64,000 nucleotides of DNA, taken from assembly GCF_026213295.1 (NCBI RefSeq), contig NC_079413.1:15117657-15181656 (forward strand), given 5' to 3'. The stretch's first letter is position 1; each line of letters opens with the position of its first letter. Below the pieces are notes generated by a model that saw only the letters and a program-made list of their open reading frames with translations, had not been told where the DNA came from and did not search any database. Source of the DNA: Gadus chalcogrammus. Its lineage: Eukaryota > Chordata > Actinopteri > Gadiformes > Gadidae. The position numbers and the translations under genes were made by a program. Shown here in pieces: positions 1 to 64,000 of the stretch.

Positions 1-1385
1 ATGTATTCTCTCACATTGTAAGAATATAGACCAGTGAAATGCAATAGACTCTGCGTTATTGAGTCTGAAACGCAGAGCCATTCACACAGCATATGGACTA
101 AAAAGATCAAATCGTTACTTTTCGATCCTTCATGTAAGCCTAACTAAGGGTATGCCTATTGTGGTAACCCGAGGGCAATAATGCACGCACACTTGTAACT
201 CAGTTTAACGTCTTTACTGAAACCATGCTCACAGCATAACAGCCAAGGTATACACAAGACATTCAGGTGCAGAGCAATCACTAGAACAATACGGCGGGGT
301 ACACAGTTATAAGCACAGAGGTTCCGGGGTGCAGGATATAAATGAGTGCAACACTAATTCAGTCTATAACACCTATAATGATGACAAAAAATCGTTGATA
401 TAGGGAAGATTTCTTCCAGATTAGTCTAGGTCTGAAGACACCTTTATACCTATATTTCACACCTCATCTGGAATTTAAGGTTTTCCTCAAATCAAGCTCG
501 TGGCACTCAATATGTAAACAACACTAATAATCAGAGGTAAATCATCTCTCAATGAGCTATAGAGCTTAAGAAGCAAAAAACAACTGAAACAACTAAAATA
601 CAGTGTATCTTCAACAAATCAATACAATTGTAGAAAGGGTGGGGTCGGCCCTCTCCCCCTTCTTTCTGTCTCCAGCACACATGAGTTTTAAAGTTTACGA
701 AAAGGAGAATACTGTGTTTGCTCTTATTGTTATAATGGTGTTGTAAACCGGCAGCTCGGTTATTGAATCATAATGCTTTTGTGATTGTATAGTTGTATTC
801 TTTGGGTATAGTTAAGAACTAGAAATGTGTAGCCTATGTTGTGTTTTTACAACGCAACTCAGCATAAAATTAAAGAGTTTATTCAGGGAAGATTCACATC
901 TGAGCAAACTGAGTGTGATTGACACAATCAGTTTTCATAATATGCGTCAGTCAATTCACTTCAGGGTTGTTGGTTTGGCTTTTGGGTGGTTTTTATGCCA
1001 TTGCTGGTACTGGGTGTGCACTAGGATAAAATCGTTCAAGACAACATTATGCTTAAAAAGTATTGCAATCATTACAGTCAGAACATCAAACACTTCACTT
1101 CTTCATGGTTTAAGAAGCATTATCATACTGTAATGGCCAAATGGAATATACAAATTGGTTCTTAAAACCTTCAACATTAATGTTCCAAATATGTAAGCAA
1201 TAGGCAATTTAAACATTGATGTTGAGGAAAGTCATGGTAATTGCCATCAGGGTCACTGTAAGATATGAGCTGATACCGGCCATCTGATGGGAGATTCCAT
1301 GTTCTATAGCTCTCATTATGAGGCCTCGGACATATATATATCCACATAACCCTAGCAAGTCAAAAAAGGCAGTAACCAGAGTGTT
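1..1385. other. No gene recognised
   Basis: AT-rich sequence without a convincing coding region. The longest open frame (plus strand, 825-1133, 102 codons) has no recognisable motif, no splice context and an amino-acid mix typical of chance frames. It may be decayed repeat sequence linked to the env-like remnant that follows. Confidence 0.4.
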
Positions 1386-1640
1386 CTAAACAGCAACAAT
1401 GATGGGTTTCCATCGTCCAAACATTGAGTCCAACCAGCCAGACCTACTAGAATCATCATGCCGCTGTGTGGGGTTAGGATTGAAAGTGCAGCAGGTATCC
1501 CCAAACATCCCACCTTTTTCGGGTGAGATGTCAGTGGAGTGGTCAGTGTGTGTGGTGTTGGAGTCTGGTCGGTTGAGGTACTCTGTCAAGTAGATGGGGA
1601 CAGTGATCATCAGGGCGATGACTAGGAAAATCCCTATCAA
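1386..1640 (-). pseudogene. Endogenous retrovirus env (transmembrane subunit) remnant
   Basis: An 84-codon minus-strand frame. Around residues 46-54 (about 1478-1505) it contains an FGD.CCTF-type motif followed by a short Asn/Pro/Thr-rich linker. It ends with a W..MFG.WK-like segment near residues 69-77. This spacing resembles the CX6CC/heptad region to membrane-proximal region of retroviral transmembrane envelope proteins found as endogenous copies in fish. The usual heptad stretch between the two motifs looks deleted, and no surface subunit, pol or LTR is recognisable nearby. The hydrophobic start (residues 2-17) could be unrelated sequence. The call rests on motif resemblance only. It is clearly a non-functional fragment if correct. 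Confidence 0.4.
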
Positions 1641-2039
1641 CCTGCCTAATTAGCAGAAAAGCCAAAGTGGTGGACAGTGGACTTATAGGCAGGAGCAAAC
1701 CAATCAGCCCATCTGGGGTGAGAATGCGAGCGAAGTGCGGACTGAGAGAGAGACCCGTATTACTAATTGAAATAAGTAATAGCTGTTAAGACCCTTATTA
1801 GGCATCCGACGTAGCAGGGATTCAAGACAGCATGAAAGGATTACATTGATAGGAACCGTTCAAAATAAAAGCATTTATTATAACAAATACACTTCATCAA
1901 TTATATAATATATATTATTCACAATATATATTATTTATAATATTTCCCTAAAACCAAAACCAACTCAGTAAAATTGTAAAGGAACGAATATCTTCTTGGT
2001 ATCCAACAGCAAAATAATAACCATAAAATCCACTGTCCC
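1641..2039. other. AT-rich intergenic sequence
   Basis: No gene seen. Around 1,900-1,950 there is a run of alternating ATATAT/TTATTATA-type sequence with no coding potential. It ends at the TTAA that begins the next element. Confidence 0.4.
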
Positions 2040-2043
2040 TTAA

Positions 2044-4069
2044 AGGCCCCATGCTATTTTATGTATTCTTTAATATAGGTATTAGTGGGCAACTAACACA
2101 GTATTCAAAGACGTTCCCTAAATTCAGCCGTGGTGCAGAGTTACAGCCACTCTGAGCCAGTCGCACATTGAGCTTCCCCCAAATGCGCTGTTTCGGTGGG
2201 CGTGTCAAGGAGGAGGGTGGGGGTGTGGCCCTGAGCAGCTTGCAGCCACCATGCGCTCTATTTACAGTGGATGTATCGCAATGGTGAGGCGCACACAGCC
2301 TTTAACCGTGTTCTGTAAATATTCTAGAACACACGGGAGTCCTGGAGCTCTATATCTAAATATTATCATATAGCCTACACAGATATCTATATCATATAAT
2401 ATATATTATCACGGCCAAAAGCTGTGTGAGCCGATATTATTAATCTCAAACGACCGCGTTGGGTTCTCCGACGTTCCTGGTTCTTCAACGTCCACATCAA
2501 TGTGAATACACACGCTGTAACGCAAGTGTTTCTTGTCGGTTCTTTGACGTGTCTTGTATTTCCACAACGAGACTGTCGTGGGGGTTATCTGAGCCATGGT
2601 TGAGAAGGAATTGGGGGAAAGGAACTTTGGTTTGACTCGCTGAAGTACATGAACTGCGACATGCCGCCGGTTGCCGCGAGGCACCATCGCCCGGCAGCGG
2701 GCAGCCGGCAGCGCGCGGTTCAGTCGACTTCAGGTTGATGTGAAAGTGGAAGAACCAGAGACGTCGCAGAACCCGACAAAGTCGTTTGTGATTCATAATA
2801 TCGTCTGGAGGCGCACACAATATGTTATATGATATAGATATCTATGTATTATATGATATTATTTAGATATAGAGCTCCAGGACTGTAATGCAAGTGTTGT
2901 ACACTTCCTTGTTATTTGGATAACCGTTCTGCTGTTGGTGTGATGGCGCATAACACGTCGGACTCTCGTATCTGGTATTTCTACAACGAGGCTCGTATTG
3001 AGGGTTATCTCAGCCAAGGTTGAGAATGAATTGGGGGGAAGGAACTTTGGCTTTGACTCCCTCAAGAACATGAACCACGACATGGAGGAGAAAGTGATTG
3101 TTGGCGGCGAATGTCTCCCGCTTGAGCCCCGCTGAGGGACCACCGCCGGAGGCGGAGGTGCATAAGCGCTGCCCGGCAAAGATCCGTTTCTCCTCCTTGT
3201 CGTGGTTCATGTTCTTGAGGGAGTCAAAGCCAAAGTTCCTTCCCCCCAATTCATTCTCAACCTTGGCTGAGATAACCCCCAATACGAGTCTCGTTGTAGA
3301 AATACCAGAGACCAGAGTCCGACGTGTTATGCGCCATCACACCAACAGCAGAACGGTTATCCAAATAACAAGGAAGTGTACAACACTTGCGTTACAGTCC
3401 TGGAGCTCTATATCTAAATAATATCATAATACATAGATATCTATATCATATAACATATTGTGTGCGCCTCCAGACGATATTATGAATCGCAAACGACTTT
3501 GTCGGGTTCTGCGACGTCTCTGGTTCTTCCACTTTCACATCAACCTGAAGTCGACTGAACCGCGCGCTGCCTGCTGCCGGCTGCCCGCTGCCGGGCGATG
3601 GTGCCTCGCGGCAACCGGCGGCATGTCGCAGTTCATGTACTTCAGCGAGTCAAACCAAAGTTCCTTTCCCCCAATTCCTTCTCAACCATGGCTCAGATAA
3701 CCCCCACGACAGTCTCGTTGTGGAAATACAAGACACGTCAAAGAACCGACAAGAAACACTTGCGTTACAGTGTGTGTATTCACACACACACATGTGGCGC
3801 TCGCACGGTCGAGTCTCATTGGCGGGCCAAAGTCTCTGGGCGGGCCAGGCAGAGTAAGGGGAGGAGCTGAGATTCCTGATGACGTCATGAGCACAGACAT
3901 TCCAAATCAGCGCGCTTGAGCCTCCGTTTTTTCAAAGGCGAGCAGAACAGCTAGTGCTAGTTTTATACCAAACGCAAGTTTTAGCCACTGGGGGACCATA
4001 GGCAGGCTAGGGGAACTCATATTTATGTTAGAAAACCTCCCAAAGTGAGATTTTCATGTCATGGGACCT
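2044..4069. mobile_element. TTAA-flanked foldback-type DNA element
   Basis: The element is bounded by TTAA at 2040-2043 and 4070-4073. Its ends are inverted: AGGCCCCATG on the left and CATGGGACCT on the right. The TTAA target is typical of piggyBac/Kolobok-like transposons; the exact family is inferred only. It encodes no recognisable transposase. Most of its body is the large palindrome listed separately. The outermost 400 and 300 bp are GC-richer unique sequence, including the GGGCGTG-rich stretch near 2,195-2,230 and a TGACGTCA site near 3,880. Confidence 0.6.
2505..3775. repeat. Giant imperfect palindrome, two ~590-bp arms
   Basis: The left arm (about 2505-3094) is the inverted complement of the right arm (about 3187-3775), with a loop of roughly 90 bp. 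The match covers landmarks such as CACGCTGTAACGCAAGTG (2511) against CACTTGCGTTACAGTGTG (3757), and CCACGACA...GGAGGAGAAA flanking the loop. Within each arm two diverged tandem units can be seen. They share GGAACTTTGG, TTTGACTC and ACATGAAC blocks near 2,616-2,653 and 3,041-3,073. All open frames here are mirror products of the palindrome and are not annotated as genes. Confidence 0.85.
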
Positions 4070-4073
4070 TTAA

Positions 4074-4721
4074 TCAAAATCCACAATCTAGGCTTGAACA
4101 AAAAACACACAAAAAATACAATACACTGCATAACTGCAGCTCTAACAAAGACAAGAGAAATAGAATTAAATGTATTGATGGGCTTGTGTCCATGGATGTA
4201 GGCTATAATGACAAGCTTGGGTCACACTTCAGAATTTTAAGGCTCACTGATGCAGCCTTCTCACTGGCCAGTGTAAAGAATTGCCTCGACATACCATTCA
4301 AACTACAAGAGCTATGGCAAAAATATCAAACACGTTTTAAAATGATTGGGATGTTACAGAGAGGATCTGCTAGTCTGGTTCAATTATAAAGGCCTGTTTA
4401 ACACCTAGACCTTGCTATTTCATACCATTGCTAAAATTATTCTCAAGGATGCATACAGTACATACCTGAGGGATAAAATTGATATTTGATGGCATAAAAC
4501 AGCTTATCTACACTATCCACTATAAATACAAACAGAAAAATGCTGATGTGTTTAATTGAGGCGAGCTGTGGCCAATCTCTCACAGCTTGGGTGGGCCGGA
4601 GAAACTGCGTTTATAATATTAGTGTGCTTGGACCAGGTTCAGTCCAGTTCAATGACACCTTAATAAGGCTGCGTTGTGGTCGTAAAGTTCTACTGGTGTA
4701 CAGGCAAGTGTCAAAATTGTA
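4074..4721. other. No gene recognised
   Basis: Unique-looking AT-rich sequence. Two short plus-strand frames (4045-4389 and 4540-4722) show no motif and no splice context, and I do not call them. Confidence 0.4.
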
Positions 4722-5140
4722 AGATATCTACCTTTATTTGTGTCTCATAGTAAGACATCGCTCCCAACTGATAATTATTTCAGGTGGAAATGTTATCTTC
4801 CACTTATGCTGTGTTCCATGGCTTTATTCACTTTAACCAAGTATCATCCCCATTGAATATTTCACTTGCACAACAATCTTTCTTTTGGCACAAAGATGAC
4901 ATTATCGCCCTTGCAGTTGTGGAGATATACTCTATTTACTTTGGGTATGTTCTTTCCTGAAAAAAACTATAGAATATATAGAATATCAATATTTTTCCAG
5001 GTATAGTGTCAAAGTTAGAAAATCCAGTATCGTGACTGACAACACTACTAGAAACGAGATTGTGATTATTCAGTCAGAGCTACAAGAAACGTGAAAGTTA
5101 AAAAAGACATATCTTTGCTACTACCTCTGACATTTAGTTA
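4722..5140 (-). repeat. Fragment of the hAT-like nonautonomous element also at 27.8-29.5 kb
   Basis: This stretch is the inverted complement of about 28,155-28,620 inside the hAT-like element at 27,799-29,541. Shared landmarks include TAAGATATCTACCTTTATTT and AAAGACATATCTTTGCTACT. Neither terminal inverted repeat is present here, so it is an internal fragment of an older copy. Confidence 0.75.
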
Positions 5141-5597
5141 AAGGGCAACTTCACCCATTTCACTTAAGCTTTTTATCGTCAGAAACACACTCATATTTTT
5201 GAATGGTCGAGCATCATTCCCTTATTTTCTGGAGAGACTGGAGAGATCCGTATCAATCTCCAACACTTCCTGTTTTCAATGACGCAATATGACGATTTTT
5301 GCGTACAAGAAAATAGGAAGTGTAAAAGGGGATGATTCTCGTAAGACTACAACCACTAGTCCCACCCCCCTCTAGGGGGTGGGACCCACTAATAGGTCTG
5401 TAGGTTTTACAGACCTATTAGAGCAGTGCCAGTGGGTGGGACTTCACCACCAGAAACTAACATCCACAGCGTCTGAAGCTAAGCTAACAGAGGCTGTTGA
5501 TACAACTGAAGTACAATGGTGGAGGGTACTGGATCTGACATAGAAGATGGCACCATGCAAAAGTTCACCATTTCGAAGGAAATACAAACGAGGACTA
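5141..5597. other. Repeat-derived sequence with short inverted repeats
   Basis: No gene. The region holds two short palindromic pairs: CCCACCCCCCTC/GAGGGGGTGGG-like near 5,371-5,393, and AATAGGTCTGTA/TACAGACCTATT near 5,391-5,422. The start resembles a common dispersed repeat (AAAGGGCAACTTCACCCATT near 5,143). Confidence 0.4.
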
Positions 5598-6300
5598 CCG
5601 TATTTTCCGCACTATAAGGCGCACCGGATTATAAGGCGCACCTTCAATGAATGGCCTATTTTAGAACTGTTTTCATATATAGGGCACAACGGATTATGAG
5701 GCGCATAGAATAGAAGATACTGCAGTCAAGCGTTAGACTGGGGTTGCGTTATGCATCGACTAGATGGAGCTGTGCTAAAGAGAATGTCAAAACAGTCAGA
5801 TAAAGTCAAACTTTATTAAGCGTTCTGACAACTCCGTTCACTCCCATGGTAACGATGTTCAAACGTTAATGTGCATATTAACAATATCTCCCAGCCTTGT
5901 TCAGTTGTAAACACGTAAAAGAGACACAGTCTGATACCGCTAATTCAAACGTTAGTGCATAACTCAACATTGTTCAGTTACGTATAACACGTAAGGCTCA
6001 CTTTTTCAGTTCATTCCCCGTCCACGAATCCCTCGAATTCTTCTTCTTCAGTGTCCGAATTGAACAGTTGGGCGAGTACGGCATCCAACATGCCCGGCTC
6101 CCTCTCGTCATTATCCGAGTCTGTGTCGCTGCTGTTGCCTGGCAGTTCAGTGATTATTCCTGCCTTTGTGAAAGCTTGGACCACAGTTGAGACTGATATA
6201 TCAGCCCAGGCATCCACGATCCATTGGCAGATAGTGGCGTAAGACGCCCGGCGCTGTCTCCCCGTCTTGGTGAACGTGTGTTCGCCTTCTAAGGCCCCGT
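5598..6300 (-). mobile_element. pogo/Tigger-like (Tc1/mariner superfamily) transposon remnant
   Basis: The left end is CCGTATTTTCCGCACTATAA followed by GGCGCAC repeats, a terminus typical of Tigger-type elements in fish, with the transposase tail reading inward on the minus strand. The right end is missing: the sequence breaks into a different repeat at about 6,294 (GGCCCCGTCCACAC). It is therefore a truncated, inactive copy. Confidence 0.7.
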
Positions 6301-6304
6301 CCAC
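6011..6304 (-). pseudogene. pogo/Tigger transposase C-terminal remnant
   Basis: A 97-codon minus-strand frame with a QWIVDAWADISVSTVVQAFT segment (about residues 27-46), then a TKAGIITELPG turn and an acidic Ser/Asp/Glu tail ending in EEEFEGF. This is the carboxy end found in Tigger/pogo (TIGD-type) transposases of fish, just after the DDE catalytic core. The DDE domain and the CENP-B-like HTH are absent, so the copy is a decayed end fragment. The first residues belong to the abutting repeat. It was identified by motif recall, not by a search. Confidence 0.7.
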
Positions 6305-6851
6305 ACAAAGCCGATTTTATGGTGAGACCGCATAAGTCTTGTCCTTTCGGCCGACGTCCAGACGGAGCCGGCGAATCCGGTGCCCGAAACCGCACATTTC
6401 TGAAACCACCCTCGGTGGTGGTTTCAAATCTATCCGGACCTATGCGGTTTCGTGTTATGATTCGTGCGGACGTCTGAAACGCTTGATGGCATTAGCCCCC
6501 CACCAGCTGCGGGACGTCAGAGTTGCGTTGAATTTTTTATTTATTATTTTATTTGTATTCTTTTTGTAGCTTTAAATAAAGCCCCTTGATAAATGTAATT
6601 AGTAACTGTACATTAAAAAGTATTTCTGCTCTATTTAAAAGGTTGAATCTCCTCGTGACTGAATGTTTGTATACAGCGCGCAGGCTTGATGCGTTCCACT
6701 TTTTTCTGTGGAGAACCAGCGCCTTGAATATTTACTACAGCGTTTCTACTACAGCTCGAGGCGGTTTGGAAATGACTCTGTCTTTACGGAGATATCCCTG
6801 AACCGCATAAAACGAAATTGGATCGTTTTCACCAACTAATACTCTTCACTA
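6294..6851. other. hAT-type MITE end and unannotated repeat sequence
   Basis: GGCCCCGTCCACACAAAG at 6,294 resembles the terminus of short hAT MITEs common in fish. A CCACCCTCGG/CCGAGGGTGG-like hairpin lies near 6,405-6,420. No second terminus or target duplication could be fixed and no gene is visible. Confidence 0.35.
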
Positions 6852-6859
6852 GAAATGTT
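6852..6859. repeat. Left 8-bp target site duplication of the Merlin-like element
   Basis: GAAATGTT directly precedes the terminal GGTAACACTTTAG and is repeated exactly at 18853-18860 after the opposite terminus. An 8-9 bp duplication is the known signature of Merlin transposons. Confidence 0.9.
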
Positions 6860-8633
6860 GGTAACACTTTAGTTTGATAGTCCACTGTTGACACTCAACA
6901 AGCCATCAGTAGATATTCAGTTGCATGTCAACAGTGAATGAGTTGACATTCAACCGAACTATCTCAACTGATAAGCAACATGTATTCAACTAACTGTAAG
7001 TTAACTATAAGTTGCACTATTAGTAGATGGTTAGTTGATATTTGACAGTGCTTGTTCAACAGATAAGAAACATGGATTCAACTAACTAAGCAACATGTAT
7101 TCAACTAACTGTAAGTTAACTATAACTTGCACTATTAGTAGATGGTTAGTTGATATTTGACAGAGCTTGTTCAACAGATAAGAAACATGGATTCAACTAA
7201 CTGTCTGTTAACTATAAGTTGCGCTATTAGTAGATGTTGTTTTGTACACGTAGCATGCATTCAACTAACTGTCAGTTAACTATTAGTTGCATTATTAGTA
7301 GATGGTTAGTTGATAATCAACAAAGCTTTCAACAGATAAGAAACAAGCATTCAACTAACTAATTTAACTACACGTTGCACTATTAGCTGGTGTTTAGTTG
7401 ATATTCTACAGAGCTTGTCAACAAATATGTAACATGCATTCAACTAAGTGTTAGTTAACTATAGTATATTTTTATTTCGTTCATTTATTTTTACAAAAAC
7501 AGTCTGCAACAGACATTGTGCTTTTTACTACATGTTCTTTACAAATATTCAACTATCAGTTGAGTGTCAACTTCTAGTAAGTTGACTATCAACTGCTGTT
7601 ATTAACCAATTCTCAACTTACGTTTCATATGGATCAACTTACCCTCCACTCACAAGGAACACATCTAATGAATAAACAACCCTCTGTTGATCATATATGT
7701 TCATTGTAAAATAAAGATGAGAATATTTTATCAATCAATAGGCACCCTGTGTAGGTGACAACCTGTTGATTGTCATATGACTGTCGACAAACTATCAGTC
7801 AATATTCAACTAAGCATTAGTAGAGAGGTCTTAGGACTGTCAAATTAAAGTGAAAACAGTTTAGTGTCTACACACTATTAACAGAGCAAAACAGAGAAAA
7901 TAGTTGACTATCAGTTGATTCTCAACAAACTATCAGTCGATATTCAATTAAGCATTAGTAGACAGGTCTTCGGACTGTCAAATTAAAGTGAAAACAGTTT
8001 AGTGTGTGCAAACTATTAACAGAGCAAAACAGAGAAAATTGTTGATTCTCAACTAACTATCAGTCGATATTCAATTAAGCATTAGTAGACAGGTCTTAGG
8101 ACTGTCAAATTAAAGTGAAAACAGTTTAGTGTCTGCACACTATTAACAGAGCAAAACAGAGAAAATAGTTGACTATCAGTTGATTCTCAACAAACTATCA
8201 GTCGATATTCAATTAAGCATTAGTAGACAGGTCTTAGGACTGTCAAATTAAAGTGAAAACAGTTTGGTGTGTGCAAACTATTAACAGAGCAAAACAGAGA
8301 AAATAGTTGATTCTCAACAAACTATCAGTCGATATTCAACCAAGTATTAGTAGAGAGGTCTTAGGACTGTCAAATTAAAGTGAAAACAGATGAGAACAGT
8401 AGACAAACTAAAAACTAGTAACTGTACAAAATAGAGACAAGTGTGAAATAAAGTGAAATAAACAACTTTATTATTAAAAAAAAACTAATCTTTAACAGAA
8501 CTCTTTTTACAAAGGAAGAGTTTGAAGAGTCAAAAGAACCAAGAATACTATAAACCGTTTGAACATATACAACAAAAACTTTTCTTTTAAAAATAAATTA
8601 AAACACTCCCCTTTCTCCTCTGTCCATTTCAGC
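6860..8633 (+). repeat. Left terminal inverted repeat (about 1.77 kb)
   Basis: Inverted complement of 17345-18852. The outer half has about five degenerate copies of an AACTAACTGTAAGTTAACTA / GGTTAGTTGATA motif. The inner half has five copies, about 130-145 bp apart, of a unit containing GGTCTTAGGACTGTCAAATT and AGAGCAAAACAGAGAAAAT. The innermost 170 bp act as the 3' UTR side of the transposase gene. Confidence 0.85.
8467..8472 (-). terminator. Poly(A) signal of the transposase gene
   Basis: AATAAA on the minus strand, about 190 bp downstream of the transposase stop codon and inside the left inverted repeat. The mirror copy lies at 17550-17555. Confidence 0.55.
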
Positions 8634-8662
8634 TTATTTTGATCAATGCCAAGCTCTGCTTC

Positions 8663-11600
8663 CTATTTCTGATAGGAGCGCCTTATGTCCTTGACAAGCC
8701 TGCCAAGGACACCTTCTGAATTTTTCCTCGCTAACCAGTAGGTCCACTCAATAAAGCAGAGCTGCTCTTTCAAGGCCTTCTCCGACCGATTCCCCCGCAT
8801 TCTCCAAATTTCCTTTTTATAGGTCTGCCACGCTCTCTCGAGGTTCTGAGTATGGAGTCCTGTCTGAGGGTCAACATAATGTTGGCTGTGGTTCACCCTG
8901 ACATGCCTGTAGCCCTCTGTGGCGAGACCGGCATACGCTCTCCACTCATCACTTACGACGAGACTGTGATGCTTAACATGCTTTTTGATGATAGGAACAA
9001 GGGTCTCCTTATTTCGTCTCTGCACGAGGCGAAGAATAGGACGCCTGTCAGACCGTTTGATTTGGAGCATTCCAAAGACCCATGTCCTTTTTCTCCTCCA
9101 GCTGTTCCCGAAGCGCCCTCTTCCGTACTGCCAAAACACAATATTAATGTTATAAAATAAATAATACCCTACAGTCAAACATATACATAATCAATGTTAT
9201 ATTACTGCCAGTGAGAAGTAGGATGATTATGCTAATTTCCAAATGATATAAATAATGGAGTAATATAAAAACTTTTGTTTTTTTAAGTTTGGAATGCATA
9301 TTATTATTAGTATGTGTTGTTACATGTCAACAGTGAATGAGTTGATAACTCTTTCATGCATTGAACTACCTGACAGTTACCTAGAAGTTGCATGATTACC
9401 TTGATATGATATAGCATACAGTCTAATTTTATTTCTTATTTCAACTTGCTCTACCTGAAAAAACTATAATGTAGCCCATGTTTTCTTAAGGCATAGATTG
9501 GTTATAGCAAATAGTATCAAAACACTCCGAGGCGTCTTCCATACTTCTTGAAAGATGCATACAGCACACAAGTCATGACCTTGTAACTTTTCATCGGCCC
9601 CTCCAATATGCCGATTTGCATGTGAATACAGTACATAGTGCTATTTATTTGATTGCATTAACATCATCAAGTACTTAAATTAATATTTTTTTTCAAGTGT
9701 GGTTAAAACCATTCCAGGGAAAATATTTTGAATGGTGAGGCTTTAAATACAAATTCCGAAAATTCAGAAATTATGTTCATAGAGCCAAACTTCCACAATA
9801 ATTAATCTAAAAGTAAAGCTTAAAGATTTCTCTTGAAGACAATTGATATTTCAACATTAAGTTTATAATAAAATCCAAAACAAGAACTGAGGAAAGATCA
9901 GGTTTTTGATGAGTTGAAATTGAATGACCCCATATTTAGTGAATTATATTACAAATATACCTTGCGCTTATGGCAGAACTTGCTCTCGTCAATGTGGACG
10001 ATAGCGTTGACTCCACCGATTTTCTGGCCTTTTTCTTTCCTGTGCCTTTTAAGGCTTTTTAGGCACATTCTTCGCAGTTTTTTAGACATCATTGAGAGTG
10101 TAGCAGTGCTTTTAGTGATGCCATCCTGAAGCATGTCTACCTGCCGTAGCTGCAAACCCTGTGCAAATCTACAAAGAAAACAAAGATTTAATCAGAACTG
10201 TTTACATAAACAAAGAAAATATGTGCTTGTTTGATCAATCCGTAAGTCTACTTTTGTCACAAAGCTTTTTCTACTGAAAAACTACTGTTGCAACTTGCAA
10301 CTATAGTTTCAGCTTAAATTGTACAAACATTTCACACTCTGAACCTAGAGCTGTAATCTGTGAAATACTGGAGTTGGAGAAAACCTAAAATGATTACCTG
10401 TGAATGTACTTCATCCATGTGAAGAGACTACAGTGTGAGTTTGAGAAAAGAGACTTGGTCCTTACACTTCTCCTCAAACGTCCACATCTTTTACGACGGC
10501 ACTCCCTGAAAATTACAAACAAATTGGAAATTTAAATGATGTCTATAAGTTTGACATATACATACATACATTGTCTACAAACTGCTCAGCCTAAAACATT
10601 GTGGCGATGTAAATAACCCTTATTGACGATCATGTCATAAATTATAACTTGATCAAATAGATATCTTAAAACTTAAACTAGCTTGATACTACATATCAAG
10701 CTACATGCTTCCGGCTATTCGCTGTGTACAAGCTTATTCATCATTTCAATCATGCATTACAAAGGGGTAGGATTAAGTGTATAGTTCTTCCTACTTGTTT
10801 CAGGCATATCAATTAAATATATCTAATTTATTTTATTTTTTTATTTTTGTGAATTGATTTGAACATAATTTTTGTCTATTGTATTTTCATGCTTTTCATT
10901 TCATTTTGTTTTTTTGATATGTCTGAAATAATAACATTGAATCAATCAAACCATTCATTAGCATTTGATTCATTACTTACATATATTACATTCAAATGGG
11001 AATTGTTAATAAGGGCTACCATACAAATATTTCAATATTAGCATTTGTTTTTTTGGGGCGGTGTCACGTTAAAATTGTACCGGGGGCGAAAATTGTACCG
11101 GCCTACGTCTTCACAACAGATTACGTAAGGGGTTGTTCGTTGCCAGGCAGGTTTCAATTGCGCTCATGTTGCCGAAGACGAAATAATATAATACAGATAA
11201 CGGATCGCGCTAGATAACACTTGTTTTTACTTTATATTTGTATTGCATTTAATTGTTTAATCGAATTTAGCTAGTAAACTGAGTGTTTAATGTGTTCATA
11301 GTCTAGCTAGCTTGTGTTAATTTAATTTCCTTAATTAAATTTAGAGAATAGATTATAGGTAATAGATAGCTAATAGATAGATAGATAGGTAGATAGGTGA
11401 GCAGGCATTTACTAACTGTTTTTTATTATTATTATTCACGTTATCCCCATAACATTTAGCTATTACTGTGTAGGGAAATAGATAAATACAATGCAATACA
11501 ATACAAATATAAAGTTAGGAACGCTAATAAATGTAATTTGTAAAATAAGTGTTATCTGTCTTGTCGCTCTCAATGAACGAGTTCGCGAATGTTCAAGAAC

Positions 11601-12304
11601 CTTCCACGTCATTCGACGCGATCCCCCGTTGCGATCGTCTGTTGCCAGGCAGGTTTGGAATGGATTACTATGGATGACGTAGGCCGGTACAATTTTCGCC
11701 CCCGGTACAATTTTTAACGTGACAGCCCCAAATCCTATGGCCCCAAAATCAGTGTATCTTCCGTTCAATCCATATCCGTTTGGAAATCAAAACACGAAAA
11801 GCGAAAAGTGACTTTTTAAAAAATCATCCTCGTTGGGATAGCTTGACCAGAAATTCATCACATGTATTGCTCTTTTAAAACATGTATACCGGTGTAATAG
11901 TCTCTGTATGAGCTTTTACCAATAATAAAGTCGAGAGAACAGTTTGGGAAAGCTGAGCGGTAGGGCAACCGCCTCCCCTCTGCCGCGTTCCCTCTTTGAA
12001 ATGAAGGGAGGCGACCAGCTGCTGCGCGGTGGAGGCGCGGAAACTCGCAATAATATCATATTCCAACCTAAATGGTTGTGCCGATTGCCAAACAACTGAT
12101 GGGCCCATGAGTTAACAATAATTAATAACATTAGCACACTTACCAGATGTGGAGATCTGTGGACTGTGTGTAGTAGACCATCTTCATTTTGTGTCTGCAG
12201 TTTTTGCATTTCACTTTTCTTTGCAGCAACCTTTCAAAAGGACAGCGGGGGAATGAAGGAGAAAGCTCCGATATGCCTACTGCTGGTAAGTTGGGTTGAC
12301 ACAT
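8663..12304 (-). CDS. Merlin/IS1016-type DD36E transposase, spliced
   Basis: Four coding exons on the minus strand join in frame: 12304-12144, 10505-10398, 10168-9961 and 9127-8663. All introns are GT-AG, giving 942 nt and 313 aa. Residues 33-61 form a zinc ribbon (CKNC and CRRKRC; the WECRRK junction is restored by splicing). A helix-rich segment follows (about 65-135), then the catalytic core with D150 in HIDESKF, D219 in VSDEWRAY and E256 in QNLERAW. The 36 residues between the second D and E give DD36E. The VNHS..YVDP.TG.HTQN block is typical of the ISXO2/IS1595-like DDE family to which Merlin belongs. No stop or frameshift is visible, so it may be active. The start ATG at 12304 is a choice; an in-frame ATG at 12352 would lengthen it. 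Expected role: nuclear binding and cut-and-paste transfer of the long-TIR element. Confidence 0.85.
11052..11732. mobile_element. Nonautonomous MITE in transposase intron 1
   Basis: A 0.68-kb element with inverted ends of about 55 bp: TTTGGGGCGGTGTCACGTTA... on the left and the complement ...TAACGTGACAGCCCCAAA on the right. Both continue into GTACCGGGGGCGAAAATTGT and CGGCCTACGTC. It encodes nothing. A GTTGCCAGGCAGGTTT block is repeated directly near each end (11,130 and 11,640). The family was not recognised and no clear target duplication was seen. Confidence 0.7.
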
Positions 12305-15300
12305 TTGTAAAGTTATTGTAATACTCAAACTGTTTCTGGCCGGGCTCGGCAAGAGCTAGTAACGTTAGCTTTGCTTAGCTGGGGGGTGACGACGTTAATA
12401 GCTGCTTGGCGACATCGTAGACTTTTCTTCCCATCTCGATATTCACATACTTTGGCGCATGTAGCAGTGTTGCGGGTGGTCATTGCCAACTGAATAATAG
12501 AGGATTGTCTGGATATCAACCAAAGGCTCATAATTAGCTTTAGACCATGAACCATAAAATTGTGGGACTTTTTATTAACGCCACCACAAGCGTTTAATTG
12601 CGAGACGGTGGCTAGACTACTTTTCAAAGTAATAATTCAGCTGCAATTAAGCAACTGTATTTCAACCAAAAACAGAAGCCCTTACCAGTGATATTTATCT
12701 ACATAATTTTTGCAGGTTTTTGTCTCGTGTGACCTGTGCGCCTATGAGCGCCTATCAAGGCGCATTTTAGTGTCATCAGATGGTATTACTCATGTATTTA
12801 GTGGTGTGACTTAAGGTGTATTCACACATGGAAAGTCCGTTGGTTCACTTGCTTTGGTCCAGACCAAATAGAATTTAGATTTTTTTTGTTTGGTGTGGTC
12901 CACTTTCATACTGCCCCTTTTGCAAGTGAACCAGCATTACGAAGCAAAACCACACGTGATCTGAGGTCATTCATTCATTGGACAGACATTCTGGGGTGGA
13001 GAGAAGCAGGAAGATCGAAATAAAAACTGCGAAATATATCATTGATATAATATGGGGTTAAAAATAATAAAAATGCCTACATCTAGCCTATAAATAAAGA
13101 AGAAAAACATCTAATTATTGTTGTTTCATATGTTTATAATATGTAGCCCTATGTCAATGCCACGTTATGTGGTTTGTAGCCTACGATGTGAAACATAATG
13201 TATAGCCTACTGTATTTTTGCTGCTGGACGCGCGGCTCGCGAGAAGAATAGGCTCAAGCTGAAACACAGCTGATTTAGCTGTGTATCAGCTGGGTGTCAG
13301 TTCGGCGCAGTTCAGCTCCAAACTGACACTGGGACAGTATTGACGGTCCCGTTGGGAAGAAAAATAAAAACACACACACTTCATGCAAAGCGCAGCGTGA
13401 ACCTGTTGGCACTGTAGGCTACGGGAGACGCTCCTCTCCATCTGATCGCTGAACATATCAGCATGTGTATTATGGCAAAAATCATAATCATAATCACGAT
13501 TATTTTGATTGACAGTGTAATCACGATTATTAAAGACAATATCCACAGTATTCAGGTGCCTAAAACAGGCGTACTCTGGAACCACGCTATGTAAAACACA
13601 TCCAGAGAGAGGAGGATTGTGCAGAAAAACACACCTTAACACATATTATGGTGGGGAAGAATTGATCCTTGTGTGGGATTATTTTTGTTGGACTCCGAGT
13701 TGCCTGACAGTGGCAGGTGCAGATTCATGTGCTTCATGAGGAGATTTGAATTTCTTCTATGCTTGTCAGTGTGTCCAGTCGAGACTTCAGTAGTATGTTT
13801 TATAGATCAACATTTTACTTTTCCTACAAGTTTGCCTCATATACTCTACTAACATGAATTTGTTATCTATCATGTCATATGTTGCAGTTGTTAATATGGA
13901 AAATATTATTTTTCAACTAGGCAAAGTCCAATGGAAGAAGCGGTCAGAAGAGCTGCAGACCCGGATCGAGTTGCTGGAGGAGGAGAATGCTTTACTGAAG
14001 CAGCAGCTTGAGCAAAGGCCTTCAGCAGAGCAAGGTTTGTAAAGCTAGAGTATAGTATTACCTGAGGACTTCAATACAGTTTTTTATGATCGCTTAACCA
14101 CAGTGGGCACAACTGGAGCGACACGTGCAAAACTCAGCATGCAGTTCCTGTGGACCAACCACTAGCTAATTTTTCATTGCTTAAACACAATTTTCAGAAC
14201 TCTACACACTTATCTCATGGCTTATATCACAACCTGCACAACACTGTGGATTTTCAGCACTTTGATCAAATGCTAACACACTGCTGTCACAACTGTAAAC
14301 CACACATTCAAAACAGAATGGACTTCATCCTGGTGCATTTTAAACACTGTGGATTAGGGCTTTGACTTCGAACTTCGTAATTCGAATATACCGGTAATTC
14401 GAATATCAAAAAATAAATCAACGAATATTAGGCAGCCCTTAATATTCGAACCTGTTATCGGCAGGCCAAGAGGAGAGACGTCGGAGAACCCGACGCAGTC
14501 TATTCATAATATTGTAATGACCACGGAAGAGGCAGTGAATGAAGTATTGATTAGACAGCGATTTATCAGAAACCCAATAAACCGTTGGAACACACAAGAC
14601 CGGTAACCATAGCAACGCCGGTAAACTAACCTTGCAAAACCCAATCCAGGGCTGAATCCGAATACTCATACTTATAGTATGCATTTTGTAGTACGCCACA
14701 AATATAGCGCGTCCGAATGCTCAGTACGCATTGTGTAGTACAGAAAACGTTAAAGAATGCGTACTACCCATTGGTACTACCGCCACAGTATACAACGGTA
14801 GGTCACTACGCTATCCCACAATGCAACCGGAGTCTGGTAACGAACGAAGAAGTGATGGCTGACCCGACACTACCAACAGCGGCTTAGAAAGACGTCGTAG
14901 AAAGCGGCGAAAAAAGAGTCATTAAAAAGAGTAAAAAAGTAAAGTAAGTCATCAAGTAAAAAGAGACATTTTTAATTTTATAGCAACGATGACAAGACGG
15001 AAAACAGGTAACTTATCAAGGTAGTTTTGCCGGCATCTGAGGGGAGATACGTCATCTCCAAACATCCGGTGGAGTTTCGGCGGTGTTCGGAAGCTTTCAG
15101 AAGCGTTCTACACATAGCTGTAGACCGTACTACACTTGACAGTGTAGTATGGTCTTCAGCTATGCGTAGAACGCTTCTGTTCAGTAGACACTGAACAGAA
15201 ATAGTATGTACTAAGTATTTGGATTCAGCCCAGGTCTTACTGAAGGCATTAAATGGTCAAAATACTATTAATAAATATTCGAATATATTCAAATATTAAT

Positions 15301-17343
15301 ATTAATAAACAAACGAACTTCGAATATGACTTTTGGGCAAAAGTCAAAGCCCTACTGTGGATTGCTATTTCAACTGAAACACAAGGTGTCTTGTTTTAGA
15401 CTTGTGAGTGAACATATACAGTATATAGGGAAAGTGCAAAAATACTTTCTTTTGGAAATGGACCAAGGAAGAAAGGTTGGTGGAGGGAGAAGAGTGGCAG
15501 TGAGAGTGTGGATGTGTTCTGAGTGACATTATGTGTCATCGCGATGAGGCTGGTTCATAGTGTTTACTGCTCTGAGCCTATTTTGCAGGTGATGTGAACT
15601 GTTCAGCTCCAGTGACTGTTGGTAGTGCAGACTGTAGTTAGATTTTTGCACATTGAGCTCCAGTTGTGCCCATAACTGGAGCTCAATGTGGGTTTTTTTC
15701 AGGTTAGCGATCGAAAAAAAACTGTAATGTATGTGGCTTCACTACAACAATCACAATATTGGAGTTCACCCATTGTAGGAGGGTCACTCTACGTCACAAC
15801 ATCTGATAGACATCAGCATATCAGGTGGGCACTATTCACACCTGCGCCTTACAGGTGAACGCTGCAAAGCCAGCCAGCTGCGCTCTTTTAAAAATTACAC
15901 AACTGTTACGGTAACACCCTTAACTCTACCGGCAGTGGTTCGGAATGAGGAGGACACCGATTCTTGACAGGCTTACTTTATTCCCGTTGCACTCACTTTA
16001 CAGTTGGTTGCATTAGCTTATGCTGCTTTCTCTCGCTTGCATTTACACACCCAGACACATGCTACCGCTCGCTCTCCTCGCTCGTCCATTCACTCACTGA
16101 AATCCCTCAAACAACAACACACTGCCATTCTCGCTCACTCACTCAGGCTACTCTGTCTCATAACACTACTATCAAGATACATCATCTACTTCCGAATTGC
16201 CCTCCAACAATTTAAAATCAGAAAAATCCTCCACCTCAAACAACACATCTGTGTGACATGAGCTCACATCGTGTAGCGATAGCGCCCTTAGACTCTCTGT
16301 CACTCTGCTTTTCAAGGAAGTTATATCATTTAGATCTTCCTGAGTGACAGCTAGATTAACCCAGTGTCCTTTACAGCCACCTCCTTCCTAACTGAGCCGT
16401 CAGAACCTTGGTCAGAACGCATTTTTCAAAATTGTGCAGTGTGACAAGTTATGCTGAGACTGGGGGTAAAGTTACCCTTAAAAGTTGTTTTAAGTGCTTT
16501 TTTCTGCTTTTCGTCATTTCCTAGGTGACACAGTGGACAACACTGACCCCGAACCAGAGTCAAACACTGACGCAAGTAGCAGCTCCAGCACAGACTCAGA
16601 TTCCAGCAGCAGCAGCTCTTCCTCCTCTGATGGCCGAAAAAAAAAGAGGAAGCACAAGAAAAAAGCAAAAAAAAGGAGCAAAAAGTCGAAGAAGTCGAAG
16701 AAGTCAAAGGCCAAAGGATATCGTGGTAAAGTAAATGATATAATTGTCCTGTATTTCTTTAGGTTCAGAAATTACATATACAGTGCTGCTTGAAAGTTTG
16801 TGAACCCCTTGACCATTTTGGAATTGTATTGTGTTTAACCATTATTAACTCATTTTTTATCAATACCAGTACTTTTTTTTTAAATAACAGAATTGTTTAT
16901 CAATTCAACATTTTTCTTTTCCGGAAATCAATTGTTAAAACAGATCAAACAAATGATTTGCCAACTGTTGAGCAGTATCGAGCAGGTAAACACAATCAGG
17001 TGGGCCAAATTGAGTGATGAAATGGATTTTTTTTCCATTTTCAGTGACAACCATATCGGATGTGGTGAAGCGGTACCGCCAGGTCCTTCGAATAATGGAA
17101 AGGGGACACACAATGTCAAGGGCATTCGCAAAGGCAGGCGTCTCAAGAAATGCTGTGAAGGACACCGCCGCAATCGCGGAACTGTACATAGCTGACAGAA
17201 GTGTCCTGGAGGAGATAAAGGGCAAAAAGACGCTCCTCCATTTATCAAAGGTCTGCGACTCAAAAATAGTTGGAGAGCTTTCTTTGAAGATTGATGAACT
17301 TAAAAAGAAAAAGAAACTGATACCATTCACCAAAAGAGGCTGA
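12273..17343 (+). CDS. CCDC106-like coiled-coil nuclear protein carried by the transposon
   Basis: Coding exons at 12273-12285, 13921-14034, 16525-16725 and 17045-17343 join through GT-AG introns with matching phases to 627 nt, 208 aa. Residues about 7-40 form a leucine-rich coiled coil (RIELLEEENALLKQQLEQ). Residues about 50-73 are a Ser/Asp acidic tract. Residues about 75-108 are a very basic Lys/Arg stretch that should direct the protein to the nucleus. Residues 110-208 form a compact domain with VVKRYRQVLRIMERGHTMSR and VSRNAVKDTAAIAEL motifs, recalling the C-terminal part of CCDC106. Mammalian CCDC106 is a nuclear p53-binding protein. The first exon lies antisense inside the first exon of the transposase, and the stop codon abuts the right inverted repeat, which supplies the 3' UTR. 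Its role in transposition is unknown. The tiny first exon (MPTAG) is the weakest part of the model. Confidence 0.75.
12815..13635. mobile_element. TTAA-flanked MITE in the CCDC106-like gene, intron 1
   Basis: TTAA at 12811-12814 and 13636-13639 flank ends GGTGTATTCACAC and the inverted GAAAAACACACC. It encodes nothing recognisable. It resembles dispersed piggyBac/Kolobok-type MITEs, inferred from the TTAA only. Confidence 0.55.
14355..15354. mobile_element. hAT-type MITE with perfect 8-bp duplication
   Basis: Ends TAGGGCTTTGACTT and AAGTCAAAGCCCTA are flanked by CTGTGGAT at 14347-14354 and 15355-15362. Subterminal AATTCGAATAT repeats are present. A second, 5'-truncated copy of the same family lies at about 49,690-50,076. 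It contains the smaller element 14650-15230. Confidence 0.8.
14650..15230. mobile_element. Inner element with 3-bp duplication (Harbinger-like)
   Basis: Ends GGCTGAATCCGAATACT and AGTATTTGGATTCAGCC, flanked by CAG on both sides. The sister hAT copy near 49,953 has a single CAG at the homologous point (TCCAGGTCTTACTGAAGG), which serves as a natural empty site. A 3-bp duplication fits PIF/Harbinger-like elements; the family is inferred. Confidence 0.7.
15727..16520. other. Intron 2 sequence, no gene recognised
   Basis: Remaining intronic sequence of the CCDC106-like gene. Around 15,960-16,150 it is rich in CACTCAC/CTCGCTC-type pyrimidine runs. Short open frames at 15964-16261 have no motif and are not called. 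Confidence 0.4.
16781..17000 (+). repeat. Tc1/mariner-type element end in intron 3
   Basis: CAGTGCTGCTTGAAAGTTTG preceded by TA is a well-known terminus of a fish Tc1/mariner family. The opposite end is absent; the right limit is approximate. Confidence 0.5.
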
Positions 17344-17344
17344 G

Positions 17345-18852
17345 GCTGAAATGGACAGAGGAGAAAGGGGAAAGTGTTTATTTATTTAAAAAAAAAAATA
17401 ATGTTTTTGTTTTATTTGTTCAAACGGTTTATAGTATTCTTGTTTCTTTTGACTCTTAGTTTATTTAAAAAAAAAAAAATGTTTTTGTTTTATTTGTTCA
17501 AACGGTATATAGTATTCTTGTTTCTTTTGACTCTTAGTTTTTTTTAAATAATAAAGTTGCTTTCTTCTCTGATATGCTGCTTATGTGTTGTTTATTTCAC
17601 TTTGCGGTCATCCAGTTTTACTGATCAGTTGAGCAAAACTTGTCTCTATTTTGTACTGTTACTAGTTTGTAGACCGCTACTGTTCTCAACTGTTTTCACT
17701 TTAATTTGACAGTCCTAAGACCTCTACTAATGCTTAGTTGAACATCGACTGATAGTTTGTTGAGAATCAACTATTTTCTCTGTTTTGCTCTGTTAATAGT
17801 GTGTAGACACTAAACTGTTTTCACTTTAATTTGACAGTCCTAAGACCTCTCTACTAATGCTTAGTTGAACATCGACTGATAGTTTGTTGAGAATGAACTA
17901 TTTTCTCTGTTTTGCTCTGTTAATAGTGTGTAGACACTAAACTGTTTTCACTTTAATTTGACAGTCCTAAGACCTCTCTACTAATGCTTAGTTGAATATT
18001 GACTGATAGTTTGTCGACAGTCATATGACAATCAACAGGTTGTCACCTACACAGGGTGCCTATTGATTGATAAAATATTCTCATCTTTATTTTACAATGA
18101 ACATATCTGATCAACAGAGGGTTGAATGTTCATTCATTAGATGTGTTCCTTGTGAGTGGAGGGTAAGTTGATCCATATGAAACGTAAGTTGAGAATTGGT
18201 TAATAACAGCAGTTGATAGTCAACTTACTAGAAGTTGACACTCAACTGATAGTTGAATATTTGTAAAGAACATGTAGTAAAAAGCACAATGTCTGTTGCA
18301 GACTGTTTTTGTAAAAACAAATGAACGAAATAAAAATATACTATAGTCAACTAACACTTAGTTGAATGCATGTTACATATTTGTTGACAAGCTCTGTAGA
18401 GTATCAACTAACTCACTGTTGAATATCAACTAAACGCCAGCTAATAATGCAACGTGTAGTTAACTTAGTTAGTTGAATGCTTGTTTCTTATCTGTTGAAA
18501 GCTTTGTTGATTATCAACTAACCATCTACTAATAATGCAACTAATAGTTAACTGACAGTTAGTTGAATGCATGCTACGTGTACAAAACAACATCTACTAA
18601 TAGCGCAACTTATAGTTAACAGACAGTTAGTTGAATCCATGTTTCTTATCTGTTGAACAAGCTCTGTCAAATATCAACTAACCATCTACTAATAGTGCAA
18701 CTTATAGTTAACTTACAGTTAGTTGAATACATGTTGCTTATCAGTTGAGATAGTTCGGTTGAATGTCAACTCATTCACTGTTGACATGCAACTGCATATC
18801 TACTGATGGCTTGTTGAGTGTCAACAGTGGACTATCAAACTAAAGTGTTACC
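17345..18852 (-). repeat. Right terminal inverted repeat (about 1.51 kb)
   Basis: Inverted complement of 6860-8633. It is shorter because it has three, not five, copies of the CAGTCCTAAGACCTCT unit. It begins 1-2 bp after the stop codon of the CCDC106-like gene. A local duplication of an 85-bp A/T-rich piece (ATGTTTTTGTTTTATTTGTT twice, near 17,401 and 17,480) is present only on this side. Confidence 0.85.
17550..17555 (+). terminator. Poly(A) signal of the CCDC106-like gene
   Basis: AATAAA about 207 bp after the stop codon, inside the right inverted repeat, mirror image of the signal serving the transposase. Confidence 0.55.
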
Positions 18853-18860
18853 GAAATGTT
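18853..18860. repeat. Right 8-bp target site duplication of the Merlin-like element
   Basis: GAAATGTT, identical to 6852-6859, directly after the terminal GTGTTACC. Confidence 0.9.
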
Positions 18861-19146
18861 TTGTGAAATGATTATCAAGCAGTCTTGCGGTATCAGCTTG
18901 GTAGATGGAACAGCCACTGAGGTGTCCGATAGGCGGAGATCTAGATCAGCGGGAGTGGCCAGCAAAGCAGTGCATCGTGGTGCATGGTGGGAGTTGTTGT
19001 CTTCCATCCATAAGCACAAAAAAATCACTTTCTGCATTTTCTCGGTCAAGACGGCACCAAATTAGAATTTTATTTTTTTATCCGACTACATATAGGACCC
19101 AATTTCAATACATATTCATGCCTCCACCAGTGAAATGCTCCTTTAA
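18861..19146. other. No gene recognised
   Basis: Short stretch between the Merlin-like element and an older hAT fragment. Open frames here are antisense pairs without motifs. Confidence 0.4.
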
Positions 19147-19500
19147 GTAAATTTGCATGAAATCATGCAGGTCTACATATAACTTGGCGTTAGATTTAAT
19201 AGGTTACAACGGTGGACTGAAATCACTTCATGGCACGATGTGACCGCTCTCTAAATAAGTAAACAAAGAGAAGTTTCTTATTTTTTAAACACAACATGTG
19301 TGGAAGCTAACATTCAGCCTCAGTCTGAGCTAGGATGATTTTTCTGAGCCCCCCGAAAACCAGGCCGCGTGCCTGGCAAAAAGAGGCCTGTTCACGATTC
19401 TGATTATAATTTGGGCAAGTGAACATCACATTCGGGCAAGTTGAACCTGACCTGTACTTGCCCGATGGGCAAGTGCTTTTGAAACCATAGTGTCAACACC
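19147..19500 (-). repeat. End fragment of the hAT-like element family of 27.8-29.5 kb
   Basis: Inverted complement of the first 350 bp of the element at 27799-29541. Shared landmarks are CTTGCCCGATGGGCAAGTGC and CACAACATGTGTGGAAGCTA. It ends in GTGTCAACACCTG, a mutated terminal repeat. It directly abuts the hAT transposase remnant that follows, suggesting both come from one older autonomous copy. Confidence 0.75.
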
Positions 19501-20093
19501 TGCTTACTGTCTGACATGTTCGAAGAGATTCTCCAAGAGAGCAATCCAAATACCAGTCAGAAGACAAGCTCAACAGCTGGATGCTTTTCTATCAGAAGTC
19601 CCCATCCCCAGGAGCATTAACCCTCTCGGATATTGGAGGGCAAATCAAGGCCGCTTTCCCGACCTGGCACAGACGGCACGCAGGTTAGCTATTTAGGAAA
19701 TGGAATTAAATATGTTATTCATAAAGTTCTTGTTAGGCTATATATTTTGAACTATTATACTATACTTATATACTATAGTGTGTAAAAATAGAAGGCATAT
19801 ACCGACATTCAAAAATGTAATTATTTCTTAGGCAGAAAAGAAAAACATGCCATCAATAAAAATAAAAAGACCTACAAAAAACAGATAGCCTACAATGTCG
19901 ATGCTATGAGATAACTGTTTTGATTCTCTGTTCCCATCCTAGATACTTGTCTGCTCCATGCACAAGCACCGATAGCAAGAGAGAGTTTAGCGCTGCTTCT
20001 CATGTCATCGATGAGAAGAGGAACAGACTTTCATGTGACAAAGCAGAGAAGCTCCTTTTCATCAAGAAGCACCTGCCACTTTTCCTGAAGTAG
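19501..20093 (+). pseudogene. hAT transposase C-terminal (hATC dimerisation) remnant
   Basis: Two pieces read on the plus strand: about 19,501-19,684 and, after a likely intron ending in AG near 19,942, 19,943-20,093. The second piece contains STDSKREFSAASHVIDEKRN followed by NRLS..KAEKLLFIKKHLP and a stop, the hallmark hATC dimerisation region of hAT transposases. In the first piece the reading frame shifts: an FEEILQESN-type segment and a PLGYWRANQGRFPDLAQTAR segment lie in different frames. The copy is therefore dead. Upstream catalytic parts are absent. It sits next to a terminal fragment of the hAT-like family at 19147-19500 and may show which autonomous element mobilised that family. 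Confidence 0.75.
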
Positions 20094-20094
20094 A

Positions 20095-20507
20095 CTTAAT
20101 TTATATTATATTTCTCCAGCTGTGTTTATTCCAAGGGTAGCCTTTTGTATGCGTAGCGACCGAAACGGGTGTTAAAGGTGCACAGCGCTGAACTTTCTTT
20201 GTCCAACTTGACCTGCCAGTATCCACATTGAGCATCTAGTGTGCTGAACACTTTTGCTCCAGCCTTCCGAGCCATCACTTCTTCGATCGTCCTCATGGGG
20301 TAGTGCTCCCTTTCAATAGCGGCATTCAAGTCCTTGGGGTCCATGCATATCCGGATTTTCAGTTTTTCTGGTTTCCATACTGTGACCATGCTGCTTACCC
20401 ACGGCCTGGGTTCTGTTACTTTTTCAATGACGTCCAGGTTTTTCCATTCTTCTCAGTTCTGCCTTTACTTTGTCTCTCAAGGCCACGGGGACCTTCCTTG
20501 GTACATG
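20095..20507 (-). pseudogene. Second Ty3/gypsy element: reverse transcriptase fragment
   Basis: The minus strand encodes a reverse transcriptase N-terminal half (20126-20389). Motifs are RICMDPKDLNAAIEREHYPM and KVFSTLDAQCGYWQVKLDKE, with the FNTRFGRYAYKRLP block near its end. Just upstream (20390-20507) the frame continues in other phases through a stop, so it is inactivated. The fragment is cut at 20507/20508 by the LTR of the neighbouring gypsy element. The 5' end of a gypsy element of matching orientation reappears at about 31,855-32,842, so both are probably parts of one interrupted element; gag and most of pol are missing. Confidence 0.75.
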
Positions 20508-21442
20508 TGTAACCGATGTCTTTCTGTGTTGTGTCTTGTATCTTTGAGTGAGGCACACACAGGAGTCGAGTACTGGAGGTTTATTCTTTCCAAAGGAGAC
20601 AAAACAACACGGGCGTCACACACAATCCGGGATATCACTCTCCACTCAGCTCCGTGCATCAGCGCTCACTCACTCACGCTAGCTTAATATATCCTGTGAC
20701 TTTCAATGAATACATGCAGGGAATAAATTATAAAAATGTAAACAAAGCATAAAATGATCTCAAATAAATAAATAAAATAAAAAGACAGTATATTAAATAT
20801 ATACACTAATAAAGGAAATAAAATATAATAGAATCGTCATTTTCCTCACACTCATTTTACATATTTTACCATAAACAAGGCACATAACAGGCATACCTTT
20901 CCAAAGGAGACAAAACAACACGGGCGTCACACACAATCCGGGGTATCACTCTCCACTCTACAAAACAAAGGAAGCAAACAATTGACCACACATACCGGAT
21001 AAAACAACCGCATTTGAAATATCAAGGCGGGAAAAAAACTAAGCTACCACCGGCTCAAGCTAGGTTACGAGTTAATCAAAATCCACCCTTCCAACAGTTC
21101 AATTAAATTGTCTACGCACCAGACTTTCTCCCGCGTGTCTAAAAGCACGTCGCAAAGCAGTGTGAACCACCACAGCCGTTCAAGGGCAACAAACAAGGGG
21201 TTAACATAAAAATCTAACGGAGAGACACAAACGGAATTCACCAGCTCCGTGCATCAGCGCTCACTGACGCTAGACACACAGGTGCAACGCCAAACCACTC
21301 CCCAGGGAAACAAAAGGCATGCCATATGAAACAACGAAATCAACTTACTTAGGAACCAATATTTGGTGGAGTTCACAATAAAAAAGGTATGAACAATGAT
21401 AAAAAAATAAAACAAAATCAAATTAAATTTAGCTCGGCTACA
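20508..21442 (-). repeat. Gypsy 3' LTR, 935 bp
   Basis: On the element strand it begins TGTAGCCGAGC and ends CGGTTACA (TG...CA). Its inner boundary is fixed by the adjacent polypurine tract and its outer one by homology with the 5' LTR start at 26491. The two LTRs share long blocks such as GGAGTCGAGTACTGGAGG-type sequence with only scattered differences, so the insertion is not very old. Confidence 0.85.
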
Positions 21443-21454
21443 TACTCCCCTCTG
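21443..21454 (-). promoter_or_regulatory. Polypurine tract
   Basis: On the element strand CAGAGGGGAGTA lies immediately before the 3' LTR start TGTAGCC. This is the expected plus-strand priming site and defines the LTR edge. Confidence 0.75.
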
Positions 21455-21758
21455 AACTTCACCAAAATACATTAAGACTTTAGCAGAACACTCCCAATAC
21501 ATTCACGTTATGCAACTCATTAGTTACTCATATTACTGAGAAAATGGCCGAGGGCTGCGCAACCCTCCAGGGTACACTTGCAAAAAAGGGTGCCTTTTAC
21601 ACCACCTTACACATTACTTCATAAAGGTAATACTTAAATATACCTTTCAAAAGAAGGAGTACCTAATATTTATCACTGCTACTCTAACACATTTTCAACC
21701 CAAACACTGGATTAAAGAATTGTCTCAAGGTACTTGATGGCTTACAGAGGTTCATCAC

Positions 21759-24386
21759 TCAAGCTAGTATTTTCCTCTGGGTCATGTTCTGAATGAGTCT
21801 ATCTACAGGTTTCACCAGCCTACCCACCCTTGTTCTAATACGGGAGACAACACTGATCACAGTGCTTGGGGGGTCATTGCTACAGCCTGTTTCATCGACC
21901 ACACTTGACACACTCATTGACCTCCGGCTAACACTTTCCCGCAGGTCAATGTCTCCAAGCTCTTCATCATCGTCAAGACATGTTTGGACAACAGAAGCAC
22001 TATCCAGAACCCAACTGGATGTCCTGTCTTCTGTGACATCACCTGTCGCCACATCTGACACGCGGCTTTGTGTCTCGTCATGAATCAACTCAGATGACTC
22101 AGTGAACGATGCGTCAACATCCTCTTCATCTTCCACCTCAAGTGGAAGAAAGTTTGCGCACAGGAGGTGATTGCGATGCACAACCTTTTCACGGCCACTG
22201 CTTGTATTCCTTATCCGATAGGTATGACACCTAGGATCTCTTGAGACCACCATGTACGGGACAGACTCCCATTTGTCAGACAATTTCTTGCGTCCCCTTT
22301 CACATTTGTTTGACAAGAGTACTTGGTCTCCCTCAGCGATGTCATGACCTTTGGTCCTCTTGTTGTACAGTTCAGTTTGGTGTTGCTGACTGGTGACAGC
22401 ATTGGCCTGAGCAGATGATAATGCCTCTTTTAACTCCTCCCTCAGTTTAAGGACATATTTATCATAGTCAGCGATGTCACAGTCCCTCTCCACATTGTGG
22501 AACATCACGTCAACTGGGAGTCTGGGGATCCTCCCATACATTAGATAGAACGGGGCGTAGCCTGTTGACTCGTGGGCAGTGCAGTTGTAGGCGAAAGTCA
22601 ACGTCTGCAACATCTGGGGCCATTTTTGCTTGGCTCTTGGAGGGAGAGCTCTGATCATGCTTCCCAATGTCCGGTTGAAGCGTTCAACCACACCGTTTCC
22701 CATGGGATGATAAGCCGTTGTCCTCGACTTCTTTACACCAGAAATCAGCAGTAACTCTCGGATCAACTGGCTCTCGAAGTTGGCTCCTTGGTCGGAGTGA
22801 ATTCTCTCTGGGAAGCCGTAGACACAGAAGTATCGATCCCAGAGCTGACGGGCAACCTGCTTTGCTGACTGATCGTGACATGGAAAAGCGTGAGCCATTT
22901 TTGTGAAATGGTCAGTGATGACCAGGACATCGACAGTTTTTCCATTTGGGATTTCGGCTGACCAAAAGTCAATGCAGACCATCTCGAGAGGGCTTGTTGT
23001 TTTGATGCTCTCGAGAGGCGCTCTCCCTTCAGGTTCGGGTGTCTTGCTTACCACACAGCGCTTGCATGACTTGACATATTCACGGACATCTCGTTCCATG
23101 TCAATCCAGAAGAACCTCTGCCTCGCAAGATATAGAGTCCTATGCTGTCCCTGGTGCCCAGCCTCATCATGGACACCCTGCAGAGCCTGCTTGGTCAGTG
23201 ATGCAGCCACGACATACTGGTAACGCCTTCTGCCAGTTAGTGAGTCTTTGATCACTCTATACAGGATACCATCCAACATCTTGAGCTTTTCCCACTGCTT
23301 TAGAGTTTTCTGGACTTTGAGAGGCTCTTTGACTCTTTCTCGCCTCGATGGTCTACTACCACGTGACACGTAGTGTATGACTCTTGCCAGTATAGTGTCT
23401 TCCTGTTGCTTGTCTTGGAGCTCTTTAAGGGAGAAGACAGGTAAGGCACTTTCACCTGGTGGAACAAGCTTATGCACATTGTTTGCCAGCCAGGAGATCA
23501 CTCGTCCTTTGGGTCCCTCAACCCACTCAACTTGACCATCCAGGACGGCTGTCACTTCTTCACTGCTCATTGAACTGCATGCCACTTCAGATCCACCCAT
23601 TTTGACCTCTTGGCAGTTGGTGCTCAGCCGAAACACATCCTGTATCCTGTCATCTCGGATCTGCTGCGCTTCTTCCAGCAGAGCTCCATACGGCTCTGCT
23701 ATAAGTCTCTCGCTGACCCGTGGCTTGACAAAGGGTTGTCTACTCAAGGCATCCGCGACGATGTTCTTGCTGCCTGGGATATATTGGATACTGAAGTTGT
23801 ATGGAGCCAGCTTCGACACCCACCGCTGTTCACAAGCATCCAACTTTGGCTTTGTGAGGATGTAGGTTAACGGGTTATTGTCGGTCCAGACGGTGAAGGA
23901 ATGTCCCTTTAACCAATGGCTGAATTTATCACACACAGACCATTTGAGAGCGAGGAACTCCAACCGATGAGCTGGATACTTCATTTGAGGGCCAGTCAGA
24001 GCCTTGCTTGCGAAGGCTATGGGACGTGCCTTGCTCCCTCCTTCGGGGACTTGAGAGAGTACAGCTCCCAATCCATCCAATGAAGCGTCGGTTGAGAGAA
24101 TGAAAGGGCGACCAAAGTCTGGATGAGCCAACACAACTGAGTTCAGTAGAGCAGCCTTTAGTTGGTTGAATGAGTTGCTCTGTTCTTGGGTCCAATCACC
24201 TGGGCTGAGCCTTTTGAAGTGAGAAGCCCGTTTTGCGTTGGCCTTTCCAGTGGCAGCGGCGGTCAGGGAGAACAGGGGCTTTGCCATGCTGGAACAGTTT
24301 TGTATGAATCTCTGGTAATACATTATCATACCGAGGAAAGACTTGATCCTTTTTGCTGACGGTGTGACTCCATCCTCCATCATCAA
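21759..24386 (-). pseudogene. Gypsy pol: RT connection, RNase H and integrase part
   Basis: An 875-codon frame. It opens in the RT thumb (KRIKSFLGMIMYYQRFIQNC). It continues through RNase H (STDASLDGLGAVLSQ near residue 99, then LEFLALKWSV and TDNNPLTYIL). Next is the integrase HHCC zinc finger (HDEAGHQGQHRTLYLARQRF...CKRC, about residues 410-445). The integrase core follows (CIDFWSAEIP, HSDQGANFES, GVVERFNRTLG: D, D, E), then a C-terminal tail. It overlaps the preceding frame by 4 bp. Comparison with usual gypsy pol shows about 30 residues of RT missing at the junction, so this is a deletion plus frameshift rather than programmed frameshifting. Confidence 0.85.
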
Positions 24387-25966
24387 ATCCGCTTCACTCT
24401 GACGCTTCGCCTAAAGAAATGGCATTTCTTCGGTGCCAACTTAAGCCCATGTCCTCTCAACCGCTTAAAGACCATTTTGAGTCTGTTCAGGGCTTCCTCT
24501 TCATTTGGGGCAAAGACCAAAACATCGTCAAGGTAGCACAGCAGGGTCAAGAAGTTTTGGTCTCCAAAGACACTCATCATGAGGCGCATGAAACTCGCCG
24601 GGCTGTTGCACAGGCCTTGGGGTAGTTGGTTGAACTCATGGAGGCCTACTGGTGTAGTGAAGGCAGTAAACTTCTTGTCCGGTTCATGCATGGGGACATT
24701 GTAGAACCCCGATGTCAAGTCCATGGCGCTGAATATGGTATTTCCCCCTAACGCAGCCAAACAGTCAGCTTGGTGGGGTACTGGGTGGGCATCCTTCACT
24801 GTGCGAGCATTGAGCCACCGGTAGTCCACACAGATGCGCAGCTCTCCATTTTTTTTCCAAACCAGTACTAATGGCGAAGCCCACTCACTTGATGACTTGC
24901 GTATGATGTTCTTCTCTTCCATCTCAGAGAGGACTTCTCTTAGTTTCTGGTATTGGCTTGGTGGGACACGGCGGTATGCTAGACGGAAGGGGCGCTCATC
25001 AGTCAGATGAATCCGGTGGACAAAGTCTTTGGCCAGGCCACAGTCCAGCTTGTCCTTGGAGAACACATCTCCATGCCGCTGTATGAGTTCCACAAGCTGG
25101 TTCTTCCAATACAGGGACACTTCACAAGAGTTGATGTCTATATCGTTCAATCCAAGACCAGCAAGCTTGTCCTGAAGGGTGGTAGCTACAGAGGTATCAG
25201 GGACATGGTCAGTGCTTACTCTTACGCTTTGGCCTTGTGCTTTTAGCTCTGTGTCGGTGACATGGTCCACTCCGAGCTCGAAGTCTTCAAGTGCCACACA
25301 CGGTGAAACCTCAGCTAACTTCATGTTCCTCCTCAGTGTTACAGGCTTGTCACTTGGGTTCACGACCTTCACAGGAACCCACCTGTCTACACTCATTGAT
25401 AACACAGTTCTCCCTACCATGATGCTTTTCCGGTTTGAGTGGGACTTTGAAGGTTCCACCAGTATGGTACTTCCCTCTGAGATAGGAGCCTTTCCAGGAA
25501 GCTTTCCCCACACTATGTGCTCCTGTTTGGGCATCAGCGTCACAGCATTGGTAAGTTTCACAGTCCCAATGACGTCTGGGATAATGTCACCTTTCCATCT
25601 TGTTATGCCCGAGAGCATGCTCAAGAACTGTTCGATGCCTGGTTCACCAGTGGAGTCAGCTTTACTCAGCACGCGCCAATAGCTGGGATTTTGCTTGAGT
25701 TGGCGTAGCAGGTGTTTCAGCACATTGGTGCCTACTATCATTTGGTCACGCTGACCTGGCACGACTAATGTGGGCACGATTGCTTCTTGTCCATAGATTT
25801 TCAACTTTAACTGATGAATGCACTTGGGCCGCACATGCACACCACCACAACCCACCAGAAAGATGTCTTCGCTGGACTGAGCATCCTCTGAGAGCAACCC
25901 TGCCTTGTGGAGCTCCTCTTCTGCTTCTTCACTCATTGTACAAGCCATTGAGCCTGTGTCTAGCAT
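24383..25966 (-). pseudogene. Gypsy pol: protease and reverse transcriptase part
   Basis: A 527-codon frame beginning inside the aspartic protease (MLDTGSMACTMSEEA, catalytic DTG at residues 3-5; flap-like IVPTLVVPGQRDQMIVGTNV near 90). A long linker leads into reverse transcriptase: FRLAYRRVPPSQYQKLREVL, RICVDYRWLN, MDLTSGFYNVPM and LLCYLDDVLVFA (YLDD catalytic box). The frame stops shortly after KKCHFFRRSV, where the RT thumb should continue, because of the junction lesion at about 24,384. The protease lacks its normal N-terminus and follows the gag remnant in a different phase. Confidence 0.85.
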
Positions 25967-26225
25967 TGAGTTTGGGGGTACTTGTTTGGTTGGCTAATAT
26001 GCGACTCACAACAGTGTTACCAATGTGGGTTCCCAGCTCCCCTAAGAGGTCACGCAGTTGTGCCAGAGTGTCATTATCAGCAGTGGCGGGAGTGGAAAAC
26101 ATCTGCCTTGCTACAGGCGTACCATTATCTATACTCTGAGGGCTGCTAATGCCTGGCGTCCTAGTTTGCTCTGCATTCCCTGGTTGCAAACACCCTCTAC
26201 CCATCCCAAATCGTGTAAAATCCAT
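25929..26225 (-). pseudogene. Gypsy gag remnant
   Basis: A 98-codon frame starting MDFTRFGMGRG at the expected gag position, about 245 bp after the primer binding site. It contains a TLAQLRDLLGELGTHI-like helix. Capsid, major homology region and CCHC zinc knuckles are all absent; the frame runs directly into the protease sequence in another phase. A deletion of most of gag is the simplest reading. Confidence 0.6.
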
Positions 26226-26470
26226 TATAATTAAAACACAATGAATATGGTGGAATATAACAGTCGAAATGTGATGTTAAAATAATATTTAACTGTACAG
26301 GGACACTGTATTTGAGGAAAAATAATAATAAATTGTGGAAAAACACAGCCACAAATAAAAAAAACTTTTATGAAAGGTCTCAACGATCAACGGATCCTTC
26401 CTGCTTGCTGTACGATACGCTTACTTGCTCACAGCATAACCTCGGCGATCTGCAGCGGCTGATCTGAAGA

Positions 26471-26488
26471 ATCCGGGTCACGGCACCA
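26471..26488 (-). promoter_or_regulatory. Primer binding site, tRNA-His-like
   Basis: On the element strand TGGTGCCGTGACCCGGAT lies 2 bp after the 5' LTR end. It complements the 3' end of vertebrate tRNA-His (…GTCACGGCACCA) with one apparent mismatch. Assignment is from memory of the tRNA sequence. Confidence 0.65.
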
Positions 26489-26490
26489 TT

Positions 26491-26955
26491 TGTAACCGAT
26501 GTCTTTCTGCGTTGTGTTTTGTATCTTTGAGTGAGGTACACACAGGAGTCGAGTACTGGAGGTTTATTCTTTCCAAAAGAGACAAAACAACACGGGCGTC
26601 ACACACAATCCGGGATATCACTCTCCACTCAGCTCCGTGCATCAGCGCTCACTCACTCACGCTAGCTTAATATATCCTGTGACTTTCAATGAATACATGC
26701 AGGGAATAAATTATAAAAATGTAAACAAAGCATAAAATGATCTCAAATAAATAAAAAGACAGTATATTAAATATATACACTAATAAAGGAAATAAAATAT
26801 AATAGAATCGTCATTTTCCTCACACTCATTTTACATATTTTACCATAAACAAGGCACATAACAGGCATACCTTTCCAAAGGAGTCAAAACAACACGGGCG
26901 TCACACACAATCCGGGATATCACTCTCCACTCTACAAAACAAAGGAAGCCAACAA
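26491..26955 (-). repeat. Gypsy 5' LTR, inner part
   Basis: Homologous to 20508 onward in the 3' LTR. It lacks one (AAATA)n-type expansion present there. It is interrupted after AAGCCAACAA by the nested transposon; the rest follows at 31526-31854. Confidence 0.85.
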
Positions 26956-27044
26956 TGGGCCTATCTCACAAAAATCGGAAATGACGTCACACCGGGTAAA
27001 CATTCTTCCGGCGTAGTCATTTTTGTATTGCCGTCAATGCAAAA

Positions 27045-30000
27045 ATGGATCGTTTCTTCGCCACTTCCCTGGTGGGTTTTCCCAAATTACGATTCGAAGA
27101 TGTGCAGAAGATTGTGGAGACACACTCAGCAACACCACAGCCCAGGCTGACAAAGGGGTACAAGTTTTTTGTGGAGGAGTTTGTACACAATTATCAAGGT
27201 AAGTTGTCTAAGGTGTTTTGTTGTTGTCAGTAGGCTATTCAATGGCCGCCTTGCTCATTCATGTTTTGTGATGACAAGCAAACCATATACGATCCATATA
27301 AATCGTCAGAAATATTGTCTGTGTGAAATGTGAGTAAAATGATCATATTTGTTACGTGTAGACTATAATATTATGAATATAATTAGCCATGGTGGCTATG
27401 AAGTCTCCGTGTGTAGCGTTAGCATTTTAGCATTAGTTTAGGCAAGGACAGGTTCAGCTAGTTATTTGCTGACCAGTTTTCTACCGATCAGCGACATATT
27501 ATTAACATTATGTATATGCTAAGTGTCAAATATAGTTGATGGAAAGGTGGTAGTGAGAGGTAGATGCAACCGCTCGATGAGGAGGAATGAGGAGCCCCAC
27601 ATACTACAGGTTTCTGCTGAGTTAGGGCCCGTTGGCCCAAGTCTGTTAGTTTTGATAGTCTGTCTGGACTAACAACTGCAGTTGCAGTTGTCCTCTTCTT
27701 CTGAAGTTCAGATCATTTTCATTGTTCTTTCTTACAAACAGTAGCGTGCTTAAGACTTGGCCCACCTAGCTTGCTGCAATGTTGTGGCTGTACAGACCCA
27801 GGGGTTGACACTAAGGTTTCAAAAGCACTTGCCCATCGGGCAAGTACAGGTCAGGATCAACTTGCCCGAATGTAATGTTCACTTGCCCAAATTATAATCA
27901 GAATCGTGAACGGGCCACTTTTTGCCAGGCACCCGGCCTGGTTTTGGGGGGGCTCAGAAAAATCATCCTAGCTCAGACTGAAGCTGAATGTTAGCTTCCA
28001 CACATGTTGTGTTTAAAAACTAACAAACTTCTCTTTGTTTACTTATTTATCGAGCGGTCACACCGTGCCATGAAATGATTTCAGTCCACAGTTGCAACCT
28101 ATTAAAGCTATCGCCAAGTTATATGCAGACCTGCATGATTTGATGCAAATGTACATAACTAAATGTCAGAGGTAGTAGCAAAGATATGTCTTTTTTAACT
28201 TTCAAGTTTCTTGTAGCTCTAACTGAATAATCACAATCGCGTTTCTAGTAGGGTTGTCAGTCACGATACTGGATTTTCTAACTTCAACACTATACCTGGA
28301 AAAAGATCGATATTCTATACCATTTTCGATATCAGGGGAAAAGTTTTTTTCAGGAAAGAACATACCCAAAGTAAATAGATTATATCTCCACAACTGCAAG
28401 GGCGATAATGTCATCTTTGGGCCAAAAGAAAGATTTATGTGCAAGTGAAATATTCAATGGGGATAATACTTGGTTAAAGTGAATAATGCCATGGAACACA
28501 GCATAAGTGGAAGATAACATTTCCACCTGAAATAATTATCAGTATCAGTTGGTCGTTATCAGTTGGGAGCGCTGTCTTACTATGAGACACAAATAAAGGT
28601 AGATATCTTACAATTTTGACACTTGACACCTCTATTTAAAGTTCAGGGCAATCGAATGCGCCAAGCCAAACACTCGCAAATAAATATATGGCCACTAGAT
28701 TGCGCTGAAGAATATGTTTTCTGATTGAAGGCAATTTACCTATTTCCTAAGAAACCTTCTCTTATTCATTGATTGAAAGCACCATGTTTAGTTGCAAAAT
28801 TTGGGCCAGATACTGGATAATCTGTTTATGGTGGAATCCACTTTGTGGACAAAAATCACAAAGGTAATAGGCCTACTTCATTTTGGTTGTTAAAAGAAAA
28901 GGGGACGTTTCTTATTAAGTTGTTATTTGCGAGTTTTAGTCACAGAATGAAATGGTTTGGACTGTTGGAATAAGTGGAGGCTCAGCTTTCATGTAATGTA
29001 GTTTGTGAGGGTCCAATTTCGTGAAAAAGATCGCTATTGCTGTGTGCATGTGCACAGTTATGAAACCCAAAACCGTGTTCTTGACTTTCCTTGATAATTT
29101 GCCTCAATCGAAAGTACTTCCAAACTGCACTCCTCCATCACTACTCCATTTAACTTCTACCTAAACCGTTCGCAGAGGTGCTCTACTTGAGATGCTAGCT
29201 GTGTTGGCTAACCTTTAGCGAATCACTGCCAGAGACCGCACTGCGAGTGAGTGACAGAAGGCGGGGCTATATTCGCACTGAAGCGATGCGTGTCTGTTAA
29301 CTCGCTTTCCGAGAGAAGAGAAGACAGCGCGCTGATCAATTGCAAATACTTCTATTTTGTGTGGTTTTGCGGAACAAAAGGTTGTTCTGCAGTTTCTAAA
29401 AACATTTGAATAAATAGCTTTTATATTAACATCCACCCATAATCCACTTGCCCGTTCGGGCAACCAGAAAAAATCTCAACTTGCCCAAACATTTTTTTTA
29501 CTTGCCCCGGGCAAGCGGGCAACCGTTAGTGTCAACCCCTGCAGACCTATGTATTTTTCTTCCTCTTCATTAAGGCACAAGCCGTAAATAAAGGAAATTT
29601 GTTGAGTGCATTAAAAGGACAAACATCTAGGCTAGTTATAACATTGCTAAAACAACAGATGTAATGGTGGCCCAAGAGTTTTGCACGGAACTGTACATGG
29701 CTTTTCTGCGGTTGCAGGCTCCATATCAAGGTCCTACCTACTAAGTTCAGTAACTCAATTCTTATGGTGTTCACAGATCACCCTGGAGGCTGTTGGGACA
29801 ACTGGGTCTCTCAGAGCTGTAGCTGTGCTGCGGGCAAAGGCTTCTGTAGCCATGTAACCGCTCTGCTGTTCCAGACAGCGCATTATGTGCAGCTGGGCCT
29901 TGATGTGGTTCCACCTTCCCTGGCCTGTACCAGTCAACCACAGATGTGGCATCGACCTCGAACCCACGTGTGCTGTTGTGTCCTCTGCAAATCATACACT

Positions 30001-30149
30001 TCAGTATTTGTCTAGAGTATATGAGCATTTCCTGTATTGTTGTTCGCCTCAGGGAATCCATCCAGAGGCTGTGAGTGACCTGGTGGTGAAGAAACCCAAG
30101 TCGGTGGGGAAGACTGGAGTCAAGTCCACACTCTACAGAGCGTATGCTG
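27045..30149 (+). pseudogene. SWIM zinc-finger accessory protein of the nested transposon, truncated
   Basis: Visible exons are 27045-27198 (MDRFFATSLVGFPKLRFEDV..., ending before GTAAGT), 29777-29967 and 30053-30149. The second has the SWIM-type zinc finger CSCAAGKGFCSHVTALLFQT (CxC...CxH). The third begins GIHPEAVSDLVVKKPKS and ends GVKSTLYRAYAG before GTAAGA. In fish this layout precedes a YqaJ-like exonuclease domain in the second protein of ISL2EU-type transposons. That domain is absent here. A 1.7-kb hAT-like element lies in the intron between the first and second pieces; other exons may be hidden or lost. Non-functional. Confidence 0.65.
27799..29541. mobile_element. hAT-like nonautonomous element, 1.74 kb
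   Basis: Ends CAGGGGTTGACACTAA and TTAGTGTCAACCCCTG (the right end carries one difference) are flanked by CAGACC at 27793-27798 and 29542-29547. Subterminal repeats of CTTGCCCGAATG/CTTGCCCATCGGG type occur at both ends. No intact frame. Two older fragments of the family lie at 4722-5140 and 19147-19500. The hAT call is supported by the adjoining hATC remnant at 19501-20093; a 6-bp duplication is shorter than the usual 8. Confidence 0.7.
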
Positions 30150-30299
30150 GTAAGACATTTGTTTTGCAATTTGCACTCTGTTAAACTTGCTCATTATGAA
30201 AAGATGCATATTTGAATACATCTGTTATCACTACAATATAAAAAAAAAGTCACATTTTTATTTGACGTTTCGCCCTTTGATGTCCCACATCCTACAGGG

Positions 30300-31434
30300 A
30301 ATATCCAGCTTGGAGTTGGTACCATCTCAGCTGTGCTGACCTGGAAGATGTCAGCAATGACCTGTTCTTTAAGGCCAGTTGCTACTCTACAACAGTAGAT
30401 GAACAACTCATCAATGACTGGAATCTTCCTTGAAGGGCTTGGTGTTGGAATCGCCTCTTGTCCAATCCTCTGTGCTTTGCTCCAATAAAGAATATATTGT
30501 GTTGAGGGGCAAAATAGACTCCCAAAACACTTGAAACACTTCTTGAGATGGAAACCGAGCATAATATGTCATGGTCTGATCAGACACACAAAATCTGTTG
30601 AGGACAGTTAGTGGCCCCATGGACATTTCTTGCAGCCTTGCCTCCAGCTCAGCAATATACTCCAGGGCATCATCCAGTGCACCTACAAAAAAAGAAGACA
30701 AATCAGTCTTCATTACCATTCATTCGTATTCACCCTTTCTTTTTATTGTATTGATATTCTGTATACTTAAGTTTATTTATATTTATTATTATTAGATTTG
30801 TACTGTTTTCTGTTTTTCTTTTTTATGTATTAACTATAGGTTGTCAAATTCCTCGTTTGTTCGCAAACCTGGCCAATAAAGATGAATCTGAATTAATATG
30901 CAACCCCAGTTTAACAGTACGTCTGATGTTGATTGAATGTTTTAACGTTAACCATGCCATGTTTGGCAAAATTATACAATAGCCCAACAAGTGTTGAACA
31001 CAAATAACAGACATAACAGCTAGTTAGCACACATCTACTTACCGGCAGGGGGGCGTGTCGTGTAGTCATGTTCCCCAGTACCTCTCCGGTCCGTTTGTGT
31101 TTTGTCCTCTCCTTCAGCTTTTCGAGCTGACACCCGTTTATACACGGGTGTTTTTTTCGGGGCTGTGGTGTAGCTGTTCCAGCCAAAACGACTAGGAACA
31201 GCTCCAGTATTCAGCGTAGTACTCCCGTCGTCATAATCAGCCGCTGAGAAATGCCGACTACAGACCAGTGTACTCCCATTCTGAATTACGAAATTAACTC
31301 CTTCATTCCGTCTGATCGCCACTGCTGTATTGGGTATTATTTGGGAAATCGTGGAAATGTAAATACGGTTGTTATGGTTTTGAATTGGCGCATAGAGGTA
31401 CACAACAGAAGCTTTTGTTTTTTGACCGCGCCAT
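30300..31434 (-). pseudogene. THAP plus HTH transposase remnant of the nested transposon
   Basis: On the minus strand the THAP zinc finger starts at ATG 31434 with MARSKNKSFCCVPLCANSKP, then a stop, YLHFHDFPNN, and after a frameshift RRNEGVNFVIQNGSTLVCSRHF (split here in two descriptions for length). It ends with the GAVPSRFGW signature. An exon upstream-bounded at 30682 carries a coiled segment (DDALEYIAELEARLQEM). In yet another frame a helix-turn-helix follows (LKEQVIADIFQVSTAEM). This is the THAP and HTH_Tnp_4-type N-terminal half of a PHIS-group transposase; the DDE_Tnp_4-like catalytic domain is missing. Stops, frameshifts and deletion make it a pseudogene. Confidence 0.7.
30730..30900 (+). 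repeat. LINE/SINE-type 3' tail
   Basis: The sequence TCAAATTCCTCGTTTGTTCG followed by GGCCAATAAAGATGAATCTG resembles the conserved 3' tail of dispersed fish retroposons. A related tail, with AATAAAGACTTGAC, occurs near 63,447. Family not assigned. Confidence 0.4.
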
Positions 31435-31525
31435 TGTCAAATATCATGGACTACGCGACCGGAAGTCACTTTACCCGGTGAAGGCAAAATCGAACGCCGA
31501 ACCAGGAAGTTGTGAGATAGGCCCA

Positions 31526-31854
31526 TTGACCACACATAACGGATAAAACAACCGCATTTGAAATATCAAGGCGGGGAAAAAAACTAAGCTACCACCGGCT
31601 CAAGCTAGGTTACGAGTTAATCAAAATCCACCCTTCCAACAGTTCAATTAAATTGTCTACGCACCAGAGTTTCTCCCGCGTGTCTAAAAGCACGTCGCAA
31701 AGCAGTGTGAACCACCACAGCCGTTCAAGGGCAACAAACAAGGGGTTAACATAAAAATCTAACGGAGAGAGACACAAACGGAACTCACCAGCTCCGTGCA
31801 TCAGCGCTCACTGACGCTAGACACACAGGTGCAACGCCAAACCACTCCCCAGGG
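31526..31854 (-). repeat. Gypsy 5' LTR, outer part, truncated
   Basis: Continues the LTR interrupted at 26955 (TTGACCACACATAACGGATA). It stops after CACTCCCCAGGG, where the 3' LTR goes on for another ~135 bp. The break joins directly to the gag start of the second gypsy element. Confidence 0.8.
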
Positions 31855-32842
31855 TCTGCGATATTTCCTTCCACTCAGAGGGTCTGGTGCTTTTAATGCT
31901 TCCATCTTGGCGAAGATTCGTCCGTTCTGACACCATGTAATGAGACTGCGACTGACATTGATTGCTAAACCGTAATGCTTTAATGAAACAAATACATAAT
32001 CTTCCAGCTACTAGTGTGATCATTCATTATACAACAGCGCCCCCTTGTGTCCCGGGGGCCTTATGATATCATTACAAGCACCAAGAGCATATGCATCAGA
32101 CAAACATTCAGGTTAGGGTTAAAATGAATAAAGCAGTATGATATGATAATATTGAAGCTGTTTTGTCCGATTAAAAAATCCCAGAGTAAAAGTAAAGCCT
32201 GTTTTATGATACTGTTTAATGCCTCTCCATCGTCGCAAACCCTGTCGGAGACCGTCTCCGTAGCCCGACCTGTCCCTCCAAAAAATGTTACTCTCCGTCG
32301 AGGCTACTCAGAACGATGGAGACCGCAGGGCTGTCATTGGTCAGTATCGTCTCATTCCCGTAGCCCCTAGCGTTCCAGCGGTGAGTTGTGCAGCATTCTT
32401 CAAAGAAAGTAGTCCAATCCGGATCGCTTTTAACTCACTTTATTTGTTAAAGTATTTCGGTATGGTAACTACGGAGCAAAAGGAGGGGAAGTGTGTGGAA
32501 CACGTGCTGAGCGACTCCCAGCTGATCAAAACTCTAACCCGCGAGTCCTGTACTACCTGAAGTTTTCTGACCTCCAACCTCTCTGTCTAGATTGATCGGG
32601 TCAAGTGGGCGTGGCCTATTTGAAGTGGGCGTGTCCTATGTGACGTATTAGCCTCGGCTTCTTCACCTATCTAAAGGTCTTCAAGGTAAGGTCCTGCTTC
32701 CCTTGTGGCTATGTACAGTATTTACGGCTTATATGTTCGGTCCTGCTTCCTAGTGGTTATGTGAGGGTAATACAGCTTGTGTGTTTGAATCTGCTTCCTA
32801 GAGGCTATGTGGGGGCAGCATATGTTCAGCATATACGTAACA
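31855..32842 (-). mobile_element. Second Ty3/gypsy element: 5' LTR, primer binding site and gag start
   Basis: On the minus strand the LTR is 32842-31936 (TGTTACGTATAT...CTCATTACA, 907 bp). It is followed at once by TGGTGTCAGAAC, a tRNA-Leu-type primer binding site. At ATG 31905 the gag frame opens as MEALKAPDPLSG and breaks at about 31,855 where the other gypsy LTR begins. A fragment of the same LTR, inverted, lies at 46103-46355. The rest of this element is represented only by the RT fragment at 20095-20507. Confidence 0.7.
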
Positions 32843-33184
32843 GTTGCAATACCATACTGACAACTGCAACGCAGATCTTCGAAAGGCTCACGACTCCGTT
32901 GAAGCGTCTGCGTGGTCACGGAGTTGGATACAAGGAGCACTATAACGGAACCCTAAGAGTTACATATGAATCCAAATTGACTCTTGGCTCCTTTAAGACC
33001 TCCTGTGGAGGGGGGTAGGAGGGTGGAGGGGTATCTGTAGGGTCAGATATTCAAGCATGTGTTGCACGATGCAATATTAATGCTGTTAATATTAATATTA
33101 AGGCTCATACAAATGTGACAGTTTCTTTCCAGATATTGAAAATAAAATAAAGTGATGCCTCAGTTATCACATCATTGGCTCTGT
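32843..33184. other. No gene recognised
   Basis: Unique-looking sequence after the gypsy LTR. A short G-rich run (GGAGGGGGGTAGGAGGGTGG) lies near 33,006-33,027. No coding evidence. Confidence 0.4.
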
Positions 33185-33410
33185 TATAACATTTTCAAAG
33201 GATTTTTTAATACAAGGCCAATAATGTAATAACCAGCCAATAACGTAATAAGTTATTACATTATTGGCAAAAAGTTATTACGTTATCGGCTCAAGAACTT
33301 TAATACATTATTGGCAAGTTATTACGTTATTGGCTTTATTACATTTAAATTATTACGTTATTGGCAGTTATTACGTTATTGCCCGTTATTATGTTATTGG
33401 TAGCTACAGT
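33185..33410. repeat. Degenerate TTATTACGTTATTGGC repeat cluster
   Basis: About eight copies of a 15-17 bp motif, GTTATTACGTTATTGGC, occur in both orientations with irregular spacing. It looks like the subterminal repeat cluster of an unidentified DNA element. Only one cluster is seen. Confidence 0.6.
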
Positions 33411-33909
33411 CCCTAAGCCAAGTGTGAAGGGGTCTAAGCGCACTGACTGAGCGTTGTATAACCGGGACTTTGGTCCCGTAGTATAACCATTCCTCCAACC
33501 GGATGTTTCCTAATACAGCACTATTTTTGGTCAATGATTATTACGCTACCTGTGTTACACCGCTGAGAGGATGCCCCCCATGTGGACTACCAAACCAGGA
33601 CCAGCTGATGAATCATTAAATCTTGCCAATCACGCAAAAAGAAATAGCAGAATTATCAGTGTTTGTAGAAAAACTACAATCTTGTTGTCGTCTTGTTGTG
33701 CCTGGATCTTGTTTTAAAAAAGCGACTATTTCTCAATAAATTGGAAAACAGTGTGAAGTAATAACAAGTGTATTCCCCTCACATAAAAAGAGCTTGGCTA
33801 GGATATGCTAACTTCCCTTCTGGACGCACAGGGAATAATTTTTTATTGAACAACTCGTCAGATTCTGGGTGAGACTGGCAAAAAGGCAATTTACAGATAT
33901 CTCTGCATA
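33411..33909. other. No gene recognised
   Basis: Intergenic sequence up to the hAT nest; no motif or open frame worth naming. Confidence 0.4.
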
Positions 33910-34369
33910 CAGTGTTGGGAAAGTTCACTTCCTACGTGAACTAGTTCAAAGTTCAGTTCGCAAATTTTCAAATGAACGAGTTCAGTTAAACGTTCATAAT
34001 TCAAAAAGTTCACAGTTCCAAAAAATGAACTAGTTCTTCTTTTTTTTCAATATGTTGCTGTGAGCTATTATTTCTGTCCTATATTTTGAACATTGAGCCC
34101 CCTTTGTGGTTTGTTTAGGATGAAATAGAGTGGTTGAATCAAGTATTGTAGCGAAATACAGTTTCTATGGTGTTTTATGGCACATTTAACGCATTTTGTA
34201 AATCCCATTGATTTCTGTTGGAAGACTCATTGTCGTTGGCCCGAAACGGTTGTAGTCTTTTCGCTCGGTTCTAGCCCTACTGTTGAGACGGAGAACCAAG
34301 CGAAAAGACTACAACCAAACGTAAACAGCCCCCCTTTCCGTTTCCGGCCAACAAGCAATGATTCTAGGA

Positions 34370-37046
34370 CAGTGGTTTTCAAACTGTGGGGCGCGCCAGA
34401 GTTCTTCAGGGGGGGCGCGAGAAAAAAATAAACCCGAAGAAAAACCTGAAAGTCGATGATTCAAATCATCAATCGTACTTCAACTGTAGAAGTAACCTAA
34501 CTAAATCAATTTTCAACCGTTTATCTTCGTGCAAACCATTTAACAAATCTACACACTTGTATCTTCAATAATGTCGAAACAGAATTTCGATTTCATTTAA
34601 AATGTCTTCAGAACCACCGTTTTAGTTTCATACCGCTTCGTTTTCAGCTGTTTTCATTGAAGACGTCTGCCCATTCTGACACACCTAGTTCTAGACATCG
34701 TAACCATAGGCGTCGATTACGGGGGGGACGGGGGGGACATGTCCCCCCCACTATTTGAAAAACGAATTTTGTCCCCACCACTTTTAAAAAAGGGGAAAAA
34801 AAAAAAATACAATTAAAATCCCCACATACTCAACCGAAATCGTCGAGTCTAAAATCATGTGATAGGCGCGCTCGAAGACATCATTTATTAGATAGGCCTA
34901 CCTAATAAACCGCTGGAACACACAAGACCGGAACCCATGGCAACGCCAGTAAACAAACCCCGACTCCCGAGAAGCCCAATCCCTATGAGCTCCCTGCGCT
35001 ACGGCCATCCGGAGGCACACAGAGCTTTTGGCCGTGATATTATATATACAATTATATTATATTATATACTATTTTATATAGAGCTCCGAGAGTCGCAAAC
35101 GGCAACAATCACTTTCTCCTCCATGCTGCAGTACACCCCGGACTGCACTGCGCTGAGTTTGACGGTTGAACGCTGATTGGCTGTTACGTTACACATGTCA
35201 CTCAGTGGCCACGCTGTTGAACGCTGATTGGCTGTCATCACGCGAAATTCGTGTCAAAGTTGACATTTTTCGCGGCACAAATCCTCGTGAACGCGCTTGC
35301 CTGTGCACGGCGAAAGTGTGGCGCGACGAATCAAAAATACTCGCCCGATACGCGTCTATACGTTCACTTTGTATGGGATCTTGTTGTCCCGTTGCATTTT
35401 GGGGTGAACGCACTGGAGAAGTTTCAAGACAGACAGCCAAAATTGACATTTTTATTCAGAAAATAGCCGGTCCTTTTGCTTCCTATAAAAAGCATGTTTG
35501 TGACACTGGATATCGATATGGATACGTCATCTAGCCTGCATGTGGAGGGCCACATAAGGTAAGAAATTGGTTTACGTAAACTTTGCTGCTGGTTCTGTTT
35601 GCTCGTGAATCGTGATGACCTGGCCAAAGGTTACCAACGGTCCCAAGCGATTTTGATCTGATTCTGGTTGGTGCTCCAGTTAGTATGCGTTGTATATATA
35701 GATTGCAGCTAGTAGCAGCTACACACGGTGCGATTGCTATGCCAATGTGGTTATAGTTGGTTTTGTCTGATTGAGATATGTGACGACTTGGAGCCTGGTA
35801 GGCCTATCCTGACATAAATATGTTCTCGCATAACGTGCATCTTTTCAGGGAATTTGTACAATAAATCCATAACAAATACCGAATATTGATTGTCTTATGT
35901 GTCCATATTATATCCATTATATTGACCGGGTATTCCCAAGACGCTCACGCTCTGCAGCAAGCCAGTCACAGTTGATTGGCGCGGCGCTGTACAGCGAACG
36001 TAAACAAACAACTAATCTAAGGTTTTAAGTATTACTTTTCCTCCAGAGATCCCGCTAATGTTGTGTTATAAAGTAAAGGGAAACAAGATATCTATTCTTC
36101 CTCCACCTCTCTCGCTTCTCTGCTTGGTGTCGCTGACGCTTATAGTTTGCCTCCCTCGCTCTGGTAAAGTCACCTACGTGGAAAAAAAAAATAACGAAGC
36201 TTCGAATACTGATTTAAGCTTCAAATACTAATTTTCCGAACCAGTATTCGAATATTCGAATAATTTCAACACCTGACAATACACTGTAGAGCATATTGTA
36301 ATGCAGCGTTGAATGGATGAATATCTTACATAAGGGTACCCAGCACTTTTCAGACCACACTCAAGCTTATGGTTATTGTCCCCACCACTTCTAAAAACAA
36401 ACTGACGCCCTTGATCGTAACTCATTCATTTTTCAACCGTTTACCATCGTTCAAACCATTGAACGAATCTACACACTTGTATCTTCAATACTATCCAAAC
36501 GGAATTTTGATAGCATTTATACTTTTTTCAGAATCACAGTTTTAGTTTCAAACCGGCATCGTTTTTAGTTGCTTATAATAATTTAGGTCACCATAGCAAC
36601 GCCGGTAAACAAACCCCGCCGCATAGTCGAATCTCTGGACTGAAAAAGCAGATCTGATTCGACTCTGAAAAGAGTCGGGGACCCTGAATGAATCTGTAAA
36701 CTGGCAGTTTACACAGATTAAGATGTTCAAATCTATTTAAAAATGGTTAAGCTAAAACATGCTTAGATAAAGTTGTTAAATTGTGTTAAGAAATGTGTTT
36801 AAAAACGCACAAAGATGTTGTAATGTTTCATAAATATGTTTAAAATGTTTAAAAAATATGTTTCAAATGTCCAAAAAATATGTTTCAAATGTTTTAAAAT
36901 TATGATCAGAGATGTTTAAAATGTGTAAAATCATTAAGATAGCTTTCAAAACACAGGTCTTTAGAAAAAAAATGTTTTGGGGGGGGGGGCTCAGCTGAAT
37001 TTTTTTCTGAGGGGGGGCTCACTCTCTCACACTTTGAAAACCCCTG
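34370..37046. mobile_element. hAT element nested in the outer hAT
   Basis: Ends CAGTGGTTTTCAAACTGTGG and, inverted, CAGGGGTTTTCAAAGTGTGA, flanked by perfect TTCTAGGA (34362-34369 and 37047-37054). Contains the further insertion 34705-36413. G-runs occur just inside both ends. No intact coding region. Confidence 0.8.
34705..36413. mobile_element. Innermost hAT element
   Basis: Ends CATAGGCGTCGATTACGG and, inverted, CAAGGGCGTCAGTTTG, flanked by perfect ATCGTAAC (34697-34704 and 36414-36421). Its interior holds pieces of the repeat family seen in the palindrome at 2.5-3.8 kb (GCCGTGATATTATATATAC and ATAGAGCTCC near 35,030-35,090). It also holds a duplicated GAACGCTGATTGGCTGT unit near 35,168 and 35,219. 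Open frames here lack motifs. Confidence 0.75.
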
Positions 37047-37676
37047 TTCTAGGAGGTATTCTAGTCCACTGAGCTATGAGCCAGAGAGCTAACGTTATGG
37101 ATTGTACATATTTATAATTCGAAATTCAGCTCAGCCTTTATACCACAGATACTCTAAAGCAGATAGGGTCTAAAGCAGGGGTCTCAAACTCAATTTACCT
37201 GGGGGCCGCTGGAGGTAGAGTCTGGGTGAGGCTGGGCCGCATCAAGTATTCCACAAAAAATAACAAATATCCAGTCTTCTCAAGCTTTACTATTAACAGT
37301 TCTGCAACATGAATGCTTTTTTGAACATGAATGGCTCTTTGGAACATGAACGGCTCTTTAAAATATGAACCTTCTTCAGAACATGAACTGTCCTTCTGAA
37401 CATGCTTTTCTTGCCTACTTCATCTGTTCATAATTTTAACACGGTAAGAAAAAAAAAGAAAAAAGCCCTTGACGCGCAGATGATTGCGGCAGAGAAACTG
37501 GGTAGTTTAAACTTCCAGGGTCGAATATTTTTGATATTTTTGAGAAGAGATGCATGTAATCATTTCTTAAATGTATTACATGATTTTATCTCATGACATA
37601 TACATTTCAATTAATATGTGTCGGCCTAAACTTGATACAAAACACTTTCACACGTCGATATTTCCTCTCCCACTGG

Positions 37677-37678
<2 letters not shown>

Positions 37679-37740
<62 letters not shown>
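37679..37740. repeat. (AC)31 microsatellite
   Basis: Uninterrupted AC dinucleotide run inside the hAT element 37176-38241. Threonine/histidine frames over it are artefacts. Confidence 0.95.
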
Positions 37741-37743
<3 letters not shown>

Positions 37744-37935
37744 CCGACGTATCCAGGCCCATGCAGTTATAAAATGTAATCAAACATGTCAAAACATAGA
37801 CATTTTCTATAAATAGCCTACCAACGTTTGCAGTGAGAAAAACTGACGCACATTTCATGCTCAGAGATATGAAGCTCCACAATTTGAGGAACTCGGTTGC
37901 TAAGCGGTAAGTTTCAGATGCTTCAGTAAGCTTGA

Positions 37936-38172
37936 AATACATCAGAGGAATCACACAGGAGAGAACCCGTTCAGGTGCATGGTGTTACACACAGAGATAC
38001 AGACAGAAAGGGCGTTTCTCCAGCGCACACAGACTTGGGAGAAGCCATACCATTGGCCTACGTACATTTCACCTCCGTCTTATCCAAGGTTTTTGTGCGC
38101 AGCAAGCCTTTTAAATGAGGCCCCCGGGCAAGCGCAGCGACTCAGCAAAAAAATAAGAAAGAAAAGTGACTA
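37936..38172 (+). pseudogene. C2H2 zinc-finger gene fragment inside a hAT element
   Basis: The plus-strand frame reads LEIHQRNHTGENPFRCM, then degenerate sequence and TWEKPYHW. The TGE.PF and EKPY pieces with preceding H...H are the linkers of Kruppel-type C2H2 finger arrays. The second Cys/His sets are lost, so at most one and a half decayed fingers remain. It sits wholly within the hAT element, so it was probably carried there as captured host sequence or is a remnant of a zinc-finger-bearing transposon protein. Confidence 0.5.
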
Positions 38173-38699
38173 AACTTTGAGTAGGGGGTCACAAAATATC
38201 GTCCAGCGGGCCGCAATTGGCCCGCGAGTTTGAGACCCCTGGTCTAAAGCATATAACCGTGTTTTCTGATTACAGTTTAATGTAACAGTAAGCTGACAAT
38301 ACCGAAACTGCAAATTAACCACACAGAGATAACCATGGCAACGCAGAGATAAACATGGCAACACGGCGCATCCGCCGTGTTGATGAACAAATAACCCCCC
38401 TATTGAACGAAGTTAAACCGAGTGAGTGTGCCGTTCACAGACACCAGAAGGAACGAGTTCACAGTAATGTTCATCAGGCAGTAATACAGTACGTTCAGTT
38501 CACGTTCGCCCCAAAATATGAACGCGTTCATGAACTATCATTCAATGAACGCGTTCAGGCACAACACTGTCTGCGTATTCCTTTGAGTGTGACATAAAGT
38601 TTACCTGAAGCTAGAGGTTGACTTTCTTTTATTGAATATGTCTGGATTTGCCGCCAAATATTTTCCTTATGTGAATTTGTCATTGAAAGAGTTGTTGTC

Positions 38700-45064
<6,365 letters not shown>

Positions 45065-45578
45065 CTGGAGACAAACACATAAAGATAATTTAACAGAAAA
45101 AACGAAAGGTTTTTACCAATTTTGATGCGCACAATAAAATGGTCAGTTTTATATGTGCACTCTTGTTTGCATTGTGTTCCAAACTTTGTTGGACGTTTAT
45201 GGATGGACATTTATCCACCAACAACATAAGACTTCATCATCTCTGAAGGAATATTGGGATTTTACAGCAGCAAAATAAAATGTATGCTGCTGCAAAACCG
45301 CAAAAACATTATACTTTGCGGTTAAGGTGCAACACAAGATTTGCATAAGAGTAGCATATATATTGTTATTCTTTTTTCCCCAAATTTTAGTGCAGAGGAA
45401 ATATCGCCAAATGAAAGAGAAAATAAAAATGCTAACCAAGGTAATATGCTGGGAAAAACTGGATAATGTTATGTAAATGTAAATTATCCATATTAAAAAC
45501 AAATAATCCATTTACGAATTGTAAAAAGTATTATTATTCTACCAAATCCTTCAGCATTAACTACTAGCATTTATATTA

Positions 45579-45703
45579 TTAAGATGACTTACCGTTGCCC
45601 AAGAGAGGGCTATTGTTTCAAGGGAAATAATTGATAAACTAGAAGTTAGTTAGTTAGTCTGCCTCGAACTGCATCAAGTAAAATAACCAGGGCCATACAC
45701 AGA
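45579..45703 (-). promoter_or_regulatory. Possible 5' untranslated exon/promoter block of copy A
   Basis: About 125 bp, conserved with 56391-56508. On the minus strand it ends in a strong donor (AACG|GTAAGTCA). The first coding exon starts right at an acceptor (TTTGTCTCCAG|ATG), so an upstream non-coding exon is expected; this block, 515 bp away, is the best candidate. Shared landmarks are GAAACAATAGCCCTCTCT and GGTTATTTTACTTGATGCAG. Confidence 0.4.
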
Positions 45704-46102
45704 AATTGTGAGGGGCAGTGGCCCCCTCGCAATGTCTGTGAGAGGCAACGCCCTCAGTGCTTAACTCAAACACGTTTTACTGGTCGTGGCACTTTAGTTT
45801 GAGCAAATCATGACATTTATAATTGGTAGAATAAGGAGAACATTATGTCTGCATTGTAGGCAAGGTGTTGGGTGTGTGAAAAGGAAATCATGAAAGGCAT
45901 ATGTGGGGAATGTCAAGAAAGAAGAATGTCAAGAATGGTGAATTTCAAGAAGGAAAATAATAATGCAAATGTTATGCAAATTAATCCAATCAGATGATGC
46001 AATCTACTAACTCAGATTGGTTGATCAGAACAAAGCAACCAAATAAGGCTTTACCAGTCAAATCATAGTACGGACTAGATAATCATATAGATTCATACTG
46101 TT
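45704..46102. other. No gene recognised
   Basis: Intergenic sequence. An AAGAATGTCAAGAATGGTGAATTTCAAGA-type local A/G-rich repetition lies near 45,920. Nothing coding. Confidence 0.4.
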
Positions 46103-46355
46103 ACGTATTTTAAGCACAAAAGCTGCCCACACATAGCCACTAGGAAGCAGGATCGAACACACAAGCTGCATTACCCCCACATAGCCACTAGGAAGCAGGA
46201 TCGAACACATAAGCCATAATTACTATACATAGCTACAAGGGGAGCAGGACCCAACTGAAAGCTGCAATAACTACTCCAGCCACAGATGGCAGCACCTTTA
46301 GACTGGTGAGGAAGCCGCAGCTAATGCGTCACATAGGCCACGCCTACTCAGTATT
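46103..46355 (+). repeat. LTR fragment of the second gypsy element, inverted
   Basis: Starts TGTTACGTATTTTAAGCAC, the LTR terminus. It matches the inverted complement of about 32,590-32,842, including duplicated TAGCCACTAGGAAGCAGGAT units and GCTAATGCGTCACATAGGCC. It is truncated; no internal gypsy sequence follows. Confidence 0.7.
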
Positions 46356-46414
46356 AAAACAGGACCTGGAGCCAACGAGAGCAGAAACATCCGGCAGTCC
46401 AGACTTGCGAGTTA

Positions 46415-47515
46415 TGCTGCGTTCGAGTATTCTCTGCGAACCGACTCGGATCTCGGATCTGACGCCACGCCCACACTTCAAGCGTTTTATTATTTCGCTC
46501 GGTCGTTGGAGGAAAACATGGACGCCAGCCGGAAAGCTGTTGTCGCGGCAGCGACAGGCGATCCAATATAAGTAGGCTATAGGCCATAGTCAAGTCAAGT
46601 CAAGTTTATTTATATAGCACATTTAAAACAACAGTAGTTGACCAAAGTGCTGTACACAAACATATTTGTGTACATAGGCAGAGATACGGACGCAGTAAGG
46701 TATTGAAGTAATACGAGTGATTGAAATGACCATTTAAACCACCAAAGTGGTAGCCTGGCTCCGCCCGCCTAAGTACTTCTGCTCAATTTGAATTTCCCTT
46801 CAGTACTAGGTCTGGACCTGCTGTATGTAATTTGGTTTTCTGCGCTACCACAGCGTGCGCCCAATCAGCGAACAGAGGGCGTGTCTGAGAACAATGAAAC
46901 GACTGAAGCGGCGTGTTGTCAACGATTAGACCCAGCTTCGAAAGCTGACTGCATACATAATCTCTGGCCTTACTATAAAATATTGATTTACAATGTGCAA
47001 TTTTTCCCCGATAAATTAAATTCGACGAACAAAACCTGCAGCTGTCGTTGCCGGACATTTTCGTGCAGACGCGCAAGGTGTTTGGTTTGTGTACAACCTG
47101 CGCGTGATTCCCGGCGCATGACATACGTCACAACCAAACGATTGGTGATGGCAGATCCAGAGTGGCACTGGGCAGATCCAATCATTTTAAACTTCAACAG
47201 ACACCCGCCTTCAAGTGAGTTAACGTTTGTCAATTGATTAGGTCCAGACTCTCTGTACAAATGAAATGAAATGAAGTGAAGTACGAGAGTCTGGTAGAAC
47301 CAGGCTACCAAAGTGGTCCAAGCACAATGAAAACAGTGCATACTTCAAGTCACAATAGGCGCAGCCATCTTGAATTCTGTCTCGGAATTTTGCTCGGTCA
47401 CCACTGAGTTCAACCGAGATGGCGAGATCGCCGTCCGAGGAAAAGGGGCGTGTTTGTGCGTGTCGCTAGGCAATGTCCTCGGACCTCCGAGTCGGATGGA
47501 TATTAAAACGCACCA
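46415..47515. mobile_element. Harbinger-type MITE with TTA duplication
   Basis: Ends TGCTGCGTTCGAGTATTC and, inverted, TGGTGCGTTTTAATATCC, both followed by an ACCGACTCGG/CCGACTCGG block. TTA flanks both sides (46412-46414, 47516-47518). It contains the insert 46751-47307 and, before that, a common dispersed motif AAGTCAAGTTTATTTATATA near 46,597. No coding region. Confidence 0.55.
46751..47307. mobile_element. Inserted element with 9-bp target duplication
   Basis: Starts TAGCCTGGCTCCGCCC and ends ...CTGGTAGAACCAGGCTA, flanked by CCAAAGTGG at 46742-46750 and 47308-47316. A 9-bp duplication suits MuDR/MULE or Merlin-type elements; the family is not resolved. The 149-codon plus-strand frame inside has no recognised motif. 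Confidence 0.6.
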
Positions 47516-47518
47516 TTA

Positions 47519-49690
<2,172 letters not shown>

Positions 49691-50076
49691 TATATTTTGA
49701 ATATCAAAAAATAAATCAAAATTCAAACGAATATTAGGCAGCCCTTAAGATTCGAACCTGTTATGGCAGGCCAAGAGGGAGAGACGTCGGAGAACCCGAC
49801 GCAGTCTATTCAAAATATTGTAATGACCACGGAAGAGGCAGTGAATTAAGTATTGATTAGACAGCGATTTATTAGATACCTAATAAACCGTCGGAACACG
49901 CAGGACCGGTAACCATAGCAACGCCGGTAAACAAACCCCGCGAAGCTCGATCCAGGTCTTACTGAAGGAATTTAATGGTCAAAGTATTATGAATAGATAT
50001 TTGAATATATTCGAATATTAATATTAATAAACAAACAAACTTCGAATATGATTTTTGGGCAAAAGTCAAAGCCCTA
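49691..50076. repeat. Truncated sister copy of the hAT MITE at 14355-15354
   Basis: Shares the interior and right end (AAAAGTCAAAGCCCTA) with that element. The left end is lost where the L2-like (ATT)n tail begins. It lacks the inner insertion, so position 49953-49955 (CAG) marks the empty site. Confidence 0.75.
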
Positions 50077-50295
50077 CACACACAATTTTATTAATTTACT
50101 GTTTGGAATACTTACATTAAAATGATCCAGCATGAACTGTGATCCATAATACCGCGATATGATATGGCTGTCGGTGTCGTCCGTGGGCCAGTACCTCACA
50201 TGGATATCCATCCGTTTGCTTTTAGTGGTTTTGTTAACTGTCATCGAACATGTGAGGACGTACTGTTTATCGCTTATGCTGCGTGACAGCTCGCT

Positions 50296-50829
50296 TTATG
50301 AAAGATGCGATGCCGTATTTTGCAAGATAGGCCGTTTTCTTTTGTTTTCACCCCAGGTGAACGACTTCGCAAACTCAGAATCTGGGAACATAGCAGTCAA
50401 GACGCTACTAATGTCCTCGTTCGATTTGAAGGAATTATGTCTGCTCACCGTGTGGAGAACCCACAATACCTCCGCCTTCTGGGTTTCTGGTGGCGACACA
50501 AAGCCGGTTAACGCCGTCTGATGTGAAGTACTAGCCACGGATGCTGAACTTTTCAGTCCACTTCTTTCAAATAATATGGGCATCGTTGTAGTCCCGCTAG
50601 CTGCCACGGAGTATCGGATATATTTCTGCGACCTCATGTGGGACTCAAGAGCTTTTGCTCCCATGGTCCCTAGTATGAATGCCTTTCGGGATAGACGACA
50701 CCTTGCCTCGTAGCCACCTGCCTTCTCCAACCACCCCCAAAACGTATCCTCCTCAAACCATTTCTCATTGAATTTGCACCGTCCCATCCTGAAAGTAGCG
50801 CAAGTTGGCCTAATGATGTCAGCCGTCAC
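50296..50829 (-). pseudogene. hAT-type transposase N-terminal fragment with decayed zinc finger
   Basis: A 177-codon minus-strand frame containing MGRCKFNEKWFEEDTFWGWL and AFILGTMGAKALESHMRSQK. This is the BED-like zinc-finger start of a hAT transposase family widespread in fish. Further on, MFPDSEFAKSFTWGENK matches the usual linker before the catalytic region. The expected second Cys (CRLS instead of C..C) and the last His (SQKY) are altered, so the finger cannot bind zinc normally. The frame ends before any catalytic domain. Without the rest of the gene it is a fragment. No terminal repeats were found around it. Confidence 0.6.
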
Positions 50830-51455
50830 TAGCTTAAAGTAGCGCCAGCAAGTTAGCCTACTGATGAGTAACTGATGTCAACGTTAACGTAACGTAAAAC
50901 TCCTGAAAATGCCGTAATTAAAAGACGCACTATGTGATTTGTTGTGTGCGACAATTTCCCCTAGTCTTAAAAAACCCTCTGCAAAATGTAATACCTAGAG
51001 CAAATTTACAGTAAATTTAAGAAATTTTATGGCCTTAATTTCACACAAAAAAAAGTACGACTTTTTAAGGACCCGCGGGAACCATGGAATAGACACTGTT
51101 ATTTTATTTAACAGTCTTGAAATTAATTAATGTGACGTCAGCTTTGCAAAGAAACAGCCGGTAGAAATGTCAGGGCTATTTTTTAGAAAAAAAATTATTG
51201 ATACTTTGAGAACATTTCAGAGCCTGTACTTTTCCACTTTTCTTTTAGTATAAAGAAGTTCAGTGCAGTATTTTTTTAACCAAATTACCTGTATTTCTAC
51301 TCGACTAAAGAATGCGTTGTAGTGCCGGAGGAAAAGGAGGACGTAGGCAACTTAATTATAACTGTTTAATCCAATAAAACAGATCAGAACAATCAGTCAC
51401 AGTGCATGGCTAGATCTCGTGTGCAACACTCTAACGCGTCCCCCTAGCCCCAGTG
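50830..51455. other. No gene recognised
   Basis: AT-rich intergenic sequence up to the target duplication of the LINE. No motif or frame worth naming. Confidence 0.4.
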
Positions 51456-51581
51456 ACTCCTAACCAGTTCTTCTTCTTTTTGGTTTTATTGGCAGTTGGC
51501 AAACAAACATGTGCATTACCGCCACCTACTGGTTTCTTTATGCGTCTTTATTTACTATTGTAACCCTGAGTTACCCGGATT

Positions 51582-53153
51582 TCATATTTTCTTTATCAAA
51601 TGTGTTTCTTTTAGATATCCAAATACGTGCCTATAGCATCTATCTCCTGACATCTTCCTTAATATATTCACCAACTCATATCTTTCTTTAATTTCTGCCA
51701 ACTTATCCTGCATTTGTCGTCTCTCTACTTCATACTTCCTACAGCTGTTCATTACATGATCTACAGTTTCCTGCTCCTCACAATGATCACACCTCCCTGT
51801 GTCATGTTTTCCAACAATAAATAACGATGCATTTAGCCCTGTATGTCCAAATCTCAGCCTTGATATTACGGTTTCTTCCCTTCTGCTCCTTCCTGTTCCC
51901 CTGGCCTCTCCTACTTTCCTCTGAATTTTATAAAACCACCTTCCCTTCCTCTCCTCCTCCCACCTCTTCTGCCATTTCTCCTTCATTTTCCTTTTAATTA
52001 TGTTTTTACCCTCCATCTTGCTGATATTTATACGTAATTCAATTTCCTCACATTTTGTTGCCTCTTTTGCCACCTTATCTACCACCTCATTCCCTCTCAC
52101 TCCAATATGTGCCGGTACCCACACAAACACCACTGTTATACCCATCCTCTCTATTCTATATAAAATCTGTTTTATCTCTATTAAAATGTCCGGCCTGCTA
52201 TCCGACTTACTGCTCTGTAGACTGGTTAAAACTGAACTTGAGTCCGAACATATTAAAACACTTACTGGTCTAGTTTCCTCTACCCAATGTATTGCCAATA
52301 AAATTGCAATCATTTCTGCTGTATACACCGATACTTCATCACTGACCCTTTTACCCACCCGCACCCGAAACTCCGGGACCCAAAATGCCACTCCTACTTT
52401 ACTTTCTGCACTCTTTGATCCATCTGTATATATCTTTACATACCCATAGAACTCATCAATATACTCCTGCACACTTATGGCATTACAAACAAACTCTCTA
52501 TCTTTATTTTTCCTTTCTAAAATTGTCAGATCTACTGTAGCATCTGGAAGAATCCAGGGTGCGAGTGCTGGAATTGGTACTGTTGGACTAAACTGTATCT
52601 TTTCAATTCCAATTTCTTTTGCCCTCTGCACTGCTGTCCAACCAAAATTCCTTACTTCCTTTTTCTCTTTTTCCCAACTAGGTTTTAACGTGTCTTGCGC
52701 TGGATGGTCCTTGCTATGTCCTTGTAAATGCACCCAGTATGTCAGTGACAATTGCAGCCTTCTCAGATCAATAGGCATGACCCCCATTTCTACCTGCAGC
52801 GCAGCTATAGGTGTTGTTTTAAAACCGCCTGTACATAAACGCAATGCCTGATTCTGTATCCCTTCCAGTTTCTTCATATGTGTCTCTGCTGCTGCCCCAT
52901 ATACCACACTCCCATAATCTATAAACGCTCTAATTAAACCATCATATATACCCTTTAGTGCCACTCTATCCGCCCCCCACTCTTTTCCAACTAGACACCT
53001 CATTATATTTATAACCTTTTTACATTTGTCCACAACCTTCTGAATGTGTATATTCCATGTTAACCTTTCATCAAACCACATTCCTAATAACTTAAAGTGT
53101 TTTACTCTTTTTAGGTCTTGTTTATAAAGTTTTACTTTAATCTCATCTCCCAC
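51582..53153 (-). pseudogene. I-like LINE ORF2: RT C-terminus and RNase H
   Basis: 523 codons. After the end of the RT thumb (HFKLLGMWFDERLTW) comes an ALRLCTGGF..TPIAALQ segment typical of I/R1-type LINEs. The RNase H domain follows: IYTDGSKSAESKVGVAFW (D), YTAEMIAILLAIHW (E), CSDSSSVLTSL (D) and VPAHIGVRGNEVVDKVAKEA. A Cys/His motif, CDHCEEQETVDHVMNSC, lies near the carboxy end. The RNase H active residues are intact. It is separated from the upstream frame by a one-base-type shift at about 53,143-53,153, where the two frames overlap. Confidence 0.85.
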
Positions 53154-55398
53154 TTTTCCTGGTGAAAAACATTAGGTTTGTCTTCCCTACCGAAAACTTA
53201 AAACCCCATTTATAAGACCATTCCTCCACTCTATTGATTGCCTCCTGTAATTTTTTAACAATGAATTTCATATTTTTCCCCCTCTTCCATATTGCCCCAT
53301 CATCTGCAAATAATGAAAAACCCATACCACTCTCTATTTCTTCAAAAACGTCATTTATCATAATGGAAAATAATAGTGGACTAATTATGCTCCCCTGTGG
53401 TGTTCCATTCTCTATTTTAAATTTCCCTGACAAGCTTTTTCCTACTCTCACCTGTATTGATCTCTCAGTTAAAAAATCTTCAATCCATCTGTATATTCTC
53501 CCTTTAACTCCCAACTTCCTTAATCTAACTAATAATCCTTCTACCCACATCATGTCATATGCCTTCTCAATATCAAAAAACACAGCTACAACACTTTCCT
53601 TATTTATCTGTGCCTTTCTGATCTCATGTTCTAGACATATGGTCGGATCCATAGTGTTCCTCCCCTTTCTGAACCCACTCTGATACTTTGACATAAATCC
53701 TTTACTCTCCATATAGTATGTTAATCTTTCATTTATCATTTTCTCCATTATTTTACATATATTCGATGTTAAGGCAATTGGCCTATAGTTCTCTGGGTTA
53801 GAACTATCCTTCCCTGGTTTAGGTATTGGTACAATAACTGCCTCCTTCCAACTTTCTGGTAATTTACCTTCTTTCCAAACTCTATTGTATAACTCCAATA
53901 ATATTCCTTTTGCTGCCTCACTTAAATTACTTATCATTATATAACAAACCTGATCCTTTCCTGGTGCGGTCATCTTTGTTTTCCTCAATGCACGATTCAT
54001 TTCTGTCATTGTGAAAGTCTTATTAAGCAAATCTTCATTTTCTTCCTCATCTTGCATCAACACTTCATACTCCACTAAAGTAGCCTCCCTCCCTCTTTTT
54101 CCCTCTTCACTAATATTTTCTGAACTATGAACTTTCACAAAAGCCTTTGCTAACATCTCCCCCTTTTCTTCTTCCTTCATTGCTATTGTTTCCCCTACCT
54201 TCAAAACTGGATATCCATATTCTCTCTTAACTCCATTCATCTTTTTAATCATGCCCCAAATCTGTCCCAATTCCGTTTCCCGTCCCACCGAATTGCAAAA
54301 ATTCCTCCAACAAGTTTTCCTTGCATTTTTAATAGTTCTCCTTACATTTGCTTGACTTCTTTTATATTCAATAAGGTTCTCAAACCTATGGTTTCCCTTT
54401 AGCCTTCTAAATGCTTTATTTCTACTCTTGATTGCTTTACTACATTCTTTGTTCCACCATGGTACCATCCTCTTTTTCCCTTTTCCTTCTTTCCTCTTAA
54501 TTGTTCTCTCAACAGCCTCTAATATAACTCTGCACACATTCGTATTTAGCTGGTCAACATCTTCTCCTATCTCAATTTCTAACATTTCTTTCTCACTTAT
54601 TTCCTTAAATAGTTCCCACTCTGCATTGTGAAAGTCCCAATTCATCACTCTTTCTAGATTGCACTCTTCAATTGTCAATTCTACTCCAATGATTATAGGA
54701 TAGTGATCACTTCCAACAGTCGTTTCTTTCCTTACTTCCCATGAACATACTCCTGCCAGTGTATCTGTTACTAGTGTAAGATCTAACACTGACTCCACTC
54801 CATTGCTTACATTTATTCTTGTCCCCTCCCCATTATTTAAACAAACTATTCCCTTGTTGTCCATTAATTCCTCTATCACCTTCCCATTATCATCATCTTT
54901 CCTTCCTCCCCATAACGTGCTGTGTGCGTTAAAATCTCCACACCATATAGCATTTTGCCTTTGTCCTACCCTCTCCAATTCCTCCAACTTAATTTTCTTA
55001 CATGGATTGTACAAATTGATTGTAGTCATTTTCCTTTTATTAACCCAGATTTCAATAACAATTATCTCTAGACTAGTTTCATAATTCATTGGTACTCTTT
55101 CATACAATATTCCTTCCTTAATAAACGTTGCACATCCCCCTGCCTGCCGCTCATTCCTATCCAGTCTAACTGAGTTGTATCCTACAATTTTAAAATCCAA
55201 GTGTGATTTCATCCATGTTTCTTGTATACAAATGATTGCTGGTTTAACGTCTAAGTTCTCTATATATCTCTTAAATTCTTGCCCATTCGATATCAGGCTT
55301 CTGGCATTCCACTGCAGAATAAGGAACACCATAATTATATTACTTAGTAACCCCTTCATTTCTATTGATCTCATCCTGTACCATCTCTCCCGTTTCAT
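53143..55398 (-). pseudogene. I-like LINE ORF2: endonuclease and reverse transcriptase
   Basis: 751 codons. The AP-type endonuclease begins at LQWNARSL with CIQETWMKS (E), IWCGDFNAHSTLWGG (D,N) and GSDHYPI (D,H). The reverse transcriptase has KTMTAPGKDQV, VPIPKPGKDSSNPENYRPIA, FFDIEKAYDMMW, GTPQGSIISPLLF and the catalytic SLFADDGAIW. It breaks off at FTRKSGR, where the protein continues in the next frame. All catalytic residues of both domains are visible; the frameshift is the only clear lesion in ORF2. The start ATG at 55398 lies within the end of ORF1, as is common in LINEs. Confidence 0.85.
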
Positions 55399-55771
55399 CC
55401 TTTATGTCTAAGTATTCCCTTGTTGCCTCCACAACAATCTTTATCCGATCTGACCTTGTATTTTTTTCCTGCATAGCTAGATTTATGACCTTCGCCATGA
55501 AGAATACAAAGTTAGCCTTATCCACAATCAAAGTGTCCTTATTCACATCACATTGCAAACCTACTGGCTCTAAAGCTTGCTGTGAATACTGAGAGGGTTC
55601 AACAACACCCACACTTGCACCACCTTGTGGTCCTTTTAATTGTTTGATTGCCTCTGCATATGTTACTTTATTCTGGACTTTATATTTCTGAATTTCTTTT
55701 GCTTTAATCTGTGCTTCGCATCCTTGATATGCCGCACTGTGATCCCCTCCACAATTGCAGCATTTAGCTTT
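55340..55771 (-). pseudogene. I-like LINE ORF1 C-terminal end
   Basis: From the truncation point the minus strand reads a CCHC zinc knuckle (CCNCGGDHSAAYQGC) followed by a basic, Lys/Gln-rich stretch (QIKAKEIQKYKVQNKVTYAE) and an acidic tail ending in a stop at 55340. This is the nucleic-acid-binding end of ORF1. Its start and any other knuckles were lost in the 5' truncation at 55,771. It overlaps the ORF2 start by about 59 bp. Confidence 0.7.
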
Positions 55772-55786
55772 ACTCCTAACCAGTTC

Positions 55787-56173
55787 CCTCCAACTCGATC
55801 AGTAAGAGGGGAACACGAACCCATAATAGTAGTCACTACAGTGTGTACTTTTCCCAAAAGTGACATTTCAATGAAAAAAAAAAAAATGCATTAATGAAAC
55901 AAGGTTACATACAACAGATTTAAACCCACACTGTCACTTTTCTACAGCAGGCATTTTCTGCATTAAATATATGAACTAGTGCAACATATTGTCTTCTGAA
56001 ATAATAAAGGTTGTCTGAAAATGATGAAGACGTTACTCTAGCAATCACTCAAGCCAAAGGAGGTTGCTTATGGTAAAACATACATAGTGCCGGTTTAAAT
56101 ATGGTTCCAAAAAGTGGACCAGAAACTGGAAGTTGACTTTAACTTATAGGGTGAGGATCATTCGGGATTCTTT
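55787..56173. other. No gene recognised
   Basis: Intergenic sequence between the LINE and the stop codon of copy B, probably containing its 3' UTR. An AATAAA at about 56,000 is on the plus strand and does not serve that gene. Confidence 0.4.
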
Positions 56174-59100
56174 CTATCCATAGTGGATACATTTTAGATG
56201 GTTTTTGTAGTAGTGCAGCTGTAGTTTATACTGCACTTCAGCATTTCCGGAATGTCTGAAACGCTGATATTCAGCAATGGCCATTTTCGACTGATGGCCG
56301 ATGGAAACATGGCCACACGAAGCAACCATCAATTGGCCGAGACCATCCATGAAGAATTCTATGGAAAAAACAAAAAATAATAATTGAACCTTAAGATGAC
56401 TTACCATTCCCCCAGAGAGGGCTATTGTTTCAAGGAAAATAATCTATGAACTAGACTGTTAGATTGCCTCATTCTGCATCAAGTAAAATAACCAGGGCCG
56501 TACACAGACATATAACGGAGGACTAACAATTATAAACAGTATAGCTGAGTTGATGGCAAGGAATCCAGGTCTATGCAGTAAATGTCAATGTTATTTTTAA
56601 TAAAGAAGAGGAAGATCAGTAATGGGTGGTATATCGATAAAAAAGAGATGGGCAGAAGGGCGGCTGACATCTGTATCAGAAAGCTAGATTTCATTAAAAC
56701 CCAAACCTATTACCAGTGTGTTACCAATGTCTTTTAAAGCCACTATTATAATCTACAAAATGGATATCTACCCAATTCCGGAACAACAAGTCCTTGCACT
56801 TGCAAGGCTTGCAGTTTTTATTGTGCCATAGTGGTTTTCTGACAGTGGATGAGAAGACAGTTTTCTATGGCATTATATTCAAACAACAATATTTATAAAA
56901 GCACTTCTGCCCATGCCACAATAGCTGCCAACTCAAGCTGCTGTCCAATTCATGTGATAACTATAGGAAAGAAATGCAAAATATTTGCATGCTGAATTTA
57001 AATGACCCCTATATTTCATTAATACAAAACTTTGAAGAGATTCTGGTGTCATGTCGTGTATCATCAGTGCTTGTGCAACTGCTCCAAAGAGGACGTCATT
57101 TTACAGCCAGGAGTAGCACTCTATAACAGCTCTGTTGGTAGCTAATAATTAAAGAGTAAGGACCTACTTTGGCATCTAAGGATAGCCCTGTCTTTACCAC
57201 ATTGATATGTTTTTTGACACAACTTATCTTCTAGCAGGCTACAAGTCGTCTGTAGCCTGCTAACCCTAACCCTACTGACCTCCGTTCTAGTAAATCGCTA
57301 CATTTAGCTGAAGCTCTTCTCAACTTCTCTTCCCAAAGGACTTGAGGTTTCACAGTCCTCCTCTTCCCTGAAGTTCTTCACCAATACACACTGGCTATAG
57401 TTCTGCTCAATAAGCCTTCCGGTCATACTGGGTCTATGCTCGGTTCTGCACTCTGCACGGTTTTCAACATTGACATTTCGATATTAGTGTGGGCCCACAA
57501 AGAACAAAAATAAAAACATTTGTGGATGTGTGTACACACCCACATGTAGAAATGGCCGGCTAAATACCTGAATGTGCCACTCTCTTCAGCTTGGGGTCAA
57601 ATCTCACTCGATTCACAGCAACGGTACGAGCCAGGAAGAAGTTGACCACCCCATCGACTATGGAACATTGTGGGTAATTTGGTAGTGATCGGATCTTTAC
57701 TTTGGACTTCCTTTGCAGGCAGCCTCCGTAGACTCCATCGCCTTCCTCATAGTCGATGGAGAAGTAGAACTCGCTTCCAATAACTGATGCCCCAACCTAA
57801 GAAGGATTACGAGACACTATAACCTCACACCTGCTGGTGTGAGGTTATAGTGTCTGCATTCTTTAAAAATCTGCATTCTTTAAAGATCCTGTAATAATAA
57901 TATATTTGATCAATGAGTAATAACATTCTCACCACATCCAACTCTGGTGTTGCCTCCATCACCTCCACAAGATCCTCTATCTTTGTTTTATCAGTGAATA
58001 GAAAGTCGTCATCCACCCAAAGAAAGTACTTGGTGGTGACTTGAGAGACAGCCAGGGTTCTGCCAGCAAACCAGCCCTGTGGAAGGGAAAGATTTGACAT
58101 CAACTTACTGTAAGAATGTCACTTCTTACTTGAATTGTTTTTGTTGATTATTATTTTCAATGAGTCATATTTTCCTCTAGAGGTCCCTCTTTCAATACAT
58201 TATGCTAGACTACTCTTATACGACAAACACAGGAAATACATATTCTGTTCTGCGTGCATGCATGAGCTTGGTGCTAACACGCCTACCTGTCCCCCAGGCA
58301 TGATGTATTGCAGAACATTTTCTTCTGTGATCTTTTCTGGAGTAAAGCTGTCATCGGCCACGATGAGCACCACGTCTTTGTAGAATTGTCTGAGGCTTCT
58401 TATGAGCACCTTCAACTCCTTGTAGCGCAGGAAGGTCTTGGTGGTGACTGTCACTTGGTCTCTAATGTCTTTGGAAGAATGTGTGTGTGTGGAAGGGGGG
58501 GGGCAGGGGATAGAGAGAGGAAGATGGTAAGGGTTCATGATTCTTCTTAGGTAAAAATGGAAGATTTATGAGGAAACACTTTTGTTGTTATACTTGTTCC
58601 CATGTCGAAAAGTACAGGAACGGTTGGTCGCCGAATGACAATGGGGAAGACAGCTTCATGATGCTCAAACGAGAAGTGAACTGCAAAACAAATTAAAACC
58701 ATCCAGCATAAATAAGATTTGACCCACATACCATAATCCACTGTAATATTGGAAGGCTTTGAGTGCAGAATGAGAACATCAACAGAAAAAAAAGTTTAAA
58801 CCTGACCACACGTTCAGTATGTATCTTTAAATTACATCACCCAACCCATACATCAATTGAAAAGGTCTTGGAGTACCCAGGTCTCCGGTGTGTATGTGGT
58901 ACACAGTGCTGGTGTAGGTGACATTTGCCAGAAGTTTGTTGAGTTCCTCTAAGTTCAGCTTTTCCAAGATCAACAAGTTCTTCCCACCACCTATTGTTTT
59001 TTTTTCATAAATCATATTTCATACAAGTCAATCCCATTGACAAGTAGTTTATTAATTCATTTAAACAATGTAAACTATGCTGGGGTTCATTGATCACCTT

Positions 59101-61205
59101 CGACACTCTCTGCTTTACTTGTGCTCCCTAGACGGAGCACACCTTTGGTGACATTTAGTGATACCTAGAAAAAAACAGGGAGAGGCGTATTTAGAGTGAG
59201 TGAGTACCTAGCTGTGGTCAAAGGATTTTTTTTTTTTTATATTGTTACTTTTTGCAAACATCAGATGGAAGGCATGAACTCAAAGAACATCAAGCAGTAG
59301 TTTGCATGGATTATGCAAGCTGCATGGAACCAAATGATTATGGTATAATAAAAAATATATTGGAAAATTATCTGCATTGTTTAGAAAAATAATTATTCAT
59401 CACACAATATTAAAAGCAGGATGATTAGAATAAAGTGGCATGTAACTGGGGGAAATGTGGCTTGATTTCAGTGTTGAAATCATCTGCAAGAAAAAAAGAG
59501 TGCTGCCAAGAAAACCCAGAAGTCACCAAAACACACTAAAATGATAAAGACCCATAGCAATGTCATTGAAGGGATGAAAGGACATTTCAAACATATAACT
59601 ATTGCTTGATGAAACACAAAAATATTATTTTAGGGGGACCTGTGTGATGCTGGAAGATATAACATGGAACTGTAACCTGTAGCTACAGGTTACAGTTATA
59701 TATCCAGAAATGTCCAGAAATGTCCCTTGTTCCAATATATCCAGAAATGTCCCTTGTATCCTGATTCTGACTTGAAACCCAGAGTTTTACTACCAACCTT
59801 GTAGCTGCTTCTTTGAGCTGAGTTCAACGCTAAACCTGAAACAAAGCTAGGATTAAACTATTTCCTGAGGTATACATTGAAAATGAAGACTGAAAGGATG
59901 CTGAGGAAAAAGCTTATTGGGCACATTTTCATTGTAAATGTTTGTATATCTGTGCATTGCACTTGCACAGCAACTGAACTACTCTTGACTTAAAAGCAGT
60001 ATCAGGACAATTTCATTGAACCACCAAAGAGCAATATATTGTACCTGGAATAAGAGTGGGGACCAAGGGGCGTACTATGAAACCCTGAATGGGATACTGC
60101 AGTGGAGAGTTGGACGCAGCAAGGAGGAGTGTGTTCAAAATGGAGCCTGTTCTGGACACAGGTGATAGAAAGAAATATGATAATCCACAAATCAATTAAC
60201 CAATACAAGCATTACGCCAATTAACCAATAATCAACCAATGTCAATTTAACAATATTCAAACTGAATAAAAAAAATAACACTATTTAACAGTTTCTGTAC
60301 TAAATCATAAAATGACCATGATTTGAAATCAAACATTCAAGTCAAAATACTGGCTTCTCACAAGGTTTGTTTTGTTTTGGCCTGTGTGATGATTTAATTC
60401 TCAGGGTACTCAGGGTTGCTAGATATGAAAAAAAAACGATCATCTCAAAACTTTAATTTGAATAGTGAACATCATTTAGAAATGGATTAATTGATCAGTT
60501 AATACATTCTTTGTATTCTTTGTGTCTCTCCTCCCCACCATCACTTTGTTCCATCCTGTGTCCCTGGTACTGGTGGCCGTGCATACCTCGCCTGGTGCTT
60601 CTTGTACTCCTCTGCCCGTCGTTTCTGAATGTCTGCTCGGTTGGCAGTAGGAATGTGCCCGGCAAGATCATGTGCCATCGCTGAGCAATTGCAGGAAGCC
60701 AGGGGTTTCACTTGACCAGTTATCGGGGACCTACAGGTAACATTAATAATCATACACTTTATTTATTGTGTGCCTTTCATGAATGCAACTGCCTTCAAGA
60801 ATGAATAACCATTACATTTAAAACATAAGAATAACATTTGATAAAAAACAATATCATTAATATCATTCCTTCCCCAAGACTTTTGTGTGTGTGCCTTGAA
60901 TTTCTTGTTGGGATTGTGGTATTCCTTTGCTCCAAAACTGTTCACAAGCACTGATGTATTGACAAATCCACCCATTAGCTTATGCTTTGTCCGAGGTCAG
61001 CTGTGTAAATACATGAATATTGCACTGAGAGTGACTGAACTCTCACACGCGTACACTTTCAAATCAACTTTGAGCCTTACCACTTTTTCATTGGGGCTTC
61101 AAACTTGTCCTCTTTAGAGAATCTTGAATGCCAGAGGTAGCTCATTCCACTGAAGATAACAAGAGACAGCAGCAGTAGCAAACCTGTTCTGACAAATGAG
61201 GGCAT
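56174..61205 (-). CDS. b4galnt1/2-like: Beta-1,4-N-acetylgalactosaminyltransferase 1/2-like, copy B (GT12)
   Basis: Eleven coding exons: 61205-61081, 60730-60587, 60151-60045, 59835-59798, 59164-59098, 58990-58877, 58680-58594, 58468-58287, 58076-57933, 57796-57568, 56358-56174. Every exon has exactly the length of its counterpart in copy A, again 473 aa. The membrane anchor at about residues 9-24 differs in sequence ([17 protein letters not shown]), and the stem is the most diverged part. WVDDDF at 308-313 is kept, as are [17 protein letters not shown] and [12 protein letters not shown]. Two changes touch otherwise conserved positions: VGASV instead of VGGSV (residue 339) and ARTVAV instead of ARTDAV (residue 395). 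No stop or frameshift was found, so it looks functional, perhaps with altered activity. It lies upstream of copy A on the same strand, 11.1 kb away, as an older tandem duplicate. Confidence 0.9.
56391..56508 (-). other. Copy of the putative 5' exon block, inside intron 10 of copy B
   Basis: Conserved with 45579-45703 upstream of copy A, including the donor GAATG|GTAAGTCATC. Here it sits only 32 bp before the acceptor of the last coding exon of copy B. It may be a relic of the duplication breakpoint, an alternative first exon, or a shared small repeat. Confidence 0.5.
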
Positions 61206-62978
61206 CTGGAGACACAGAGCCGGAGGAGTCCGCCGGAGGAGTCCTCATACCAACGAGAGGTCGGACCAATCGGAGAAATGACATTGACCCGAAGTGAACT
61301 GACAGCTGTCTACTGGAAACATCTTTCTCGAATGCCACCTGAGTTTGTTATTACTGGTGACGTAGAGAGGTCAGCCGGTGGCTCTATTACCACTAGTTGA
61401 AATGGGTACAGTGCCACTGAATCTATTTTCTCCCCGTCGTATAATCAGACAATTGCTGTTGTCCAATTGAGGAGCATAGTCGGAATGGCTTTAATCTGAT
61501 TAAGCTGTGCATGTAAACATACTGACTGATTACCCCCCAAAATAAATGAGGAAACTAGGTTTATGTCTGCACAGGTTAGACCAGCCATCACCACACACAA
61601 TCAAAAAGATCTCCTACATGGCAGCATTGTTCAACATAGATTACCAACATAGTAATCTATTCAATTATATCACTGTTGATGAAAGAAGTCCCTAATTTTG
61701 AAGAAAAAAAGTTAAAGAATCCTATTTAGGCGAGTGCTGCATGCAGCGCTCAACTATAGCCCCTATTAGATTTTAATCTTTCTTTCTTTATTATTCTCTG
61801 CAAACTTTGGGACCCTCCTTCCAAAAAAAATCACCTAGAGATTCGCACTCTTCCTTTCATGTTTTTTTTTATATTTTTAACTTTCCGTCCGCCCACTCTC
61901 TGACACTTTGTAACTTGGTCAAATTTTAAGCGTTAAAGGCCTACGTGCAGGTTAACCAGAAGTTTTGATTAATGGGTACATAAAACACTCAAAATATGTG
62001 TATCATTCATAAAATGTCTCCAAAATAGTGTTGAAGTCCAGTTTTGGGCGTTTTTGGCAGTAATGGGTGTTTTCTAATGCCATTCGGCGATGACGTCACG
62101 TTGGGGAGACATGGTGGAAGGTAGCCTCAGCCTAGCACTAGAACTATGGCGTCTAAGAGGTGGCAAGAACCACAAATAAAATGTATGATGGCCCACAGCA
62201 GTATCATTTCGAACCTGTCAGACGTGAGAGGGCAAATGGGGAATTGCCGAGAACTGATGGAGGTCAAAGCAAATTGAATGCCTGGTCAGAGGAGAATGAG
62301 TGGAGAGTTGCTATCATTTAGCAACGCAGCAATGAGCGCTGGAGCTAGTCAATGAACAGCAGTGCATACAATAACGACACTTTTATTTATTTTTACTGTC
62401 AGCGAATAGCAGCGAGTGAAAGTCAACGTTTTCTTTATATCTAGCAAATACGACCAGAGAGGTGTACATTGAACACATACACAAAGCACATCATCCAACC
62501 CCGCGGGTGCTGACCGACAGCCCACAACAAGCCAAACATCACCACGGCGGGGGTGCTCTCTCTCACTCTTGCACGCCCGTACACAATCACTCCAACTTAT
62601 CCAACTCAAAGGCTAAGCTGCTTCACTAAGACCACAACTAACCACAAGGCCTTCATAACCATGCAGTATGCCGAAGCCGGAAAGGACACATGCACAGTCG
62701 CACACACTCATCTAATGCAAAACAATCCGTTTTATCATCAACATTCAGTCACTGCAAATATTTAAAGACTAGCCTCTTACCATAAGTTAGTATGGACCCA
62801 AAGTATGTGATTGATACAGTCTGGTTTAGCTTTCGCTCGCTATCCGTTTTTAGTATGACTTCTCAACATTACGACTTTCTTGTGTTAGCCGCACATAGCT
62901 AATTTGCATACACGCACAGGATTGGCTGGCTCCGCAAGACAAATAATATATATTTGTCTTGCGTAATAAAACTTATGG
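61206..62978. other. Upstream region of copy B and repeat sequence, no gene recognised
   Basis: The first 35 bp on the coding strand are pyrimidine-rich and end CTCCAG|ATG, so an upstream non-coding exon is likely but none was found. Farther on, GCTGCATGCAGCGCTCAACT near 61,735 belongs to a dispersed repeat; GCGAAGGCGAA-type relatives appear near 63,512. Short frames have no motif. Confidence 0.4.
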
Positions 62979-63066
62979 AAAAAGTGCTATGTGCTAGAGT
63001 GCTTAGTTCTAAAGTGCTATGTGCTAAAGTGCTATGTGCTAAAGTACTATGTGCTAAAGTGCTAAC
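62979..63066. repeat. Minisatellite, 16-bp unit
   Basis: About five tandem copies of AAAGTGCTATGTGCTA, one of them degenerate (AGAGTGCTTAGTTCTA). Confidence 0.85.
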
Positions 63067-63156
63067 CTATTTATTGCACATCATTCTATTGCACATTGTT
63101 CATCAGCATAATGGAGGCTGGGACAAATGATAATTTAAGGCGGTTGGATTTGCATA

Positions 63157-63186
63157 GCGGCACACGGAGTCTTCTCCGTGTGCCGC
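63157..63186. repeat. Perfect 30-bp palindrome beside the TGTC array
   Basis: GCGGCACACGGAG and its complement CTCCGTGTGCCGC are separated by TCTT, immediately before the (TGTC)n run. It can form a stable hairpin. Confidence 0.85.
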
Positions 63187-63292
<106 letters not shown>

Positions 63293-64000
63293 CATCTATC
63301 AACGCATGTGTCTAGTTTTAATGTGATGTATTTTGTGTATGTCCAGTCAGACTTGTTGTCTCCCTTGTTCTGTGTGGTTTTGTAGGCTATACTGTGTGAG
63401 CCGAATCACCTCAATGAATTCCCGACGATTTGTGTAGTTTGGTAATAATAAAGACTTGACTAGGCTATCTATCTAGACTTGACTAGGCTATTAACCAACA
63501 ATTATTCGCCGAAGGCGAAGTGAATAGTGGGGAATAGCCCCTGAGATGAAGGTTTATTTGTTATAAGCGGACATTTGGCGATGAAAACAATATTGAGTTT
63601 GAGATGTCAATCATGGGATATTGCCCAATATCCCGAGATAGCGAACCAATCAAATTGCACCATCTTAGGAGGTTCACGTGTAGCATATACTAACTATAGA
63701 TAGTATAAATGTATTTATCTATGTATCTGTATAATCTGCTGAACACTCTCTTACTAGTCTCTACTCTCAACGGTCTCAATGTGGCTTGCAATGCATTCTG
63801 GGGGAAATGAGAATCAATAGAAAACCGCTAAAATAGTACCTATTTTTTCGTATTACATTCCGTTTTGTGATAGGCCTACCTAACAACATTAAATACAATA
63901 AATTACAGTTTAAATCTTTATTACCAACAAGCAAATTGCACAAATTCGTTGGAAAATAAACCCTGCAACACAGCCTTTAACCTTCGTTGAAATATTTAAC
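63293..64000. other. No gene recognised
   Basis: Begins with a retroposon-type tail (GGTAATAATAAAGACTTGAC near 63,440). It contains TTCGCCGAAGGCGAA (63,507) and ATGGGATATTGCCCAATATCCC (about 63,613-63,634), two short inverted repeats. No coding evidence. Confidence 0.4.

Follow-up and report, generated by a model that had tools for sequence, protein, structure and literature searches.

A Merlin transposon of Gadus chalcogrammus that carries a CCDC106-like gene beside its DD36E transposase

Anatomy of the transposon

The stretch of DNA analyzed here (the window) comprises 64,000 nucleotides of contig NC_079413.1 of Gadus chalcogrammus (NCBI RefSeq assembly GCF_026213295.1). It contains a transposon with long inverted arms and two genes, one encoding a DD36E transposase and the other a CCDC106-like protein (Table 1); this anatomy is regarded as nearly certain. 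A preliminary description had reported perfect 8-bp duplications, matching terminal repeats, and intact boundaries. All three were found again: GAAATGTT stands at both flanks, and the outermost 22 bp of the transposon are inverted and identical (chance matches in 0 of 100 shuffles). The arms extend far beyond the repeats noted then, measuring 1774 bp on the left and 1508 bp on the right, with 91.6% identity over 1469 ungapped columns; in their outer portion, mismatching columns are mostly gaps.

The hexamer AGTTGA/TCAACT occurs 27 times in the left arm and 25 times in the right, where about 2.8 and 2.2 occurrences, respectively, are expected. By our reading, none of the 12 spacings that separate the 13 outermost sites of the left arm departs by more than 2 bp from a multiple of 22.5, and the difference in conservation between the hexamers and the remaining arm sequence is not significant. 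The 3' ends of both genes fall within the arms, so that each poly(A) hexamer is arm-internal.

Table 1. Features of the transposon in the window (positions count from the first nucleotide of the window)
Feature	Position	Strand	Remarks
Left target-site duplication	6852..6859	.	GAAATGTT; exact match to right copy
Entire Merlin transposon	6860..18852	.	11,993 bp; ends GGTAACACTTTAG / CTAAAGTGTTACC
Left inverted arm	6860..8633	+	Inner limit approximate; contains transposase AATAAA
Transposase poly(A) signal hexamer	8472	-	First base; within left arm
Transposase exon 4	8663..9127	-	Second D and E of DDE triad; stop
Transposase exon 3	9961..10168	-	First D
Transposase exon 2	10398..10505	-
Short inverted-repeat insert	11057..11729	.	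First transposase intron; within continuous matches to C8, C15b, C15c, C15d
Transposase exon 1, surviving part	12144..12234	-	From RLLQRK onward; 31 N-terminal residues of sister copies absent
Junction	12234..12235	.	Five sisters hold 488-566 bp more: inter-gene space plus the 5' portion of each first exon
CCDC106-like exon 1, surviving part	12240..12285	+	GQRGNEGESSDMPTA; 29 N-terminal residues of sister copies absent
CCDC106-like exon 2	13888..14034	+	Coiled coil; two possible acceptors, start 13888 or 13921
Inverted-repeat insert	14355..15354	.	CCDC106-like intron 2; not in sisters C15b, C15c; nested insert 14646-15234
CCDC106-like exon 3	16525..16725	+	Ser/Asp-rich, then Lys-rich
CCDC106-like exon 4	17045..17343	+	Predicted helix-turn-helix-like domain; stop
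Right inverted arm	17345..18852	-	Starts directly past CCDC106-like stop codon; inner limit approximate
CCDC106-like poly(A) signal hexamer	17550	+	First base; within right arm
Right target-site duplication	18853..18860	.	GAAATGTT; exact match to left copy

The window transposase matches PF12762 (ISXO2-like/IS1595, DDE_Tnp_IS1595) with E=1.1e-20, and its triad consists of D150, D219, and E256, with a D219-E256 gap of 36 residues (DD36E). Together with the 5'-GG termini (GGTAACACTTTAG) in inverted repeats and the 8-bp duplications, this domain bears out the earlier assignment to Merlin, a group related to IS1016/IS1595. The accessible part of PMC8101967 quotes a description in which Merlin inverted repeats span 24-462 bp, and the window element differs in its arms of 1.5-1.8 kb and its length of about 12 kb; because the 24-462 bp are a reported length range rather than a catalytic criterion, the element is kept as a Merlin variant.

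The CCDC106-like reading in the window encodes 208 amino acids, of which residues 11-205 match PF15794 (E=3.9e-34) with a profile score of 118.8 bits against a curated cut-off of 30.2; the last exon by itself scores 73 bits.

Other mobile elements lie in and around this unit. A second copy of the insert in the second CCDC106-like intron is found at 49693-50077 without the inner 14646-15234 stretch, which is probably a later insertion because this copy lacks it. The window also contains pol pieces of an LTR retrotransposon (21762-25993), whose two open frames encode reverse transcriptase, RNase H, and integrase domains, and a non-LTR retrotransposon (51585-55401), likewise with two open frames, here for endonuclease, reverse transcriptase, and RNase H domains; both lie on the minus strand.

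Sister copies and an internal deletion

The exact 13-mer terminal sequence occurs 58 times in the host genome (control, 12). Similarity to the arms continues inward from 22 of these ends (on C72 and C73 over about 130 bp only) and is absent from 32; the remaining four (one on C22, three on C23) were left out of this count. Seven pairs of ends face each other at separations of 9-17 kb, and in six of the seven (the window, C8, C15b, C15c, C15d, and C70) both genes lie between them, head to head. Since C15b and C15c share the same 12-bp flanks and are counted as one insertion, the six copies represent five sites; apart from this pair, the printed flanks differ among copies. Perfect 8-bp duplications, within the 8-9 bp expected of Merlin, flank four of the seven pairs (the window, C8, C15a, and C15d) and three of the six two-gene copies. 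The duplication of C15d consists of C plus seven T, the target flanks of C15b/C15c are imperfect (ACTTTTTT vs ACTTTGGT), and no target duplication was seen at C70. The gene-bearing blocks of the sisters are collinear with the window at about 93-99% identity, and from this near-identity we infer recent movement of the family in a Gadus genome.

The genes thus occur as one unit, as had been proposed. Ends without the CCDC106-like gene, named in the preliminary description as the case that would speak against its reading, do exist. The pair C15a has both ends, 9.1 kb apart, and neither gene, and four single ends (two on C7, one each on C72 and C73) showed no gene within the 3.9-4.6 kb fetched inward. 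However, these stretches lack the transposase too, and we therefore read them as gene-less derivatives; among the seven pairs fetched on both sides, every unit that has the transposase has the CCDC106-like gene as well. The other four of the eight unpaired ends with arm similarity adjoin exons: transposase exons on C94, CCDC106-like exons of the window lineage on C8 near 25.857 Mb, and CCDC106-like exons of a second lineage on C2 (near 12.51 Mb) and C96. Neither a transposase exon nor a second end was found within 13.7 kb at the C2 locus. As separate observations, C15a holds a 683-aa open frame that on visual inspection looks like a protein of a non-LTR retrotransposon, and on contig C7 a stretch of about 15.7 kb separates two outward-facing ends of the family (3398857 and 3414551), neither of which has a gene match closer than about 4.5 kb.

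Both genes had been described as open four-exon genes of an intact element. The frames are open, for the DD36E transposase and the CCDC106-like protein alike, and the boundaries are intact; the genes are not complete, as both N-termini are missing from the window copy. In relatives, the transposase N-terminus ends like KLIKWLQKK (12 relatives, including pollock P0029, taken as rows from an alignment of 20) and that of the CCDC106-like protein ends in TRAK. A tblastn search of the window detected neither conserved N-terminus but did recover two exon pieces there as positive controls (E about 1e-10). Both are present in the five sister copies, contiguous with the remaining first exons, and the alignment of the window to all five breaks at the same junction (Table 1). 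Because the sisters hold the starts together with the extra sequence at this point, a single internal deletion most simply explains why the window copy lacks the shared space and the starts of both genes; this copy is therefore probably mobilized only by other copies. The two start codons are 315-393 bp apart in the sisters. A methionine at 12304, which would give a 313-aa transposase reading, lies antisense to the CCDC106-like gene and was rejected as the family start.

Damage of other kinds affects the sisters: CCDC106-like exon 3 is frameshifted in C8, a stop lies within the last CCDC106-like exon of C15d, the match keeps just the first 16 residues of that exon in C15b and C15c, and about 4.4 kb separate the two parts of the last transposase exon in C70. 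In none of the six two-gene copies are both genes undamaged.

Linkage of the two genes in other fishes

Homologue searches yielded 82 transposase matches and overlapping sets of 28 and 99 matches to the CCDC106-like protein, the latter without a named tetrapod row among its 99. Two gene models contain both domains: P0031, with 10 member sequences, from Clarias gariepinus, and P0089 from Triplophysa rosa. The Clarias models P0016 and P0031 have the same transposase-to-CCDC106 junction on contigs of different size, so the two-gene arrangement has probably spread in Clarias. In Metynnis hypsauchen, the transposase and the CCDC106-like gene bear consecutive locus tags (00092870 and 00092880); comparison of tags by eye, with one name displayed per cluster, revealed such a pair in this one of four genomes and not in Serrasalmus, Hemibagrus, or Culter. 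With six of seven end pairs in the host genome, and with the two genes fused to each other or consecutively numbered in Clarias, Triplophysa, and Metynnis, the earlier claim that the CCDC106-like gene is a standard component of this Merlin family is very probably correct, and the link to a transposase is seen for a minority of CCDC106-like types only. The related suggestion that transposon genes are among the fish genes annotated as CCDC106-like also stands, since pollock protein P0001 is identical to the window protein and P0018 is listed on a contig equal in length to the one that holds C8. At least some of these annotations thus belong to a transposon.

Trees were built from 38 of the 82 transposase matches and from 39 CCDC106 rows, each with the window sequence and hand-picked for species spread; the CCDC106 tree carries a long-branch warning. 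The CCDC106 type of P0089 falls in a separate, well supported group (11 rows, 100/97), and its transposase likewise in a separate group (3 rows, 99/98). Because the Triplophysa fusion joins CCDC106 and transposase groups that both differ from those of the window, two Merlin lineages are, as judged from these trees, carriers of two CCDC106 types. Across six fish species, the identities of the two proteins co-vary (Mantel r=0.95, a value reached in 2 of 720 relabellings); the pairs from Hemibagrus and Misgurnus are best matches that may or may not be linked.

Within Gadus chalcogrammus, the final exon of the window's CCDC106-like gene was compared with those of the second lineage, giving dN 0.145 and dS 1.00 against C2 and dN 0.173 and dS 1.18 against C96 (87 codons; both NG86), with dS near saturation in these comparisons. 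A dN/dS of about 0.14-0.15 between element lineages indicates that this exon is under purifying selection, and constraint of this kind, acting on a gene that adjoins the same arms, speaks for its being of use to the element.

Proposed role of the CCDC106-like protein and comparison with known systems

The predicted model of the C-terminal domain has a pLDDT of 89.6, and its four top VIA-align rows (2vy1, 3w2a, 3mkw, and 3mkz) are all titled as DNA complexes. Foldseek gave no match at E<=0.001 to either the PDB or viral models, and in a sequence search of solved structures all 12 matches to E=1 fell at profile positions 9-130, none of them in the C-terminal domain.

We consider it likely that the window holds an internally deleted copy of a two-gene Merlin family that encodes a DD36E transposase and a CCDC106-like accessory DNA-binding factor. 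The accessory DNA-binding role, which draws on the predicted fold, is only somewhat favored when taken separately, and specific binding of the AGTTGA arrays by this protein is a tentative proposal. The two proteins are read outward from the short shared space, each gene ending in an arm. In the proposed mechanism, the coiled coil may pair two CCDC106-like molecules, the Lys-rich stretch may direct nuclear entry, and the putative helix-turn-helix-like domain may bind the AGTTGA arrays of both arms. The array-bound protein could then join the ends for the transposase, control the shared promoter, or do both. Division of labor of this kind is familiar from En/Spm (TnpA and TnpD) and Harbinger (transposase and a Myb-like protein), in which one of two proteins is thought to bind end-proximal repeats. 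Their transposases are unrelated to that of the window element, for which the binding role is only proposed, and the literature search returned nothing on two-protein transposons of the TnpA/TnpD type.

A CCDC106-like protein that acts on host proteins rather than on element DNA, as a host-interaction or anti-silencing factor, is an unlikely alternative. The C-terminal domain of human CCDC106 binds p53 residues 15-29 with a Kd of 0.32 uM (accessible part of PMC10713525), and the element protein has an acidic Ser/Asp-rich stretch; against this stand the predicted helix-turn-helix-like fold and the dense hexamer arrays in the arms, although both are compatible with either reading.

The preliminary description had also called the gene a passenger. 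One capture of a fish CCDC106 gene, without function for the Merlin element that then carried it, is an improbable source of the pattern seen, even though transposons are able to capture host genes. CCDC106 does exist as a human gene (PMC10713525, in part). A passenger fits poorly with low dN/dS between lineages at a dS of about 1, with co-variation of the protein with the transposase, with two transposase groups that have two different CCDC106 types, and with a spliced four-exon gene that runs from the shared space into an arm. Chance overlap of a separate CCDC106-like gene and a Merlin element by tandem or nested insertion can be set aside as extremely improbable, for although the window unit does contain nested inserts, the same head-to-head arrangement recurs in six of seven pairs at several insertion sites with different flanks (C15b/C15c excepted).

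The two-gene Merlin family departs from its described kin. According to the accessible part of PMC8101967, the IS1595 family has a single transposase gene, and one extra ORF that overlaps the transposase in a Symbiodinium family was taken for chance; the second gene in six of seven pairs here marks a two-gene variant. Merlin and its bacterial kin are described there with one transposase gene; a conserved second protein offers a testable two-component system. The nearest precedent found is Kolobok Kol0, another animal DDE transposon, which pairs its transposase with a second protein, KolX, that has a vertebrate host relative, the P2X7 C-terminal domain (PMC9587614, in part). Kol0 belongs to another transposase superfamily, and KolX has a zinc-holding cytoplasmic-ballast fold that is not CCDC106-like (same source). 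No report of a link between Merlin and CCDC106 was found among the matches listed in a search of the open literature (subscription papers, Repbase, and Dfam excluded).

Vertebrate CCDC106 (PF15794) resembles the element protein in its coiled coil and compact C-terminal helical domain; in contrast, the element gene sits inside terminal inverted repeats and is present in several copies. According to PMC10713525, the human protein binds p53 and its C-terminal domain is helical; PMC9208459 describes it as acting on p21 through ATF4. The accessible parts of both sources make no mention of DNA binding by it. It is conceivable, though speculative, that CCDC106 proteins arose as accessory factors of Merlin elements, with several Merlin lineages in fish genomes each having its own CCDC106-like DNA-binding partner of a LEAFY-like helix-turn-helix fold and with vertebrate CCDC106 and a kiaa1958-like fish isoform having been domesticated, in a manner likened to that of KolX and the P2X7 C-terminal domain. 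What was examined of the literature on LEAFY and a transposase origin yielded nothing bearing on the CCDC106-like domain. If the CCDC106 domain does bind DNA, this would provide a structural idea for human CCDC106 on chromatin as well as a possible origin.

Several homologues merit mention in their own right. P0153 (Pagrus major) and P0154 (Spinachia spinachia, a kiaa1958 isoform) are proteins of about 500 aa with a C-terminal CCDC106 domain and 72.5% identity over 472 residues; a host gene may have captured the domain. P0145, which belongs to the Triplophysa type of CCDC106-like proteins, is listed on a 3,823-bp contig of a Cetobacterium MAG and is probably fish DNA in a bacterial bin; no contaminant fish contigs were found in viral contigs or among genome contigs with P0145, and no phage records were found. 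P0118 (Polypterus, a bichir) and P0121 (Misgurnus, a loach) share 73.6% identity over 239 residues, a value that seems high for a family this variable; horizontal transfer is possible.
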